From a virus, in IMG/VR virus record IMGVR_UViG_3300025030_000021, positions 1 to 54,661 of that record: a DNA stretch of 54,661 nt. One strand, written 5' to 3'. A program made the translations under genes and the position numbers. The notes beneath the pieces were generated by a model. It searched no databases. It saw nothing but the letters and a program-made list of their open reading frames with translations, and was not told the DNA's origin. The number at the start of each line of letters is the position of its first letter. The stretch's first letter is position 1. Positions 1 through 54,661 of this stretch are shown one piece after another.

Positions 1-127
1 ACTCATGGCCGAACCGCCTCTGCCTTCGGTCCACTACACTCTTCGCAGAGAGTTACCGGAGTAGCCGGGCCAAATCCGCACCAGTCACAAGAACCGTCGC
101 CAGGATGCGGGACCAGCGATTGGAGGG
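1..127. repeat. Terminal direct repeat, left copy
   Basis: Bases 1-127 are identical to 54535-54661. The length of 127 is a common largest k-mer in de Bruijn assemblers, so this probably marks a circularly closing contig and not a biological terminal repeat. The unit lies inside a coding region (the 3' end of the gene at 3-359 and the first two codons of the gene at 54391-54540). Confidence 0.95.
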
Positions 128-359
128 TGGTATTCTCAGCCGTCAACCACTCCACCTCGGTGCGACGAGCTTTCGACCTCTCCACGCCCGATCTAGCCTC
201 GGCTGGCATCACTCCCAGTTCAGCCAGCGCCGTTTCCAGTCGCTCCACCTCGGCAGTCCGAGAATCGGCCCCCGATTTGTACGCATGGCGGATCATATCG
301 TTAAAGCTGCACGGCATACGCCGGAATTTATCGCACATTTCATCTGTTAGGCTCTGCAT
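3..359 (-). CDS. Hypothetical protein with C-terminal zinc knuckle
   Basis: A 118-residue protein starting with MQSLTDEMCDKF; I chose the ATG at 359 because a strong AGGAGGGGAG ribosome site lies directly upstream, although the frame is open further. It has a helical middle (ERLETALAEL, coiled-coil-like) and ends with a CxxC...CxxC pair (CDWC and CEEC), a likely zinc-binding knuckle. Its stop overlaps the start of the next gene (ATGA), which in the circular genome is the gene at 54391-54540. No family recognised. The 3' part is repeated at 54537-54661 because of the terminal repeat. Confidence 0.7.
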   Translation of the reverse strand: MQSLTDEMCDKFRRMPCSFNDMIRHAYKSGADSRTAEVERLETALAELGVMPAEARSGVERSKARRTEVEWLTAENTTLQSLVPHPGDGSCDWCGFGPATPVTLCEECSGPKAEAVRP

Positions 360-388
360 CTCCCCTCCTCCCGCTCTCGCGGGTGATA

Positions 389-565
389 TTACCTTCTGCC
401 AGCACACTCGTAGGGCTTGTCGGGGTGCGCGTTGTATTCGCAGTAGTTTGTGCCACAGCCGTGTTTCCTGATATTCCCCATGCATTTCCCGCACTGACAA
501 TCTAAGTTTTTACACTCGGCACATTCCGGCTTTGGAACCCCCGTCAATCTTCGCATAGACGTCAT
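389..565 (-). CDS. Small Cys-rich hypothetical protein
   Basis: About 58 residues from ATG at 565, chosen because GGAGAGGG sits just before it; an ATG 12 bases upstream is in frame. It has seven cysteines spaced in pairs (CAEC, CQCGKC, CGTNYC), typical of a small zinc-binding phage protein. It lies in the minus-strand early gene string. Function unknown. Confidence 0.6.
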   Translation of the reverse strand: MTSMRRLTGVPKPECAECKNLDCQCGKCMGNIRKHGCGTNYCEYNAHPDKPYECAGRR

Positions 566-595
566 CCCTCTCCTCATGCGCCCCCCGAGGGGCGG

Positions 596-814
596 TTAGT
601 TGCCCGCCTTTGCCGCCATAATCGCCAGATACATCTCGGCTTTTAACTCATCTGGAATCCTGGCTATCACCTCCCGCGTCTGGACGGTATCTGCCACAAA
701 AGAAGCGGTGAGCAACATAAGGAGCATCCATCCAGCAGCCCACCCAAATGAGCCAGCCGCCAGCGATACCATCAACATGAGAACCGACACGCCAAAGCAG
801 ACATAATTCAACAT
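596..814 (-). CDS. Small membrane protein
   Basis: 72 residues with a GGGAGGGAGT ribosome site before the ATG. Two hydrophobic stretches (about residues 4-18 and 24-42) suggest two membrane helices with a short soluble C-terminus (RIPDELKAEMY). It sits among early genes, not beside the endolysin, so a holin role is only a remote possibility. Function unknown. Confidence 0.65.
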   Translation of the reverse strand: MLNYVCFGVSVLMLMVSLAAGSFGWAAGWMLLMLLTASFVADTVQTREVIARIPDELKAEMYLAIMAAKAGN

Positions 815-843
815 ACTCCCTCCCGTTTCCCGCGATAGCGGGG

Positions 844-1005
844 TTAGACTACTTCTCTGATTTCGGCCATAACTTCTGCCATGACCTCCATCCCGAATAG
901 TGAATCAACCATGAAGCCGCTAGGGTCGTGGTAACACTTGATGAAGTACTCCCGGCTGTGTCCCGCCACGCTCCGGCAAAGTTCCTTGTATTCCCTGCGC
1001 GTCAC
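844..1005 (-). CDS. Small hypothetical protein, GTG start
   Basis: A 53-codon frame starts with GTG at 1005, overlapping the stop of the upstream gene as GTGA, with a G-rich ribosome site (GGGGGGAA) just ahead. The product is mixed-charge and helical (TRREYKELCRSV; MAEVMAEIREVV at the C-terminus). The stop-start overlap and ribosome site are the main evidence. No family recognised. Confidence 0.5.
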   Translation of the reverse strand: MTRREYKELCRSVAGHSREYFIKCYHDPSGFMVDSLFGMEVMAEVMAEIREVV

Positions 1006-1310
1006 ATTCCCCCCCTTTGTCGGAACTCGTCACTCGCCCTGTAGTGGCACAACGCGTGCGCCCCCTGCCTGCTGCATCCGATTACCTTCCCAATGGCGCT
1101 AAAGGTCATCCCTTGCTCGCGTAGCGCCCTCGCCCGCTCCACGTTCCCGCTGGCAACTTTGCCCTTCCGCGCTCCAGTTGGCTGATAGTGGTACAATCTC
1201 GACGCGGCGGAGGGGGTGATGCCCATCTCGGCGGCTATGGCGCGGAAGGTGAGGCCGGAGGCGCGGAGGGACTTGGCCAACTTGTGGCGGATGATGTTAT
1301 ATGCGGTCAT
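1002..1310 (-). CDS. Protein with two tandem helix-turn-helix motifs
   Basis: 102 residues, ribosome site AGAGGTG. Two similar halves each carry a helix-turn-helix: LTFRAIAAEMGITPSAASRL (about 20-39) and MTFSAIGKVIGCSRQGAHAL (about 68-87), each followed by xHY. This looks like an internal duplication of a resolvase/sigma-4-type HTH, so the protein probably binds DNA. It is in the early operon, overlapping both neighbours by 4 bases. Which sites it binds is unknown; it is one candidate for reading the repeated promoter palindrome described elsewhere. Confidence 0.7.
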   Translation of the reverse strand: MTAYNIIRHKLAKSLRASGLTFRAIAAEMGITPSAASRLYHYQPTGARKGKVASGNVERARALREQGMTFSAIGKVIGCSRQGAHALCHYRASDEFRQRGGM

Positions 1311-1528
1311 GCGGGCACCTCTGTTTTATGCCCAACGCCAGCGGCTACCAACTCCGCATAAATACAAGACGTGCATCGGATGAAACGGGCGGACGACTCA
1401 CCCCAATCAACCGACAATGACGCCCCAAATATAGAGCACCCGCCCCCGGGAGTAGTATCGAGCCCGGGACAGTACGGGTGACAAAATTGAGGGTCAACAT
1501 TTTCCGGCACTTCTATCAGCAGTTTCAT
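1307..1528 (-). CDS. Hypothetical Cys-containing protein
   Basis: About 73 residues from ATG at 1528 (MKLLIEVPENV), preceded by GAGGG and overlapping the stop of the upstream gene as ATGA. Cysteines in HPYCPG, GGCSIFG and RCTSCIY suggest metal or structural binding. The stop overlaps the next gene's ATG. It resembles the neighbour at 1525-1725 in size and Cys content. Function unknown. Confidence 0.65.
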   Translation of the reverse strand: MKLLIEVPENVDPQFCHPYCPGLDTTPGGGCSIFGASLSVDWGESSARFIRCTSCIYAELVAAGVGHKTEVPA

Positions 1529-1725
1529 GCGGCCCTCGCTGCCATTTCGCAGGCTTCGGCGTAAGTTTCCAGGGTAGGGCAAGTTAGATCGTGGCTTTCG
1601 TTCCAAAGTTCGCAGAGTTTAACCCCATTTGCGGATGTCAACCTGCCGTTGCCGTCAGTAAATGGGCAGTGTCTACAGACAATTTCGACACCGCAAGCGC
1701 ATTCTTCTGGATTTTTAATCTGCAT
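1525..1725 (-). CDS. Small Cys-rich hypothetical protein
   Basis: 66 residues starting MQIKNPEEC at 1725, with AGGGAGGGAAT just upstream deciding the start. Cysteines CACGVEIVCRHCPF resemble a small metal-binding cluster. Coupled by ATGA to the next gene. Function unknown. Confidence 0.65.
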   Translation of the reverse strand: MQIKNPEECACGVEIVCRHCPFTDGNGRLTSANGVKLCELWNESHDLTCPTLETYAEACEMAARAA

Positions 1726-1790
1726 ATTCCCTCCCTGTACTAGATTGACGTTAACATTGCCGGATGCGCTCCGGCGGGCGGTTGGCGCAG

Positions 1791-2189
1791 TTAATTGCAC
1801 CAACCGGGATATTCCAATTTCTTCTTGGCGGCAGGCAGACAGGAGGCGCAAGCCTTGTTTGCGAATCCCACTTGGTGCAACTCTGAAACCTCACCGCAGA
1901 AGTGGCAGCGCAGATAGTTGCTAGTTATTGCGTCCCATCCATACACGCTTGGCGGCTTTATCGCGCAGCCGTCCGGCCCCCATATGCAAATCTGCGCCTC
2001 GTATTTCCATTTGCCGACATTGGTTCGACTCATGGCGTGAATCTTGTATCCGTCACGGACTAGGGTTGTCACCCTTTTGGCGGACTCGTTCTTGTACGTT
2101 GCGCGATGCTCCCACCCGTCCAGTTTGGCGGCTTCCCTAAAATCAATTACCCTCCGATACTCAGCCGCATCATTCGTAAAACCAAACAT
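1791..2189 (-). CDS. Hypothetical protein with zinc finger
   Basis: 132 residues from ATG at 2189 (MFGFTNDAAEYRR), preceded by a GGGGGGAAAA ribosome site. The C-terminal third holds CxxC pairs (CHFC and CASC) about 19 residues apart, a likely zinc ribbon. It is the first gene after the promoter at 2223-2250, so it heads a transcription unit running to 3 and across the contig junction. Function unknown. Confidence 0.7.
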   Translation of the reverse strand: MFGFTNDAAEYRRVIDFREAAKLDGWEHRATYKNESAKRVTTLVRDGYKIHAMSRTNVGKWKYEAQICIWGPDGCAIKPPSVYGWDAITSNYLRCHFCGEVSELHQVGFANKACASCLPAAKKKLEYPGWCN

Positions 2190-2222
2190 ATTTTCCCCCC
2201 GTTCCGCGTTTGTCTTAACCAT

Positions 2223-2270
2223 AGAATAGCACACTCCCCCACCATGTCAAGTAAAACTCTACCCAGTTAA
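2223..2270 (-). promoter_or_regulatory. Minus-strand promoter with upstream palindrome box
   Basis: On the minus strand: TTGACA (2250-2245), 16-base spacer, TATTCT (2228-2223). Seven bases upstream of the -35 is the 13-base element TTAACTGGGTAGA (2270-2258), one member of a family repeated at many promoters here. The box overlaps the last codons of the upstream gene. It should drive the gene at 1791-2189 and those after it. Confidence 0.75.
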
Positions 2271-2609
2271 GGAGATTTCCGAGGATAATTTGCACGACCC
2301 GCCACACTCCGCAATCTCTGAGCAGAGACACCCCTCGCCCTGGCACCACGACGCGCTCGACTGGGGGGAGGTGGGGGGAGTGACCGGGATATTGGCGAGC
2401 TTCCCCGGCTTCGCCCTCTTCTGCGCGATAGCGGCTAGTATCTCGGCGGGGGAGGATGACATGTGGGCGGTCACTTCGTCGTTAGTCCACAGCCGCCAAC
2501 GCTCAGACGGTTGAGACACCCACAATGCTTTAGCCTTATCCGTAGGACACTCCCACAATGACACCCCGCATACATCCAATATTATCATTGTAACCTCGCT
2601 ATGTTTCAC
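2259..2609 (-). CDS. Hypothetical protein
   Basis: 116 residues, start coupled to the stop of the upstream gene (ATGA). The N-terminus (MIILDVCGVSLWECPTDKAK) and middle (ERWRLWTNDEVTAHMSSSPAEILAAIAQKRAKPG) look folded; the C-terminus is Pro/Ser- and Cys-rich. Last gene of the replication unit that includes the helicase. No family recognised. Confidence 0.6.
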   Translation of the reverse strand: MKHSEVTMIILDVCGVSLWECPTDKAKALWVSQPSERWRLWTNDEVTAHMSSSPAEILAAIAQKRAKPGKLANIPVTPPTSPQSSASWCQGEGCLCSEIAECGGSCKLSSEISLTG

Positions 2610-3124
2610 TGTAGCGCCCGCACTGCATCTAGGAATTTGTAGCCGTCCCTCTCCATCAATACGTCTATTGGCCCGAATGACTTAGAACAAACAAAGCACC
2701 GGGCGATGTTGCCTTTAGCATAATGGCTAAGCGAGGGCGTTTTGTCTGTATGGCAAAAAGCTAGTGACTTGCCTTTTTGGAACTGGATCAATTCGGCTAC
2801 AGGATAGGCCCGCGCTCGGTCTTTCATCTCCTGTGTAACCTCGTTTTTGCTCGCCGGTTTACTCTTCCAGAATGCGTCAGCGTGCAGCCTCTTAATATCA
2901 TCTATGATCGCCCACGCCAGCGGCTTGCATAGAACGTCCCATGTCATTGGATCAGTTTCAACTTCAAGCCAAAAGTCTAGCTCATGCCATAGGTATGCCC
3001 GGCGTGAACTAATGGCATCCTTTAGCGACACTCCCATATCTAGCGCCGTTGCTTCTATGTCCCGTAGCCTAATTGGAGTAAATTTAAGGTATCTGCTGAA
3101 AAGATCCCCCTCACATCGCGGCAT
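2606..3124 (-). CDS. CHC2 zinc-finger primase-like protein
   Basis: 172 residues. The C-terminal ~55 residues read as the CHC2 zinc finger of DnaG-type primases: LAFCHTDKTPSLSHY then RCFVCSKSFGPIDVLM, with the usual D-K-TPSL and I-D-V elements. In primases this finger contacts the template. There is no TOPRIM or polymerase domain in this protein or downstream, so it may work with a host primase or another phage subunit. It overlaps the helicase gene by 14 bases, which supports a joint role in replication. The N-terminal ~110 residues are not recognised. Confidence 0.75.
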   Translation of the reverse strand: MPRCEGDLFSRYLKFTPIRLRDIEATALDMGVSLKDAISSRRAYLWHELDFWLEVETDPMTWDVLCKPLAWAIIDDIKRLHADAFWKSKPASKNEVTQEMKDRARAYPVAELIQFQKGKSLAFCHTDKTPSLSHYAKGNIARCFVCSKSFGPIDVLMERDGYKFLDAVRALQ

Positions 3125-4643
3125 GGTTCGCCGCCTTTTCTCTACTTTTCGCGTTGCGGATATTCTGTGACTTTATCCACGACGAAACCGACTCGGTAAT
3201 TTTGGCCGGTTCGTGCTCCATACTTCTTGGGAAAACGCCGAATTTTTCCTTGTACTTGTGCGCTGCCCATCCTTGACTGAATCCCTTATTGCTGCAATGG
3301 CCAAGGAGCTGCGAATAAAACGACTGCTTCTCGTCATGGGTCGCTGGCTTGTCTTTGGGTTTCTTGCCCCCCATGCCAATGCCGCCCTTGTACACAATTT
3401 CACCTAGCACCCCATCAATATATTCCACATCCTGGCCGTATCTCCTCACCTCTGGTATGGTGCCACATCCAGGGCATTTGAGCTGGCCGGTATAGACTCT
3501 CCCGCATTTCAAGCAAGTGATTGGCCGAGAGTTCTTTTCTTTGCGTATGTCGTTCTTCTCGCTTGTCACCTTAACGGTTTCATCAAGAGTCCAATCACAA
3601 ATCTCTTCTACCGGCCCATGCTCCCAATAGACACCGGCATGGTCGAGAAGGATCATATCTTGCTTCCCATCACATATCCGCATACCTCGCCCAACGCATT
3701 GCAAGTACATAACAAGTGATTTGGTGGGCCGTGCCATTATGACGCATGAGATTTGGGGGATATCTACCCCCTCGGTAAAGACGGCACAGTTACACAAAAC
3801 CCTGACTTCGCCCTTGCGATATCGCCTCAATATCTCTTTGCGCTCTTCAACCTCACTCTTGCCGTCAACGTGCTCTGCTGCAATGCCCGCCGCTTGGAAT
3901 GCTTCACATAATGCGACCGAGTGCGCGACCGTAGCGGTAAAGCATATCGTTTGACGATCCTCGCCATACTGCTGCCAGTTTTCAATGATGCCTTTGGTTA
4001 TCTGGCCCTGCATCATGACCATGTTAAGTTGCTTCTCGTTGTAATCGCCAGCGGTGATTTTCACATCCTTCAAGTCCGGTTCAAACGGAGCGTAGTATCT
4101 GACAGGCACAAGGAACCCATCTTTTACTAGTTCTGCAACCGTGGCTACGGTTATAAGGGCGTCAAAAAGTTTCCCCAACCCTTTGCCTGACTTTCTCACC
4201 GGAGTGGCTGAAAAGCCAATTAAGAGCTTTTTCTGGAATGCTTCGATTACTTTGAGGTAAGTGTCGGCGGTCGCATGGTGCGCCTCGTCAATGACAATAA
4301 TGTCGGCAAGGTCGTAAGTTTTATGTTCCATGCGGCGAATTATGGTTTGTATGCTGGCAAGATTGACATTGTGGCGGGGGTCGTAAAGCTCGTTCGCCAT
4401 AATGATGCCGTGCGGAATGTTGTAGTGATCCATGTACGCGCTTACTTGGTTGAGTATTTCGCGGCGATGCACCAAAAACAAAACCTTGCTGCCTTTTGAA
4501 GATGCGCTATTGATAATGTGCGACAGCATGACGCCCTTGCCGCTGCCGGTAGGGGAGCAGACCATGATTCGGGTTTTACCTTGAACGAATGCTGCTTTGA
4601 TTTTATCAATTGCGCCCTGCTGATAATCTCGTAGTTCGTACAT
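3111..4643 (-). CDS. Superfamily 2 DEAH-box helicase
   Basis: 510 residues. All main SF2 motifs are visible: Q-tip RDYQQGAI (5-12), Walker A SPTGSGKG (30-37), motif Ia, DEAH (119-122), SAT (145-147), a helicase C-terminal half with QCVGRGMR (motif VI, 315-322). A CxxC...CxxC zinc ribbon follows (C377, C380, C390, C393). This is the layout of phage UvsW/RadD/SSL2-like DNA helicases that remodel forks and recombination intermediates using ATP. It sits in one unit with a replication-initiator-like gene upstream and a CHC2 protein downstream, so it is probably the phage replicative or fork-remodelling helicase. A DnaB-type helicase was not found. Confidence 0.88.
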   Translation of the reverse strand: MYELRDYQQGAIDKIKAAFVQGKTRIMVCSPTGSGKGVMLSHIINSASSKGSKVLFLVHRREILNQVSAYMDHYNIPHGIIMANELYDPRHNVNLASIQTIIRRMEHKTYDLADIIVIDEAHHATADTYLKVIEAFQKKLLIGFSATPVRKSGKGLGKLFDALITVATVAELVKDGFLVPVRYYAPFEPDLKDVKITAGDYNEKQLNMVMMQGQITKGIIENWQQYGEDRQTICFTATVAHSVALCEAFQAAGIAAEHVDGKSEVEERKEILRRYRKGEVRVLCNCAVFTEGVDIPQISCVIMARPTKSLVMYLQCVGRGMRICDGKQDMILLDHAGVYWEHGPVEEICDWTLDETVKVTSEKNDIRKEKNSRPITCLKCGRVYTGQLKCPGCGTIPEVRRYGQDVEYIDGVLGEIVYKGGIGMGGKKPKDKPATHDEKQSFYSQLLGHCSNKGFSQGWAAHKYKEKFGVFPRSMEHEPAKITESVSSWIKSQNIRNAKSREKAANHAAM

Positions 4644-4770
4644 CCCTTATCTCCTTAGTAGTAAGGTGTTTGTATAGAGACAGAAACAGAAGCAGATACA
4701 TAAACAGAGTGTCCCGACACTTTACAGATTTTGCTTTTAAAATACGGCGTGTTGCAAAAATTACTTCGGG

Positions 4771-4847
4771 TTTACCCTACCACTTACCCCCCCTTAGTAA
4801 CCATGGGGGTAACCCCCGGGTAACATGTAGGGTAACGGCCATGTAAC
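4771..4847. repeat. Iteron-like inverted arrays, candidate origin or operator
   Basis: In the 203-base gap between the helicase and the initiator-like gene there are GGGTAAC copies at 4807-4813, 4818-4824 and 4830-4836 plus a partial ATGTAAC at 4841-4847, spaced 11-12 bases (about one helix turn). On the other side are two opposite-facing copies, TTTACCC (4771-4777) and CTTACCC (4783-4789), also 12 apart. Such phased arrays next to a replication gene are typical of initiator-binding iterons; an operator for the helicase gene is the alternative. The rest of the gap (4644-4770) is AT-richer with CAGA/ACAGA repeats. Confidence 0.55.
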
Positions 4848-5224
4848 TACATCGGGCATCCGTCATCGTGCGTCAGTGTTCCGCCCTTTTTCCCCGAATA
4901 TTCGTCACGGTATTTGATTAAATTAGGGACGCCGATTATCAATTTACCGACACCGTTACTGCCGTCATATGACATGTCAATCAGCCCAACAGATTCAAAT
5001 TTTTTGAAAAAAACGCTCACTTTATGGTGGTGGCAACCAACCTTCCGCGCCCAAACGCTAAGAGAATATGCAGCTTCATACCTCTGGTTTTTCCCATCCA
5101 TTTGCAGTGCGATAACCTCTAGTAACGTCCACCAAAAACCAATACCCTCTAGCCCGAAAATATCTTTCATTTCCGAAAGCCTTTCATCGGAAGATGATGT
5201 TGCCATGTGCTTAAACCACCTCAA
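4847..5224 (-). CDS. Replication-initiator-like protein (DUF4373/Lin1244-like N-terminus)
   Basis: 125 residues beginning MRWFKHMATSSSDERLSEMKDIFGLEGIGFWWTLLEVIA (start shown here in parts: MRWFKHMATSS, then GLEGIGFWWTLLE), a signature of phage replisome-organiser/DnaD-like N-terminal domains with a winged-helix fold. The start codon is TTG at 5224 with an ideal AGGAGG seven bases upstream. It lacks the C-terminal DnaD domain, so it is a short version. It precedes the iteron-like arrays and the helicase, fitting an origin-binding or loading role. It is transcribed through the attenuator-like leader at 5254-5388. Confidence 0.65.
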   Translation of the reverse strand: MRWFKHMATSSSDERLSEMKDIFGLEGIGFWWTLLEVIALQMDGKNQRYEAAYSLSVWARKVGCHHHKVSVFFKKFESVGLIDMSYDGSNGVGKLIIGVPNLIKYRDEYSGKKGGTLTHDDGCPM

Positions 5225-5253
5225 GTGAAACCTCCTGTGACTGCTGCCACAGT

Positions 5254-5304
5254 CTAAAAAAAGCGAGAAGCCACTAAACGCTGTGCAGGGCGTCTAGTGG
5301 CTTC
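5254..5304 (-). terminator. Rho-independent terminator, minus strand
   Basis: Perfect 10-base arms GAAGCCACTA (5267-5276) and TAGTGGCTTC (5295-5304), extended inward by ACGC/GCGT (5278-5281 with 5290-5293), loop TGTGCAGG; read on the minus strand the stem is followed by TCGC and a run of seven T (5262-5256). A strong intrinsic terminator lying between promoter 5395-5423 and the initiator gene. Confidence 0.85.
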
Positions 5305-5388
5305 AAGGGTGCGGGCCGAATGGCCGTTACCGTTACGATTATGATCTGTCGATAGCCTGCACGCTCCGACAAAAGTTCGTTTTTTATT
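5254..5388 (-). ncRNA. Candidate leader/small RNA with pseudoknot, ahead of replication genes
   Basis: From the expected start (about 5388) of the promoter at 5395-5423 to the terminator T-run is about 135 nt with no credible gene. The terminator loop holds GTGCAGG (plus-strand 5283-5289) and an exactly complementary CCTGCAC lies at 5356-5362, so the upstream part can pair with the terminator loop as a pseudoknot. A GGCC-ATTC-GGCC hairpin lies between. The RNA could be a stand-alone small RNA or an attenuator deciding read-through into the initiator and helicase genes. Confidence 0.55.
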
Positions 5389-5394
5389 TGCCCC

Positions 5395-5443
5395 AGTCTA
5401 GCATAACTGCCCCACAAAGTCAAGATAAACTTCACTCAGTCAA
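5395..5443 (-). promoter_or_regulatory. Minus-strand promoter with palindrome box
   Basis: TTGACT (5423-5418), 17-base spacer, TAGACT (5400-5395) on the minus strand. The box TTGACTGAGTGAA (5443-5431) ends seven bases before the -35 and is one of the best matches to the shared palindrome. Directed at the leader RNA and initiator/helicase unit. Confidence 0.75.
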
Positions 5444-5456
5444 GCCGGGGGATAAG

Positions 5457-6077
5457 TTAAAACAATTTCCCCTGCTGCTGGGCGCGTTCGATGCGCTCGC
5501 AGGCGATATCGAAGTATGTCCGCTCGAGTTCGATGCCAACGAAACGCTTCCCCTCTGCCGTGGCTACTGCGCCAGTAGTTCCGCTACCCATGCAAGGGTC
5601 GCAGATTGTAAGCGCGTCAGGCGGCAGTTGCGAGAGGGTCCAGTTCATGACCTTGTAGGGCTTTTGGGTCGGATGCTGCTTATCTTCGCCGCCCCAATGA
5701 TGGGAAAGGTGACGCGTCTGTTTTGCAAAGTCCGTCCATGCCATCTCGCACTCGGAGAATGACCGGCCATCATTTAGCTTGTGCCAGATAAGCCAAGAGT
5801 TAACAGGTGGCAGCGTGCTAGTGTAGTAGTTGCCACCCCAAAAGCAATGGTATTTGCCGACCGCTAGCATGGGCGCAAGGTCAATCAAGCCCGCGTCCCA
5901 TGCCTTGCCCCTTGCAAACTCTTTCTTGCCTGCACCAAGGGTCTGCTGGTTCGCATTGATACCATAAGGAGGATCGGTGACAACGGCATCAATGCCAGTT
6001 ATGCTCGGCAGCACTTCCCTGTAATCCCCCCACCACAGCTCCGCGTTGCCTATAATAACTTTCTCGGGTTCGCACAT
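5457..6077 (-). CDS. DNA methyltransferase, N6-adenine or N4-cytosine, orphan
   Basis: 206 residues from ATG at 6077, chosen for GGAGGTG directly upstream and TGATG coupling to the previous stop. Motif order is that of beta-type amino-methyltransferases: catalytic DPPY (35-38) first, then HPTQKP (135-140) and the S-adenosylmethionine loop DPCMGSGTTG (160-169). It methylates an exocyclic amino group of A or C in DNA. No restriction enzyme gene is next to it, so it is probably an orphan enzyme that protects phage DNA from host restriction or affects regulation. The target sequence cannot be read from the gene. Confidence 0.9.
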   Translation of the reverse strand: MCEPEKVIIGNAELWWGDYREVLPSITGIDAVVTDPPYGINANQQTLGAGKKEFARGKAWDAGLIDLAPMLAVGKYHCFWGGNYYTSTLPPVNSWLIWHKLNDGRSFSECEMAWTDFAKQTRHLSHHWGGEDKQHPTQKPYKVMNWTLSQLPPDALTICDPCMGSGTTGAVATAEGKRFVGIELERTYFDIACERIERAQQQGKLF

Positions 6078-6262
6078 CACCTCCGCCCCCCGTCCATCGC
6101 CAGGTCCATGTTGACCACCAGCGGCCCCTGCGCCCATATCGAGTATCCGCATGAGCAGCAACGCTCTCTCGGGCCGCACGCGCCCACCTGACTTTCGTGG
6201 AAGGTGAGTGAACCGCATTTCTTACACTGTCTCTTGCCCGTATACTTTCCCGCCACTATCAT
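6077..6262 (-). CDS. Small zinc-ribbon protein
   Basis: 61 residues from ATG at 6262 with an AGGAGGAAGT ribosome site. CKKC (about 11-14) and CCSC form a zinc-ribbon pattern. It is translationally coupled (TGATG) to the methyltransferase, but whether it assists that enzyme is unknown. Confidence 0.6.
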   Translation of the reverse strand: MIVAGKYTGKRQCKKCGSLTFHESQVGACGPRERCCSCGYSIWAQGPLVVNMDLAMDGGRR

Positions 6263-6300
6263 ACTTCCTCCTGTTTTATCGTTCAGTTGTCCATGCTTCA

Positions 6301-6519
6301 CTATTTCGCGCCGTCAACATCATCTTCGATTAATTCGTAAATAACGCGGTACTTTGCAACTTTATACTTTGCCGTGTTGCGAAAAACTCCGTGGCAGTTT
6401 GCGTTCCTTGCAGCCTCGGCGCTCCGAAAGTCATACTCGTCATGGCACGCTCGGCTATATGAGCCAACGTGGGTTCCAGTGGCTTTGTCGATGATGCGGA
6501 AGACCTCTTGTGGTTCCAT
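6301..6519 (-). CDS. Hypothetical protein
   Basis: 72 residues starting MEPQEVFRIIDKATG at 6519, with AGGAGGGAAT upstream. The protein is mixed alpha/beta by appearance (FRSAEAARNANCHGVFRN; VAKYRVIYELIED). First gene after the promoter at 6614-6642, heading the methyltransferase unit. Function unknown. Confidence 0.65.
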   Translation of the reverse strand: MEPQEVFRIIDKATGTHVGSYSRACHDEYDFRSAEAARNANCHGVFRNTAKYKVAKYRVIYELIEDDVDGAK

Positions 6520-6613
6520 ATTCCCTCCTAGATAACAAAGTTCCCCCGACCGCAGAATTACGGAAGGGGGATTACCCGCGAGCACCACGGCGATGGTTGC
6601 GCGGGGTGAAAAC

Positions 6614-6663
6614 AATGTATGCTATTTGCGTAGCTGCGTCAAGCGTTTTCTTATCTTAGTTAA
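6614..6663 (-). promoter_or_regulatory. Minus-strand promoter with palindrome box
   Basis: TTGACG (6642-6637), 17-base spacer, TACATT (6619-6614) on the minus strand; box TTAACTAAGATAA (6663-6651) eight bases upstream of the -35. Drives the unit 6519 to 5457. Confidence 0.75.
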
Positions 6664-6691
6664 GTTTATTTGCGTGAGATGGTCGCTGTCT

Positions 6692-6928
6692 TTATTGACC
6701 ATTGCCTGAGATTTTGCAACCGCCCGAGATGACAAACCCGGAAGGGTCAACATAGACACGCCCAAACTCACACAGTTCCCCGTTAACAGATATAGTCCGG
6801 GGTCCTACAACGTGTACGCCGTGAGCCACAAGGTAAGCGCCAATAGCTGTAGCGACTTCATCCCCGTCAAGTTCCACGTTTACGCCGGGGCCATATTCTG
6901 TGGTACCTTTCCCTAATTTTATATTCAT
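6692..6928 (-). CDS. Hypothetical protein
   Basis: 78 residues beginning MNIKLGKGTTEYGPGVNVELDG at 6928 (key start MNIKLGKG), with AGAGGGGGAAGTA ahead. The sequence looks beta-rich (VHVVGPRTISVNGELCEFGRVYVDP). Function unknown; member of the unit from 7964. Confidence 0.65.
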   Translation of the reverse strand: MNIKLGKGTTEYGPGVNVELDGDEVATAIGAYLVAHGVHVVGPRTISVNGELCEFGRVYVDPSGFVISGGCKISGNGQ

Positions 6929-6959
6929 TACTTCCCCCTCTCGCACCTCGCGGCAGCGG

Positions 6960-7139
6960 TCAGCTGTTGATACTATGTGAATCCAGCAAGCCACGTAAAA
7001 CAGTGAGCCAGCCATTATGGTCAATCATGAGTTGAACCTCCAATGGCATCTCTGCTATATTCAGCCGGACATGCTTAGCTGCCGATGCTATCTTGCAACT
7101 GGTGCACCGCGAATAGCCGTAGGCGTCTCGCTCAATCAT
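6960..7139 (-). CDS. Small hypothetical protein
   Basis: 59 residues from ATG at 7139 (MIERDAYGYSRC), ribosome site GAGAGGTGG. One CxxC (CTSC) near the N-terminus, then an amphipathic helical part (EMPLEVQLMIDHNGWLTVL). Function unknown. Confidence 0.6.
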   Translation of the reverse strand: MIERDAYGYSRCTSCKIASAAKHVRLNIAEMPLEVQLMIDHNGWLTVLRGLLDSHSINS

Positions 7140-7225
7140 TGTGTCCACCTCTCTAGTAATATAATACGGCAATAATACCCTCCACTGCATGACCGCGCAG
7201 GGCTACGCGTTAGCGTGGCATCGTT

Positions 7226-7504
7226 TTACATCCCCGACTGATAATCTCCACAGTTCCAGCAGATAATGCCCTTTGGTGAAATCATGAACATGTAGCAACC
7301 GCAGTTGCACGTCCACGCCTCATACTGCGGCTCGCACCCGTGCTTAAATAGCCCCTTCATGGTGTGGCACTCTGGACACTCAATATCTACCGTGCCAACG
7401 GGCGCAACTGATATCCACTCATGATGGCATCTTGCACAAAATGCTTCCCCTGACAGGTGAGGGCCGCGCTCGGTGCGGGAAGTCAGTTTAATAACTTTAT
7501 TCAT
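7226..7504 (-). CDS. Cys-rich hypothetical protein
   Basis: 92 residues from ATG at 7504, coupled as TGATG to the preceding stop; an in-frame ATG three codons upstream is possible. Contains four CxxC-type pairs (CARCHH, CPEC, CNCGC, CWNCG), i.e. probably two zinc ribbons. Similar small multi-zinc proteins fill this early region. Function unknown. Confidence 0.65.
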   Translation of the reverse strand: MNKVIKLTSRTERGPHLSGEAFCARCHHEWISVAPVGTVDIECPECHTMKGLFKHGCEPQYEAWTCNCGCYMFMISPKGIICWNCGDYQSGM

Positions 7505-7695
7505 CACGGCCATTCGCTCCCCATCTGAATGATTGCCAACCTTCCACGGCCTTTGATGTTTGCAAGGGCGCACTCGCACAGGTCTTGTATTTTTTGACGG
7601 AGTATCTTATTTTCTTCGGCCAACGTGTCGTAGGCGTCGTCTATCTGAGTGGCAGAAATGAACTGTGACGGGGATATAAGTTTTGATTGGCTCAC
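7504..7695 (-). CDS. Small coiled-coil protein, GTG start
   Basis: 63 residues from GTG at 7695 with AAGGAG five bases upstream. The middle (IDDAYDTLAEENKILRQKI) has a heptad pattern typical of a short coiled coil, so it probably oligomerises. Overlaps the next gene by TGATG. Function unknown. Confidence 0.65.
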   Translation of the reverse strand: MSQSKLISPSQFISATQIDDAYDTLAEENKILRQKIQDLCECALANIKGRGRLAIIQMGSEWP

Positions 7696-7739
7696 AGTAG
7701 CTCCTTCGCCGGATAATGCCCCGGCTGGCGATGGGTTGT

Positions 7740-7964
7740 CTATTTACACATCTCGCACACGGTTTGCCTGAAATTTGCCCTAAAGCTGTCATTAGTCATG
7801 TACATGGTCTGCATCTGCTCAGTCTTCTTAATCTGGCTTTGCAGATATGCCAGCATCATTTCTGTTCTTTCGTTTTCGGTTGCTGCCATATACGCACCAG
7901 CTGCACCGTCCGCTATAATCGCTGCCACAATTGATTTTGCTGTGCTTCCATCAAATCCGTTCAT
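7740..7964 (-). CDS. Hypothetical protein
   Basis: 74 residues from ATG at 7964 (MNGFDGSTAKSIV) with AGGGGGATGAC before it. Ala-rich helical N-terminus (AIIADGAAGAYMAATENERTEMM), then a helical C-terminus ending CEMCK. First gene after the promoter at 8002-8030. Function unknown. Confidence 0.65.
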   Translation of the reverse strand: MNGFDGSTAKSIVAAIIADGAAGAYMAATENERTEMMLAYLQSQIKKTEQMQTMYMTNDSFRANFRQTVCEMCK

Positions 7965-8001
7965 GTCATCCCCCTGCGTCGTTGTCGCTGCTTGTAGATA
8001 C

Positions 8002-8051
8002 ACTCTAGCAAACGCTCCGCACTCCGTCAAGCTAAAACTTTACTCTGTGCA
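8002..8051 (-). promoter_or_regulatory. Minus-strand promoter with half-conserved box
   Basis: TTGACG (8030-8025), 17-base spacer, TAGAGT (8007-8002) on the minus strand. The upstream element TGCACAGAGTAAA (8051-8039) keeps only the promoter-proximal half of the palindrome (AGTAAA), followed by GTTTTAGC as at other sites. Confidence 0.7.
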
Positions 8052-8065
8052 GAAAAATGTTGCTG

Positions 8066-8094
8066 ATAAAAGAAAACCCCTACCGGAGTAGGGG
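8066..8094 (-). terminator. Rho-independent terminator, minus strand
   Basis: Stem CCCCTAC/GTAGGGG (8077-8083 with 8088-8094), loop TCCG as read on the minus strand, followed by TTTTCTTTT. It ends the unit from 9420 just before the next promoter. Confidence 0.85.
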
Positions 8095-8108
8095 GGTGAG
8101 GTGGTGAA

Positions 8109-8519
8109 TCATTCGTACCATGTAAATGTGAGCACACCCTCTTTGCCATTAATCTCGCCGATCCCTCGGAACGGGGCACCATGGGTGGCCGCAGCCGATA
8201 CCCTCTCCATCGTCAAGCCGCCATTGGTGACCAAAACCTCCGCACTAACACTCCGCTCCACCTTCGGCGGCTTCGGGCGCAAGTGGCTGCCGGTGAGCTT
8301 GACTAGCCCATCGTAATGGGCTGGATTGGGGCGGGTGAGGCCACAATAAACGACCACGCCTCTTGAGTCAAACCCCATCCACGATTCCACCTCAACCTCT
8401 TCCATCTCTGGCGGCGGGTGCAAGATCGAATTGACCCTGTTCGTAGTCTCGCGGCCGATATTGCAGCGTGCCGACAAATATTTGACAGCTTCTTTATATC
8501 GCTCCAACTCCGTTTGCAT
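8109..8519 (-). CDS. Hypothetical protein
   Basis: 136 residues starting MQTELERYKEAVKYLSARC, ribosome site AGGAGGAAATATT. Helical N-terminus, then a probable beta domain (VESWMGFDSRGVVVYCGLTRPN). Last gene before the terminator at 8066-8094. No family recognised. Confidence 0.65.
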   Translation of the reverse strand: MQTELERYKEAVKYLSARCNIGRETTNRVNSILHPPPEMEEVEVESWMGFDSRGVVVYCGLTRPNPAHYDGLVKLTGSHLRPKPPKVERSVSAEVLVTNGGLTMERVSAAATHGAPFRGIGEINGKEGVLTFTWYE

Positions 8520-8578
8520 AATATTTCCTCCTTTTAGTACCCTCTCCCGCGAAGGAGATGGGGGGGTGGGGTGGTGTG

Positions 8579-8920
8579 TTACTCTTTCAGGTTATCTAGC
8601 GCGGCCTCTATCGCTTCGGTGAAGCCGCACCCGCCGTTATAATATTTGACGGTGAAATCTATAGTGCCGTCCTCTTGCACCTCAGCGTCAAAGATGTCCT
8701 CGCCTTCATCGTGCCGCTTTCTCTGGACAGAGAATATGGCGCTTTCGGTTACAACGTAGTATTCTGTGGAATCTTGTAACTCGTCAATCCATGTGTGGTT
8801 GTAGCTGGACAGTTCTAAGCCCAAGCCCTTGCATACACCCTCTGCAACCTGCTCAAGCGTCTGCCCTGTTGGATGCGGCACTCGCGTCAATTTGCCGGTG
8901 TAGTGGTCTGTCTCGCTCAT
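8579..8920 (-). CDS. Hypothetical acidic protein
   Basis: 113 residues with GGAGGTTTCAAGT before the ATG. Acidic (many D/E), alternating hydrophobic strands (YYVVTESAIFSVQRKR; TIDFTVKYYNGGCGFTE). It follows ssb in the same unit, separated by a small GC hairpin. Function unknown. Confidence 0.65.
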   Translation of the reverse strand: MSETDHYTGKLTRVPHPTGQTLEQVAEGVCKGLGLELSSYNHTWIDELQDSTEYYVVTESAIFSVQRKRHDEGEDIFDAEVQEDGTIDFTVKYYNGGCGFTEAIEAALDNLKE

Positions 8921-8946
8921 ACTTGAAACCTCCGTTGTGGTTGAAA

Positions 8947-8967
8947 CCCCCGACGATAGGCCGGGGG
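8947..8967 (-). other. GC-rich hairpin between ssb and next gene
   Basis: CCCCCG (8947-8952) and CGGGGG (8962-8967) form a 6-base stem with a 9-base loop; on the minus strand only TTTC follows, so it is at best a weak terminator, perhaps an mRNA processing or stability element setting SSB excess over the downstream gene. Confidence 0.45.
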
Positions 8968-8988
8968 TAGTTGGCTAACTAGCTGATA

Positions 8989-9420
8989 TCAAAAGGGAAT
9001 ATCCGTTGTGTCGTCAAAGGGGTGCTCGGTGTGAGCGCTCCCACCAGACTGCGGCTTCGCGCTACCGGTGGGGTCGGACTTGCCGCCGCCCTTGCTGGAT
9101 AGCATCTGCATCTTTTCGCCCACAATCTCGGTCGTGTAGCGGTCTTTTCCTTCCTTATCCGCCCACTTACGAGTCTGCAACCTCCCCTCGATGTAGCAGG
9201 TTGCGCCCTTCGCCAGATATTCCCCGGCAATTTCCGCTAGCCGCGCCCAGAGGGTGACGTTGTGCCACTCGGTTTTCTCTTCCCATTCCCCATTTTTACC
9301 CTTGAACTTTTCGGTAGTGGCGAGGGAGAAGGAGGCAACAGCGGTGCCGCCTGCGGTGTATCGAACTTCTGGGTCTTTGCCAAGATTCCCGATGAGCATC
9401 ACGCGATTTAAACTTGCCAC
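8989..9420 (-). CDS. ssb: Single-stranded DNA-binding protein
   Basis: 143 residues. Clear bacterial-type SSB: N-terminal OB-fold with [22 protein letters not shown] and [12 protein letters not shown], then [16 protein letters not shown], a Gly/Ser-rich linker and the acidic tip DDTTDIPF at residues 136-143. The tip is the docking peptide for replication and repair partners. Covers single-stranded DNA in replication and recombination; fits the recombinase and nuclease genes upstream. Its promoter carries the palindrome box inside the spacer, so it is probably repressed in the lysogen. Confidence 0.95.
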
Positions 9421-9463
9421 AATATTCTCCTAATCGTTGAGGTTATCCTACTTAACACCGTGA

Positions 9464-9492
9464 ATTTTAACATAACTTAGTCAAGTATGCAA
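9464..9492 (-). promoter_or_regulatory. ssb promoter with palindrome inside the spacer
   Basis: TTGCAT (9492-9487), 17-base spacer, TAAAAT (9469-9464) on the minus strand. The best-preserved palindrome, TTGACTAAGTTAT (9484-9472), lies between -35 and -10, a position where a bound protein would block RNA polymerase. This differs from other copies, which lie upstream of the -35. Confidence 0.6.
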
Positions 9493-9503
9493 GCGCAAAG
9501 ACG

Positions 9504-9971
9504 CTAAAAATCCAACTGTCCCAGCCCATACAGCGGCCCGCCGGTCCAAGGTATCTCGCTGATCGGAGTGATATTCATGCTCGCCCACTCCTCCGGTGGC
9601 ACCTTGCGGCACTTGGCAATTTTGAACCCCTGGCGCTCGTCATCCCTCCGCCGCGCTTCACTGTCGATTTCCCGCTGCTCCGCCTCCGTCATCAACTTTG
9701 GCACCATGCGCTTTACCCACGGCTTAAGCTGTTCCACCTGGGGGTAATCTTCGTGCATTTCGGGGCCGTAGTGTTTCATCTTGGCGTAGTCCCGCACCTT
9801 CGGCTCTAACGTTACCCCCGATGTCCGCGCAGATGCCGAGTTAGGCCCATTGTACCGATTAGCGTTAGTGGCCTTTTTGCGGGCAGCTTTGCACGTTGGG
9901 CAGAACATGAATTTTTTACTCAGCGCCGGATCAAGCGTTTCGTTGCATCCTTCCGTTATGCACACCCTCAT
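9504..9971 (-). CDS. Zinc-finger protein, NinG/RusA-context hypothetical
   Basis: 155 residues from ATG at 9971 (MRVCITEGCNETLDPALSKK as start), with GGGGGTGG upstream and ATGA coupling. N-terminal CxxxxC...CxxC finger (CITEGC, CPTC), then a basic stretch (KAARKKATNANRYNG) and an acidic/basic C-terminal half. A DNA- or RNA-binding role is likely from composition. Not assigned to a family. Confidence 0.6.
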   Translation of the reverse strand: MRVCITEGCNETLDPALSKKFMFCPTCKAARKKATNANRYNGPNSASARTSGVTLEPKVRDYAKMKHYGPEMHEDYPQVEQLKPWVKRMVPKLMTEAEQREIDSEARRRDDERQGFKIAKCRKVPPEEWASMNITPISEIPWTGGPLYGLGQLDF

Positions 9972-10366
9972 GCTGCCACCCCCGCTAGATGTCTGGCGTT
10001 CGTCCACGTGCCAAACCTGTTTTGAATGGTCGAGACATTTACGTCGCCCATGCAGCGCGCCAATGAGTATGACGGCATCCGGCGCACTTGGTCGAGTAGA
10101 TAATTATCGCTGTACACCTTTGGCCGTGGTGCCAATGTCCCTTTCACGCGTCCCGTCCCTCGCCCCTTACACTCGTCCCGCATGGCAGACTGCGGCGGAA
10201 AGTGCTTGTGCAGGTCGAAACGCGTGAGGATTTGGCGGAAGTACGACAGGTTGAATTCCAATATCTCAGCCGTAGCGGTACGGGAATATCCCAACTCCGC
10301 AAACCCGCGCACCACGTCCACGAATGGCTCCCCAAACTCCTTGCGTACCGCCATTAGCTTATTCAT
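9968..10366 (-). CDS. DNA-binding protein with two HTH-like segments
   Basis: 132 residues. N-terminal FVDVVRGFAELGYSRTATAE-ILEF is a helix-turn-helix pattern; a second segment (YLLDQVRRMPSYSLARCMGD then FGTWTNARHLAGV) resembles the DNA-binding repeats found next to homing endonucleases (W-x-x-A...AG). Start overlaps the end of the upstream gene. Probably a DNA-binding regulator or a nuclease accessory protein; target unknown. Confidence 0.6.
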   Translation of the reverse strand: MNKLMAVRKEFGEPFVDVVRGFAELGYSRTATAEILEFNLSYFRQILTRFDLHKHFPPQSAMRDECKGRGTGRVKGTLAPRPKVYSDNYLLDQVRRMPSYSLARCMGDVNVSTIQNRFGTWTNARHLAGVAA

Positions 10367-10532
10367 TGAGCGCGGCCCTCCGTGCCATAACTCCCATTAT
10401 CTCGGCCAGCGCCTCTTCGGCGGAATCGCGGAGTATGGTGCGGAACTGCTCGATGTCGTTGCGGTCCATCCATCGGGCGGTGAACTTGTTGCCGCCTTTC
10501 GTTTTGCGTATGATTATTGCGTATGTTTCCAT
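10359..10532 (-). CDS. Small hypothetical protein
   Basis: 57 residues (METYAIIIRKTKGGNKFTAR as start) with AGGAGC seven bases ahead of the ATG at 10532. A beta-like N-terminus is followed by a helix (FRTILRDSAEEALAEIMG). It overlaps the next gene by 8 bases. A longer Arg-rich frame covers the same bases but has no such start and is a shadow. Confidence 0.6.
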   Translation of the reverse strand: METYAIIIRKTKGGNKFTARWMDRNDIEQFRTILRDSAEEALAEIMGVMARRAALNE

Positions 10533-10541
10533 TTGTGGCTC

Positions 10542-10721
10542 CTAGTAAAGTGGTCCGCCAGCGGCGAAGGTGACGGCATCGGGGTAAGAATGTTCCATCG
10601 GGCATCCGAGGAGGTGGGCGCGTGTCCATGCGTAGCACTTCTCTGACCGGCATGGAGATAGCGGGCATTGATTACAATTCACCTCACCATGCACGTTAAA
10701 TGTTGGATTATCTACTTTCAT
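10542..10721 (-). CDS. Small Cys-rich protein
   Basis: 59 residues from ATG at 10721 preceded by GAGGGGGTTGC. Cysteines in CNQCPLSPC and KCYAW suggest a metal-binding cluster, perhaps four Cys. Overlaps the upstream short gene. Function unknown. Confidence 0.55.
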   Translation of the reverse strand: MKVDNPTFNVHGEVNCNQCPLSPCRSEKCYAWTRAHLLGCPMEHSYPDAVTFAAGGPLY

Positions 10722-10809
10722 GCAACCCCCTCAGCACGGTCACCCCTGCGGCGACGGTGGCGTAATGGTCGATGTATGCGGCGGCGTCTTCGGTGTCAGT
10801 CGTTTTCAT
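10708..10809 (-). CDS. Very small hypothetical protein
   Basis: 33 residues (MKTTDTEDAAAYIDHYATVA...) with AGGAGTGACAC before the ATG at 10809. Too short to judge beyond the good ribosome site and the tight overlap with the next gene. Confidence 0.45.
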   Translation of the reverse strand: MKTTDTEDAAAYIDHYATVAAGVTVLRGLHESR

Positions 10810-10834
10810 GTGTCACTCCTGTTATCATCAGTTT

Positions 10835-10993
10835 TCACAACTCGTTAGCAATTTTCAGGTGGATACAAAATGTGCATCGCGGCCACCCATCGGCCACGGA
10901 GTAGCAGGGGGCAACTTTGCACGCGGCCTGCATGAGGGCGCGGCGCTCGGCCTTGGTCATCTTCGGAGGCCGGGCGGGATCGGGCTTAGACAT
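10835..10993 (-). CDS. Small basic Cys-containing protein
   Basis: 52 residues from ATG at 10993, overlapping the end of the upstream gene by 8 bases. Basic N-terminus (SKPDPARPPKMTKAERRALMQ) and four cysteines (CKVAPC, CTFC). Possibly zinc-binding. Function unknown. Confidence 0.5.
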   Translation of the reverse strand: MSKPDPARPPKMTKAERRALMQAACKVAPCYSVADGWPRCTFCIHLKIANEL

Positions 10994-11693
10994 CGGCTAG
11001 TATTCGGGCGCAGTCTTCGGGCGAGTACATGGCACGGGCGGCTAATTTAATCATCATGATACGCTTGGCCTTCATGACATCATCGCCATAGCTATATGCT
11101 ATAACCAACCTTTCCCGTGCAGATAGTAACGCCTTGGCCGAATCGTCTGACTTTCCATGCTCCCACCATGTTTGAGCTGCCTGTTTCACGTCCCATGCTT
11201 CAATGGCCGAATCGAGCGTCCCTGTGCAGCAATTACCCCACTCTTTCATTTCTTCCTGCCATTTAAGGTTGCACGCCAACTCTGAACAATCCACCGTTAC
11301 AGACGGCAGCGACAGGTCCAGCGGGGCGGGGGTGGGGTGATAGCCGTATTTGGTTTCTACGCAAAACTCTAAATGATCGGGGGCGGTGGCTGGATCGTCC
11401 GAGCGGAAAGGGTCCGCCGCGTAATCTTGATCCTTAGCTATCCCCAGCACCGCATACCCTGCGATATCCCGATAGGGGGATTCCCCGAGCGCGTCCTTCG
11501 CTGTGGCTATCCTCATCTGCTTGTCGAATATCCGCACCATGCAGAGGGCATCCCCGTACTGGCCCGGCTCGATACCGGCAGGGTAGAGTATGCGGAGGAA
11601 ATCGCCGGTTTTGGCAAAGCTATCTCCATACGCCAAATTTTTAGCTGTGACTGTTTCCCCTATCTCTGCGGCTATTGCTTTGAACTTTCCCAT
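10986..11693 (-). CDS. Nucleotide-modification-like (DUF1599/Nmad1-like) protein
   Basis: 235 residues. The N-terminal ~90 residues follow the pattern of DUF1599/Nmad1 all-helical proteins: AKNLAYGDSF, a D/R spacing (YGDALCMVRIFDKQMRIAT) and a closing DIAGYAVLGIAKD. Such proteins are found in phages that alter or police nucleotides, and the fold resembles MazG-like NTP pyrophosphatases. Residues about 100-235 have a Cys-rich middle and a helical end and are not recognised. Assignment is by pattern only. Confidence 0.45.
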   Translation of the reverse strand: MGKFKAIAAEIGETVTAKNLAYGDSFAKTGDFLRILYPAGIEPGQYGDALCMVRIFDKQMRIATAKDALGESPYRDIAGYAVLGIAKDQDYAADPFRSDDPATAPDHLEFCVETKYGYHPTPAPLDLSLPSVTVDCSELACNLKWQEEMKEWGNCCTGTLDSAIEAWDVKQAAQTWWEHGKSDDSAKALLSARERLVIAYSYGDDVMKAKRIMMIKLAARAMYSPEDCARILADV

Positions 11694-11706
11694 TAACGTC
11701 TCCCTT

Positions 11707-12033
11707 TTAATTGAGTTCCTTTTCGTGCCAAATTACCGCCTTGCGCCCCTTCCCCATTACTAACCAACTAGCCGTCTGGTCTAGCTTGGCGAGTAGCAAC
11801 CAAGGGCGCTTCTTGGCGTTCGTGCGTGCCTGTGTGATAAATGCGGGGAGGTTAATCAGCTTGCAATTCTTAACTTCGACGCTGATTATCTCCCCCGTTG
11901 GCGATTCCACCAGCAGGTCATCCGTGGATAGTCCCGATGAGGTGTCGGCAAGTATGGAGTAATCGCGGTCAGCGAGGAGGTGCTTTGCAGCACTCTCCCC
12001 ACGTCTCCCTTTATCGCGGGACGGTTTCCCCAC
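11707..12033 (-). CDS. PD-(D/E)XK nuclease, Holliday-junction-resolvase-like, GTG start
   Basis: 108 residues. I place the start at GTG 12033, which overlaps the upstream stop as TAGTG and has AAAGGGGCGG ahead; an ATG at 12081 would overlap the recombinase by 49 bases. Motifs: KGRRGESAAKHLL (helix with conserved E), then D-DLLV and VEVKN (the D...ExK active site), then a Q/W strand. This is the archaeal-Hjc-like nuclease core that cuts branched or damaged DNA. Next to a Sak4-like recombinase and SSB it probably processes recombination or replication intermediates. Confidence 0.75.
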   Translation of the reverse strand: MGKPSRDKGRRGESAAKHLLADRDYSILADTSSGLSTDDLLVESPTGEIISVEVKNCKLINLPAFITQARTNAKKRPWLLLAKLDQTASWLVMGKGRKAVIWHEKELN

Positions 12034-12926
12034 TATGCCGCCCCTTTCAACGCTGCCGCCTCTTTCATTTCCTGTATCCATATCAGCACTTCAGGGAACT
12101 GTTCAGCGGTGATGTCAGCGGTGGACCCAATACTAAACTGGCTCATCAATTCAGGGGGTGTGACAACCTGCCCCATCTCAGAGACAAGCTGCTTCCGCTG
12201 GTCCATGGTGATCTTAAGGACGGCGGGCGCGGGCGGCTCTGCGCCAGCGTTCAGCCAATTCGACAGCATCAGCCCTGTCTGCTCCGTTATCGGTTGCGGG
12301 TCGCCCACGAAAAGGCCGGTACGGTCCTTGGATGCTACGGCAAAGTGTCCATCATGAACAATATCCAAGACCACGGACATCTCATACTCGAATCCGTCAC
12401 GCTGTTCGGTTTTCATGCCGAGCTTCACGACCTTCTTCTTGCCGTTGTTCCCCTCTTGCTGTGCCGTTTCCGTCTTGCTGCGTCCCGTTGCGATAACGTG
12501 CATGTTGCATTGCAGCATCGTGTCAATAAATGCCCTGTGGCGCGGCGTGAGGTCGCTCCACGCGCTCCATGAGTTGCCGCCATACTTGGACCTAGCTACA
12601 GCGTCAACTAGTTCCAGCACGCCACCTGGGCCGCTCCACTCGTGTGACGTTGAGTCAACGATAAGCACGTCATACCCTGCCTTCTCCGCCTCCTTTATGG
12701 CCGATATGTAGGCTTCCGGCGTGTAAGGCGCGGGGAGGTTCATAACGTCGAAGTCAAGGATGTGCTCGTAAAGTGACGCGCTCCCGTTCTCCGTGTCGAT
12801 ACAGGCGATCTTACCGCCTAGTCCCTTGGCGATCTGCAACGCGCCCCAAGTTTTGCCTGAACCGGAAGGTCCAGTTAGTGCGAGGCGTAGCTTCGATTTC
12901 TTCTTGACTGCTTTCGTGAATGCCAT
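12033..12926 (-). CDS. RecA-fold ATPase, AAA_24 / Sak4-like recombinase
   Basis: 297 residues. Walker A GPSGSGKT (19-26), DTENGS (44-49), Walker B VLIVD (87-91) and a downstream GRSKTE sensor segment match the phage nucleotide-binding family AAA_24 that includes Sak4 single-strand annealing proteins. These are RecA-core proteins without the full RecA N/C domains, and work with a partner SSB, which is present 2.6 kb away in the same region. The C-terminal part (about 240-297) is a small acidic/helical tail. First gene after the promoter at 12966-12993. Confidence 0.82.
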   Translation of the reverse strand: MAFTKAVKKKSKLRLALTGPSGSGKTWGALQIAKGLGGKIACIDTENGSASLYEHILDFDVMNLPAPYTPEAYISAIKEAEKAGYDVLIVDSTSHEWSGPGGVLELVDAVARSKYGGNSWSAWSDLTPRHRAFIDTMLQCNMHVIATGRSKTETAQQEGNNGKKKVVKLGMKTEQRDGFEYEMSVVLDIVHDGHFAVASKDRTGLFVGDPQPITEQTGLMLSNWLNAGAEPPAPAVLKITMDQRKQLVSEMGQVVTPPELMSQFSIGSTADITAEQFPEVLIWIQEMKEAAALKGAA

Positions 12927-12965
12927 GGTTTCTTTCCCCCTTGCGTTGATTTAAATCGTAAGACC

Positions 12966-13014
12966 ACTATAGCCTATTCCTTAACTGTGTCAATTTATTT
13001 CTTCACTTTTTAAA
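12966..13014 (-). promoter_or_regulatory. Minus-strand promoter with half-conserved box
   Basis: TTGACA (12993-12988), 16-base spacer, TATAGT (12971-12966) on the minus strand, a near-consensus promoter. The upstream element TTTAAAAAGTGAA (13014-13002) keeps the proximal half AGTGAA. Drives the recombinase and the genes after it. Confidence 0.78.
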
Positions 13015-13016
13015 GG

Positions 13017-13043
13017 AAAAACCCCGCTCCGTTAATGGCGGGG
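13017..13043 (-). terminator. Rho-independent terminator, minus strand
   Basis: CCCCGC (13022-13027) and GCGGGG (13038-13043) with a 10-base loop; the minus-strand product ends in TTTTT (13021-13017). It closes the unit starting near 14.4 kb just after the 24-residue gene. Confidence 0.85.
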
Positions 13044-13050
13044 GTAAGGT

Positions 13051-13125
13051 TTAATCTGCATCTGAGGGTGGGCGCTTGAACCGCCTCCTCTCATCATTGT
13101 TCTCAAGGTGGTCGATTTCTTCCAT
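13051..13125 (-). CDS. 24-residue peptide
   Basis: A very short frame (MEEIDHLENNDERRRFKRPP...) with a perfect AGGAGGATT ribosome site, ending just before a terminator. Acidic first half and basic second half. Whether it acts as a protein is unknown; the ribosome site and position favour translation. Confidence 0.45.
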   Translation of the reverse strand: MEEIDHLENNDERRRFKRPPSDAD

Positions 13126-13136
13126 GGCTAATCCTC

Positions 13137-13346
13137 CTAAAATGGGTGCTCGTTAAGATGCGCTTCAATAACATCCACCATAGCGAATCCTGCGGCTATC
13201 ATATTTTCCGATCTTTCAACTTCAAAAGGTTTGAGTGGGCCGGCAGCTGGCCCGTAAGGACCGGGATAGTTAATTAGCGCACCCCTGATGATTTCCATTT
13301 CATACCGGGAAAGCCATACCTGCGTTTTGCCAGTGGTGATATCCAC
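13137..13346 (-). CDS. Small hypothetical protein, GTG start
   Basis: 69 residues from GTG at 13346 with AGGGGGCATT upstream. Starts MDITTGKTQVWLSRYEMEII; helical with a Pro/Gly loop. In the Gp157 unit. Function unknown. Confidence 0.6.
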   Translation of the reverse strand: MDITTGKTQVWLSRYEMEIIRGALINYPGPYGPAAGPLKPFEVERSENMIAAGFAMVDVIEAHLNEHPF

Positions 13347-13354
13347 AATGCCCC

Positions 13355-13837
13355 CTATCTAATCATCAGACTCTTACCCACGCTCAACTCGTACCCTGGC
13401 ACCGTACCGCCCGCCTTGAGCGTATCCTTGATCTTGGCGGTATCCTCCACCACTGATTGCGGTATCACGATCTGGAACTCAGGCGGGCAGAGTGAGGCGT
13501 CGATAACTTTGAGGGCGGGGGGATTTTTTTGGATGCTGATCTTGAATGTTCCCGCCACCAGGGAATCGACCTGCATTAGTTCCATGCTCGACTGCACATA
13601 TGCCTTTAGCTGTGCGGCCTTGTTCTCTAGCGCCTTCCCTCTGTCGGCTATGCGCTTCGCCTCCACCTTGTGCGCTTCAGCGGACGCCGTGAGGTCTTTA
13701 ACAAAATGCGCGATGCGGCAATCTTTGGCGGCGATGTCACCGAATGCGCGTTCTATCGCTTCGCCGTCGCAGTCTTCGGCTTCGATAAGTTCCATCATCT
13801 GCGCGGTCATCGTGTATAAACTGAGTCCCTTTTCCAT
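13355..13837 (-). CDS. Siphovirus Gp157-family protein
   Basis: 160 residues. A long helical N-terminal half (ALENKAAQLKAYVQSSME) followed by FKISIQKNPPALKVID, VVEDTAKIKDTLKAGGTVPGYEL and GKSLMIR is the pattern of the Gp157 family (PF05565), found beside SSB and recombination genes of siphoviruses and once linked to phage resistance. Probably a DNA-metabolism accessory factor. Overlaps the upstream gene by 1 base. Confidence 0.85.
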   Translation of the reverse strand: MEKGLSLYTMTAQMMELIEAEDCDGEAIERAFGDIAAKDCRIAHFVKDLTASAEAHKVEAKRIADRGKALENKAAQLKAYVQSSMELMQVDSLVAGTFKISIQKNPPALKVIDASLCPPEFQIVIPQSVVEDTAKIKDTLKAGGTVPGYELSVGKSLMIR

Positions 13838-14103
13838 TACGCGGCCTCCTCCATGTCAGGATGTTGCGCCGAAGTCGGTCCCATCTCTGCGGCGGCTTGC
13901 GTGTCCAACCTTGACGCCAGCAGCGCGAAGGCGTGCTCATAGCTGATGCCCGAGCATACGCACTCATTGCCGCAGTGCATGGTGATACCTACGAGCGTTT
14001 CGGAGTAGTCGGGTGACCAGTTTTCAGTCTCGCCATACGAGATACTGAATTTGTTGCCGCCCGCGATATTCGCTAATTTTGCTTTTGCCTGTAAGTAAGT
14101 CAT
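13837..14103 (-). CDS. Hypothetical protein
   Basis: 88 residues with an AGGGGGAATGTACC ribosome region. Contains GITMHCGNECVCSGISYEH, with three cysteines in a short span. No family recognised; in one unit with Gp157. Confidence 0.6.
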   Translation of the reverse strand: MTYLQAKAKLANIAGGNKFSISYGETENWSPDYSETLVGITMHCGNECVCSGISYEHAFALLASRLDTQAAAEMGPTSAQHPDMEEAA

Positions 14104-14162
14104 GGTACATTCCCCCTGTTAGTTACACTGTTAAAGGTGGAGGCGCACTCGCAATGCGCCTT

Positions 14163-14402
14163 TTACTCTCGCCCGCTCTCCATGATATCCGCCTCAATCC
14201 GCCCCAGCGTGTCCGCGCTCAGCATGTTGATGATGTCCCGCCCCTTCATCCAGATTGCTTCCAGCTCGACAACTCCATCCTCGTCCGGTTCCAGCGGCAC
14301 CCCGTAGCTGTCGCGTTCCCCGCGAGACGGCGGGTAGTAGTGGAAATCAACGCTCAGGTCGCGCCCCCAAAATGTGATATCGATGTTATCGCCTCTTGCC
14401 AT
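14163..14402 (-). CDS. Hypothetical acidic protein
   Basis: 79 residues from ATG at 14402 (MARGDNIDITFWGRD), chosen for AGGAGGGAGC. Acidic middle (LEPDEDGVVELEAIWMKG). First gene after the promoter at 14433-14460, so its message starts only about 25 bases upstream. Confidence 0.65.
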   Translation of the reverse strand: MARGDNIDITFWGRDLSVDFHYYPPSRGERDSYGVPLEPDEDGVVELEAIWMKGRDIINMLSADTLGRIEADIMESGRE

Positions 14403-14432
14403 GCTCCCTCCTGTGTGCGCTTGATAGTTGAC

Positions 14433-14481
14433 ATTGTAGCGCATACCGTAAGCATGTCAAGTCAAATACCGACATAGTTAA
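14433..14481 (-). promoter_or_regulatory. Minus-strand promoter with palindrome box
   Basis: TTGACA (14460-14455), 16-base spacer, TACAAT (14438-14433) on the minus strand; box TTAACTATGTCGG (14481-14469), whose distal half is conserved, eight bases upstream of the -35. Confidence 0.75.
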
Positions 14482-14486
14482 GATAT

Positions 14487-14660
14487 TTATTTCAGCGATG
14501 CGCGTGCTTGGTACTTGCAAGCGCCCTTTAGGTTATTTGAGTTAACGCCATCCGGCACCATTGAGGGTACAGTCGCGGCCCATGCCACCATCAGCATCAC
14601 TGCGGCAATGGCAAAAGTTACCGCCGCCATGAATTTAATTGACCTTTTTCGTGTACTCAT
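14487..14660 (-). CDS. Small membrane or secreted protein
   Basis: 57 residues from ATG at 14660 with AGGTGGGAAA. Basic start (MSTRKRSIKF) then a hydrophobic helix (MAAVTFAIAAVMLMVAWAA) fits a single membrane segment or signal peptide, with a ~28-residue exported tail. Function unknown; last gene before the promoter at 14433-14481. Confidence 0.6.
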   Translation of the reverse strand: MSTRKRSIKFMAAVTFAIAAVMLMVAWAATVPSMVPDGVNSNNLKGACKYQARASLK

Positions 14661-14772
14661 TTTCCCACCTCGCTATGATTTCCATGTCGATCCGAATAAA
14701 CTCCTCGCGCATACCCTCGCAAATGTTCGCACAGAAGAGTTTGCGCCACCATTTGCACTTATCGCATGTCAT
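14635..14772 (-). CDS. Small Cys-rich protein
   Basis: 45 residues from ATG at 14772 (MTCDKCKWWRKLFC), GGGAGGGTGTC ribosome site and ATGA coupling. The CxxC and a second Cys pair suggest metal binding. Overlaps the next gene by 26 bases. Confidence 0.55.
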   Translation of the reverse strand: MTCDKCKWWRKLFCANICEGMREEFIRIDMEIIARWENEYTKKVN

Positions 14773-15119
14773 GACACCCTCCCCATGAGCCGATCCGCCG
14801 CCTGCTGGAATAGTTCAACGTGGACACCCTCGCGGCCAGGTGTCTCGGTATATCCGCAAACCCGATTGAACGCGGCCAAAGTATCCGGCGACCACGGACG
14901 GGGGCAATCTGCGGGCTCGATGTAGGCATCCGTAAACTTTTCATCCAACCAGTAGCGCCCCACCCCCTCTAGTATCCCCTGTAACCATTTGACCGCACGC
15001 GACCACTCTAGCGGCTGGACGTTGGCAACCTCGGAGTGACGGTACGGCTCGCCAGCGCAAGGGACATTGGAAACAACCACAACATTGAATAGGCTCCGGT
15101 CAGTATCGGTAAATGACAT
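14769..15119 (-). CDS. Hypothetical protein
   Basis: 116 residues; ribosome site AGGAGATGTA. Mixed fold with LFNVVVVSNVPCAGEPYRHSE near the start and helical C-terminus (VELFQQAADRLMGRV). No family recognised. Confidence 0.6.
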   Translation of the reverse strand: MSFTDTDRSLFNVVVVSNVPCAGEPYRHSEVANVQPLEWSRAVKWLQGILEGVGRYWLDEKFTDAYIEPADCPRPWSPDTLAAFNRVCGYTETPGREGVHVELFQQAADRLMGRVS

Positions 15120-15142
15120 TACATCTCCTAGTTTGAGGTTGG

Positions 15143-15313
15143 CTACCGGGCTGCTTTCTCTTGCCGCATTTGCTCCATGCTCCGCCGCTTGCGCTCCTCT
15201 CTCGGCACCGTGCGGATAAGGTGGGCGGCGTCCATTTGCACATCATCCATGCCACGGAGTAGGCGGTGGAGTTCGGAGGCTATGGCGCGGATCTCTTCGT
15301 TGCTTAGTTGCAT
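15143..15313 (-). CDS. Small helical basic protein
   Basis: 56 residues from ATG at 15313, AAGGGG upstream. Helical throughout (LSNEEIRAIASELHRLLRGM; PREERKRRSMEQMRQ). Lies right after the Cro-like gene at the head of the early region; might be a regulator partner, but nothing specific supports this. Confidence 0.55.
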   Translation of the reverse strand: MQLSNEEIRAIASELHRLLRGMDDVQMDAAHLIRTVPREERKRRSMEQMRQEKAAR

Positions 15314-15329
15314 GTTGGCACCCCTTAAG

Positions 15330-15533
15330 TTATGCTGCGCCGTCTAGATACCCGTCTGCGCGAAGTGCTGCCAAAATATCCGCGCTGATTCCGATTTGCC
15401 GCTTGCCGCAATGCCCCGCCAAAAACTTGGCCAAGGTGGAGTATTTGAAACCTTTTTTCTCCGCCCAAGTTTTCAGAGTGACGTTTTTTCTTATTAGCGT
15501 ACTGCAATTTCTTAACATTGCCTTATCTACCAC
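15330..15533 (-). CDS. BcepMu gp16-like / Cro-like regulator, GTG start
   Basis: 67 residues from GTG at 15533 with GGGAGGATAT upstream. LKTWAEKKGFKYSTLAKFLA, GHCGKR and ISADILAALRADGYL match the small phage-associated BcepMu-gp16 family, a helix-turn-helix protein common at lysogeny switches of Mu-like and other phages. It is divergent from the XRE repressor at 15671, the classic Cro/CI arrangement. Probably represses the lysogeny promoter and opens the early region. Confidence 0.7.
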   Translation of the reverse strand: MVDKAMLRNCSTLIRKNVTLKTWAEKKGFKYSTLAKFLAGHCGKRQIGISADILAALRADGYLDGAA

Positions 15534-15660
15534 TTGACATATCCTCCCATTGCATAATAATATCAGTAACTAGATTTTGTCGCGGTAGTGACAACTACAA
15601 CCTGCGTAAAGTTTTAGCACGACTCAGATAAGTTCGTCAACACATTTTATCACTAAGGGG
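15534..15660. promoter_or_regulatory. Lysogeny switch control region
   Basis: The gap between the divergent regulators holds: TTGACA (15534-15539, plus strand) with a TAATAT-like -10 at 15558; an inverted repeat TTGTC-N8-GACAA (15577-15581 with 15590-15594); a plus-strand GTAAAGTTTTAGC segment (15606-15618) that also occurs at the 8002-8051 promoter; and a copy of the palindrome family, ACGACTCAGATAA (15619-15631). These are likely operators for the two regulators; exact promoter positions are uncertain. Confidence 0.55.
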
Positions 15661-15670
15661 AAAATAAATT

Positions 15671-16036
15671 ATGGCAATGGATATTAGCAAAAAAGTTTAC
15701 GCGGTCAGGAAGGCTAAAGGGCTGACTATGAAAGAGTTTGCCACTCCGCTGCATATCTCCGAAGGCTACATTTCGTCTATCGAAGCCGCGAAGAAAGTTC
15801 CTAGTGACAGCCTGATAGACTTGATGATCTCGAAATATGACATATCTCTGTCATGGTGGAATACGGAGGAGGGGTCAATGTTCAAGGACGTGAACGGGGG
15901 GAAGCCGCCAGCGGGGAGCTTGGACGCGCTAGTGCAAGAGTTGATAGGGTCCGAAATGGATAAGCTCCCGACAAGCGGCGAAAAGTTTGACCTTGCCGCC
16001 GACCTGCGGGAGTTTTTGCGAAAGCGGAGGGGTTAG
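15671..16036 (+). CDS. XRE-family repressor (CI-like)
   Basis: 121 residues. N-terminal helix-turn-helix: VYAVRKAKGLTMKEFATPL followed by HISEGYISSIEAAKKVPS, typical of XRE/Cro-CI proteins. The rest is a helical tail with no LexA-type peptidase domain, so it is probably not cleaved in the SOS response. ATG at 15671 follows AAGGGG; a second ATG two codons on is possible. Position opposite the Cro-like gene and next to the integrase makes it the likely lysogeny repressor. Confidence 0.8.
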   Translation: MAMDISKKVYAVRKAKGLTMKEFATPLHISEGYISSIEAAKKVPSDSLIDLMISKYDISLSWWNTEEGSMFKDVNGGKPPAGSLDALVQELIGSEMDKLPTSGEKFDLAADLREFLRKRRG

Positions 16037-16215
16037 TGTACGCGGCCCTTGAACCATGCGCAGATGTCATCTACCGCGCCAGGATCTACAATGAGCATGA
16101 TCTTATACATGGCTTTTAGCAGATGCTCCTCACTGTACATTGCATCTCTGATGAGTTCAAGTTTCTCTGCGTCCGCCATTGCTTCCACTTTTGCGAGGAT
16201 CTCCATGTCGATCAT
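16033..16215 (-). CDS. Small helical protein antisense-convergent to repressor
   Basis: 60 residues from ATG at 16215 (MIDMEILAKVEAMADAEKLE...), with GAGGT upstream. It converges on the repressor gene, overlapping its last 4 bases. Helical, acidic. Its place inside the switch region suggests a role in the lysis-lysogeny choice, but the sequence gives no family. Confidence 0.5.
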   Translation of the reverse strand: MIDMEILAKVEAMADAEKLELIRDAMYSEEHLLKAMYKIMLIVDPGAVDDICAWFKGRVH

Positions 16216-16340
16216 TACATACCTCAAAGTTGACTACGTTACGTGGCCTCAGTTGTGCGGGAACGGTACGCCATTGTATTCTAATAAACAATAGTCTTGT
16301 TGGTTCTCATTACATTATAAATAATTAAACGGATATAGAG

Positions 16341-17351
16341 ATGAAAGTAAACATGAAGCCACACGCCACCCTCCCCGGTTGGTACACTCTCGACTACCGG
16401 CCCGATGGATCGGGAGGGAAGAGATATAGGGACCACGTCAAGGGGTTTGACGAGGCGCAAGCGGCCAAAGCGGAGCTGGAGTGTAGGTCAATAGACCCCA
16501 CGGATACTGCTACCTCCCCCCGCCTTAGCGACATAGTGGGCGAATATCTAGCGTGGGTAAAGCGCAACCAGGCCGACGCCACTTACGCGGGGAAGCTGTG
16601 CCGGTTTACAAAGCACATCATCCCCGCCCTTGGCGATAAACGAGCGGCTGACATATCGCAGCGGGTGCTCGATGGATACGGGGCGCACATGGCGCGTGGG
16701 AGCTTCCGACAGGACTTGGTAGATATACAGGCGATGCTCGGATGGATGGTAAAGCGCAAATATGCCGAGCCGCTGAAATTCAAGCCGGAACTGCCAACGT
16801 ATCGGGCGAAGATTAAGCACCTCCCCTGCGCTAGCGATATATTGAAATTCATCGCCGCGCTCCGGTTTCCGATGCACCAAGCCGTCTGCCAGCTAATGCT
16901 CTACACCGGCCTGCGGTGGAATGAGGCGCGGAGTCTAAGGTGGGAGGATTACCGAGGATCGGAGATATTGGCACGGGTGACGAAGACGGATAATCCCGAG
17001 ATAATTGCCATCCCCGCCGCTTGTGCCGAGTGGTTTAAATCGCATAAACAGCCGAGAGGGTACATATTCAGCGCGGACAAGGGCAAGACTGCGCTTTGTA
17101 ACTTAGGTCGTCCGCTGAGGACTGCATTCGTCGTGTCAGGGGTATATATGACCGCTCACATGTTCCGCCACGCCAGCGCTACGTTCCTCTATGAGTTGAC
17201 CGGCGACATTTACGCGGTTCAGCACCATCTGCGGCATAGCAAGGTGACCACTAGCCAGATATATACGCGGTACTCGGCAGTTCAGCGGCGAGGGTCGGTT
17301 GACATATTGGCGGGGATGCTGGACGAGTTGGGAAGGGGGCAAAAACCCTAA
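16341..17351 (+). CDS. int: Tyrosine-family site-specific integrase
   Basis: 336 residues. C-terminal catalytic residues are all present: R192 in TGLRWNEARSLRW, K215, H273 and R276 in HMFRHA, H299 in LRHSK and nucleophile Y308 in SQIYTRY. The N-terminal part has a SAM-like core-binding domain (about 62-150) and an arm-binding-like start (MKPHATLPGWYTLDYRPDGS). It recombines attP with a host attB to insert the prophage. Putative arm sites lie directly downstream. An obvious excisionase is not adjacent; small HTH proteins in the 37-38 kb island are candidates. Confidence 0.92.
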   Translation: MKVNMKPHATLPGWYTLDYRPDGSGGKRYRDHVKGFDEAQAAKAELECRSIDPTDTATSPRLSDIVGEYLAWVKRNQADATYAGKLCRFTKHIIPALGDKRAADISQRVLDGYGAHMARGSFRQDLVDIQAMLGWMVKRKYAEPLKFKPELPTYRAKIKHLPCASDILKFIAALRFPMHQAVCQLMLYTGLRWNEARSLRWEDYRGSEILARVTKTDNPEIIAIPAACAEWFKSHKQPRGYIFSADKGKTALCNLGRPLRTAFVVSGVYMTAHMFRHASATFLYELTGDIYAVQHHLRHSKVTTSQIYTRYSAVQRRGSVDILAGMLDELGRGQKP

Positions 17352-17356
17352 ATTCC

Positions 17357-17578
17357 TTTTGTCCAATTATTTTGAAAGATAACTTGATATTCACTCAGAT
17401 AACAAATACTTAGCTTGGTAATGTAAAACTACCTTTTTTTAGGACAAATGGAATGCGACGCAAATATGCGGAATAACAACTATAATTCGTCTTCGTTTTA
17501 CGTTCTGCCACAAAATACAGCAGTAATTAAATCAAGTAGTTTGGCGGGGCGTTTTGTCCAATTTGTCCAACGTGGACA
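17357..17578. other. Probable attP region with integrase arm-type repeats
   Basis: Directly after int: TTTTGTCCAATT occurs at 17357-17368 and 17552-17563, with another TTTGTCCAA at 17562-17570; inverted copies are GGACAAA (17442-17448) and TGGACA (17573-17578). The DNA in between is AT-rich. Repeated short sites flanking an AT-rich stretch beside int are typical of attP arms; the core crossover cannot be set without the host sequence. The stretch 17352-17686 has no convincing gene. Confidence 0.6.
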
Positions 17579-17615
17579 GCGCGAAAATAAATTTAAAATA
17601 AATCGCATTTTCCGC

Positions 17616-17644
17616 TTGACGAAACCTAACCGCTTTGGTATATT
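17616..17644 (+). promoter_or_regulatory. Plus-strand promoter
   Basis: TTGACG (17616-17621), 17-base spacer, TATATT (17639-17644). It lacks the upstream palindrome. It should drive the three small genes 17687-18748, probably in the lysogen. Confidence 0.75.
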
Positions 17645-17686
17645 TATTTCACAAGGAACGACAAACGCGGAACGGGGGGATTTATA

Positions 17687-17929
17687 ATGTATGCACTCAT
17701 AAACACCATGGGCAAAATTCAGAACGATTCGATAGGTACCGTGCTTTCTTTTCACCATACCGTCGAAGCCGCAGAGAAGGCGAGCGACAAGACCCAGCGG
17801 CAAGTTAAACGCGCTAATGGTGACAACTCTTACCTGCCAACGATCATAGTAGAGATCAGGGGCAAGTACCGGCTGGGAGAGCATGTCAGCCCATGCGACG
17901 CTACCGGAGTCGGCGAAGAGGAATATTGA
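17687..17929 (+). CDS. Hypothetical protein
   Basis: 80 residues after GGGGGGATTTATA. Starts MYALINTMGKIQNDSIGTVL and contains a helical segment (TVEAAEKASDKTQRQVKRANG) and an acidic end. First gene of the integrase-side plus-strand unit. No family recognised. Confidence 0.65.
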   Translation: MYALINTMGKIQNDSIGTVLSFHHTVEAAEKASDKTQRQVKRANGDNSYLPTIIVEIRGKYRLGEHVSPCDATGVGEEEY

Positions 17930-17980
17930 TAACGCCCCAACATGCCGAGCCCACCGGCCAAAGTGGGCAGGGAGTCAATC

Positions 17981-18337
17981 ATGAAAACCGCCGAACTAAT
18001 CAAAACCGAAAAGCAATTTGGTTACGAATTCGCAGAGTGGACACATAAAAACGAAGGCACTGATGGGGTGGTTGACATCGCTGCCATGTGCAACGGCACC
18101 TCCGGTATCCCCGATGGGGATTACACTGAGATTGTTGCTTCCGGTATCGAAAACCCTGACACTCGCCAATACTGGAAAGGGTATAACGAATATATGACCA
18201 ACGTCAACAAAGACCCCGCCGCCGTATCCCTTGGCCGCAAGGGTGGCTTGGCGAAGTCGGACGCGAAGACGGCAGCGGTGCGGGCGAACGGGAAAAAGGG
18301 CGGCTGGCCGAAGGGGAGGCCGCGCAAAATAGCGTAG
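17981..18337 (+). CDS. Hypothetical protein with basic C-terminal tail
   Basis: 118 residues from ATG at 17981 (MKTAELIKTEKQFGYEF), ribosome site GGGAG. The C-terminus is Gly/Lys/Arg-rich (LGRKGGLAKSDAKTAAVRANGKKGG in parts), resembling nucleic-acid-binding KGG-type tails. A small GCCCAC/GTGGGC hairpin lies just upstream. Function unknown. Confidence 0.6.
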   Translation: MKTAELIKTEKQFGYEFAEWTHKNEGTDGVVDIAAMCNGTSGIPDGDYTEIVASGIENPDTRQYWKGYNEYMTNVNKDPAAVSLGRKGGLAKSDAKTAAVRANGKKGGWPKGRPRKIA

Positions 18338-18385
18338 CGGGAAAGTGGCAGCGCATACTTCAGTTCTACCTTAAGGGGGGGCAAC

Positions 18386-18748
18386 ATGAAAAGGCTAATT
18401 ATCGCAATGGCGCTACTTATCGGCGGGTGTGGCAGCGGTGGCGGCGAAGCTCAACCGGCAGCGGATACCGGCAAGCTCGTTGAATCCACGCAAGAGGCGG
18501 GGTTTTTCCTCTCATCTGTCGCGGCGGATGGGGCGCACTACAAGACGGTCACGACCAAGGGGGAGTTTGTCACGCTGACGCGCATAGGCGGGATATCGAC
18601 GCGGGGCGATAAGCGGGCGGTAGTTTGGACCATATCCAATGATAAGACCGGCGAGATATCGTCGCAGTGGGTGCGCGTGTATACCACTAATACTAATTAC
18701 GATGTGGTGAGTGCGAGGATAATTAACATCGTTTCGCTGCTACCATAG
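18386..18748 (+). CDS. Predicted lipoprotein
   Basis: 120 residues. MKRLIIAMALLIGGC ends in a lipobox (LIGGC), so the mature protein would be a lipid-anchored exported protein of about 106 residues; it looks beta-rich (YKTVTTKGEFVTLTRIGG). Prophage lipoproteins placed next to int are often surface-exclusion or other lysogenic-conversion factors; that role is inferred only from position and signal. Confidence 0.7.
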   Translation: MKRLIIAMALLIGGCGSGGGEAQPAADTGKLVESTQEAGFFLSSVAADGAHYKTVTTKGEFVTLTRIGGISTRGDKRAVVWTISNDKTGEISSQWVRVYTTNTNYDVVSARIINIVSLLP

Positions 18749-18754
18749 TATAAC

Positions 18755-18785
18755 AGCGGCGTATCCCTTAATAAGGACCGCCGCT
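18755..18785. terminator. Hairpin between convergent genes
   Basis: AGCGGCG (18755-18761) and CGCCGCT (18779-18785), with an inner CCTTAATAAGG palindrome. It lies between the lipoprotein gene (plus) and the late operon end (minus). No long T-run on either strand, so termination may be partial. Confidence 0.6.
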
Positions 18786-18793
18786 ATTAACAT

Positions 18794-19192
18794 TTACTCG
18801 GGCATAGGGCCGTTCATCGTGAGTTTCCCGGTGTTCCGCCCGCTTCCCCCTATCCGCACTCCCGCCCAGAAGCACGTTCGATTGAACCACCCGTCACCGT
18901 TCGCCTTCATCGCCTCCTTTAGCACGGCATCTGCCTGCTTGCGAGATATGCCGGAAACTGAATACATGTAATCGTGCACCACTGCTGGCCTCTTCGCGAT
19001 GCCGCCGAATAGCCACCAGATAACCGGCAGGCGCGGCACGCTGGCGAAGTCGGTCACGAAACCCTTCGGCACCTTCACGATGTAGCCGAGGACTTCGCTC
19101 AGGTAATAGAAGTCTTCCGTGAGCTGCCACACGTCGGGGGATTCGTGCATGAGGTCGAGGCTCAAATGTGGGCTAATAAATTCACCTGGCAT
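18794..19192 (-). CDS. DUF1353-family protein
   Basis: 132 residues. VPKGFVTDFASVPRLP followed by PAVVHDYMYS is the signature of DUF1353, a common phage protein of unknown function often next to lysis genes. It is the last gene of late operon 2. The conserved H-D-Y suggests a catalytic or metal site. Confidence 0.8.
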   Translation of the reverse strand: MPGEFISPHLSLDLMHESPDVWQLTEDFYYLSEVLGYIVKVPKGFVTDFASVPRLPVIWWLFGGIAKRPAVVHDYMYSVSGISRKQADAVLKEAMKANGDGWFNRTCFWAGVRIGGSGRNTGKLTMNGPMPE

Positions 19193-19337
19193 CAGTGGTC
19201 TCCTTGAACCGGCAGTGTTGGCATCGCGGGTGCTTGCCGTGAACTTTGTCCCTTTCGTAGATAGGGCAATATGAGTTATCGGCGTAGCCGGTTAGCAGCG
19301 CCACGCGCTCGTTATCGGTCATTCTGGTAGCACTCAT
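19182..19337 (-). CDS. Small zinc-binding protein
   Basis: 51 residues from ATG at 19337, coupled as ATGA to the endolysin stop. C-x..H-x-K-H-P-R-C-Q-H-C near the C-terminus suggests a Cys/His zinc site. Lies between endolysin and DUF1353; function unknown. Confidence 0.55.
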   Translation of the reverse strand: MSATRMTDNERVALLTGYADNSYCPIYERDKVHGKHPRCQHCRFKETTDAR

Positions 19338-19891
19338 GCTCCCGCCCTTAGCGCCGACTCCAGCTTGGCGGCATACCCCGCTATGAGTTCGGCAACATCG
19401 GTGCCGTTGATAACGCGCCTCGCGTTGAGGTAGTCACAGACATCACCATGAATATAGCGATTCAGCCCGACGCCGGTAAACGTGCCATGCCGCATACCGT
19501 AGGACATGATTTTGTAGGCAATGGCGGGATCAAGCGCGAGGTCGGGGTTATTCACCAAGTCAATGTTAAAAATATCCCCCATTGCTCGATAGTTCCCTTT
19601 GTGGGTAATCTGCACCAGCCCTCGACCATAATAAACTTTCCCTGTAATAGGGTCAGCTTTACCATATTTATACCCCTTCCCCCTGCCATATTCCTTGATT
19701 GGCTTCCACTCGTCCCCGCACTCGCGCTTCACCGTGGCGAGCATGTACGCGGCGTGGCGGATGTCGGTAATGCGGCTATCGGCTTCCAGTGCGGCGAGTA
19801 GCGTTTCGATGCCATCAACTTGAGGCTGAGATAGCGGCCCGAAGTGGGCGCGGTATGCGGTGAAGAACTTTTCACGGTCAATTTTCTGCAT
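19334..19891 (-). CDS. Endolysin, GH19/lysozyme-like
   Basis: 185 residues. HAAYMLATVKRECGDEWKPI with a catalytic Glu, then YYGRGLVQITHKGNYRAMG are hallmarks of GH19-type (chitinase-like) phage muramidases that cut peptidoglycan. No signal peptide, so release needs a holin, which was not identified nearby. CGGAGT precedes the ATG. In the late operon after the tailspikes. Confidence 0.88.
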   Translation of the reverse strand: MQKIDREKFFTAYRAHFGPLSQPQVDGIETLLAALEADSRITDIRHAAYMLATVKRECGDEWKPIKEYGRGKGYKYGKADPITGKVYYGRGLVQITHKGNYRAMGDIFNIDLVNNPDLALDPAIAYKIMSYGMRHGTFTGVGLNRYIHGDVCDYLNARRVINGTDVAELIAGYAAKLESALRAGA

Positions 19892-19926
19892 TCATTACTC
19901 CGAGTTCAGCGCAAGGGGCGGTTGGC

Positions 19927-22197
19927 TTAGTAGAACCCAAAAGGGACGACTGCAACCTTGCGGTCAGTGCCATACCTGTTTGTTATGGTTATGCTCGACC
20001 CTGTGAGAAATACGTTGAACTTGCCAGCGGTGCCGGGGTCCGTGGTACCTACGGCAAAGTCCGCCCCGGTGACCATTGCGGTCAATGCCGATCCGTTGGA
20101 ATAGAACATTGCGTACCCCCCCACGCCAGAAGCATCAGCATATACCATGTAGATTCCACGCCTGTTCACATTGGCGCTATTGTCCATTGTAATGGTAGCC
20201 GAAGCTGTGTTAGCAATCTGTGCGTTGAACGCCGGAGAGGTTATCTGCTGGCCCTGATAAGGCAACGGCGTAATGTAAACACCATCAATATACACAGCCT
20301 CTGTGTTGGTGCTGGACGTGAACAGCTTGAAGCGATCGGCGGCGTTATCCCCTATCGCCGCTAACTGGCTGCTGGTAATATCCCAAGAGACTGAAGTTCC
20401 GTAACTGCTCGGCACAGTCTTTGCCCCGAGGTCTAACTGCTTTACCTGCAAGGATATGGAGCCAACACCTGTTGCGGACTTTGCGCGAACCGAGAGGCGT
20501 AACCCACCAGGGTAGTCTTTCCATGAAGTCCATGGAATGTTAGCAACTGTCTGACTAGCACCGCTCTCAACAAGTACACTCTTCTGAAAGTTCGTAGCTG
20601 TTGCATCATATTGGAGCTTGTTACTGTTCATGGCTATCGCGGAGATAGACGTAAGTGCACCCCTTGAGTTCTCGTACTTACCACTGTCCCTTAGCCCGCT
20701 TGAGCTTATTGTTGAAATTGGGTATTCAAACAGTACTGACCGGTTAGAGTTGGTATAGAGCAGACCGATGTTGTCTGAGGACAGATTGTCGTGTACGTTC
20801 GCCGTAGAACCACCAGTGGCGTAAAGTAAGTACGTGTCGTTTGCAAAACCCGAAAAGCTATTGCCTGTGACCTCAATACAACCGTTAGCGATGGACACAA
20901 TTGCACTGTACTTGTTGGAAAGTTTGAAATTAGTGAAGTGGCTATGCGTAATCAATGCACGCTGAGCATAACCGAAGTCGAATAGCACCCACGGGCCAGT
21001 AGCCGGTATTCCGCCGAAAGCACCCATGCCCCACTCGAACTTGCTACCGCCGATAAACCGGATGATGTCAAGGTTAGAGTTGATATGCGACTTGACGTAC
21101 GAGCCTTTATTGCCCTCCCAGTGGCATTTCGTAAAGGTGAGATTGTTCACGTTCATGTCAGGGTCATTGTTGTACTTATCGTCTATGTAGACGACCCCGT
21201 TAACCTGTGAATCATTCCCACGGAACATGCAATCATCGAACACGCCTTCCCACCATACGCGCAGCCTGACGGCAGTGCCCACTGAGTTATGGAAGCCACA
21301 CCCCTTGAAGCGCACGACTGAGTACCCCTCACCAACGAGCATCGCATCCGTGAAAGTAGACCCTGCCCCGTTAAATACGACATTCTCGATCAGGCCACCG
21401 GCTACAACAGACGTAAGGCTGTCAAATTTAACCAAGTACTCTTGAGATGCCGACCATGGCAGGATTGAACCTAAACTGCTTACCCATTTTCCTTGCCCGA
21501 CGGATTGAATGTTTAGACGCTTTGTGATTCGGAAACCGGATGTTTTATACATACCAGTTAATCGCAATACCCCGCCATCAACCAGAGAGTCGTGCGCGGC
21601 TTGCAGCGCCAAAGTGTCATTGGCCGCATTATCGCCAACCGCCCCGAACCACTCAGGCCACGCCTCTTTCATGCCGGTAACCGCTCCCGTCCCGTTGAAC
21701 ACCTGCGCCATCGGCCACCGCGCCGTGCTGCCCGCGTAGCTGATCGTGTACGCGGCGTGGTTGATAATCGCACCATTAAGCGGCAAAAGTTCGATATTGG
21801 CGGGGATGGTGATATTGGCGGTGAGAGTAGTATCCGCGTCAATGCCGACAGTTTGATTATTTGCGCCCACAGTTGCCAGCATTGCCGCAAGTGAGCCGTA
21901 GGAGGATAGCAACATGTACCCGCTGGACGTGGGGCCGGGAGCACCCACCAGCACGTCAACGAGCCTTTTGGTGATACCGCCATAGTAATAAACGATGTCG
22001 TAATTGCCATTCACGGCGTAAAACGAATAAGCCCCGTCTTCATCGGTAAGAATTGGCGCAGTGGTCACGGCAAACGCGGAGTCGTAGATGGTTGCAGCAT
22101 CACCAGATGGGTAGTCGAACACCCGTATTGCCACGTTGGAAATCGGACCGCCTGTAGCGCCGCCTGCGATGCTGTTCTGATATTCCACGATTGCCAT
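19927..22197 (-). CDS. Tailspike/tail fibre A, beta-helix, shared N-terminal module
   Basis: 756 residues. Residues 1-155 form a module nearly identical to that of the next gene: an Ig/BppU-like region (NSIAGGATGGPISNVAIRVF; GAYSFYAVNGNYDIVYYYGG) and a linker, likely the tail-binding anchor. PEWFGAVGDN at about 180 is the usual opening of a phage pectate-lyase-type beta-helix, followed by repeats with scattered N/G turns. The last ~130 residues look like a beta-sandwich. It probably recognises or degrades a surface polysaccharide. Preceded by GGAGATTTGAATT. Confidence 0.8.
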   Translation of the reverse strand: MAIVEYQNSIAGGATGGPISNVAIRVFDYPSGDAATIYDSAFAVTTAPILTDEDGAYSFYAVNGNYDIVYYYGGITKRLVDVLVGAPGPTSSGYMLLSSYGSLAAMLATVGANNQTVGIDADTTLTANITIPANIELLPLNGAIINHAAYTISYAGSTARWPMAQVFNGTGAVTGMKEAWPEWFGAVGDNAANDTLALQAAHDSLVDGGVLRLTGMYKTSGFRITKRLNIQSVGQGKWVSSLGSILPWSASQEYLVKFDSLTSVVAGGLIENVVFNGAGSTFTDAMLVGEGYSVVRFKGCGFHNSVGTAVRLRVWWEGVFDDCMFRGNDSQVNGVVYIDDKYNNDPDMNVNNLTFTKCHWEGNKGSYVKSHINSNLDIIRFIGGSKFEWGMGAFGGIPATGPWVLFDFGYAQRALITHSHFTNFKLSNKYSAIVSIANGCIEVTGNSFSGFANDTYLLYATGGSTANVHDNLSSDNIGLLYTNSNRSVLFEYPISTISSSGLRDSGKYENSRGALTSISAIAMNSNKLQYDATATNFQKSVLVESGASQTVANIPWTSWKDYPGGLRLSVRAKSATGVGSISLQVKQLDLGAKTVPSSYGTSVSWDITSSQLAAIGDNAADRFKLFTSSTNTEAVYIDGVYITPLPYQGQQITSPAFNAQIANTASATITMDNSANVNRRGIYMVYADASGVGGYAMFYSNGSALTAMVTGADFAVGTTDPGTAGKFNVFLTGSSITITNRYGTDRKVAVVPFGFY

Positions 22198-22200
22198 AAT

Positions 22201-22350
22201 TCAAATCTCCAGTAGGTCGAAAGATACAGCGCAGGCTGCGGGGTCGAATGTTTTGCTCATGACCATCATTTTCTCATTGCCACAAGTGCCGCCTTATGTC
22301 GCGGCAGTGGAGGGAAGCATTAACCCTGTGGCGCCTACCATCTGCCCGAC
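22201..22350 (-). pseudogene. Degenerate copy of the 3' end of the tail-tip gene
   Basis: Read on the minus strand this 150-base gap encodes a decayed copy of the C-terminus of the gene at 24399-26972: GQMVGATGLMLPSTAAT, then an in-frame TAA where the intact gene has Trp, then MVMSKTFDPAACAVSFDLLEI and a stop. It is followed by the same GGAGATTT-ATGGCA junction as the intact copy. It is the scar of a tandem duplication that made two tailspike genes. Confidence 0.85.
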
Positions 22351-22367
22351 ACTCAACGTCATTTTAA

Positions 22368-24398
22368 TTAGGGATGAACCTGTTTCACCAGATCGCCGGT
22401 GCGGTAAAAGTCTCCATTCACTAGACCTCCAGCCAATGCCGCAGCGTTGTCTGCGTATTCTGGCGTATATGGCACACTTAGCACCCCGGAGGATTTAACC
22501 ACTAGTGAGGTGTCCGCAGTAGCGCCCGTAGTTGCCTTGTATGTCTTGACGACAAACTTGCCGATGGTCCCGCTTGCGTCCGCGCTCGTCGCCTGGGCTT
22601 CGGCAGACACGAATGTGTCAGACAGCCTAATCACGCCCGCCGCTGGCACGTTGGCGTACTTAGTGGACAACCCCGCCCCAGCGATGCTTAGCCCGTTAAT
22701 TGTCCGGTAGGCAACCGCAAGGTCGGTTGCCGCAGGGTATGGCCCCTGATCTAACTGGATTACGGATGCGCTTACATCGGCACGGCTAGAGTTATTTTCT
22801 ATGCTGCGGTATGTGGCTGTAACATTTGTTGGACCCACCGAGTACGCCCCCGGCAGATGGAACGTGTTACCCTTGACCGTTGCCCCCACCACCGTAGAAT
22901 CCGCATTCACGCCCGAACCGGAAGCCTCAAAAGCATAGTGATATATGTCGTTTCCCGTAACAATCAAACTGGCTAAATTAGTTCCCTCGATGGCGCTCCC
23001 GCGGGATTCGGCAATCCGGTTGCCTTTTATGGTTACTATCCCCGCTACAGAACTGGCATTCCCCATAGCCCATATAACCGGGTTGTTTGATACGGCAGAT
23101 CCAGAGATGAGGTTCCCTTGTATATTCACCGTAAAGACATACCCGCCGCCAAACATAATGGTCGGCCCATACGCGCCAGATAAGTCACAGTTTTCCACGG
23201 TGCCTACAGACAATTCAACGGGCTGGTACGCTCTATCAACTTTGCAGTTACGCATGACCGCATTAGTCACCGGGACGGTACAGTTGAAGTTCATGCCGTT
23301 GAAGTTGGTGTCGTGAACGTACAGCCCATCATATATTACATTTCGTCTCGACACTGAGGTGTAATAATAAACAGCTTCGCCCTTGAACCCATAAACTTCC
23401 AGGTCTTTAATCAGTACATCACTTGCGAACCACGCCGCGATGCCTTTTTTGTTTATGTCGTCGGTCCACAATGTTGTAATGGACGGTGTGCCGGTCCAGT
23501 CGCCATGTATCTTGCCGGTCCCAAAAACCTTGAATCCGGTAGACGGAGCCGCAATGCTCCCGCCGAACTCGATGAACCCCCTATCGTATATGGTGTTGGC
23601 TCCGTTTATGTTCACAGGCCAGTCACCTTTTTGCGGTGCCGTTGCTAGTGCAACAGAGCTCAATTCGCCGTCAACTTCAAGGGCCACGTTATTCACCAGG
23701 TACGCAGTAAACCGGCCACCCGTATTAATGACAGTCGCACCTTTTTCGATAACTATGTGGTTTCCTGTGTTGAGTGTAATATCTCCGTTCAGCGAGTATG
23801 TGTTTCCAGGCGAGAATATCACCTTGGGCGCAGCAAGAAGTGCCTTGTTCACTGCCGCAGTGGTGGCGGTTGCGTTGGTATTATCGGTGAACGCCCCGAA
23901 CCATTCAGGACGAGCCACCTTTAGACCCGTCAACGTATACGCGTCGGCGTTGATGACCGCGCCGTTAAGCCGTAAAAGCTCGATATTGGCAGGGATGGTG
24001 ATGTTGGCGGTAAGGGTGGTATCTGCGTCAATCGCAACAGTCTGATTGGCGGTGCTAACGGTTGCCACCATCGCTGCAAGCGACCCATACGAGGAAAGCA
24101 GCGTGTACCCACTGGACGCTGGGCCGGGAGCGCCAGTGACGCCGCCCACCAGCACGTCAACGAGCCTTTTGGTGATACCGCCATAGTAATAAACGATGTC
24201 GTAATTGCCATTCTCAACATAAAATGAATAAGCGCCGTCCTTGTCGGTGATAATCGGTGCGGTGGTCACGGCAAACGCGGAGTCATAGATGGTTGCAGCG
24301 GTACCGGAAGGGTAATCGAATACTTGGATGCTCACGTTAGATATCGGCCTGCCGGTGGCACTGTCTGCGATGCTGTTCTGATATTTCACGATTGCCAT
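22368..24398 (-). CDS. Tailspike/tail fibre B, beta-helix, shared N-terminal module
   Basis: 676 residues. The N-terminal ~160 residues are almost the same as those of the gene at 19927-22197, with a 3-residue insertion (GVT) and substitutions; after PEWFGAFTDN the two diverge completely. The middle shows right-handed beta-helix features (NAVMRNCKVDRAYQPVELS; VTIKGNRIAESRGSAIEGT) typical of pectate-lyase-like spikes. The C-terminal ~90 residues differ from the other spike. Likely a second receptor-binding protein on the same anchor, giving a second host-surface specificity. Its start directly follows the upstream stop (TAA ATG). Confidence 0.8.
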   Translation of the reverse strand: MAIVKYQNSIADSATGRPISNVSIQVFDYPSGTAATIYDSAFAVTTAPIITDKDGAYSFYVENGNYDIVYYYGGITKRLVDVLVGGVTGAPGPASSGYTLLSSYGSLAAMVATVSTANQTVAIDADTTLTANITIPANIELLRLNGAVINADAYTLTGLKVARPEWFGAFTDNTNATATTAAVNKALLAAPKVIFSPGNTYSLNGDITLNTGNHIVIEKGATVINTGGRFTAYLVNNVALEVDGELSSVALATAPQKGDWPVNINGANTIYDRGFIEFGGSIAAPSTGFKVFGTGKIHGDWTGTPSITTLWTDDINKKGIAAWFASDVLIKDLEVYGFKGEAVYYYTSVSRRNVIYDGLYVHDTNFNGMNFNCTVPVTNAVMRNCKVDRAYQPVELSVGTVENCDLSGAYGPTIMFGGGYVFTVNIQGNLISGSAVSNNPVIWAMGNASSVAGIVTIKGNRIAESRGSAIEGTNLASLIVTGNDIYHYAFEASGSGVNADSTVVGATVKGNTFHLPGAYSVGPTNVTATYRSIENNSSRADVSASVIQLDQGPYPAATDLAVAYRTINGLSIAGAGLSTKYANVPAAGVIRLSDTFVSAEAQATSADASGTIGKFVVKTYKATTGATADTSLVVKSSGVLSVPYTPEYADNAAALAGGLVNGDFYRTGDLVKQVHP

Positions 24399-26972
24399 TT
24401 AAATCTCCAGTAAATCAAGGGATACAGTGCAGGCTGCGGGGTCGAATGTTTTGCTCATGACCATGAATTTTTTATTGTTGCTAGGAACGCCCCACGTCGC
24501 ACCGGAGGTGGGAAGCATCAATCCGGTGACGCCTACCATCTGACCGAGGCCAACAGAGTAGAACCGTGGGGGGAGGTCGCTGGCTTTGATTTTGGCCTTC
24601 GGATTGGCGAACCATGCGTCCATGCGGTCAGCTAGCGCGGAGCGGGCGGCGTCGGTCGCGTTCCACTTCTCTTGCCAAGTTTTCTGATATCCCGGCTTCG
24701 CTTGATACTCGGGGTCGCCGCTGATCACGTCATCATTGAGTCCCCAGTTGATCTCCGCAGCGTTGTTGATTTTCACAAAGGCGTTGTAAAAATCCTCGTC
24801 ACTGTTGGACTTTTTAACTGGCGCCGAGTACCACGCGGAGCGGTAACTTGCCCCTACGGTTGGCGTTGTGGCGGTCGTGGCGGTGTGCGCGTTGATACAG
24901 GTATAAAGCGGGCCTGCCTTGGTCACGGTGTCGCCAAGGTCGTAATCTGTGCCGTCTATCCACTCCGTAGCCCAATACGCACGCCTTGCCGGTCCTACCG
25001 CTGGCTCTGTTGCGCTGGTGGATTGGTGGGCGGCAAGACACCGATATACAATGCCGGTGCGGTAGATAGTATCCGCACGGTCAAAGTCCATGCCCGACGC
25101 CCACACCCACGGCTGAGTCCCTGCCACGGTGCCGAGCGCCCACATGGACTCCCACGCTGTACCTACCCCCGGCTGCTGGTCGGCTACAGCGGTATGCACG
25201 GACGTACAGTTATAGGCGGTGCCAGCGAGGTTAATCACCATGTCGCCAATGGCATACGTTTTGCCGAGTACCCATGTGCCGCGTGCTATGCCGTCATCAA
25301 GGTCGTTTACGTGGCGCGGGTTATATAAGATCTGCTGCCGCGTGAAAAGTTCCGCTTGCCCTAATTCCAGCGGCGAGAAGGTCGCGTAATCGGTGCTTAT
25401 CTCTGCCACGTTCGCGGCTGCGGGGTCGTAAAGTTGGGCGCTGATCTTGCCGTTTGGCTGCTGGAGGAGGAACACGCCCGCGAGCACTGACAGCTCCTCC
25501 ATCAGCTTGGTCGCGTCCTCTTTGGCGTCCTTGTCGATACGGCGGCTAATGTTCCAATCTGCGCCCGCCCTCGCCCCGGTTGATAGCGCCGTGAATGATG
25601 CCCGGTCGAGGTACCTATCCGGCATCCCCATCGCTTCCGCGAGGTCGAGCATTACATCCATGATATTGGCGTTGATGCGCTCCCATGGCGGACAGGTGAG
25701 GTCGTCGCGGACGCCGCCTAGCGCCCTCTCTGCTGGCAATTTGACCTTGGCGAACCGGGAGAATATGGATCGGGTCTTGATATTGATAGTCCCTTGGTTG
25801 AAGTCGATGCTGCCGTCATACCAGAGTCCGGTGAATATCGGCTCAAAGTCTGCTGCCGCCATGCCGAGGAATCCGTGTTTAACCTGCACAAGCTTGTTGC
25901 GGAGGTATCCGTCTTTCAACAAGTCGAATGTGCCGCGAAGAAAGAACAGCTTTGGTGATACTTCCCCGATGCTGCCGAGCTTCATCAACTCAATCTTCGT
26001 GTTGAGCGGGCTAATGCTCGCTTGCAGGTACGGCTTCGCGCCCAGCGTCGGCACGTCCTCATGCGTTGAGTAGGTCTTATATTGGCTATCGCCGCCAGAA
26101 ACTCCTATCTCCCGCAACATCGGCGTGTCGGGGCCAGTGGAGGTGAATGACGCGGTGAAGTCGTAATAGCGATATGGCGCGAGTGCGTCACCGTCTGTCA
26201 CCGTGCCGAGCGCGGTCCATGTGGCGTTATCGTTGCTACCGCGTGCCGTGTAGACTAGTGTGGCAATTGCGGAAGAACGGTCGTTTACGGCGAAAACGGA
26301 GTCATCGGTAGGAATAAGGCCTAGGTCGATGCTCTTGGTTTGCGTGTACGCGGTTGGGACGTGTGATGTCTCGTAATCTGTAATATAATTCCGTATCCAT
26401 GCGAAAACGCCTAAGTCGGTATTATTGCAAGCCAAACGAAAAGACCATGCACCTTTACTTAGAGGTATGTGATACGTAAAATATCCGTAACCGCCACCGC
26501 CTGCAACAAAGGTAGCCAATGTCAACCAAGTGCCACCATCGCGCGAACCTTGTATTGTGAATTGGCGGGACTGTACGCCGTCGGCATTGTCCCAGAAAGA
26601 TGTGATATTAAAAGTCACTGAAACCACCCTGCCGTTAGTTCCATCGACAGATGGAGACGTTCCGCCAGAAAAACCACCTACCGGCGACCAAGGTATTGAC
26701 TGTGTAGCTACATATCCCGACGATGGCCCCACTTCAGTTAAATTCCCTTGATACACCCCCGCGTGAACCTCTGCCCCATCCGTCGCCATTATCACCACCC
26801 CCGCGTCATCGAGTGGCGAGTTGGTCACAATGTTCGTCTGCACCGGCCCCGCTTCCCACCCTGCGCGGTCGAATATCGACACGTTGATAGCGTCGGTGGA
26901 TTCGATACTCATCGCCAGTACTGGGCGGCGGTCGGTCTTATTTGCGGCGGCTAGCCACGCGGATGACGGCAT
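24399..26972 (-). CDS. Tail-tip protein with carbohydrate-binding-like repeats
   Basis: 857 residues. The N-terminal half has discoidin-like strands (SVTFNITSFWDNADGVQSRQ; GSRDGGTWLTLATF) and two W-T-LGTV segments; residues about 560-735 contain three repeats of the CBM5/12 or ChiC type (YAIGDMVINLAGTAYNCTSVH; DTIYRTGIVYRCLAAHQS; YDLGDTVTKAGPLYTCINAH), each with G-Y-x-C and H. The C-terminal ~130 residues resemble phage baseplate/tail-tip connectors. It sits between a distal-tail-like protein and the spikes, fitting a tip or hub adhesin. Start overlaps the previous stop (TAATG). Confidence 0.7.
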   Translation of the reverse strand: MPSSAWLAAANKTDRRPVLAMSIESTDAINVSIFDRAGWEAGPVQTNIVTNSPLDDAGVVIMATDGAEVHAGVYQGNLTEVGPSSGYVATQSIPWSPVGGFSGGTSPSVDGTNGRVVSVTFNITSFWDNADGVQSRQFTIQGSRDGGTWLTLATFVAGGGGYGYFTYHIPLSKGAWSFRLACNNTDLGVFAWIRNYITDYETSHVPTAYTQTKSIDLGLIPTDDSVFAVNDRSSAIATLVYTARGSNDNATWTALGTVTDGDALAPYRYYDFTASFTSTGPDTPMLREIGVSGGDSQYKTYSTHEDVPTLGAKPYLQASISPLNTKIELMKLGSIGEVSPKLFFLRGTFDLLKDGYLRNKLVQVKHGFLGMAAADFEPIFTGLWYDGSIDFNQGTINIKTRSIFSRFAKVKLPAERALGGVRDDLTCPPWERINANIMDVMLDLAEAMGMPDRYLDRASFTALSTGARAGADWNISRRIDKDAKEDATKLMEELSVLAGVFLLQQPNGKISAQLYDPAAANVAEISTDYATFSPLELGQAELFTRQQILYNPRHVNDLDDGIARGTWVLGKTYAIGDMVINLAGTAYNCTSVHTAVADQQPGVGTAWESMWALGTVAGTQPWVWASGMDFDRADTIYRTGIVYRCLAAHQSTSATEPAVGPARRAYWATEWIDGTDYDLGDTVTKAGPLYTCINAHTATTATTPTVGASYRSAWYSAPVKKSNSDEDFYNAFVKINNAAEINWGLNDDVISGDPEYQAKPGYQKTWQEKWNATDAARSALADRMDAWFANPKAKIKASDLPPRFYSVGLGQMVGVTGLMLPTSGATWGVPSNNKKFMVMSKTFDPAACTVSLDLLEI

Positions 26973-27748
26973 TAGCTAACCCTCGCGGTGAAGGGGATTT
27001 TGGGTATTGACGCCATGCCCATTTTCATGGTCGGCTCATATTTCCACTTTTTGTCCACATAGCCGAAATAACACTCGCTGCTTGCGGTATCTGGCACGAA
27101 AAAGAACCCCTGCGCGGTTTCGACACACGCCGCTTTCCAATTGGAGAATGCAATCTCCTCCACGGCGTCAACTTGGCCGAAGGGGATATTGAACGGACGG
27201 ATTACCCGCTGCGTCACGCTGCCGAGGAATAGGCCCGCGTAGCTGATAAGGTGCTGCCCTTCCGCCTGTATCGGGTTGCCGCAGAAGCCGTCTTCCATGA
27301 ACGGGAGCGGGGAGAGGAGGCCGCAGACAACGTGCTTTATCTGCATCGCGGTAGAGTGACCGGCAACAGTAAGCCGAAGGTATCGGTATGTGGATGTCGC
27401 GTACTTAAGCCAGAACTCGCCCGCGTTGGTGATGGTCGTCTCTGCTATCAGCGTCACCCCTGCCGACATGTCGCTATTGGCCGAACCTGTCAGCGTGATA
27501 GATACGCCCTCGATGTTGGCCCCCACTAGCGCCAAATAGTCAGTTGTGGCAGAGTATCCGAGGTCGATGGTGATAGTTGACGCTGTGGTGACTGCTGGCT
27601 TCCACCCGTTGTTTTCATCGGCCTGCAATATGTCTACGGCGCTATACCCTGCCGCAGTGGTGGACGCGGTGACGGTTGCCGAAGGGCCGTAGGTGGCATA
27701 CAGGAACGCGGGCTGCTCGGGCAAACTCTCAGATAAAAACGTGCTCAT
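26972..27748 (-). CDS. Distal-tail-like structural protein
   Basis: 258 residues. N-terminal ~140 residues look like a beta-sandwich with SGY-AVDILQADENNGWKP (F5/8C-like, as in carbohydrate-binding parts of tail proteins); the C-terminal part has IQAEGQHLISYAG and WKAACVETAQGFFFVPD. Placed directly after the tape measure, where distal tail proteins are normally encoded. Specific family not certain. Confidence 0.65.
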   Translation of the reverse strand: MSTFLSESLPEQPAFLYATYGPSATVTASTTAAGYSAVDILQADENNGWKPAVTTASTITIDLGYSATTDYLALVGANIEGVSITLTGSANSDMSAGVTLIAETTITNAGEFWLKYATSTYRYLRLTVAGHSTAMQIKHVVCGLLSPLPFMEDGFCGNPIQAEGQHLISYAGLFLGSVTQRVIRPFNIPFGQVDAVEEIAFSNWKAACVETAQGFFFVPDTASSECYFGYVDKKWKYEPTMKMGMASIPKIPFTARVS

Positions 27749-27757
27749 ATTCGCCCC

Positions 27758-29920
27758 TTAATTTACGTACTGAATGGTCACGCCACGCGAACCGGCTTGA
27801 TTGAGGGCAGGGACAAGGTTCTCTTCCACCCACCTATCTTCACCGATTACGTTGCCCGCTATCTGGATAGTGACATTGCCCTGCTGCTGCGCGGACGCGC
27901 CGGAGGGTTGGGTGACAACGGGGTTATAGGTGCCGCCTGGAGAGGTTGCGCCACTAGACGCACCTCCCGCCCCGCTGCCGCCTTCGGGATCTGCACCCCA
28001 GATAACGCCAAGCTGAACGGCGCCGGTAGCTGCAACAAATGCGGCCTTAGCTGCCTTCTCGTACCACGAAGAAGATGTTTTATCCGCCCATGCGTCCATC
28101 ACGCCGGTAGCGGTGGAAACAATAGTCTGTGCCGATTTAGCGCCCTGAAATGCCCTGAAAGCCACCTTGTCCCGTTTGCCTATCAGATTGTGAAGCTGAA
28201 GCATCAAATCGCCGGTCTGCCCCGCGCCGTTAGCCACCAATTGAAGTTTTGTGCGCTCCTCGTTCTGCTTGTTCTGTATCCGGCGCTTGGACCAGTTGTC
28301 CTCGATCTGCGTCATCCGAGATTGATAGACTTCAAAGCTATCCGTCTGCATGGCCCACGACTGTTCAAGGTGTTCAGCCTCCATGTCGATAGCAAGTATT
28401 CTCTGTTCGTATCCACCGTCACCATTCTGTGCTGCCAGTGCCGCAGAGAAACTGTCCTGCTGCTGTTTGGCTGCGCGGTCGGATGCGGCGTTGCGTGTCG
28501 CCCATTCACCCTGCATGGATGTGCGGTCAAAACGGTCCTGCTCGGAGGTGGCGTCACGGCTAAAGCGGGGTAATGGCCCTTGGTCGGAATCCCAACTATC
28601 AACATTGGTGCCGAGCAAGCCGAGAGGGTTGCGCCACGCAGAGCTACCCTTAAGCGTGTCAACGTCCGCCATGGCGTCACTGTCGGCCATCTGCTGCCGA
28701 ATATCTGCGATGTCTTGCAACTCTTTGTGGTATGCGGTGAGCGCGTCGGTGCCGACTTCCATCGCGGCGTTGAGGGCTAGTTCAGCTTCGCGGGCGATAC
28801 GGGCGGCTTCGGCGCGACCGTCCGAACCACCACCGGCCCCTGTTTTTGGCGGGATGACTGTATCGGTGCGTCGCTTACCGCTATCCCTGCCTACTTCGGG
28901 GAGGGTGTCACCCATCGACCGATTAACTACCTCAGCGATCACCTCGTCACGGTTCTGGTTGATAACCTTTACAGCTGCGTCATACTCGGCCCTAGCCTTC
29001 TCTGAAAATATACCCTGTGCGTATCCGCTCTTGATCCGTGCGGCCAACTTATCGTAAGTGGCCCCCGCGCTAGCGCCAAGCGTTTCGGTCCAATAAACCA
29101 TATCCTTGAGGCCGGAAACGACCGGGCCTAGGATATCGAGCGTTGCCTTGATTACCGGCTGCAACCCTGTGCCGAAGGCGGCTTTCAATTCAAACGACTG
29201 CTGCGCGGCCTTAGCTTGCGAGCCTGCGAAACTGTCCATCATGCGGGCTGAGTTGCCCACCTGTCCCTCTGTTTCTTTCAGTATCCCGTTGAGCTCGGCG
29301 TGACGTTTCTGCGATTGGGTGAGTTTGTCGGCGGTAGTGCCATGTTGGGCGGCGTACTCTTTCCACATGACGGACACGTTTTTAGTTACGCCCGCGTTGT
29401 CAACGAGTATGGAGTTTTCGTTCTTCAGGCCCTCTGTAGCAGAGACAACCGACTCGCCAAACTGCAAAGAAGCCTGACGTCCGTAAGCGGCGGAATCTTT
29501 AAACCCGTTCATGAGTCGGATTGATTCATCAAGAGAGAAACCGCGACCTAGCAGGTTTTGCAGCGCCTTGGACGATTCGGCAACAGACATTAACCCGTCG
29601 CTTGACAGTGCCTTTGCCGCCTTATTTGCCTCGTCCATTGCAACGCCGGTATATCTTGCGGTTATCGCGAGGCCGGTTACTGCCCTATCCATCTGGTTCG
29701 CAGCGTCAACGGCAGATCGTGCATAGTTGGCGAACGCGATAGCGCCCATGGCCTGAGCAACCGTTGTTACTGCCGATTGGAAACCAGCTACGCCCTTGTC
29801 TAACTGCTTTATCCCACCAAGGAGTGACGTTGAAGCGTCTTCCATATTCCGCATGGATTTGACGCCCGCGCTGGTGTCCGCCGTGACCTTGATGCCTACT
29901 ATTTTAGTTTCATCGGCCAC
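27758..29920 (-). CDS. Tail tape measure protein, GTG start
   Basis: 720 residues starting GTG at 29920 with AAGGAGTCAAT. Ala/Gln/Lys-rich helices; N-terminal SAGVKSMRNMEDASTSLLGG and SAVDAANQMDRAVTGLAITA are typical of lambda-type tape measures; a hydrophobic stretch near residue 620-650; C-terminal Gly/Ser-rich. By the usual ~0.15 nm per residue the tail would be about 110 nm. Follows the tail chaperone genes, as expected. Confidence 0.9.
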   Translation of the reverse strand: MADETKIVGIKVTADTSAGVKSMRNMEDASTSLLGGIKQLDKGVAGFQSAVTTVAQAMGAIAFANYARSAVDAANQMDRAVTGLAITARYTGVAMDEANKAAKALSSDGLMSVAESSKALQNLLGRGFSLDESIRLMNGFKDSAAYGRQASLQFGESVVSATEGLKNENSILVDNAGVTKNVSVMWKEYAAQHGTTADKLTQSQKRHAELNGILKETEGQVGNSARMMDSFAGSQAKAAQQSFELKAAFGTGLQPVIKATLDILGPVVSGLKDMVYWTETLGASAGATYDKLAARIKSGYAQGIFSEKARAEYDAAVKVINQNRDEVIAEVVNRSMGDTLPEVGRDSGKRRTDTVIPPKTGAGGGSDGRAEAARIAREAELALNAAMEVGTDALTAYHKELQDIADIRQQMADSDAMADVDTLKGSSAWRNPLGLLGTNVDSWDSDQGPLPRFSRDATSEQDRFDRTSMQGEWATRNAASDRAAKQQQDSFSAALAAQNGDGGYEQRILAIDMEAEHLEQSWAMQTDSFEVYQSRMTQIEDNWSKRRIQNKQNEERTKLQLVANGAGQTGDLMLQLHNLIGKRDKVAFRAFQGAKSAQTIVSTATGVMDAWADKTSSSWYEKAAKAAFVAATGAVQLGVIWGADPEGGSGAGGASSGATSPGGTYNPVVTQPSGASAQQQGNVTIQIAGNVIGEDRWVEENLVPALNQAGSRGVTIQYVN

Positions 29921-29929
29921 ATTGACTCC

Positions 29930-30334
29930 TTACTTGCGCTTGTCCATCTCTTCGCGGCGGTGTCTTGCCCGCTCCTGCCGCACTATCCTTACCGCTTCGA
30001 TGAACCATGGCGGCTGGTCAAAGTACGTCCCTTCGAATGGCATGTGGAGGATTTCGCAATTCTCCGGCCCGCATAAATCGTTGACCATGCGGAGTATCTG
30101 CCACGTTGAGCGAGTGATGCATCCGATAGGGCAGGACATGAACTTGGTATCGGCAATCTTTAAAACATGCAGCGACTTGCGCGAGATAGACCGCCACTCA
30201 ACCGCGCCCTCAAGGATTTCATGCCGCACCCCTCGCCGGTTGTGACAGTTGCGGTTTTTCCTCTGCAACTCAGTGCAGCCTTTGCACTCCCATTCGTCCG
30301 AATGCGCTAGACTAAACCGGACTCCGGCACGAAG
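29930..30334 (-). CDS. Tail assembly chaperone, -1 frameshift extension (GT-type)
   Basis: This frame has no good start of its own (only a TTG at 30268) but is open back to the slippery heptamer A AAA AAC at 30340-30334 in the upstream gene. A -1 shift there joins 131 residues of the first protein to 134 residues here (starting LRAGVRFSLAHSDEWECKGC), giving a fusion of about 265 residues like lambda gpG-T. The extension carries a Cys/His cluster (CKGC...C). In lambda the G:GT ratio controls tail assembly around the tape measure, which is the next gene here. Confidence 0.85.
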   Translation of the reverse strand, partial: LRAGVRFSLAHSDEWECKGCTELQRKNRNCHNRRGVRHEILEGAVEWRSISRKSLHVLKIADTKFMSCPIGCITRSTWQILRMVNDLCGPENCEILHMPFEGTYFDQPPWFIEAVRIVRQERARHRREEMDKRK

Positions 30335-30726
30335 TTTTTTCTCTCTGCGAGCGATAGCTCAGTGGTGGACATGACGGAACGGATGCACCAGTTGACCAAC
30401 TCGGGGGGCGCTTCCTTGTAGAAGGTCTTGAAGTCCATCCCGCCGTCCGCGTCCAGTTCCACGCCGTCAATCTCAAGCCCTTTGATGTGCGCGAACTTGG
30501 AGCCGACGAACTCTATCGACTTGTCACGCTGCAACTCTTCCGCTTTGTCAACCGCGTAATCAGCCTGGATGCGGGACAGTTCGCGGCGGTAGTCGTCCTG
30601 CTCCGGCAAAGTTGCCACCTTTAGCCCGATAACGATCTGGTCTTTACGCTCGTCGCCCGCAAGCATCCTGTTGTTGAGGTATGGCGGCAAAGTGTCGTAA
30701 ACGTGGTTTTTGTTCTGTACCTTCAT
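30307..30726 (-). CDS. Tail assembly chaperone (G-like)
   Basis: 139 residues between the tail tube and tape measure genes, the standard place for chaperone G. Starts MKVQNKNHVYDTLPPYLNNR; central helices; the end (ELSLAERKNFVPESGLV) includes the A AAA AAC slip site at codons 129-131, ten codons before the stop. Made in excess over the frameshifted fusion. Confidence 0.8.
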   Translation of the reverse strand: MKVQNKNHVYDTLPPYLNNRMLAGDERKDQIVIGLKVATLPEQDDYRRELSRIQADYAVDKAEELQRDKSIEFVGSKFAHIKGLEIDGVELDADGGMDFKTFYKEAPPELVNWCIRSVMSTTELSLAERKNFVPESGLV

Positions 30727-30775
30727 GGATTCCCTTTCTTGGGTAGAGTTAGGGGGCGGTTAGGCCCCCATTGAG

Positions 30776-31870
30776 TTAGTATGCGGTTGCTTTGTCGGTG
30801 GTGGTCATCGCCATCGGGTAGCCTGTGGTGGCATCAACGAGGGACGCATAGGACAGCTTCATGCTCGGCGTCTTCCCCTCCGTCCCGCGCTCCGGCGCTG
30901 TGAGATTGGCGAGCATGTAAGGGAGGTCGATAACTGCGGCATAGTTAGCCGTGGCCGTCCCTGCCAACTGCGCGTTGTCCAGAACTACGATGATGTTGTT
31001 GGTAGCGGCACCGCTGAAAATGCGCTTAAACTCATCGGCGCTGGAAAACTCCCCTGCGGTCGGGTCGGTGTAATCGATGGTGCCGTCAACGGAGGCGGTG
31101 AACTGCTTGCTGCGGTAGCTCTTGGAGGCCCCCTTGATACCGTTGATAACAACCTTGTCCTCGATGCCAGAGGTGAACTTGATGGTGAGGTCATCGGGCC
31201 GGAACGGGAGCGCAGTGCCTGCGCCGAGGGCAGTGTAATCGGGCGCGGTGCCAGTTCTGACCGGAGTGCCGCCGATGTAGAAGAGTGCATCCGATGTGCA
31301 GAAGGGGGTTGCTACCGGCCACGATACGCCAGCGATTGCCGTCTGGTCGGGTGCGCCTACCCATGAGCCAGCGCCTGCAATCTCGAACGAAAGTTTGATG
31401 TCATCCAGTCCCTTGAGCGCGATGGATACCGACTTGATTCGCCCGCCGCCGTATATCTGCGACTTGGTAACGCCTTCCTCGTCCGTGTTGATAGCGAACG
31501 CTAGCGCCTTATCGAGAAGCGGGGCCGATGTGCCGTAAGGGGTAGCGACAGGGTAGAGAATGCCCTTGTAGGCGGTCGTGTCGGTGACTGCGCGGGTGCC
31601 AGCCTTACCGAGCGCGTGCTTAAGCAGCATCCCCACTTCAGCGCCGGGATACCATGAGCACTCAAGCGTCCACGTCCAGTTGGATTCGCGGCGAACAACA
31701 GAGCTATCACCGAGCGCGGTATCTGCACCTTTGAACTCTTTGCGTGGCTCGTCTTTGGCGGCGAATGTCGGCTGGAGCTTGCCGGTGATCGGTAGGAACT
31801 TCCAAGAGGGGGAGCCGGGCAGCGTGCCGCGAGTGGTTTCTTCGCAAAATGCGACATATTGATTAGCCAT
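30776..31870 (-). CDS. Major tail tube protein
   Basis: 364 residues, ribosome site AAGGAGATATAAAGA. Beta-rich, Gly/Thr-rich sequence with MANQYVAFCEETTRGTLPGS at the start and DLTIKFTSGIEDKVVINGIKG and SVDGTIDYTDPTAGEF further on, a pattern of siphovirus tail tube proteins. Placed before the chaperones and tape measure. Large for the family; the extra length may be an added surface domain. Confidence 0.8.
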   Translation of the reverse strand: MANQYVAFCEETTRGTLPGSPSWKFLPITGKLQPTFAAKDEPRKEFKGADTALGDSSVVRRESNWTWTLECSWYPGAEVGMLLKHALGKAGTRAVTDTTAYKGILYPVATPYGTSAPLLDKALAFAINTDEEGVTKSQIYGGGRIKSVSIALKGLDDIKLSFEIAGAGSWVGAPDQTAIAGVSWPVATPFCTSDALFYIGGTPVRTGTAPDYTALGAGTALPFRPDDLTIKFTSGIEDKVVINGIKGASKSYRSKQFTASVDGTIDYTDPTAGEFSSADEFKRIFSGAATNNIIVVLDNAQLAGTATANYAAVIDLPYMLANLTAPERGTEGKTPSMKLSYASLVDATTGYPMAMTTTDKATAY

Positions 31871-31922
31871 TCTTTATATCTCCTTTCACAACTGCCTCGC
31901 GGCGTTGTAAGTGCGCCTATCC

Positions 31923-32087
31923 TTACTTGCTGTCTGCCGCAGCGGAAATGGCTTTTCCGGTTGCCGCCTTCGCGTGTCCGTACTGGATGAACGCGGCCCC
32001 GTCAGCATCGCTAACGTCAACCTCTTCGCCCGCTGCGACGGTGCGCCCGCCTAATAGTTCTCTTGCCTCGGTAAATATGACTTTCAT
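31923..32087 (-). CDS. Small structural-region protein
   Basis: 54 residues (MKVIFTEARELLGGRTVAAG...) starting immediately after the previous stop (TAA ATG), with GAGGTGCTTTAA as ribosome region. Similar short proteins are often found between tail terminator and tail tube genes. Its C-terminus is Ala/Lys-rich. Confidence 0.6.
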   Translation of the reverse strand: MKVIFTEARELLGGRTVAAGEEVDVSDADGAAFIQYGHAKAATGKAISAAADSK

Positions 32088-32498
32088 TTAAAGCACCTCA
32101 TCGCGTTGGAATGGGATAGTGACGTTAATCTGATACCTGCCCGCGTCAACTGCGCCGACAGTGATAATCTTCGGGGTGAGCGCCCAGACGCCAGAGAAGC
32201 GAGCGTTGCGGAATATGGCGGCTGCGGTATCTGCGAGAGCTAGCGCGGCGTTATCCCCCGTACCGTCAAGCGCGTAAATCTGTGCGACGATCAAGCCGTA
32301 GCTGCGGTATTGGTTGCGCCCGTCTGGGTCGCCAATGGTGCGCTGGTTCGATTCGGCGTCAACGATGTAAAAGCGCACGTAGTGCAACGCAACAGGGGGA
32401 GTAAATGCCACGTTGGGCCATGCTACCGGCGCGGCGGTGGCGTTCCATGCTGCGGCAAACCTCGCCCTAATCGCTGCGTGCTGAGTGCTAAATCCCAT
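32088..32498 (-). CDS. Tail terminator-like protein (DUF4128-like)
   Basis: 136 residues. HAAIRARFAAAWNATAAPVA and PVALHYVRFYIVDAES fit the DUF4128/tail-terminator pattern; ends FQRDEVL. It lies between the HK97-gp10-like and tail tube genes, where the protein capping the tail tube is normally encoded. Overlaps its upstream neighbour by 11 bases. Confidence 0.75.
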   Translation of the reverse strand: MGFSTQHAAIRARFAAAWNATAAPVAWPNVAFTPPVALHYVRFYIVDAESNQRTIGDPDGRNQYRSYGLIVAQIYALDGTGDNAALALADTAAAIFRNARFSGVWALTPKIITVGAVDAGRYQINVTIPFQRDEVL

Positions 32499-32898
32499 AG
32501 TGGCTCTTTATCTCCATCACCGTTGATTCGACCATGTGAGCGCCCTGCTTGCTATGCCCTTCGTTAAGGGCGAGGATATAACTCAGTCCGTTCGAAATGT
32601 AGATTGCCTTGCCCGATTGCGCCCCATTGATCGCAGTAGACGCTTGTGCTATCTGCGCCCCTGGTGCGGAGCCTATCGGCTGCTTGTCGGTGCTTTCGCT
32701 GATAACGGCATACGGTGCGCCCACTCGGACGCCCCAATTTGCCCGCGCCCTGCCGGTATCCACTGGCGTCTTCATGACCATGCCGGTGAACGCTTGAAAT
32801 GCTATCTTTTTGACGACCACCGCGTGATGGTTAGGAATGATGACCTTGAAGATATCCCCGAAGTCGAACGCCACCTTGTCCAAACCCTCGACGCCCAT
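32488..32898 (-). CDS. HK97 gp10-like head-tail protein
   Basis: 136 residues. VVVKKIAFQAFTGMVMKTPV followed by DTGRARANWGV is the core of the HK97-gp10 family (PF04883), and NGLSYILALNEGHSKQ its usual C-terminal segment. Acts in joining head and tail. Confidence 0.85.
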   Translation of the reverse strand: MGVEGLDKVAFDFGDIFKVIIPNHHAVVVKKIAFQAFTGMVMKTPVDTGRARANWGVRVGAPYAVISESTDKQPIGSAPGAQIAQASTAINGAQSGKAIYISNGLSYILALNEGHSKQGAHMVESTVMEIKSHYGI

Positions 32899-33252
32899 CT
32901 ACTTCCTCACTTGGCACGTACTCAGCAGCGCCTCGCCCTGCGGCGATAGCGTATCCACCGCGATTACCTGCCACACCGCGCCCATGATAGTGAGCGTGTC
33001 GCCGGGGGTAGGTTCGATAACATCGGCGGAGATAACCGCCTTCTTGTCGCCAGAGATAATGGTGGTCCCTGGCGCGTTGATGATGCCGTCCCTGTAGCTC
33101 TTGGTGATTCCGTAAACCGTCCACGTCTGCGTAACTCCGCCAGAAGCGACGCCCGTAATGGGGTCATACGCACCCGAACTCACGCGGGTCAATACCATTG
33201 CCTGCCCCGATTTACGGAGGTCGGCGGCTATGTTGGCGGCTTCGGTCATCAT
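32899..33252 (-). CDS. Head-closure-like protein
   Basis: About 117 residues from ATG at 33252 (an ATG one codon later is equally possible); coupled to the previous gene by ATGA. TWTVYGITKSYRDGIINAPG and PGDTLTIMGAVWQVIAVDTL resemble small beta-barrel head-closure proteins (SPP1 gp16/lambda gpFII type). Position between connector and HK97-gp10-like genes supports this. Confidence 0.7.
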   Translation of the reverse strand: MMTEAANIAADLRKSGQAMVLTRVSSGAYDPITGVASGGVTQTWTVYGITKSYRDGIINAPGTTIISGDKKAVISADVIEPTPGDTLTIMGAVWQVIAVDTLSPQGEALLSTCQVRK

Positions 33253-33512
33253 TTCCCACCCGTCAGCAGTGTGGCCCAAAAACCCTTAGTGAATATGGCG
33301 ATGAGCCCGAGAAAGATAGCGGTCAAGAGCAGCTTGCCAATGACGCCGGACGCTGTGTTGAACGCGCTAAGGAATCGTTTCAACATTGACACTTCGTCAG
33401 GTGTTAACCCTACGTTGCACGCCGATTGCACATGAAGTGCTGCGGCGATTGCTGCTATATCCGCGTCAGTTAGCGTCCGCTGACGGGCTATGCGCTCAAT
33501 TGGCTGCGTCAT
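33249..33512 (-). CDS. Small protein with C-terminal membrane helix
   Basis: 87 residues. Soluble N-terminal part (RQRTLTDADIAAIAAALHVQ; LTPDEVSMLKRFLSAF) then a hydrophobic segment (LLLTAIFLGLIAIF, about 61-75) and FTKGFWATLL. Genes like this occur in head-tail regions of other phages; function unknown. One of few late membrane proteins here, so it is a possible holin or spanin-type candidate, weakly. Confidence 0.65.
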   Translation of the reverse strand: MTQPIERIARQRTLTDADIAAIAAALHVQSACNVGLTPDEVSMLKRFLSAFNTASGVIGKLLLTAIFLGLIAIFTKGFWATLLTGGK

Positions 33513-33513
33513 G

Positions 33514-34032
33514 TTATCCCCTTATGGCATCCGAGGATGATTTCAAAAACCGACCGATGAGTTGATCGACGACCGGGTAGGAGGCTTGATAATTGCCGAC
33601 AACGTATTCCCATTCCAAGACATCAATTTTCTTGCGCTTGAGGCGGTCCGTGGCGGCAATATCTGCGGCAAGCGGGGCGGTGAGTGCGCGGAGGGCGAGC
33701 TCGCAGGTTGCGTCACTGATCTCTTGCGGGATCTGGTCAGATGGGTAATTGCTGTAATAGTTGCCAGCGCGAAGACCGCCTGCCAAACCCGTATTGAGGT
33801 TGATGCCGTAGCGCGGGAACTCTAGGGACTGGACCACGGAGTTGACGCGCGTTCCCTTGAACCTGTCGCGGTACTTGCCATCCAGGTATCGAGTGGCGAG
33901 GACAAGGGCGCGCTCGTATTCGGGGTCGGTGGCAGCGGGTAAAGCGATAGTGCCGACATACGCCTTGAAATTAGCAAGCGTCTCGTATGAGTTGGCACCT
34001 GCAACGCCCTGCCCCACCTCTACCGTTAGCAT
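33514..34032 (-). CDS. Head-tail connector (DnaT-like ssDNA-binding family)
   Basis: 172 residues. GANSYETLANFKAYVG, ALVLATRYLDGKYRDRFKG, LEFPRYGI and IPQEISDATCELALRAL form the well-known pattern annotated as putative DnaT-like protein, which in phages is the head-tail adaptor. Located just after the coat protein gene group. Confidence 0.85.
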   Translation of the reverse strand: MLTVEVGQGVAGANSYETLANFKAYVGTIALPAATDPEYERALVLATRYLDGKYRDRFKGTRVNSVVQSLEFPRYGINLNTGLAGGLRAGNYYSNYPSDQIPQEISDATCELALRALTAPLAADIAATDRLKRKKIDVLEWEYVVGNYQASYPVVDQLIGRFLKSSSDAIRG

Positions 34033-34169
34033 CTCTTACATGCCTCCATGGAGGGGGTTTCGGTGCAGCACTTGCCGCCGTTCTTCATCATATCTTCGCA
34101 ACATTTGACGGCCTTCTTCATCTCTGCGGTAGCGTTGCCGCCATTGGGTGCTTTCGGTTTCATTTCCAT
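34026..34169 (-). CDS. Small CC-CC motif protein
   Basis: 47 residues from ATG at 34169 with AAGGAGCAATTA; overlaps the previous stop (TAATG) and next start. Contains KCCEDMMKNGGKCC, a symmetric double-Cys motif, and ends CKRC. Possibly metal-binding or disulfide-linked in the virion. Function unknown; a longer Arg-rich frame over the same bases is a shadow. Confidence 0.6.
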   Translation of the reverse strand: MEMKPKAPNGGNATAEMKKAVKCCEDMMKNGGKCCTETPSMEACKRC

Positions 34170-34312
34170 TAATTGCTCCTTGGCCGCTTCTTCGAAGTGT
34201 TATCGGTGGCTGCACCCTCAACGAATACTTCCATCGTGGCAGCGTCGAAATCGGCGTCTTCGATGATGATGAAATCGCCTTGAGTTTCTTTGTGGCTAGA
34301 CTTTATCCGCAT
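34169..34312 (-). CDS. Small acidic protein after coat gene
   Basis: 47 residues from ATG at 34312 with AAGGTGACAT. Starts MRIKSSHKETQGDFIIIEDA, ends with a basic SKKRPRSN. In many phages such small genes follow the coat gene. Function unknown. Confidence 0.55.
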   Translation of the reverse strand: MRIKSSHKETQGDFIIIEDADFDAATMEVFVEGAATDNTSKKRPRSN

Positions 34313-34364
34313 ATGTCACCTTTCAGAATGAGGGGGAGAGCCGAAACCCTCCCCCTTGTAGTCA

Positions 34365-35516
34365 CTAGCCGAGCAACAGTGCGCAATGCTCCGGCTTGAT
34401 CATCTTGACCCCCCAGCACGCGCTGATCTCGTACTGCATCTGGCGATACTGAGGATACAGGGCAATTTCGAAGGACAGCCCCGAGCGCGGATCGGTGATG
34501 GATACGCGGTCAACGGCAAGGTCACCTTCAGCGGGCAGTGCGGGCATGCGGGTAGCCAGCACGATAGCGCAGCGGTCAAACGCCATGGAGCGGGCGGCGG
34601 CGGCGACTACGGTAAGCGCCACAGCAGAGGCCGGAAGCGCCTGACGAAGGCCGGGAGCGGCAAGGGTGATTACCCCGCCCGAAACAGCGCCGACGCCGGT
34701 CTTGACAACGTACTTGTTGGCGTCGTTGGCGAAAGTGATTACGTCGCCGGCCACGATGGTGCCCGTGCCGACAGCCGCGAGGGTGATAGCGGTCGCTCCG
34801 ATTGCATAGCCTGCCGTGTTGGTGGTGGCAGATGCGCCAGTACCGGCAACGGAGGTTTTCACCTGGCCCGATTCGCGCAGTTTGAAACCGTGGATGTCGA
34901 GGAGGGTGCCCTGCTCACGAAGAGACATGGTTCCGGCCTCGTTCGCCTTGGTCAGGATGCCCAGCGAGCGGGCTTTTGCACCGGCTGCGGTGTCGATAAC
35001 CAGCGACATGTCGGACATGTGGCATCCGTTGTCGGCAAGAATCTTGCGAGCCTGGGCGGTGTCGGAAAGGTCGGAGGCAAACGGAGTGGTGCCAGCGGTG
35101 CCGTAGGCGCGGGAAGCTGCTACGTGCAGCGCGGCGATGTCGGCTTCCATCTCGTTAGTCAGTGCGCGGATTGCCTGGGCAAGCTGGCTCTGTTTGACGT
35201 TGAGCTGTCCAGGGCCGTTGTTATTCAGCGCAAGGGTCTGCTCACCATTCCAGCGCAGAGGCACCCTGCGGGCTTTGGTAATCTGGAGCTGGACAGAGCC
35301 AATGGTCTGGTCACCGTCATTCGGAGGGGTGACGCCGGGGGTGATGTCGGACGCGGTGGATTCGGGTGCTACGAAGCTGGTCACGTTCTGGCCGACAGCA
35401 GCGCGGGAGACATCAGCGTCGAGGGTGACGGAGGGGATGAAACCTACCTGCTCGCGGGAAACAACGTCCAGCGATACGTAGAGGTCAGCGATAAGATTCG
35501 TGATCGTATTACTCAT
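34365..35516 (-). CDS. Major capsid protein, P22 coat-like
   Basis: 383 residues, AAGGAGTATCACAA upstream. LDADVSRAAVGQNVTSFVAP, ITKARRVPLRWNGEQTLAL and IRALTNEMEADIAALHVAAS are typical of the P22 coat family (HK97 fold). Residues about 225-305 (GYAIGATAITLAAVGTGTIV... ) form an inserted Gly/Ala/Val beta domain in the place of the P22 I-domain. Preceded by the scaffold gene, as expected. Confidence 0.88.
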   Translation of the reverse strand: MSNTITNLIADLYVSLDVVSREQVGFIPSVTLDADVSRAAVGQNVTSFVAPESTASDITPGVTPPNDGDQTIGSVQLQITKARRVPLRWNGEQTLALNNNGPGQLNVKQSQLAQAIRALTNEMEADIAALHVAASRAYGTAGTTPFASDLSDTAQARKILADNGCHMSDMSLVIDTAAGAKARSLGILTKANEAGTMSLREQGTLLDIHGFKLRESGQVKTSVAGTGASATTNTAGYAIGATAITLAAVGTGTIVAGDVITFANDANKYVVKTGVGAVSGGVITLAAPGLRQALPASAVALTVVAAAARSMAFDRCAIVLATRMPALPAEGDLAVDRVSITDPRSGLSFEIALYPQYRQMQYEISACWGVKMIKPEHCALLLG

Positions 35517-35560
35517 TTGTGATACTCCTTACGGTCCTGTCTCTCGACGGTCCCTGTTAG

Positions 35561-36346
35561 TTAATCGGTAATTGTCACACGGGCAATCGACAATGCCGAC
35601 TGTTCCGCAGGGGATTTTGCTGTGAACTCTGCGCGGGTGATGGTCTTGGCATCCGCCGTCTTGGTCGTGGTGCTCTGCTGCGCCCCGCTGCCGCCGCCTG
35701 TAGCCAGCTTGTAATGGTCGCGCTTGGGGTGAGCGTCAACGAGCGTTGCAAATGCCGTCTCGAAGTCGGCAGGCGCTCCGTATGCGTCGAGGATCTGCCT
35801 GCCGTCATCGTAGCGGCCAACCTTCTGCCCGTTTTCGATGGTGAAATTCTTGCCCCACTTCAACTCGGCGTCCTCTGGGGTATCCTTCCAGATGGTCGAT
35901 TTGATGTATTCCGACATGGCGAACCCTTTGCCGATCTGCTCCTTGTAGAGCTGCCCGTCGCGCTCGGCTATCACCTTGTCACGCTCGGCCAACTGGTCAA
36001 CGAACGGCTTTACGGACGCCTGGACGAGCTTCTGAATGCCGTCATCGTCCATGACCTTCTTGCCCTCCATCGAAGCCATGAACTGAATACCCTTCAGTGC
36101 TTCGGCGGGGTCTTCGATACCTGCGAACGCTGCCAACTTTTCGGCGGCTTCCTTGAGCGAGTGGCGGGAGTCACTGTCCAGCTTGTTGAGCCTAGCGATG
36201 TTCAGCCGGTTAGCCTCTGCATCAACTGCGCTCTCCTTGCCGTCAGTGTCGTTGACATACAGGGGATTTCCGCCCGACAGTACGCCATACTCCACTTCTT
36301 CCCCGTCTTCGCCCTTGATCACTACCGTCTTCAGTTTCAGCGCCAT
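35561..36346 (-). CDS. Capsid scaffold-like protein
   Basis: 261 residues. N-terminal beta part (LKLKTVVIKGEDGEEVEYGV), central charged helix (SVKPFVDQLAERDKVIAERD) and flexible Ser/Thr/Ala-rich tail. Composition, size and place directly before the coat gene fit a scaffold protein. First long gene of late operon 2; AAGGAGCACGACAA precedes the ATG. Confidence 0.75.
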   Translation of the reverse strand: MALKLKTVVIKGEDGEEVEYGVLSGGNPLYVNDTDGKESAVDAEANRLNIARLNKLDSDSRHSLKEAAEKLAAFAGIEDPAEALKGIQFMASMEGKKVMDDDGIQKLVQASVKPFVDQLAERDKVIAERDGQLYKEQIGKGFAMSEYIKSTIWKDTPEDAELKWGKNFTIENGQKVGRYDDGRQILDAYGAPADFETAFATLVDAHPKRDHYKLATGGGSGAQQSTTTKTADAKTITRAEFTAKSPAEQSALSIARVTITD

Positions 36347-36461
36347 TTGTCGTGCTCCTTACTTGGCATCTCGCCAGTGTGAAATGATGTTGCGAGGGCT
36401 TCAAGCCCGTGGTACGGGGGGGAGCGTCGCGCTCCGTGGGACAGTGTTATTTCTAATAAGA

Positions 36462-36530
36462 CTAAAGAGGTCTTGTTTGTCTTAAGACCAAAGGGATAAT
36501 ATTTGTCTTGTTGCGCGATGCCTTTTTCAT
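36462..36530 (-). CDS. 22-residue putative leader peptide
   Basis: MKKASRNKTNIIPLVLRQTRPL after a strong AAGGGGGAAAG ribosome site, within the long leader of late operon 2. It is followed by GGAGCG/CGCTCC (36421-36435) and GGGCT/AGCCC (36396-36408) hairpins before the scaffold gene, and its own codons contain repeated AAGAC segments. It could be a regulatory leader peptide or a start site for translation coupling. Confidence 0.45.
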   Translation of the reverse strand: MKKASRNKTNIIPLVLRQTRPL

Positions 36531-36539
36531 CTTTCCCCC

Positions 36540-36893
36540 TTCCTAAGCATGGAGCCTGATAAGCAAGACTTTCAGCTAGGTCGCACTCAATCAGTGCTGG
36601 AGTACTCGATGCTTTCCCTCTTGGGCGGTCGATGCCCGAAGTTTCAGAGGTACTATTTCCCCTGTCAGCTTTCTTTGCCCCGCTGACCGCGATAATGGGG
36701 ATTGAATCCGCTATCGCGCTTCCAGAGCCACCTATTTAAAGGCCGGAAGGTCGGGTCGGAAGATGAACCGTTGCCCGTTTAGTTTTGCGTCCACAAGGCC
36801 GGGACACTCGGCGGAAGTTTTACCAGCGTGCCTGTATAGCTGGCGTCACCTCCCCGCTACAACGCCGCAGGAGTCGGGCACTTACTTTTTTAC
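36540..36893 (-). ncRNA. Structured leader RNA of late operon 2
   Basis: About 350 nt without a gene between promoter 36900-36928 and the leader peptide. Predicted stems (plus coordinates): GGCGT/ACGCC 36842-36866, CCAGC/GCTGG 36823-36843, GCCG/CGGC 36798-36812, CGCGATA/TATCGCG 36688-36718, GTCAGC/GCTGAC 36664-36687, GCACT/AGTGC 36583-36597. Shares CTCCTGCGG, CTGGT and CGAGTRTCC, in that order, with the other late leader at 50160-50523. Likely a cis-acting RNA, for example for antitermination. Confidence 0.55.
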
Positions 36894-36899
36894 GCGCCC

Positions 36900-36948
36900 A
36901 CATTATCACAACTTCTTATCTTTGTCAAGTGCATAATTACTTAGTCAT
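36900..36948 (-). promoter_or_regulatory. Late operon 2 promoter with palindrome box
   Basis: TTGACA (36928-36923), 17-base spacer, TAATGT (36905-36900) on the minus strand; box ATGACTAAGTAAT (36948-36936), a near-perfect palindrome, seven bases upstream. Should drive scaffold through DUF1353. Confidence 0.75.
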
Positions 36949-36978
36949 GATTATGACGGAACGGAGTAAACATTAATC

Positions 36979-37028
36979 CTGGCACAGTGAACTATTGTGT
37001 TGACTTTAGCGCCCATACGTGGCAATAT
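36979..37028 (+). promoter_or_regulatory. Plus-strand promoter of the small-gene island
   Basis: TTGACT (37000-37005), 17-base spacer, CAATAT (37023-37028). The half-box AGTGAA (36986-36991) lies eight bases upstream, the same placement as in the minus-strand promoters, preceded by GGCACA as at 8002-8051. Divergent from the late promoter 36900-36928. Confidence 0.6.
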
Positions 37029-37067
37029 GTACACATGCAGCACAAAACGGCTAATAAGGGGTGATAC

Positions 37068-37292
37068 ATGTCGAATAAATCAAACGGCGGGTTATTTTCA
37101 AGTGACGGGCGGGTGATGGACGATCAGTTATATACAAGGCCGGAGGTGTCTGTGATTCTTAGCTGTTCAATCAATTTTCTCGCCAAAGATGCCATGAAGG
37201 AGACTCCGCTACTGCCATTTATCAAACTGTCTCCCAAGTTTGTCAGGTATCGCGGGTCGGACATCAAGAGGTTTATGAACGGGGGTAAGTAG
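37068..37292 (+). CDS. AlpA/excisionase-like DNA-binding protein
   Basis: 74 residues after AAGGGGTGATAC. LYTRPEVSVILSCSINFLAK then FIKLSPKFVRYRGSDIKRFM fits the small winged-helix AlpA/MerR-like proteins used as excisionases or regulators. First gene of the plus-strand island. It could be the excisionase partner of the integrase or a local regulator. Confidence 0.65.
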   Translation: MSNKSNGGLFSSDGRVMDDQLYTRPEVSVILSCSINFLAKDAMKETPLLPFIKLSPKFVRYRGSDIKRFMNGGK

Positions 37293-37293
37293 T

Positions 37294-37815
37294 ATGAACA
37301 CGGTTAAACTTTGCAAGAGGGGGCATGAGCGGACGCCGGAGAATGTGAACAAGCGGAATGACTGTAAAATATGCCAGGCGATGAGAGCCGAAATATGGCG
37401 CAAGGACCACGCCGATGTTCTGCGCGAGCGCCGTAGCGTTGTTAGGCTCGGAGATTTAATGTCTGCCAGGGAGAAGGACCGTATAAAGCGTACCCAAAAC
37501 CCTGAAGCAGCCCGACTCCGTAGCGCCGCTTGGCATGCCGCACACCCAAATGAAACTCAAGCAGGCAACCGTAAATGGCGGGCCGAAAACCCAGAAAGGG
37601 CGAGGTCCAATAAGAACGCATGGAATAACGCAAACAAAGATAAGCTTGCCGCCTACAGCAAGAAGAGTGCTGAGGACATAACTATGTGCTACGTTGCGGC
37701 TAGACTGCGCTTGCCAGTTTCGAAATTAACTCCAGAACTTTTTGAAATCAAGAGAGATAAAATATTAATGAGCCGAGAGTTGAAGCAACTGCATTTATCA
37801 ATTAAGGGAGAATAA
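37294..37815 (+). CDS. Basic protein with zinc knuckle and W-x-NP repeats
   Basis: 173 residues. The N-terminus, LCKRGHERTPENVNK...CKIC, is the zinc knuckle that opens many phage HNH homing endonucleases. It is followed by about three repeats with a W...NP..A/R pattern (AWHAAHPNETQAGNRKW; RKWRAENPERARSNKNAW; AWNNANKDKLAAYSKK), highly basic and likely DNA-binding. The HNH catalytic part is not visible, so it may be a decayed homing endonuclease or a specialised DNA-binding protein. Confidence 0.55.
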   Translation: MNTVKLCKRGHERTPENVNKRNDCKICQAMRAEIWRKDHADVLRERRSVVRLGDLMSAREKDRIKRTQNPEAARLRSAAWHAAHPNETQAGNRKWRAENPERARSNKNAWNNANKDKLAAYSKKSAEDITMCYVAARLRLPVSKLTPELFEIKRDKILMSRELKQLHLSIKGE

Positions 37816-37816
37816 C

Positions 37817-38206
37817 ATGGGAATCATCGAAACGGAGTACATGGACATTCGGGAAATAAGGAAGCAGCTTGACAGTGGGAAGATTGACAATGAGCGGGCG
37901 CTTGTACTGATGAAGATTTACAGCGAACTTGGCAAGCGCGTTGACCAGACGATTAAGCTAATGTGCCTTGACCTCAACCACGGGGCGAAGGCATCGAAGC
38001 TGGTCAACTCCAAGAACCTCCTTTCGTCTGGCACCGCCATGCAGGCGGATGCGCCGATGTTGGAAGAAAAGGTGAAGTGTCCAGAGAAGGGTGACCTTCT
38101 CGTTTGCCGCCAAGAATGTCTTGATTATAGCGGAGACTCCCGCCACATAGACGCTTGCCAGAAGTGTGACCAGTTCTCAATAACCCGCAAACAGATTTGC
38201 CCATAA
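37817..38206 (+). CDS. Hypothetical protein with C-terminal Cys cluster
   Basis: 129 residues after GGGAGAATAAC. Helical N-terminus (YMDIREIRKQLDSGKIDNER; RVDQTIKLMCLDLN) and a C-terminal cluster of six cysteines (KCPEKG...VCRQEC...CQKCDQF...C) that probably binds zinc. Function unknown; part of the island. Confidence 0.6.
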   Translation: MGIIETEYMDIREIRKQLDSGKIDNERALVLMKIYSELGKRVDQTIKLMCLDLNHGAKASKLVNSKNLLSSGTAMQADAPMLEEKVKCPEKGDLLVCRQECLDYSGDSRHIDACQKCDQFSITRKQICP

Positions 38207-38220
38207 AAAGGAGCTACTCA

Positions 38221-38412
38221 ATGAAGATGACCGTCCAGCAATACGTGGATTCTCACCCCTATCACACCATGGCGTCATTCCGGTGGATTCTATTCAACCG
38301 CGCCACTAACGGTCTGAGCGCGTCCGGTGCTATAATCAAGCTCGGCAAGAAAATAATCATCGACGTGGAGAAAGCGGAAGCGTGGGAAAACAGCAAGCGG
38401 GAAACATTTTAG
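38221..38412 (+). CDS. Excisionase/AlpA-like small DNA-binding protein
   Basis: 63 residues from ATG at 38221, chosen for AGGAGCTACTCA. TVQQYVDSHPYHTMASFRWI then NRATNGLSASGAIIKLGKKI and IDVEKAEAW is the layout of small excisionase/DNA-binding proteins common in mobile elements. A second candidate excisionase. Confidence 0.65.
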   Translation: MKMTVQQYVDSHPYHTMASFRWILFNRATNGLSASGAIIKLGKKIIIDVEKAEAWENSKRETF

Positions 38413-38465
38413 CGCGCCTAGCAACTTAACCAAGTAACCACACCCCCTCCTGTGCCACTAAATAG

Positions 38466-38494
38466 TTGACAGGGTGAAGGGGGTTTGGTATTCT
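38466..38494 (+). promoter_or_regulatory. Strong plus-strand promoter
   Basis: TTGACA (38466-38471), exactly 17 bases, TATTCT (38489-38494). No palindrome upstream, so it should be active independent of that regulator, possibly in the lysogen. Drives 38527-39845. Confidence 0.85.
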
Positions 38495-38526
38495 CTGGAT
38501 GTGGGAAATTATAAGGGGGGCAAAGT

Positions 38527-38916
38527 ATGCAAACGATTAAGGGTAAGATAACGTTGCTATTTTCAGAAAAAGGAATGTCGATTAGGCTGGACGATTCAGA
38601 CGCCGTGATCGCATTTTGCGACATCGAGCTTGACGCAGAACAGACCTGCGCGGCAATGTCCCGCCAAGCGCACGTTCCTTGCGTTATCAACGTGGGGGGC
38701 CTTGAAAACGTGGGGAAGGTGCGGGAGCATAAAAGTTTCTCCTTCCCGATAGGTGTTGACGGTTATGATCGCAAGAAGGACGTTGCCATTGCTGCGTGTG
38801 CTGTTCATTGCCCAGAGGGATGGACGCCCGATAACTATTTCGGCTCACAGGGGTCATTTTACACTGCGGAAGATGGGACGCAGATGGCCCGATGCATGAT
38901 AATGCGTTGGGCGTAG
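38527..38916 (+). CDS. Hypothetical protein
   Basis: 129 residues after AAGGGGGGCAAAGT. Beta-rich start (MQTIKGKITLLFSEKGMSIRL), a helix with EQTCAAMSRQAH, then GWTPDNYFGSQGSFYTAEDG. Directly downstream of the strongest-looking island promoter, so probably the main product of this cassette. No family recognised. Confidence 0.65.
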   Translation: MQTIKGKITLLFSEKGMSIRLDDSDAVIAFCDIELDAEQTCAAMSRQAHVPCVINVGGLENVGKVREHKSFSFPIGVDGYDRKKDVAIAACAVHCPEGWTPDNYFGSQGSFYTAEDGTQMARCMIMRWA

Positions 38917-38967
38917 TCGCCCCGCTAGCGCGGCAGTGTTAGCGTCAATCTAATGGAGGGGGAAATT

Positions 38968-39078
38968 ATGCGTGAGTCGGATCTTGCAGGCGCATTCTTC
39001 GAAGCTGTCGGCAAATTCACGGTGATGGCCATCGCCATACTTGGCACCATCTGCCTGCTATTGTGGGCGTTCAACTAA
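38968..39078 (+). CDS. 36-residue single-pass membrane peptide
   Basis: Short frame with GGAGGGGGAAATT before the ATG. MRESDLAGAFFEAVGKFTV then a hydrophobic helix (MAIAILGTICLLLWAF). A membrane microprotein of the island; could be an exclusion or toxin-like peptide, unproven. Confidence 0.55.
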   Translation: MRESDLAGAFFEAVGKFTVMAIAILGTICLLLWAFN

Positions 39079-39117
39079 CCCCCGCCATGCCGCGAGGGTA
39101 AATTACAGGGGGTGGAG

Positions 39118-39246
39118 ATGAAATGTGTAAAGTGTGGTTTTGAGCATTGGGCAACAATGGAGTTTGTGTTCATTGACGGTGAGGCGGTCTGCGTTGATTG
39201 CGCCGGCTTCGCCCCGCCAACATGCGGAAATAACGGGGATTACTAA
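39118..39246 (+). CDS. Small zinc-ribbon protein
   Basis: 42 residues after GGTGGAG. CVKC at the N-terminus and CVDC plus a further Cys form a zinc-ribbon pattern. Function unknown. Confidence 0.5.
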   Translation: MKCVKCGFEHWATMEFVFIDGEAVCVDCAGFAPPTCGNNGDY

Positions 39247-39277
39247 CCGCCCGGCTCTGCCGCGCAAGGAGTTATGA

Positions 39278-39460
39278 GTGAGAGAAATTGAGAGCATATC
39301 GTGCTCATGCGGTGGAGCGGTGGAGGAACAGGAGCCTACCTCTGTCGAGGAGATCGCACACGGTTGCGGCACGTCGGGATGCTGCGTCAACGCTTGGCAA
39401 TGCGCGAAATGCGGCACGCGCTTTACGGTGGCTCTGGAGGCTCCAGAATGCGAGTGGTGA
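39278..39460 (+). CDS. Small Cys-rich protein, GTG start
   Basis: 60 residues from GTG at 39278 with AAGGAG six bases upstream. Cysteines CSCGG, CGTSGCC, CAKCG suggest one or two metal sites. Overlaps the next gene. Confidence 0.55.
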   Translation: MREIESISCSCGGAVEEQEPTSVEEIAHGCGTSGCCVNAWQCAKCGTRFTVALEAPECEW

Positions 39461-39657
39461 TGGAATGGACAAGTGACGCGCCCACGGAGGCGGGGTTTTA
39501 CTGGCTACATCAAGCGCATCGTCTGCTGCTAGTGCGCGTGGGTCAACCCATCGGTGACTCCCGCCTCTGGGTGCAATATCACGGCACAAAGTACGAGGAA
39601 ACGGTGGATCACCTGGGCGGGTGGGAGTGGTACGGCCCCCTCACTCCGCCAGTATGA
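39448..39657 (+). CDS. DUF551-like small protein
   Basis: 69 residues from ATG at 39448, with GGAGG seven bases upstream (an ATG at 39460 coupled by TGATG is possible). W-TSDAPTEAGFYWLHQ ... WEWYGPLTPP follows the DUF551 pattern of small phage proteins; a related protein is encoded at 46784-46999. Function of DUF551 is unknown. Confidence 0.6.
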   Translation: MRVVMEWTSDAPTEAGFYWLHQAHRLLLVRVGQPIGDSRLWVQYHGTKYEETVDHLGGWEWYGPLTPPV

Positions 39658-39845
39658 GCGAACGATACCAGCTAAATTTCATGTGGGGATCTGTGGGCAT
39701 CGGCGGCAAATGGCACCATAACCCGTATCTTGCCAAAACGGAGGATGTACAACTCGCGGAGAATGTCGCGGGCGGCTCAGTTTGCGCGGCATGTAGGCAT
39801 ACGGTCAATACGTGCAAGTGCGCCAGTATGACGTATTTAGCATAA
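39654..39845 (+). CDS. Small Cys-containing protein
   Basis: 63 residues from ATG at 39654, coupled as ATGA. C-terminal CAACRHTVNTCKC is a compact metal-binding motif. Last protein gene of the island. Confidence 0.55.
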   Translation: MSERYQLNFMWGSVGIGGKWHHNPYLAKTEDVQLAENVAGGSVCAACRHTVNTCKCASMTYLA

Positions 39846-39894
39846 TGCGCGGATATGGCAACGGAGTCATAGCTAGCCCCTGCGATAATTCTTA

Positions 39895-39923
39895 TTGACA
39901 ACTGCGGCATGACAGGGTAAAGT
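39895..39923 (+). promoter_or_regulatory. Plus-strand promoter for candidate small RNA
   Basis: TTGACA (39895-39900), 17-base spacer, TAAAGT (39918-39923). No sizeable gene follows before a terminator about 200 bases downstream. Confidence 0.65.
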
Positions 39924-39929
39924 TTAACG

Positions 39930-40131
39930 CTACTGAGCGAGCGGCAAGGGCCGACTTCGCCAACCATAGAGATCACATCGAGGCGATATGCCATAGATTA
40001 GCATGAGAGCCGAACGGGGCTATAAAAGACCTAATACCCGAAATCTACGGTACACCACCAGCGGCCAGCGGCAGGCCATAGAGCCACGACGCAAGTAAAA
40101 AGCCCGCCTCAGATCGAGTGCGGGCTTTTTT
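39930..40131 (+). ncRNA. Candidate ~200-nt small RNA
   Basis: Runs from the start predicted by the promoter at 39895-39923 to the terminator at 40098-40131. Internal short stems include AGCC/GGCT around 40008-40021 and GGCC/GGCC in the 40060-40080 area. The only frame is 31 residues, basic, without a ribosome site (40003-40098). It is either a free small RNA of the island or an untranslated tail. Confidence 0.5.
40098..40131. terminator. Bidirectional Rho-independent terminator
   Basis: Arms AAAAGCCCGC (40098-40107) and GCGGGCTTTT (40120-40129), loop CTCAGATCGAGT, T-runs on both strands. Ends the plus-strand island and, on the other strand, late operon 1. Confidence 0.92.
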
Positions 40132-40210
40132 GTGTTCGCTGCGATGGTTGCGGGGGCTGAAATGTATCACCATTGGAACGTTCGGCGGGGGGCGGGGGAA
40201 TGTCCGTATG

Positions 40211-41752
40211 CTAGGCGAACGCGCGGGCGAAGGCGGCGGTTTGGCGTTCCTTCAAGTCAGAGATAGAATACACGATACCCTTATTGTCCGCGAAGGTAGT
40301 AACCGGCGCTCCCTCCCAAAACAACTTGGCCCGCGTAGCGCCGAGCATGTCCCTTACCTCCTCCTTCGATTGCCCCCTCATCCACTCATCCATAGTGATA
40401 TCTGCGCGAACGGGGCCATTTTGGGACGCACGCAGCGATGGCGGGAGTTCGTCAAGGTCGATACCGAGTTCCTTCCACGTAGCGAGATTAGGGGAGGCGA
40501 AACTGCGGCAGTTGGGGTGCCTTGGCGGTATCGGACCCTCGCCTATCTTATGGACAGAACCCGAAAGGGATCGGCATGTAACGCTCGTTTTGCCGTCAAG
40601 CGTAGAGAGAAACGTCCACGACTTAACAATGTCCTTATTCTGCGCGTAGGTCGCCTGTATCGCTTGATTTGAGATATGGTTGACGCTGGTTCTCACCAGA
40701 GTTTCACACTCCCTCCGCACTATCGCAAATATCCCGGCCTCGTAATCCCTCGCGCTGCCGGTCAACCTCCGCACGATGGCTGCGATGCCTTCGCCCTCCG
40801 TGACGCCCAATCGTATCTGTTGCGCCACTCTCAACGCCGCTTTCGCGTCCATCTGCTCCCATAATTCACCAAGGAGTGCGCCCTGTATCGGGGCGTTGTC
40901 GACGAGTATTTTTAGCTGATCGATGTTGGGGGTGATAACGTCTAGCGCCACATTCAGCAAACTAGGCGGCACACTGTCAACGAGTGGGGTGAACCCTCCT
41001 TCCGGTATAGAGACGATGAACTCGTAATAACCGCTGTCTCTCACGTAAAGCGCCACAATGTCATCGACGGGGATTTTGTAGGCCATTGCTACGCGGTCCT
41101 TATCGGTGAACTGTTTTGCTAAGTCCCTATCCCCAAAATAGGCGGTTAATGCCTTAGCGTTACGCTCTTTAATTGGCGCGTCGGCCCGGTATAGTACAAC
41201 CGAATCCCCATATTGAGCCCTGATAGACTCACGCACATTTTCCCATCCCTGTGCTATCTCTGCGGTCGTTTTATCTCCGCTGGAAACCAACCTGTCGAGC
41301 GCCCGCAACTGTCCGGGCCTTACGCCCTGTGCATCCTCGTCTAACTCAAATCGCACGCGGGACGCCTTGGAAGACTTTAGCCCAAGGTCAAGGAGTTCAT
41401 CTGTCACCTTTAATTCTTCCGCGTCTAGCCCTAAAGACCGGCGCAAGCCCGCTGCCGCACCTTGGGCCTCATGCGCGGCGAAGTCGGCTAAAGGAGCCTG
41501 TATCGCTTCGTAGACCACCTTACCACCATCCGCCACCATCGCCGTGAGCGCGTCCACTAGAGATTGCAACCGCGCCGAAGTCCACGCGCCTTCCTTCACT
41601 TTCATGTGGCGCTTGATGAGTTGGGCAACGAGGTCTTCGTTGGCGTCATTGAGTAGACTGACGATATCGCGCACCAGCTTATTGGCAAACCGGCTGTTGT
41701 CAATCTGCGCCCGAATTGCGAGGGACATCAATTTATCATTCACATTTGCCAT
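40211..41752 (-). CDS. Minor head protein, MuF-like, with ADP-ribosyltransferase-like insert
   Basis: 513 residues. The MuF domain (PF04233) is clear in the C-terminal half: LVRTSVNHISNQAIQATYAQ, SWTFLSTLDGKTS, C-RSLSG and PPRHPNCRS (about 350-417). It enters the head with portal and helps DNA injection. Residues 183-250 look like an ADP-ribosyltransferase-type fold: VVLYRADAP (R189), ALTAYFGDRDLAKQF, YKIPVDDIVALYV and GYYEFIVSI (E244). MuF proteins with toxin-type domains are known; whether this insert is active is uncertain. Last gene of late operon 1. Confidence 0.8.
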   Translation of the reverse strand: MANVNDKLMSLAIRAQIDNSRFANKLVRDIVSLLNDANEDLVAQLIKRHMKVKEGAWTSARLQSLVDALTAMVADGGKVVYEAIQAPLADFAAHEAQGAAAGLRRSLGLDAEELKVTDELLDLGLKSSKASRVRFELDEDAQGVRPGQLRALDRLVSSGDKTTAEIAQGWENVRESIRAQYGDSVVLYRADAPIKERNAKALTAYFGDRDLAKQFTDKDRVAMAYKIPVDDIVALYVRDSGYYEFIVSIPEGGFTPLVDSVPPSLLNVALDVITPNIDQLKILVDNAPIQGALLGELWEQMDAKAALRVAQQIRLGVTEGEGIAAIVRRLTGSARDYEAGIFAIVRRECETLVRTSVNHISNQAIQATYAQNKDIVKSWTFLSTLDGKTSVTCRSLSGSVHKIGEGPIPPRHPNCRSFASPNLATWKELGIDLDELPPSLRASQNGPVRADITMDEWMRGQSKEEVRDMLGATRAKLFWEGAPVTTFADNKGIVYSISDLKERQTAAFARAFA

Positions 41753-41886
41753 TCGCCCACCTTTGCATCACAGTTGCAGCACACGATAGCGCCGTCATCG
41801 CGGAGAAAGAACTTCGTCCCACCGCAAGAGTGTATCCACCATCTCGGCTCCGGCACCTTGCGGCGTATGTCGATGATATCGGCCAT
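41740..41886 (-). CDS. Small zinc-binding protein before MuF gene
   Basis: 48 residues from ATG at 41886. W-W-I-HSCGG...CCNCDAKVGEW near the end forms a His/Cys cluster. Overlaps the MuF start by 13 bases. A TATAAT lies eight bases before the ATG (41900 region), so a leaderless message is possible. Function unknown. Confidence 0.5.
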   Translation of the reverse strand: MADIIDIRRKVPEPRWWIHSCGGTKFFLRDDGAIVCCNCDAKVGEWQM

Positions 41887-41918
41887 TGGCCTATTATAGC
41901 ATTAATTCGCGGTAATTG

Positions 41919-43736
41919 CTACTTTCGGCGCTGCTTCAGAAACACCAGATCCTGCACCGTCTCCACATTGCTGCCGTCCGTACTCTGCACCCGCACCGTC
42001 TGCCGCGCGAGGTTCTTCATCACGTCGAACGGGCTGGAGTATGTAGCGGTCGGCGTGCATCCCGCACCGAAGCAGTATTTCGTGGTCCCTGCGGTAGTAG
42101 TGAGGGAGAGTTGCTGCGTGGTGAGGTAGCGACCGGGTGCTTTGGACGGCGTAGTCGTGGGGGCGACGCCTGCAGCGTAAATACCTGCCGCCGTCATCGG
42201 AGTGCCTAGATAACTCCAGATATAATCCGTAAGCGGTGAGTCTGTAGTACCACTTAATGCGGCAAAGCCCCGATCACCACTGTTAGACGCAGCATACGCC
42301 TTCATTTTGGCCGACCACGCAGTCTCATTTGCAAGCGGCCAAAGTGGGGTAGCCCCTGTGTCATTCCATCCTGCCGCGCCGTGGATATTCCCCGTCCCAC
42401 CTATCTGGTACATGATGTTTGGCCCGATAGTCCCTGTTTCTACGCGTGGGAGGTGCCTGACAATCGAAGTCATAGGATTTGTGGTAGTGTCCAACCCTGT
42501 GGATGTACACCCAACACCAGAAAGGCACGTATTGGATGTGTTGTTGTATGCGATGGTGTCAGTAATAACCCGACTCATAGTTTTATCTGTGTCGCCAAAG
42601 GCTGACACAGTGTTGCCAGTGAAAATTGAATTGCTGATATTGTATTGGTTGTTGAGCCGGGTGGCTGTTAATGCCACGCCATACGTGGTTGACCCTACGA
42701 GCATGTTTGAGACATTCCACACGTTTTTATTACCAGATACATTATAGGCTGAGTCACCTATGGCTAGATTGTAGGGGTAGAACCCGTTTTCATTTCCCCA
42801 CAATACGCTATTGGCCCAAACGTTCGGCTTGGTGTCGTCCATTACCCCTTTTTCATTACTGAAGCCCCACCTGCCGGGGTTATTCAGCGCGATATTTCCG
42901 TTGAAGATGTGTGACCATTCGCCTGCCGAGCTACTCCCTCCAAGGGCAAATGCGATACACTCCACGCTCGGTGAGTTACATCCCAGCCCGCCTGCGCCAT
43001 TGTCAACCAGCGAATCAATCACAATGCAGTTCTGCATCGAATTGTTGTTCGAATTATAAAATCGAAGACTTGCGCTCATGTAACCTGTAGGTGAAGCATC
43101 CAGTCTAACAACTACCCTTCGGAATATGGAGTGGTCCGTGCCTCCAAGGATTGATCCCGTGTAAAACCCGTAACGACCCTTACCCCAGACCCAACAATCT
43201 TCAACCAGATTGTAAGACCCCTCCGTGATTGAGGCAATTGCCGTTTCAGTGTTGGACGCTACAGGCATTCCGTCTTCAAAGCCACAATTTGACACCCAGT
43301 TATAACTACCTCCAAGGTAGAATAGCCCGCTCAACCCGTGCTTGAAATGAATCCCGTCGACATGTAGATAGTTCACCGTGTTGGTGTCATAAACTTGGAA
43401 TGCTGCCCGCAGATACTCAGCATCCACCACAACCCCGCCGACGCTCTCAGCCTGTATCGTGGTGTAGTTTCCCGCAGTTCCGCTGGGGAGGGACTGTAAA
43501 GTCACCCCGTTCCAGCCGATGATATTATTAGCCCCCGTGTATGTGCCGTTTTTGATGACGAGCGTGTCTCCTGAAGCGAGCAGTGACGCGCCCGAGCGGA
43601 TGTATTTCTTGGGGGTGCTTATCGCCCCGTTGCCAGCATCATCAATCACACTGCCGTCAACGTAATAGGTCGCAGCGTGAGCGCCGCCAGAAGCACAGCC
43701 CAGAAGTATAATTAAGAGAATTAGTCGCAGTTTCAT
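41919..43736 (-). CDS. Secreted beta-helix protein with lipobox-type signal
   Basis: 605 residues from ATG at 43736, chosen because the signal peptide starts there (MKLRLILLIILLGCASGG; lipobox LLGC) and GAGGGATGTT precedes it. The body has right-handed beta-helix repeats typical of pectate-lyase-like proteins (YYVDGSVIDDAGNGAISTPK at the start; then NWVSNCGFEDG and LVEDCWVWGKGRYGFYTG). An exported lipoprotein in the head-gene block is unusual; it may reach the outer surface of the infected cell, or act in the virion after processing. Confidence 0.75.
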   Translation of the reverse strand: MKLRLILLIILLGCASGGAHAATYYVDGSVIDDAGNGAISTPKKYIRSGASLLASGDTLVIKNGTYTGANNIIGWNGVTLQSLPSGTAGNYTTIQAESVGGVVVDAEYLRAAFQVYDTNTVNYLHVDGIHFKHGLSGLFYLGGSYNWVSNCGFEDGMPVASNTETAIASITEGSYNLVEDCWVWGKGRYGFYTGSILGGTDHSIFRRVVVRLDASPTGYMSASLRFYNSNNNSMQNCIVIDSLVDNGAGGLGCNSPSVECIAFALGGSSSAGEWSHIFNGNIALNNPGRWGFSNEKGVMDDTKPNVWANSVLWGNENGFYPYNLAIGDSAYNVSGNKNVWNVSNMLVGSTTYGVALTATRLNNQYNISNSIFTGNTVSAFGDTDKTMSRVITDTIAYNNTSNTCLSGVGCTSTGLDTTTNPMTSIVRHLPRVETGTIGPNIMYQIGGTGNIHGAAGWNDTGATPLWPLANETAWSAKMKAYAASNSGDRGFAALSGTTDSPLTDYIWSYLGTPMTAAGIYAAGVAPTTTPSKAPGRYLTTQQLSLTTTAGTTKYCFGAGCTPTATYSSPFDVMKNLARQTVRVQSTDGSNVETVQDLVFLKQRRK

Positions 43737-43753
43737 AACATCCCTCACATCCC

Positions 43754-45034
43754 TCATGGCGTTGTGTAGATCTTCATGTTGAGGGTTTTCGCCCCGATGT
43801 TTTCATAGTGCGTACCCGAGTTTTGGTACGAGTGCAGTGATTGCCATCCCGCTATCCCCGCGCCGTAGCGTAGAGTGGCGTAATTCGCAGCGTCTGCTGC
43901 ACCGTCTGCGGGCTGCACCACAATTACGGCATTCTGGGGGAAATTCACAGCCGCCGGAAACGTAAATGGAATGTATGCAAATGTGCCGGTAATTGTCGAA
44001 CCAGAAACAGCGTCAGATGTGCCTAACAGAGTACCTAGCGAGGAGTTGGCTGTCGCCGCAGAATACGCTTTGGCTACGTAAGATTTACTACTTATATCCC
44101 CAGCTCCGACCTTCAATTCTATGTCAATCGCACAAATGCTGTAGGTTGTCACGTCGGCGTAGAAGACACCCACCTTGCTTCTGTTTGCTGAATCGCCCAC
44201 GGATGTGTCTATGGTCCCGCCCCCAGTGTAAGTTACGGTCGGAGTTGAGTTGCACGCTACCGCAGGTGTTACTCCCGTCCCGCTCAAAGCCACTACTGTA
44301 GGCGTCCCCGCCGCATTATGCGGGAATTCAAGTGATGCAGTATATGGTCCGCCCGCAGTCTCCCCCGGAGTAAACATCACGCTCTCTAGGCAGTCGGCCG
44401 AAGGGTTTACGGTCGCCGCGTTGCAGGCGTCCGAGGAGATGCTGAACTTGGCCGCGTCGGTGCCGGCTATCGACGGCGCGCCGACAACCAGATCAGCCGT
44501 GCCTGTATTGGTCAGCGTCGCCGTGAGCGTGCTCGTCGTCCCCGTGTCCACGTTACCGTAGTCAAGCGTTGACGGGCTGGCTGAGGCAACTGGTGCGCCT
44601 CCTGTCCCCGTACCACTCAGTGCCACGCTCACCCGTGCGATATTCGGCGCGGAATAGCTGGCGAACCCTGTAAATGCACCATTGCCTGCCGGCGTGAATC
44701 TCACCTTGGCGGTGCGTGTGCGGGCGGCTGAGATATTGCCGAAAGTAGTCGAGCTGTAGAGACTGAACCCCCCCCCTGTCACCTTGGTGGTCACGTCCTC
44801 CGCCGTATCGTTGCCGGAGTTCGTGACGGTGAACGTGGTAGTCGCAGAGGTGCCTACGTCCTTGCTGCCGAAGTTGTGGGTGGGCGTGGACCACCCGAGA
44901 GACTGGACGAGATCGACCCACTGGGCGCGGGCCTTTCCTCCGAACCACGTACCGAAGCCGAACCCAAAGCCAAAGCCCCAACTCGGAGCAGCGACCAGTA
45001 GCACCAGCGCGGCGGCTAGCAATATTCGCTTCAT
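43754..45034 (-). CDS. Secreted Ig-like (choice-of-anchor D/HYDIN-type) protein
   Basis: 426 residues from ATG at 45034 after AAGGGGGCCGCA. Signal peptide MKRILLAAALVLLVAAPSWG, then an FGFGFGFG repeat, then two ASPM/SPD-2/HYDIN-type Ig domains (NFGSKDVGTSATTTFTVTNS; LDYGNVDTGTTSTLTATLTN) each closed by VALSGTG, and a C-terminal beta domain (about 290-426). These domains are common in secreted proteins of Deltaproteobacteria-type bacteria, a hint to the host. It is paired with the secreted beta-helix gene downstream. Confidence 0.75.
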   Translation of the reverse strand: MKRILLAAALVLLVAAPSWGFGFGFGFGTWFGGKARAQWVDLVQSLGWSTPTHNFGSKDVGTSATTTFTVTNSGNDTAEDVTTKVTGGGFSLYSSTTFGNISAARTRTAKVRFTPAGNGAFTGFASYSAPNIARVSVALSGTGTGGAPVASASPSTLDYGNVDTGTTSTLTATLTNTGTADLVVGAPSIAGTDAAKFSISSDACNAATVNPSADCLESVMFTPGETAGGPYTASLEFPHNAAGTPTVVALSGTGVTPAVACNSTPTVTYTGGGTIDTSVGDSANRSKVGVFYADVTTYSICAIDIELKVGAGDISSKSYVAKAYSAATANSSLGTLLGTSDAVSGSTITGTFAYIPFTFPAAVNFPQNAVIVVQPADGAADAANYATLRYGAGIAGWQSLHSYQNSGTHYENIGAKTLNMKIYTTP

Positions 45035-45044
45035 TGCGGCCCCC

Positions 45045-45305
45045 TTAATACAGAGCCACGATGTCTGTTGCCGTGGTCCCTGTCGCCAGCACGCGCTTGA
45101 CCATGTATGCCACATCTCCGCCCACGTCCTTTAGCACTACCGAAGTGGCGTCATCGGCCATTATCACCGCGATATCTCCAGCAACGCCGACGTGCAGGGC
45201 GCGTGACACTTCGGGGAGGTCAACGGTATCGGAAAGGGTCACTGCTGCTGCGCGGCGGGCGGGTGCGTTGGGGCCAAGTACTCTGTCTCTGTAGGGGTCA
45301 CTCAT
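45045..45305 (-). CDS. Small structural-type protein
   Basis: 86 residues, AAGGAGATATATA upstream. LPEVSRALHVGVAGDIAVIM, VVLKDVGGDVAYMVKRVLAT and GTTATDIVALY follow a conserved pattern of small proteins found near portal and head genes of many phages. Probably a head decoration, completion or spike-related protein; exact role unknown. Confidence 0.65.
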   Translation of the reverse strand: MSDPYRDRVLGPNAPARRAAAVTLSDTVDLPEVSRALHVGVAGDIAVIMADDATSVVLKDVGGDVAYMVKRVLATGTTATDIVALY

Positions 45306-46741
45306 TATATATCTCCTTGTGCGTTGCGGTTGGTTAGTGTGCCGAGGCTTGGGCCTTCTGCGGCGAGTCGTTCACGGTTAAGTTCGATATCGAAGTCGCT
45401 CGGCGTCTCGCCTCTCCACCCCATAATTTCAAAGTACGACTCTTCGGAGAGCTTGCCGAGGGCGAGCGCCTTGTCGAGTGATGTCAAACCTGCATCCGAG
45501 CCTTTCGCAGCCCCAAAGTCGGTATTAATCGCAACGCTGCCCGCTTTCTTCGTATCAAGCCCCAGCATCTCCGCGAAGTATTGCAGCAGCAGTTCCAGCG
45601 CGTCAGAGTTGCATTCTGCTACCGCCTTCAAGCCAGCACACCCTTCCTCACTGTCGATAGCCGCAGCGGTCGCGGTCACGTTACCAGCACGCTCGACGCG
45701 AAGGGACGCGCCTGCGCTCTCGATGCGGGCTTCGATGTCCTTGAGGTAATCGCTGGCAATCTTGGCACCGGAACCGGATGGTGAGAGCCAGTAGAATTTC
45801 CCATCAGGCGCGACACATCGGGCTATCTTATTCGGGCCGACATCGCCAGACCAGTCCTCTTTAGTGACACCGGTTGCTGCCAGCATCTCAAAGCACGACA
45901 TGGTGACGGTGTTCTGCAACTCTGAAGTGACGCGCCAGTGGGCGAGGTTCAGCTCTGCGGTGGCCTGGAACGCTGGCTCACCTATCATGAAGCCCGTACG
46001 GTTGGTATAGAGCGCGATGAGGTAAATCTGTTTCATGGCGGTGATGTCTTCTTCGATCATCACCCACTCTTTGCCGTTCGCGGTCTCTTGCTCCTCCCAT
46101 ATCTGGTAGATAATGGAGCCATCCGGCCACCGCTCCAGCACGCGGATACGCTCTTGCTCGCGGTATCCCCACTTGCCATCAGGCACCTGAGTACATTCCT
46201 TGATGCGGATACGGGTAATCGTCCGCTTGCCGCCGATCATCTCGGAAACAACGGGGTCCAGCAGGCAGCACGCTTTGATGTGGACGGCATAGGGGCGAAG
46301 GTTGGCGGCGGTGCGGTCGGCTGCGGTGACGATCTTCTTGTCTGGCTTCTGCTCGTCGGCAAGGATGTATGTCACTCCGTCTGCCCACGCTGAGCGCGTG
46401 GCGTCCATAGCGAACGCGTTGAAGTCTCGCCCCTGGAGGTCGAAATCTTCCATCAGTGCGGCGATTTGGGGGGGAACGTCAGTGAGGGTGATCTGCTTGG
46501 CGAAGAGCTTACCGTTGGCTTTGTCGATAGCCTGCGCGGTGAAGGGGGTTAGCACGTTGCCAGCGAGACGCAGGTTATAATTCCCTCCTCCAATTTCCCC
46601 GGGGTGCTCCGGTAGCCACTTGCGGCCAGCGCGTTTCATGGCAGGAGTCCCGCCGAGGAGGTCGCGGGTTAAGGCTCGCCTCTCTTCCAACTCTATGTAT
46701 ACAGGACTCGGCGTGCTGACATCTATCTTCTGTTCTGCCAT
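45305..46741 (-). CDS. Portal protein, DUF4055 family
   Basis: 478 residues from ATG at 46741 (MAEQKIDVSTPSPV), AGGAG nine bases upstream; an ATG six codons earlier is possible. YNLRLAGNVLTPFTAQAIDK, AWADGVTYILADEQK, ATAELNLAHWRVTSELQN and SLRVERAGNVTATAAAIDSE match the DUF4055 portal family. Forms the dodecameric DNA gate of the capsid. It follows the terminase genes, the usual order. Confidence 0.88.
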   Translation of the reverse strand: MAEQKIDVSTPSPVYIELEERRALTRDLLGGTPAMKRAGRKWLPEHPGEIGGGNYNLRLAGNVLTPFTAQAIDKANGKLFAKQITLTDVPPQIAALMEDFDLQGRDFNAFAMDATRSAWADGVTYILADEQKPDKKIVTAADRTAANLRPYAVHIKACCLLDPVVSEMIGGKRTITRIRIKECTQVPDGKWGYREQERIRVLERWPDGSIIYQIWEEQETANGKEWVMIEEDITAMKQIYLIALYTNRTGFMIGEPAFQATAELNLAHWRVTSELQNTVTMSCFEMLAATGVTKEDWSGDVGPNKIARCVAPDGKFYWLSPSGSGAKIASDYLKDIEARIESAGASLRVERAGNVTATAAAIDSEEGCAGLKAVAECNSDALELLLQYFAEMLGLDTKKAGSVAINTDFGAAKGSDAGLTSLDKALALGKLSEESYFEIMGWRGETPSDFDIELNRERLAAEGPSLGTLTNRNAQGDI

Positions 46742-46783
46742 ATTGGGCGCTCCTGCCATCGCGGCGGTGCTGGTTGGATTGTG

Positions 46784-46999
46784 TTACGGGGCCTTCGGTA
46801 GCTCTTGCCAATGCGTCACGTTTTTACCGATACTGCCGCCTGAAGATCCTGCGATAGACCACCTTAATATGCCTTCGCTGCTTCGCCAGCAGTGGCCGAC
46901 ATCCATATCATCTCCGGCACGCCATGAAGGGTAAACCAATATATCCGTGTCGATAGGTGGCGGCGAAACATCTACTCTCTTCCATCCAGGCAACCCCAT
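46784..46999 (-). CDS. DUF551-family protein
   Basis: 71 residues after AGGGGGGGAAG. GWKRVDVSPPPIDTDILVY at the start and NVTHWQELPKAP at the end are the DUF551 signature. Sits between terminase and portal; a relative is at 39448-39657. Function unknown. Confidence 0.7.
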   Translation of the reverse strand: MGLPGWKRVDVSPPPIDTDILVYPSWRAGDDMDVGHCWRSSEGILRWSIAGSSGGSIGKNVTHWQELPKAP

Positions 47000-47009
47000 C
47001 TTCCCCCCC

Positions 47010-48413
47010 CTACCACATGTGCTCGATGGACGCGGTTTTCTTGACTACTCCGATTCGATATCTCGTTGCGTCTCCGGCATGATCCTCGCTGGAGGTATCG
47101 ACATCATCCGGCTTCTTCTCGTCCCGCGCTAAAGTTGGCACCGTTCTGAGCCATTGACGGCAGTGGTTAAATACGAATAGCCCCGCGTCTTCCATTGGGC
47201 TTTGCTTACTAGCCGATATCCGCCCACGTAGCAATTCCCACCCGTTGATTCGGCTTCCAGGCGACTTGTCGCACCGCTCCCACCTTATCCCCTGCGCCGA
47301 CATGTTATCGGCTATGCAGTGGCCGTCTTGCGTGTCGAATATGCTATTATCGGCGGGTCCGGGGCGCACTTTGCAATCTAACAGCGCCTCGCGTTCTTTT
47401 ATGCCCTTGGCAACATCGCCAGCGAGCATCTTTAGCCCTTCATTCGGCTTGCCGTTCCATCCGTACCATTCGCTGATTAGAAAGAGCGTCCCGCGTGCAA
47501 AGTTGCGTCTACTCCCATCCTTTAGCGTTACCTCTGTGCCGTCTGATTCAGCCCACCACAGCACGGAAAAGGGTTTGGACGATCCCCAGTCAAACGAGCG
47601 GTCAACGCGCCACGTCTTCGGGATCTCAAACGGGGTGAGTATGTGCGTCCTATCACTCCACAGGTCATCAAACATGCCGCCGTCAACAATGTTCCAATCA
47701 CCGGAGCGCATGGCCTTGACGAGCGCGGGATTGCCTAGCCCTTCCAGCCGGTTCATGTATTCGGGGTCTTCGTCAAGAAGCGTCGGGTTATCGTCCATCT
47801 TGGCGGGGATATACTGCCGAAGCATCCCGCCCTCTTCCTTCGGTTGCCGCGTGACAGTCATCGGACCATGGTCAACGAACGCGGCCTTTACCCAATGATG
47901 CCCAGCGCCGCCGGGGTTACTGCCACATATGACGCGGGGGAACTTGCCCTTGTACTTCGCCGGTAAGTTTAAACCCGCCATACGGACACGACCGCGCAAA
48001 TAGCGGTATATTGAGTCGGTAAAGTGGGTCAGTTCGTCAATCAGCAGGACGTGTATCTCTGCGCCTTGGTACTTGTACTTATCTTTCTCATACTGGCAAT
48101 GGCAAAGGAATATCTTAGAGCCATTCCAAAACTCAATGGTGTTATCGCCGCCGTTTATCTTGACGAACTTCTTAGACACCCAATCCGATAGCATGACAGG
48201 GAAACTTGACGGGCCTTCCATGTGGTTCTTATTCAAGTCGCCGCTGATTCGCCGAAAAAGGTAAATCTGTAAGCCGGGGATTGCGTAGCACCATGACACT
48301 GCCGCCACTCGCATAAGGTGAGATTTCCCGCCGCCAGCCGCCCCGCCATAGAGCATTTCCGTGGCGATACTCTCGAAAGCCTTATGCTGTTGAGGGTGGA
48401 GGGTCAGATCCAT
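47010..48413 (-). CDS. terL: Terminase large subunit
   Basis: 467 residues. Walker A GGAAGGGKS (23-31), Walker B VLLIDE (122-127), coupling motif GSNPGGAGHHW, and an RNase-H-like nuclease half with D271/D275 (DRSFDWGSSKP), D355/D360 and a final GDATRY. ATP-driven DNA packaging motor and nuclease that cuts concatemers. Overlaps terS by 32 bases. Confidence 0.93.
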   Translation of the reverse strand: MDLTLHPQQHKAFESIATEMLYGGAAGGGKSHLMRVAAVSWCYAIPGLQIYLFRRISGDLNKNHMEGPSSFPVMLSDWVSKKFVKINGGDNTIEFWNGSKIFLCHCQYEKDKYKYQGAEIHVLLIDELTHFTDSIYRYLRGRVRMAGLNLPAKYKGKFPRVICGSNPGGAGHHWVKAAFVDHGPMTVTRQPKEEGGMLRQYIPAKMDDNPTLLDEDPEYMNRLEGLGNPALVKAMRSGDWNIVDGGMFDDLWSDRTHILTPFEIPKTWRVDRSFDWGSSKPFSVLWWAESDGTEVTLKDGSRRNFARGTLFLISEWYGWNGKPNEGLKMLAGDVAKGIKEREALLDCKVRPGPADNSIFDTQDGHCIADNMSAQGIRWERCDKSPGSRINGWELLRGRISASKQSPMEDAGLFVFNHCRQWLRTVPTLARDEKKPDDVDTSSEDHAGDATRYRIGVVKKTASIEHMW

Positions 48414-48921
48414 CTAGCACTCCGTTAACGTAGACATTCAACTCTGGCGTGCCGATTGACCCGCTGTGCTTCGTGTCCACCTCTTGCTTATCGCGCCAAT
48501 CATCGGGGAAGCGGTTGGTAACTTGGAGCCGGTAGGCGTTAGCGTTAAACTCGCGACTCCAGATGCCCATGTTGCCCTGAGACTCCCACCACGCAAGGGC
48601 TAGCTCCCGAGCGCGTAGCATGGCGTGACAAAAGTCAACATGCTCATCACACCATCTATCGAGCGTGACCCGCGCCACATCTATCTCCGCGTGTGCTGCT
48701 ATCATCGCCTTACTGTAGCCTTGTCGCCCCAGATCAACCACAATGTGACACATCTCTGGGCGGTAATCCGTGGGCCTACCGAAAGGTTCACCCGCAAGCG
48801 TTAGCGCCTTTGCTCCCGGCAGTGTGCATTTGCCAGTGAGCGGGGTAGACTTCGGCTTATCAATGGTAACTTCTACCATCTCCGTTTCTTCCCCCTGCGC
48901 TGCTTTCCCCTTCTTCGCCAT
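48382..48921 (-). CDS. terS: Terminase small subunit-like protein
   Basis: 179 residues directly before terL. N-terminal charged linker, GRPTDYRPEMCHIVVDLGRQ, GYSKAMIAAHAEIDVARVTL-DRW (helix-turn-helix) and HAMLRARELALAWWESQGNM match DNA-binding terminase small subunits. It recognises the packaging site, which was not located. Confidence 0.85.
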   Translation of the reverse strand: MAKKGKAAQGEETEMVEVTIDKPKSTPLTGKCTLPGAKALTLAGEPFGRPTDYRPEMCHIVVDLGRQGYSKAMIAAHAEIDVARVTLDRWCDEHVDFCHAMLRARELALAWWESQGNMGIWSREFNANAYRLQVTNRFPDDWRDKQEVDTKHSGSIGTPELNVYVNGVLDGSDPPPSTA

Positions 48922-48929
48922 ATCCGCCC

Positions 48930-49232
48930 TTACTCGTATTCAGCCGATGTGAGCGCCTGGTGCAACAGCCCCGCTAGCGCGTCCACGAATCCCTCGTTAT
49001 CGTTAAGCTGCCCCTGCTCTGTGTGATATATGCACATGTGGACGAGTTCGTGAATGAACGTGTGCTCAAGGCTACTCTGCGTTATCGGGTGTGAAGGAGA
49101 CGGCGGGACAAGTTTAATCCACTTCGCCTCAAAGCTGCATGACCCGAAGGAATTGCGCTCATAGAACCTCTCGGGGTCCTCTTTTACCTCTACCGTGTGG
49201 CCGAGTAGCTTAAATCTTTTAGGAATCAACAT
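48930..49232 (-). CDS. HExxH metallopeptidase-like protein
   Basis: 100 residues. FIHELVHMCIYHTE holds an HELVH zinc motif with a further acidic helix (NEGFVDALAGLL), as in SprT/ImmA-type zinc peptidases, but the protein is short. Overlaps the HNH gene by 14 bases. Could process a virion or host protein; activity unproven. Confidence 0.7.
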   Translation of the reverse strand: MLIPKRFKLLGHTVEVKEDPERFYERNSFGSCSFEAKWIKLVPPSPSHPITQSSLEHTFIHELVHMCIYHTEQGQLNDNEGFVDALAGLLHQALTSAEYE

Positions 49233-49791
49233 GTTGCGTATCCCTCGTTTTAATTACGGCGGCGCATAATTCAAAGAATCGGTCTTCACTGAAAACGCTT
49301 TCCATCCTATTGATATCTTTATGCACCCATTGTAAGTTTTCCAGAGTGTAACCGGCATCACTGTCTATGCGATCTAGTGATGCGGTGAACTTACGGCTAT
49401 ATGTCCCTTTCGCTTGTATATCCATACCAGAAAGTTTGCATTTATAGCTTTGCTTTCCTAGCAGGTCGGATATATCTTCAATGGTTAAATTATCATCAAA
49501 AGGTATCTTTCTCACTCTTGCAGATTTTTTTATATTCGTCCAATGGCCAAGACCTATATTATCGGTCCCTTCCCACCCCGGATTTCCAGGGCCTCGCTGC
49601 TTAGATATGCACCCGCATGATTTTATTCTCACAAAAGATGATGCCATTACATCTCTAACACTGCCGCAGTGGCATTTAACGACCCATAGCGCATGGTTAT
49701 GTTTGTCTTTATGGGTGCTTCGCCCTAAAGCAGTACATCCATTTACCACCATCCCCGTAATATCCCCGTATCTACGCCTGGTATTTTTCAC
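49219..49791 (-). CDS. HNH homing-type endonuclease, GTG start
   Basis: 190 residues from GTG at 49791, overlapping the previous stop as GTGA. N-terminal Zn-like CHCGSVRDV and CGCISKQR, then the HNH core YKCKLSGM, SLDRIDSDAGYTLENLQWVH and KDINRMES. Typical free-standing phage HNH enzyme, probably a mobile intron-less homing gene inserted next to terS. Confidence 0.85.
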   Translation of the reverse strand: MKNTRRRYGDITGMVVNGCTALGRSTHKDKHNHALWVVKCHCGSVRDVMASSFVRIKSCGCISKQRGPGNPGWEGTDNIGLGHWTNIKKSARVRKIPFDDNLTIEDISDLLGKQSYKCKLSGMDIQAKGTYSRKFTASLDRIDSDAGYTLENLQWVHKDINRMESVFSEDRFFELCAAVIKTRDTQHVDS

Positions 49792-49904
49792 TCGGCTACC
49801 TTCGCGGGCTTCCCCGGCTTCGCCGCTGCCACTAATACCGCCGCGCTTCCGCGCAATACCTGGCTAAGTTGCCCTAGCGCCCAAAGTTCCCCGGTGTTTG
49901 ACAT
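49788..49904 (-). CDS. 38-residue hypothetical protein
   Basis: Short frame MSNTGELWALGQLSQVLRGS..., Ala/Lys-rich end (AAAKPGKPAKVAE), start at 49904. No strong ribosome site but tight GTGA overlap with the HNH gene. Function unknown. Confidence 0.45.
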   Translation of the reverse strand: MSNTGELWALGQLSQVLRGSAAVLVAAAKPGKPAKVAE

Positions 49905-49912
49905 GGTTACAT

Positions 49913-50125
49913 CTATCCCGCTTTCACGCGCTCTTGCCTCCCAAATACAAACCTAACAACTTGCCAAACAATGCGCACCTTGTGTATGAAGGTGGTGTTC
50001 TGCACTCCAACGAAATGGAAATTAGACAGCGATAACCCCTGCACTCCCTCCATATAGATAGCCTGCGGGTTACGCGTGACAATGAGGTTACCCGCAGCAT
50101 CAATACTGTTTCCCACGAAACGCAT
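49913..50125 (-). CDS. Hypothetical protein, first gene after late leader 1
   Basis: 70 residues from ATG at 50125 (MRFVGNSIDAAGNLIV), ribosome site GGGGGGAAAT. C-terminus is hydrophobic-basic (FIHKVRIVWQVVRFVFGRQ), amphipathic. Follows the long structured leader. Function unknown. Confidence 0.6.
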   Translation of the reverse strand: MRFVGNSIDAAGNLIVTRNPQAIYMEGVQGLSLSNFHFVGVQNTTFIHKVRIVWQVVRFVFGRQERVKAG

Positions 50126-50159
50126 ATTTCCCCCTAAGTTAAATCGCGCCCCCACTCCG

Positions 50160-50523
50160 TGGCCTGTTCGCATCACCCGCGATTAGCCTTTATGCCACGC
50201 GAGCGAGGGGGCAAACTATTCCCGTTGACCTAGTTTCCAATACGACCGCACGGGAGAGGTAGTCGCGTAAGGGCTCTTTTTTGGGCAGTGAGCATCTACC
50301 GCCTCCATAAGGAGGTCTTCCAAACCCGATGCCTATAAGCTGAGATTAAGCAGCAGGGCAGAGCGGGAACTCAATAAGGTATCCCGATATTAGCGTCGGG
50401 AGTCGCGCCTTGCTACATAGCCGACCCTTGACCCGTGGGAGCAGGATACTCGACCAGTGGGAGGGCGACACCCCGCAGGAGGGCCGCTGGGCTAGCGTTA
50501 TACGCTATGTTGATTTCTCAACT
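50160..50523 (-). ncRNA. Structured leader RNA of late operon 1
   Basis: About 360 nt without a gene between the promoter at 50530-50558 and the first gene. Stems (plus coordinates): GTTGA/TCAAC with a GAAA tetraloop on the minus strand (50509-50522), TAGCGT/ACGCTA (50493-50507), TCCCGA/TCGGGA (50382-50401), CCTCC/GGAGG with a TTAT loop (50302-50315) inside GCATC/GATGC (50292-50332), CCCGT/ACGGG (50221-50254). Motifs CTCCTGCGG (50473-50481) and CTGGTCGAGTATCC (50444-50457) recur in the other late leader. Confidence 0.6.
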
Positions 50524-50529
50524 TGCCCC

Positions 50530-50579
50530 ACGGTACACTAAAACACCCACTATGTCAAGTGGATTCTTTTCGGAGTTAA
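50530..50579 (-). promoter_or_regulatory. Late operon 1 promoter with palindrome box
   Basis: TTGACA (50558-50553), 17-base spacer, TACCGT (50535-50530) on the minus strand; box TTAACTCCGAAAA (50579-50567) eight bases upstream. The -10 TACCGT and following GTGGG match the promoter at 53044-53072. Confidence 0.72.
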
Positions 50580-50657
50580 GTAAACCGGCGCGTGCATTCC
50601 AGTATGGCGCAAAACCATCCGGCTGCGGCCGAGAAGTTGCGGTTCATTGCCGCTCAT
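50550..50657 (-). CDS. 35-residue hypothetical protein
   Basis: Frame from ATG at 50657, coupled as ATGA to the 17-residue frame; MSGNEPQLLGRSRMVLRHTG... Its 3' end covers the -35 of the next promoter. Weak support. Confidence 0.3.
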   Translation of the reverse strand: MSGNEPQLLGRSRMVLRHTGMHAPVYLTPKRIHLT

Positions 50658-50707
50658 CCCAGATTTACCCCAAACAGCACCATTATTGCCACATCCCATC
50701 CGTCCAT
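50654..50707 (-). CDS. 17-residue peptide
   Basis: MDGWDVAIMVLFGVNLG after a very strong AGGAGGGGATAGT. Hydrophobic. The frame is also open further upstream from a TTG, so this may be the end of a 37-residue protein. Uncertain. Confidence 0.3.
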   Translation of the reverse strand: MDGWDVAIMVLFGVNLG

Positions 50708-50782
50708 ACTATCCCCTCCTAAGTTTGCAACCACAGCGGCTGCGCCGACTCCTGTACTCCGTGCCAATCCTCCGCCGCGCTC

Positions 50783-50917
50783 CTAACGTGTATCGGGGCT
50801 CCACCCTATTCTGCGCTGTGCGGTCTTGCCGCATTTACGGCAAACTCTATGCTCTAAAAAAATATCCCCGAATGTAAACCTCCCGCCCCATGCCGCCCAT
50901 CTGTGCCAGCAAAACAT
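50783..50917 (-). CDS. Small zinc-binding protein
   Basis: 44 residues from ATG at 50917 with AAGGAG nine bases upstream. CWHRW at the start and CRKCGK later (C-x-H...C-x-x-C) form a compact zinc site of a type common in small phage proteins. Follows the phosphoesterase gene. Confidence 0.55.
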   Translation of the reverse strand: MFCWHRWAAWGGRFTFGDIFLEHRVCRKCGKTAQRRIGWSPDTR

Positions 50918-50923
50918 ATCTAT

Positions 50924-52840
50924 CTACTCCTTAAAAAATGGTATCCCGAGCTGGTGAGTGATGAGCTTCGACCCCCACAAAACCTTGCCGTGAATGATCG
51001 GGACGAACTGTAAATGATACTGTTTCCCCTCGTTCTCAAATGTTGCCACTCCCATCCCATGCTGCCAGTTCGCAACATCATCCTCGATGTACTCGGGGCT
51101 AAGGTCGCACCCGCACCCGCCCTCTATCCACACGTAAGAGCCGCCGCGCACTGTGCGGTAAAAGGCTCCACCTCGATGAGTATTCAGAGTTACCGTCACC
51201 TTGCCGTTGCGCCTAACTAGAACCGTGCCGTTATCTACGCTGACACACCAAACCTTGCCGCTATAGTTCTCCACAGTGATATTCTTTTTCCCAACCCTGC
51301 ACATGCTTCTAGTGTTGACCGTCAGCACAAAAGTAGATTGGTTCAAAATTTTGGATGATCTGTATCCGTTCCTAGCAAACATTTCCTGCAAGATGTCTAT
51401 CTCTGATTCCTTATTACTGCATATCTGATAGCTGTTCGCAGCCGATGAATTTTTGCACCCATCAGTTATAGAGTATTCGTCTAGCGCGACACTGACAAGT
51501 TCCGATGTCAAGTTTGCGAACCATGCCGGAAGCTGTTTTACTTGTCCGATTATGTTAGTATATTTTTTTGAGGATTCACAACTGACCCGTATTTTAGTTG
51601 TGCCTTTATCACCTTTTGAGCTTACACTGTAAGTCATCCCGAGTGTGTCCAACAATCCTATGAGGTGCGATATTTTCCTTTCCTTTTTCATGTGCCATCG
51701 TATCGCGTTGCCCTCGTAATGGCCGTCTGTGACAATATTTATAATCAGTCGTACCACGTTTTCATCAAGGTCAATGTTTTGTTCGTTGGGATTTGATTTT
51801 GCGCTGTTGTAGAACAACATTTCCCTGCCTGTGTTTATTATTTCTTGAGCTTCTGCTTCCTTTTGCTTGCCTCGCTTAGTCTCAAAAATAAGCCCGTGCT
51901 TATCGGTTACCATTAGGTCCACGGTTGTAGTCTTAATTTTGTGCAATTGGCGGTAATCGGCGTATTGGTGGAATTCGTTAATTCCGTTCCACTCAAACTG
52001 CCAAGATTTTTTGTTCATGGTGCCAACTTCATCTGCGGCAACTAAATCAAAGCCTTTGACCCACCCGCGCTTAGTCAGTATTTCAGTTTCTTCGTCAAAG
52101 CAATGGCCCGACATGCCGCTAGTCCCTTCCCGCGTATATTCAGCATTTGCGGTATAGGCTGATTGCTGGCGCACTATATGACCATGCTTGAACAGAGCGC
52201 CCTTGTACTGATAGTTTGGAGCGTAGCTGATATTTAACTCTTGGAGCCGGAACAGGTTAGGCAATTCCAGCGCCCTAATGCCATGCAGCGCCGTTGCGTT
52301 GCTCCAGAGGTATCTTTGCAGCCGGTCGGTATGGTTGGATTTCAATAGGCGGATTGTAGCGTCGGGGCAATACCCCCTTAGCCGCTTCATCAACTTAAAC
52401 GTTTCGTCTATCTCGTCCTGCAACTGGTGCGCCCTGGATGGATTCTTGTTGAACTTGGAAAGCGCGTAAAAGTCATGCAGTTCGTGAAGGATGATTTCGT
52501 TCGGTTGGATATGGCGGCAGAATTGGAGTTGGCAGTCAACCGCTTTCGCATCATGGTACGGGACATGCCAGTCATGCAGCGAGACGATGGTGTGATACCC
52601 TGCCACGGCTTCCGGCGCTGTAGAACTTTGCACAATATTTGTTGATTTATCTACAGCCTTCGCCCCCATCTTCGGCACCCACCCCGGCTCCCCCTCCCTC
52701 GGCATCTGGAAGACCATGCGGTTTGCCTTTATCACCCTCTGCGCCATGGAGGTTGTGCAACCTGCGGCCTTCGACAACTTATCTCTGCCAAAGGTGGGAT
52801 TCTGCGCGAATACGGATTCAGCGTGTTGGCGGGGGGTCAT
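50924..52840 (-). CDS. Calcineurin-like metallophosphoesterase precursor with intein
   Basis: 638-residue precursor from ATG at 52840 (ATGA coupling to the upstream stop). N-terminal helix-turn-helix-like part (MTPRQHAESVFAQNPTFGRD). Phosphoesterase motifs: LHDWHVPYHD, NEIILHELHDFYALS, LLKSNHTD and KHGH. The last metal motif SGH|THRGG is split by a 307-residue intein (C247-N553). Removing it gives a 331-residue enzyme. Mre11-like phage phosphoesterases act on DNA ends or RNA; substrate here unknown. It heads late operon 1 upstream of TerS, so it may help DNA processing for packaging. Confidence 0.88.
   Translation of the reverse strand: MTPRQHAESVFAQNPTFGRDKLSKAAGCTTSMAQRVIKANRMVFQMPREGEPGWVPKMGAKAVDKSTNIVQSSTAPEAVAGYHTIVSLHDWHVPYHDAKAVDCQLQFCRHIQPNEIILHELHDFYALSKFNKNPSRAHQLQDEIDETFKLMKRLRGYCPDATIRLLKSNHTDRLQRYLWSNATALHGIRALELPNLFRLQELNISYAPNYQYKGALFKHGHIVRQQSAYTANAEYTREGTSGMSGHCFDEETEILTKRGWVKGFDLVAADEVGTMNKKSWQFEWNGINEFHQYADYRQLHKIKTTTVDLMVTDKHGLIFETKRGKQKEAEAQEIINTGREMLFYNSAKSNPNEQNIDLDENVVRLIINIVTDGHYEGNAIRWHMKKERKISHLIGLLDTLGMTYSVSSKGDKGTTKIRVSCESSKKYTNIIGQVKQLPAWFANLTSELVSVALDEYSITDGCKNSSAANSYQICSNKESEIDILQEMFARNGYRSSKILNQSTFVLTVNTRSMCRVGKKNITVENYSGKVWCVSVDNGTVLVRRNGKVTVTLNTHRGGAFYRTVRGGSYVWIEGGCGCDLSPEYIEDDVANWQHGMGVATFENEGKQYHLQFVPIIHGKVLWGSKLITHQLGIPFFKE
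51182..52102 (-). other. Intein with degenerate LAGLIDADG endonuclease
   Basis: Block A: CFDEETEILTKRGWV (Cys1 nucleophile). Block B: VTDKHGLIFE. Central homing endonuclease with two DOD-like motifs, RLIINIVTDGHYEG and VALDEYSITDGC. Blocks F/G: VWCVSVDNGTVLVRRNG then VTVTLN, next residue Thr. The penultimate residue is Leu, not the usual His, so splicing may rely on a compensating His/Asp in block F or be slow. Insertion lies exactly between the His and Thr of the GHTH metal motif. Confidence 0.88.
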
Positions 52841-53016
52841 GCCCATATCCGGTAGAGAGTGGCACCAATACACCCGACAATAGAAGCAGCGCAAGTTACT
52901 AAAACCAGTATGAGCATTGGCAGATTGAAGTCATCTGATTCGTGTGTCGCGATTATCCGTACCGAAATCAGAAAAAATATAAGTGACGTGAGAAATATTT
53001 TAATTTCCAGATCCAT
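52837..53016 (-). CDS. Small two-helix membrane protein
   Basis: 59 residues after AGGGGGGATT. Two hydrophobic segments (IFLTSLIFFLISVRIIA; LPMLILVLVTCAASIVGCIG) with a short acidic loop. First gene after the promoter at 53044-53072 in late operon 1, so it is the best-placed candidate for a holin by timing, but not by neighbourhood. Confidence 0.6.
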   Translation of the reverse strand: MDLEIKIFLTSLIFFLISVRIIATHESDDFNLPMLILVLVTCAASIVGCIGATLYRIWA

Positions 53017-53043
53017 AATCCCCCCTAGTTAGCTAACGCGCCC

Positions 53044-53091
53044 ACGGTAGCCTAAAAACATTGCAATGTCAAGTAAACTTATCTCAGTCAA
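53044..53091 (-). promoter_or_regulatory. Minus-strand promoter with palindrome box
   Basis: TTGACA (53072-53067), 17-base spacer, TACCGT (53049-53044) on the minus strand; box TTGACTGAGATAA (53091-53079) six bases upstream, just after the stop of the previous gene. Starts the phosphoesterase part of late operon 1. Confidence 0.75.
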
Positions 53092-53092
53092 G

Positions 53093-53407
53093 TCACGGGG
53101 CGAGCCAAGGACGCGATTTGAACTTTGCGTACCATGCGGCCTGCGTGTCCAATATCGCCGCTTCGGGGTCAACCTCCCACCATGCCCATATCATCCGCCC
53201 CTGACTGCCGTGCTGCCGCATGTCGTGGTGGACTCGGCATAAAGGCAATGTTCTCTCGTCGCTGGGGCGCGTTCCTATTCCTCCCTGGCCCTCGGCTTGC
53301 TCGTGATGGGGATCATCGGCAGGGAATTGGCATACGCAGCACGGGAGGGATTTTACATAGTCAAGGTATTTACGGGACCGCCACACTGTCGGCTTCGGGA
53401 ACATCAT
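53093..53407 (-). CDS. DUF968-like HNH nuclease
   Basis: 104 residues from ATG at 53407 (ATGA overlap; a longer Arg-rich extension is a shadow). LPCCVCQFPADDPHHEQAEG, then PLCRVHHDMRQHG is the HNH/DUF968 pattern with Cys zinc pairs and catalytic HH. Such small nucleases help phage recombination or junction resolution. Last gene of the early region before the late operon 1 promoter. Confidence 0.8.
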   Translation of the reverse strand: MMFPKPTVWRSRKYLDYVKSLPCCVCQFPADDPHHEQAEGQGGIGTRPSDERTLPLCRVHHDMRQHGSQGRMIWAWWEVDPEAAILDTQAAWYAKFKSRPWLAP

Positions 53408-53682
53408 GATATCACCCGCCAAAATTCGCAGTTTTCCTTCTTCCGGCCCGGCATGGCGTGCGTGCAGTCGTGGTAATCGCCGGTATCCATAACGCACCCA
53501 TCGGGCGGCTCTCCGGCCATTAGGTCGCAATGGCATCCGAACACTTCCGGCACGAGCAATTTTCTTGCCGCTTGGAGATGTGCGATTAGCGCGTTTAGCC
53601 GCTCTAGCACAAAAACATGTGTGCCAGACCCGCATATAACAACCTCCACCCTGTTATCTTCCAGCAATCTTGGTTCTCTCAT
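53404..53682 (-). CDS. Hypothetical protein with GCHC domain
   Basis: 92 residues; ATGA overlaps on both sides. N-terminal half with LEDNRVEVVICGSGTHVFV and a helix; C-terminal ~45 residues VPEVFGCHCDLMAGEPPDGC ... DC...CEFW are a copy of the C-terminal domain of the gene at 53837-54394. Cys/His-rich, probably metal-binding. Function unknown. Confidence 0.65.
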   Translation of the reverse strand: MREPRLLEDNRVEVVICGSGTHVFVLERLNALIAHLQAARKLLVPEVFGCHCDLMAGEPPDGCVMDTGDYHDCTHAMPGRKKENCEFWRVIS

Positions 53683-53840
53683 TTACTTACCCCCATCGCC
53701 CTAAATAGCTCGTCTATGCCACCCTTCGCCGGATTAGCACACTTCCCGCACATACACACGATGTCATTTCGCAGCTTCGCGTCACGGATCACGCCGAGAT
53801 ACGCGCGGCACTTGTGGCAATATATGGCGCGGTCGCTCAT
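53679..53840 (-). CDS. Small zinc-ribbon protein
   Basis: 53 residues from ATG at 53840, ATGA coupled on both sides. CHKC and CMCGKC pairs form a zinc ribbon. Lies between the two GCHC-domain proteins. Function unknown. Confidence 0.6.
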   Translation of the reverse strand: MSDRAIYCHKCRAYLGVIRDAKLRNDIVCMCGKCANPAKGGIDELFRAMGVSK

Positions 53841-54394
53841 TCATCCCTCACGCTGATGGGTAACCAATACTCGCAATCTTCCCGCTTTTCGCGCGCCCTC
53901 GCTATTTCTATGGCATAGAGACAATCATCCTCTTCATCCGTACCAATTACGCAAGAATCCGCCACCTCACCTGATGCGAGTTCGCAATGGCAACCATACA
54001 CCTCCGGCACCTTGGCGGGCTCCGCATACCGACCCTTGCTACAGCACATGTGATTACCCACCGCGCTCTGGTGTATCCCGTTTTCTACCGGCATACCGGA
54101 GTTGCAACCGTCGCACTGGTTGGCGGGCTCGGATGGAATAGCGGCGAGGATGGCCTTCTCTATACATTCAGCGATCATCCCGCCCTCATACAGCGCCCTA
54201 CCACTGAAAAATTTAACAGCTATCACCCCCGCCGCCCGCATACCGCCCTTGAACGCTTCCGCCCGCGCTCTGGCTATCTCCGCGTCCGCCGCCTGCTGCA
54301 CCTCGTCCCATACCTGCAATAACGCCTTACCCACGCTCACGCTGTCGGGGAAAGCTGTCTGGCTCTGTATCTCCTTGATTCTGTCGCTATTCAT
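53837..54394 (-). CDS. Hypothetical protein with GCHC domain
   Basis: 185 residues. Helical N-terminus (SVGKALLQVWDEVQQAADAE), a Cys/His middle (CDGCNSGM, NHMCCSKG) and a C-terminal VPEVYGCHCELASGEVADSC ... DC...CEYW domain repeated in the gene at 53404-53682. Function unknown; ATGA overlaps with both neighbours. Confidence 0.65.
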   Translation of the reverse strand: MNSDRIKEIQSQTAFPDSVSVGKALLQVWDEVQQAADAEIARARAEAFKGGMRAAGVIAVKFFSGRALYEGGMIAECIEKAILAAIPSEPANQCDGCNSGMPVENGIHQSAVGNHMCCSKGRYAEPAKVPEVYGCHCELASGEVADSCVIGTDEEDDCLYAIEIARAREKREDCEYWLPISVRDE

Positions 54395-54540
54395 TTTGGC
54401 TCCTTAGTGGGCTCATCGTCGGCATCCATCGAGTAAAAGACGCTGCCGCATGTTGCGCACTTCTCCATATCGTAGCCCTGTTCAACATCATCCTCGTTGG
54501 CGCAATACGTCACTGGACATCCACATTTCGGGCAACTCAT
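54391..54540 (-). CDS. Small zinc-ribbon protein spanning the contig junction
   Basis: 49 residues (MSCPKCGCPVTYCANEDD...; CATCG later), start overlapping the stop of the gene at 3-359 once the circle is closed. CPKCGC and CATC make a zinc ribbon. Its first two codons fall in the terminal repeat, so bases 6-1 are the duplicate start. Confidence 0.65.
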   Translation of the reverse strand: MSCPKCGCPVTYCANEDDVEQGYDMEKCATCGSVFYSMDADDEPTKEPK

Positions 54541-54661
54541 GGCCGAACCGCCTCTGCCTTCGGTCCACTACACTCTTCGCAGAGAGTTACCGGAGTAGCC
54601 GGGCCAAATCCGCACCAGTCACAAGAACCGTCGCCAGGATGCGGGACCAGCGATTGGAGGG
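54535..54661. repeat. Terminal direct repeat, right copy
   Basis: Identical to 1-127; contains on the minus strand the 3' part of the gene at 3-359 (54537-54661 here). Counts as duplicate sequence; the unique genome is 54,534 bases. Confidence 0.95.

Follow-up and report, generated by a model that had tools for sequence, protein, structure and literature searches.

A predicted class 1 intein splitting metal motif V of a calcineurin-like phage phosphoesterase

The phosphoesterase gene found in one 54,661-base virus record (IMG/VR IMGVR_UViG_3300025030_000021, the whole of which is called the window here) is very probably interrupted by a full-length intein of class 1 that includes a homing endonuclease of the DOD (LAGLIDADG) type. 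The intein lies in motif V of a calcineurin-like phosphoesterase and is predicted to splice and to home. We observe the anatomy of this intein, its exact insertion, its predicted fold, its conserved core catalytic residues, its membership of a clade of inteins at the same motif, and its foreign composition. The features are collected in Table 1, and a slash marks the intein boundaries in all motifs below.

Table 1 Features of the intein-containing phosphoesterase gene in the window
Feature	Position	Strand	Evidence or remark
Intein-containing metallophosphoesterase gene	50924..52840	-	638-aa precursor; phrog_221 match
N-extein, 246 residues	52103..52840	-	Invariant columns, alignments A1 and A4
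Intein, 307 aa, Cys1 to Asn307	51182..52102	-	Translation, tblastn, model, Foldseek
Splicing block A (CFDEETEILTKRGW)	52061..52102	-	Cys1 nucleophile; C1 in 34/34 relatives
Splicing block B (DLMVTDKHGLIFET), T66-x-x-H69	51878..51919	-	T66 in 33/34, H69 in 34/34 relatives
First DOD motif LIINIVTDG, acidic D126	51722..51748	-	D or E in 34/34; LAGLIDADG fold in model
Second DOD motif LDEYSITDG, acidic D214	51458..51484	-	D in 34/34
Splicing blocks F and G (KVWCVSVDNGTVLVRRNGKVTVTLN)	51182..51256	-	Penultimate Leu306, terminal Asn307
C-extein, 85 residues	50927..51181	-	Completes motif V with T554-H555-R556; +1 nucleophile T554

Results

The insert is free of stop codons from CFDEETEIL to VTVTLN and makes up residues 247-553 of the frame, between His246 and Thr554 of SGH/THR, with EGTSGMSGH before it and THRGGAFYRT after it. 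L007 and L008, two intein-free homologues from IMG/VR with an alignment identity of 52% to the window protein, align across the whole extein and have an ungapped SGASGHTHR. GH[T/S]H is also unbroken in L009, L010, L011, L013, and L014; these intein-free homologues are few and metagenomic. Since such relatives read motif V ungapped, the insert entered between the two residues without loss or duplication. Both histidines of the GHxH motif bind metal in the calcineurin-like fold, and the intein thus separates two metal ligands. The intein was not found in the six virus records of the intein-free relatives, in a search that had no positive control.

By tblastn against 50,697 phage records, the insert matches inteins from residue 1 through residue 307 (best E 7e-30), which supports both boundaries independently. 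The proteins carrying the matched inteins include the ribonucleotide reductase of Salmonella phage SP3, the thymidylate synthase of an Escherichia phage, DNA polymerase, and others, and the intein portion of the protein also matches families of PhoH, ribonucleotide reductase, and thymidylate synthase that contain inteins. A preliminary description of this DNA had placed a 307-residue intein at exactly this point, and the ungapped alignment of the extein to intein-free phosphoesterases and the full-length phage intein matches of residues 247-553 bear it out. The predicted spliced product of 331 residues is likewise correct as described, counted from the start at 52840; alternative starts occur upstream, as far as 52894.

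The host protein matches the metallo-phosphoesterase family phrog_221 (E 6.3e-29, residues 77-247), whereas Pfam Metallophos gave no match for it. The motif names I to V are those of the calcineurin-like fold. All five (D-x-H, GDxxD, GNH, H, and GHxH) can be placed in the extein: the N-extein contains motif I (D90-W-H92), a motif II-like H-E120-x-x-D123, motif III (N169-H170), motif IV (H219), and the first half of motif V (G245-H246). Motif II is the one that deviates: in the window protein (at 52472-52486) and its closest relatives, H-E-x-H-D takes the place of G-D-x-x-D, which the distant relative L014 retains as GDLLD. The probable role of the extein is that of a phosphoesterase. A function as recombination directionality factor (RDF) of a serine integrase, of the Bxb1 gp47 type, was considered and is unlikely, because the extein is only 24-28% identical to RDFs and the integrase at 16341-17351, which matches phrog_1 among the window ORFs scanned (a subset of all ORFs), is read as being of the tyrosine type.

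Located upstream of the terminase block, the phosphoesterase gene has an HNH endonuclease gene on either side, at 49219-49791 (minus strand, phrog_3322/1035) and 53093-53635 (minus strand, phrog_96). The stretch of about 740 bases (50180-50920) that separates the phosphoesterase from the next ORF on the minus strand contains no convincing gene, and Rfam gave no hit there even at a threshold of E 1; a group I intron beside the gene was rejected for this reason. Promoter- or terminator-like sites around the gene were not above chance, and a BEN domain match was under the cut-off; both were discarded.

Cys1, the T-x-x-H motif, the C-terminal Asn307 with Thr554 at +1, the exact in-frame insertion, and the predicted Hint fold all correspond to a class 1 intein. 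The penultimate His, which is common but not obligatory in this class, is absent and Leu306 is found instead; several active inteins are known to lack this His (PMC7664689, PMC5050341). In alignment A3, the penultimate residue is Gly in 31 of the 34 relatives, with the L, L, and Q exceptions confined to motif-V members, and a wider intein set contains other rare exceptions, such as HN and SN. C286 is present in 34/34 relatives of the same alignment. Two residues of the class 3 W-C-T triplet, Cys286 and Thr305, occur in the window intein, but class 3 is excluded because Cys1 is present and the block B position is occupied by Leu71, not Trp.

The intein is only faintly visible to single-sequence searches. 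The curated intein thresholds of Pfam and NCBIfam are not reached by the window protein alone (14 bits vs 24.5 for TIGR01445), although 14 of the 34 relatives in A3 match the Pfam intein splicing domain. A scan of viral contigs with the single protein gave no matches, whereas an alignment of six inteins did. Similarly, single proteins found nothing in a sequence search of the PDB, and the intein profile found inteins and homing endonucleases.

The AF2 model of the intein, built on A3, has a pLDDT of 95.9 and a pTM of 0.92. With this model, Foldseek returns the TliVMA, PhoVMA, PI-PfuI, and PI-SceI inteins at the top of the PDB hits (E 1e-15 to 1e-9 for TliVMA, PI-PfuI, and PI-SceI) and, from a viral library, phage inteins including those of Proteus and Rheinheimera phage phosphoesterases. 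The two acidic motifs and a LAGLIDADG fold, matched by Foldseek to I-DmoI and PI-SceI, identify the inserted domain as a DOD endonuclease. Its DOD motifs had been described as degenerate, which is right insofar as they differ from the textbook LAGLIDADG; nevertheless, they still hold their acidic residues, as shown by the conservation of both positions (Table 1). The AF2 model of the whole precursor, based on 8 sequences, has a pLDDT of 58.1, too poor to judge metal binding before splicing. The weak single-sequence profile scores, including one for Hint_2, could also be expected if the enzyme had acquired a Hint-type autoprocessing domain or an ordinary endonuclease domain by fusion. However, the terminal Asn followed by Thr at +1, the exact insertion between adjacent motif residues, the full-length intein match with both boundaries, and the two-domain intein fold speak against such a fusion, to which we assign a negligible probability.

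Searches with intein alignments yielded four further inteins at the GH/[T/S]H point, all in IMG/VR sequences, so that the insertion point is common to the window and at least four other environmental phages. The closest, in L024, is 45% identical to the window intein, ends TLN/SHT, and interrupts a phrog_1745 protein, named DNA transfer protein. That of L025 (35%, TQN/THR) occurs in an RDF-like phrog_221 protein, 59% identical to that of RidgeCB, and those of L138 (35%) and L139 (32%), both ending TQN/THD, in phrog_7339 exonucleases. All four resemble the window intein in their insertion point and in their penultimate residues (L, L, Q, Q, and Q in the order window, L024, L025, L138, L139, with T, S, T, T, and T at +1), and differ from it in being hosted by other phosphoesterases. 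The five inteins form a single clade (99/93, in 98% of the bootstrap trees), within which the branch joining the window and L024 has a support of 100/99. In contrast, the exteins across this clade are mostly under BLAST detection and barely alignable: between the window and L024, the inteins are 45% identical and the exteins 22%. L138 and L139 are the sole pair with a higher identity between the exteins (44%) than between the inteins (36%). These sequence comparisons fit a transfer of the motif-V inteins between phosphoesterase families at the shared motif. We found no description of motif-V inteins in the open-access library searched, outside which the site may have been reported; motif V is a newly located insertion point for an intein of a known kind.

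The distribution of the penultimate residue also bears on the state of the insert. A decayed insert, which would have lost splicing and inactivated a phosphoesterase that the phage can do without, would explain why Leu306 stands where the family has a near-invariant Gly. Nevertheless, the 307-codon frame is intact, the remaining core residues are all kept, the extein motifs are intact on either side, and the L024 intein, from another phage, has the same LN ending, so that decay appears extremely doubtful. A functional intein remains the preferred reading, and since Leu or Gln is conserved at this position across the motif-V clade, it does not look like random decay.

The preliminary description had regarded both the penultimate Leu and the +1 Thr as atypical. 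This holds for Leu, which is neither His nor the usual Gly, but not for Thr, since three residues are standard at +1 and Thr is among them (PMC7664689); both are common to the motif-V clade and are therefore traits of a lineage, not individual oddities. The same residues had been taken as a sign of conditional splicing, with a switch role for late operon 1 that we consider speculation. In such a switch, the penultimate Leu and the junction histidines would slow splicing or make it dependent on a signal, and the enzyme would be freed under some condition. The retention of L or Q across the clade, at a position where Gly or His would be usual, is compatible with this proposal, as are the regulation of other inteins by zinc and oxidants (PMC7360933) and the effect of N-extein histidines on the splicing of Mtu SufB (PMC8891592). 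However, no signal, regulator, or phenotype was seen, and a penultimate residue other than His is the rule among the phage relatives. Moreover, the tested phosphoesterase intein, that of an RDF with a penultimate Gly, splices completely, and introducing His (G316H) slows it to more than 5 h for about half of the reaction (PMC5050341). Altogether, a conditional switch seems quite unlikely. It is very improbable that the motif-V clade is metal-responsive, with the extein histidines at -1 and +2, on either side of Cys1, holding a metal ion at the splice junction, the metal supply controlling splicing and through it the activation of the metalloenzyme, and L or Q selected for this purpose.

Discussion

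The base composition of the intein is foreign to its surroundings: its GC content is 42.9%, vs 53.7-54.3% for the exteins and 54% for the gene, and among 538 windows of its length (921 bp) in this DNA, no other is as GC-poor. Together with the single motif-V clade spread over barely alignable hosts, this lowest-GC stretch points to a lineage that probably homes on motif V codons. The window and the AT-rich L024 locus (27% GC) have exactly the same junction DNA, TCGGGCCAT/-CTCAT, even though it includes codons that are rare in the L024 extein (TCG for 4 of 41 Ser, GGC for 3 of 28 Gly). This could result from co-conversion or from a constraint on the target, but it is a single case, noticed post hoc, and may be due to chance; the exact junction pattern was not found in viral contigs.

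We infer splicing, nuclease activity, and an inactive precursor enzyme, and propose the following mechanism. The Hint domain would excise itself post-translationally: Cys1 would attack the His246-Cys1 bond, the acyl group would pass to the +1 Thr, and cyclisation of Asn307 would lead to sealing of the SGH/THR bond and to the 331-residue enzyme. It is plausible that the enzyme is unable to bind metal before splicing. The endonuclease would most likely cut intein-free motif-V codons in other phages, into which the intein would then be copied by recombination, and in this way the lineage may have moved by homing between distant phosphoesterase families.

These results add metal motif V to the insertion points of phage phosphoesterase inteins, with one intein lineage in the same two-histidine motif of barely alignable families and related inteins at motifs II and III. 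The metal motifs of phosphoesterases therefore look like a recurrent homing target. In addition, the clade with penultimate L or Q offers a clean natural set for the study of asparagine cyclisation without the usual histidine or glycine.

The host class is less unusual than had been described: inteins in mycobacteriophage RDF metallophosphoesterases have been known since 2016, when Kelley et al. reported them beside a motif that is conserved in the metallophosphoesterase domain (PMC5050341), and others are found at motifs II and III. The RDF inteins (Bethlehem gp51 type, RidgeCB gp51) are, like that of the window, DOD inteins without a penultimate His, located beside a metal motif of a phrog_221 host. 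The RidgeCB gp51 intein (JN398369) differs in that it occupies motif III (GNHD/C..GN/S), has a penultimate Gly, is about 25% identical, and falls on another branch of the tree. The phosphoesterases of Rheinheimera phage Barba and Klebsiella phage fENko-Kae01 also carry an intein in motif III, at GNH/C.

Several other inteins were observed. A phosphoesterase at L030:923-3727 (L030 is identical in sequence to L104, a 47,809-base contig from a Thermodesulfobacteriota MAG) has two, in motif II (GGDI/C..GN/CEF) and in motif V (MGH/C..GN/SHY); the latter branches outside the clade of the window, indicating that motif V was hit at least twice. In L027:1811-3940, an SbcD-like exonuclease subunit, a related intein directly follows the motif-V GHIH. 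The crAssphage cr53_1 gp75 (L003:2249-3754), annotated as a phosphoesterase, resembles a peptidase of the M15 type that an intein interrupts at SGH/C..GN/C, and its several in-frame stops suggest stop-codon recoding. A further related intein, at L028:2501-3451, apparently ends in Gln instead of Asn (ITITGQ/S).

Proteus phage RS1pmA and L057 again show a metal motif of a phage phosphoesterase interrupted by a related intein, but in motif II (GDE/C..GN/CD) and on a separate branch. The best named match, the intein of Bacteroides phage BF766P4 (29.5% identity, E 7e-30), is hosted by an unrelated enzyme, an M15 peptidase, and ends QGN/C, yet it likewise begins straight after a metal-motif His (SDH/C).
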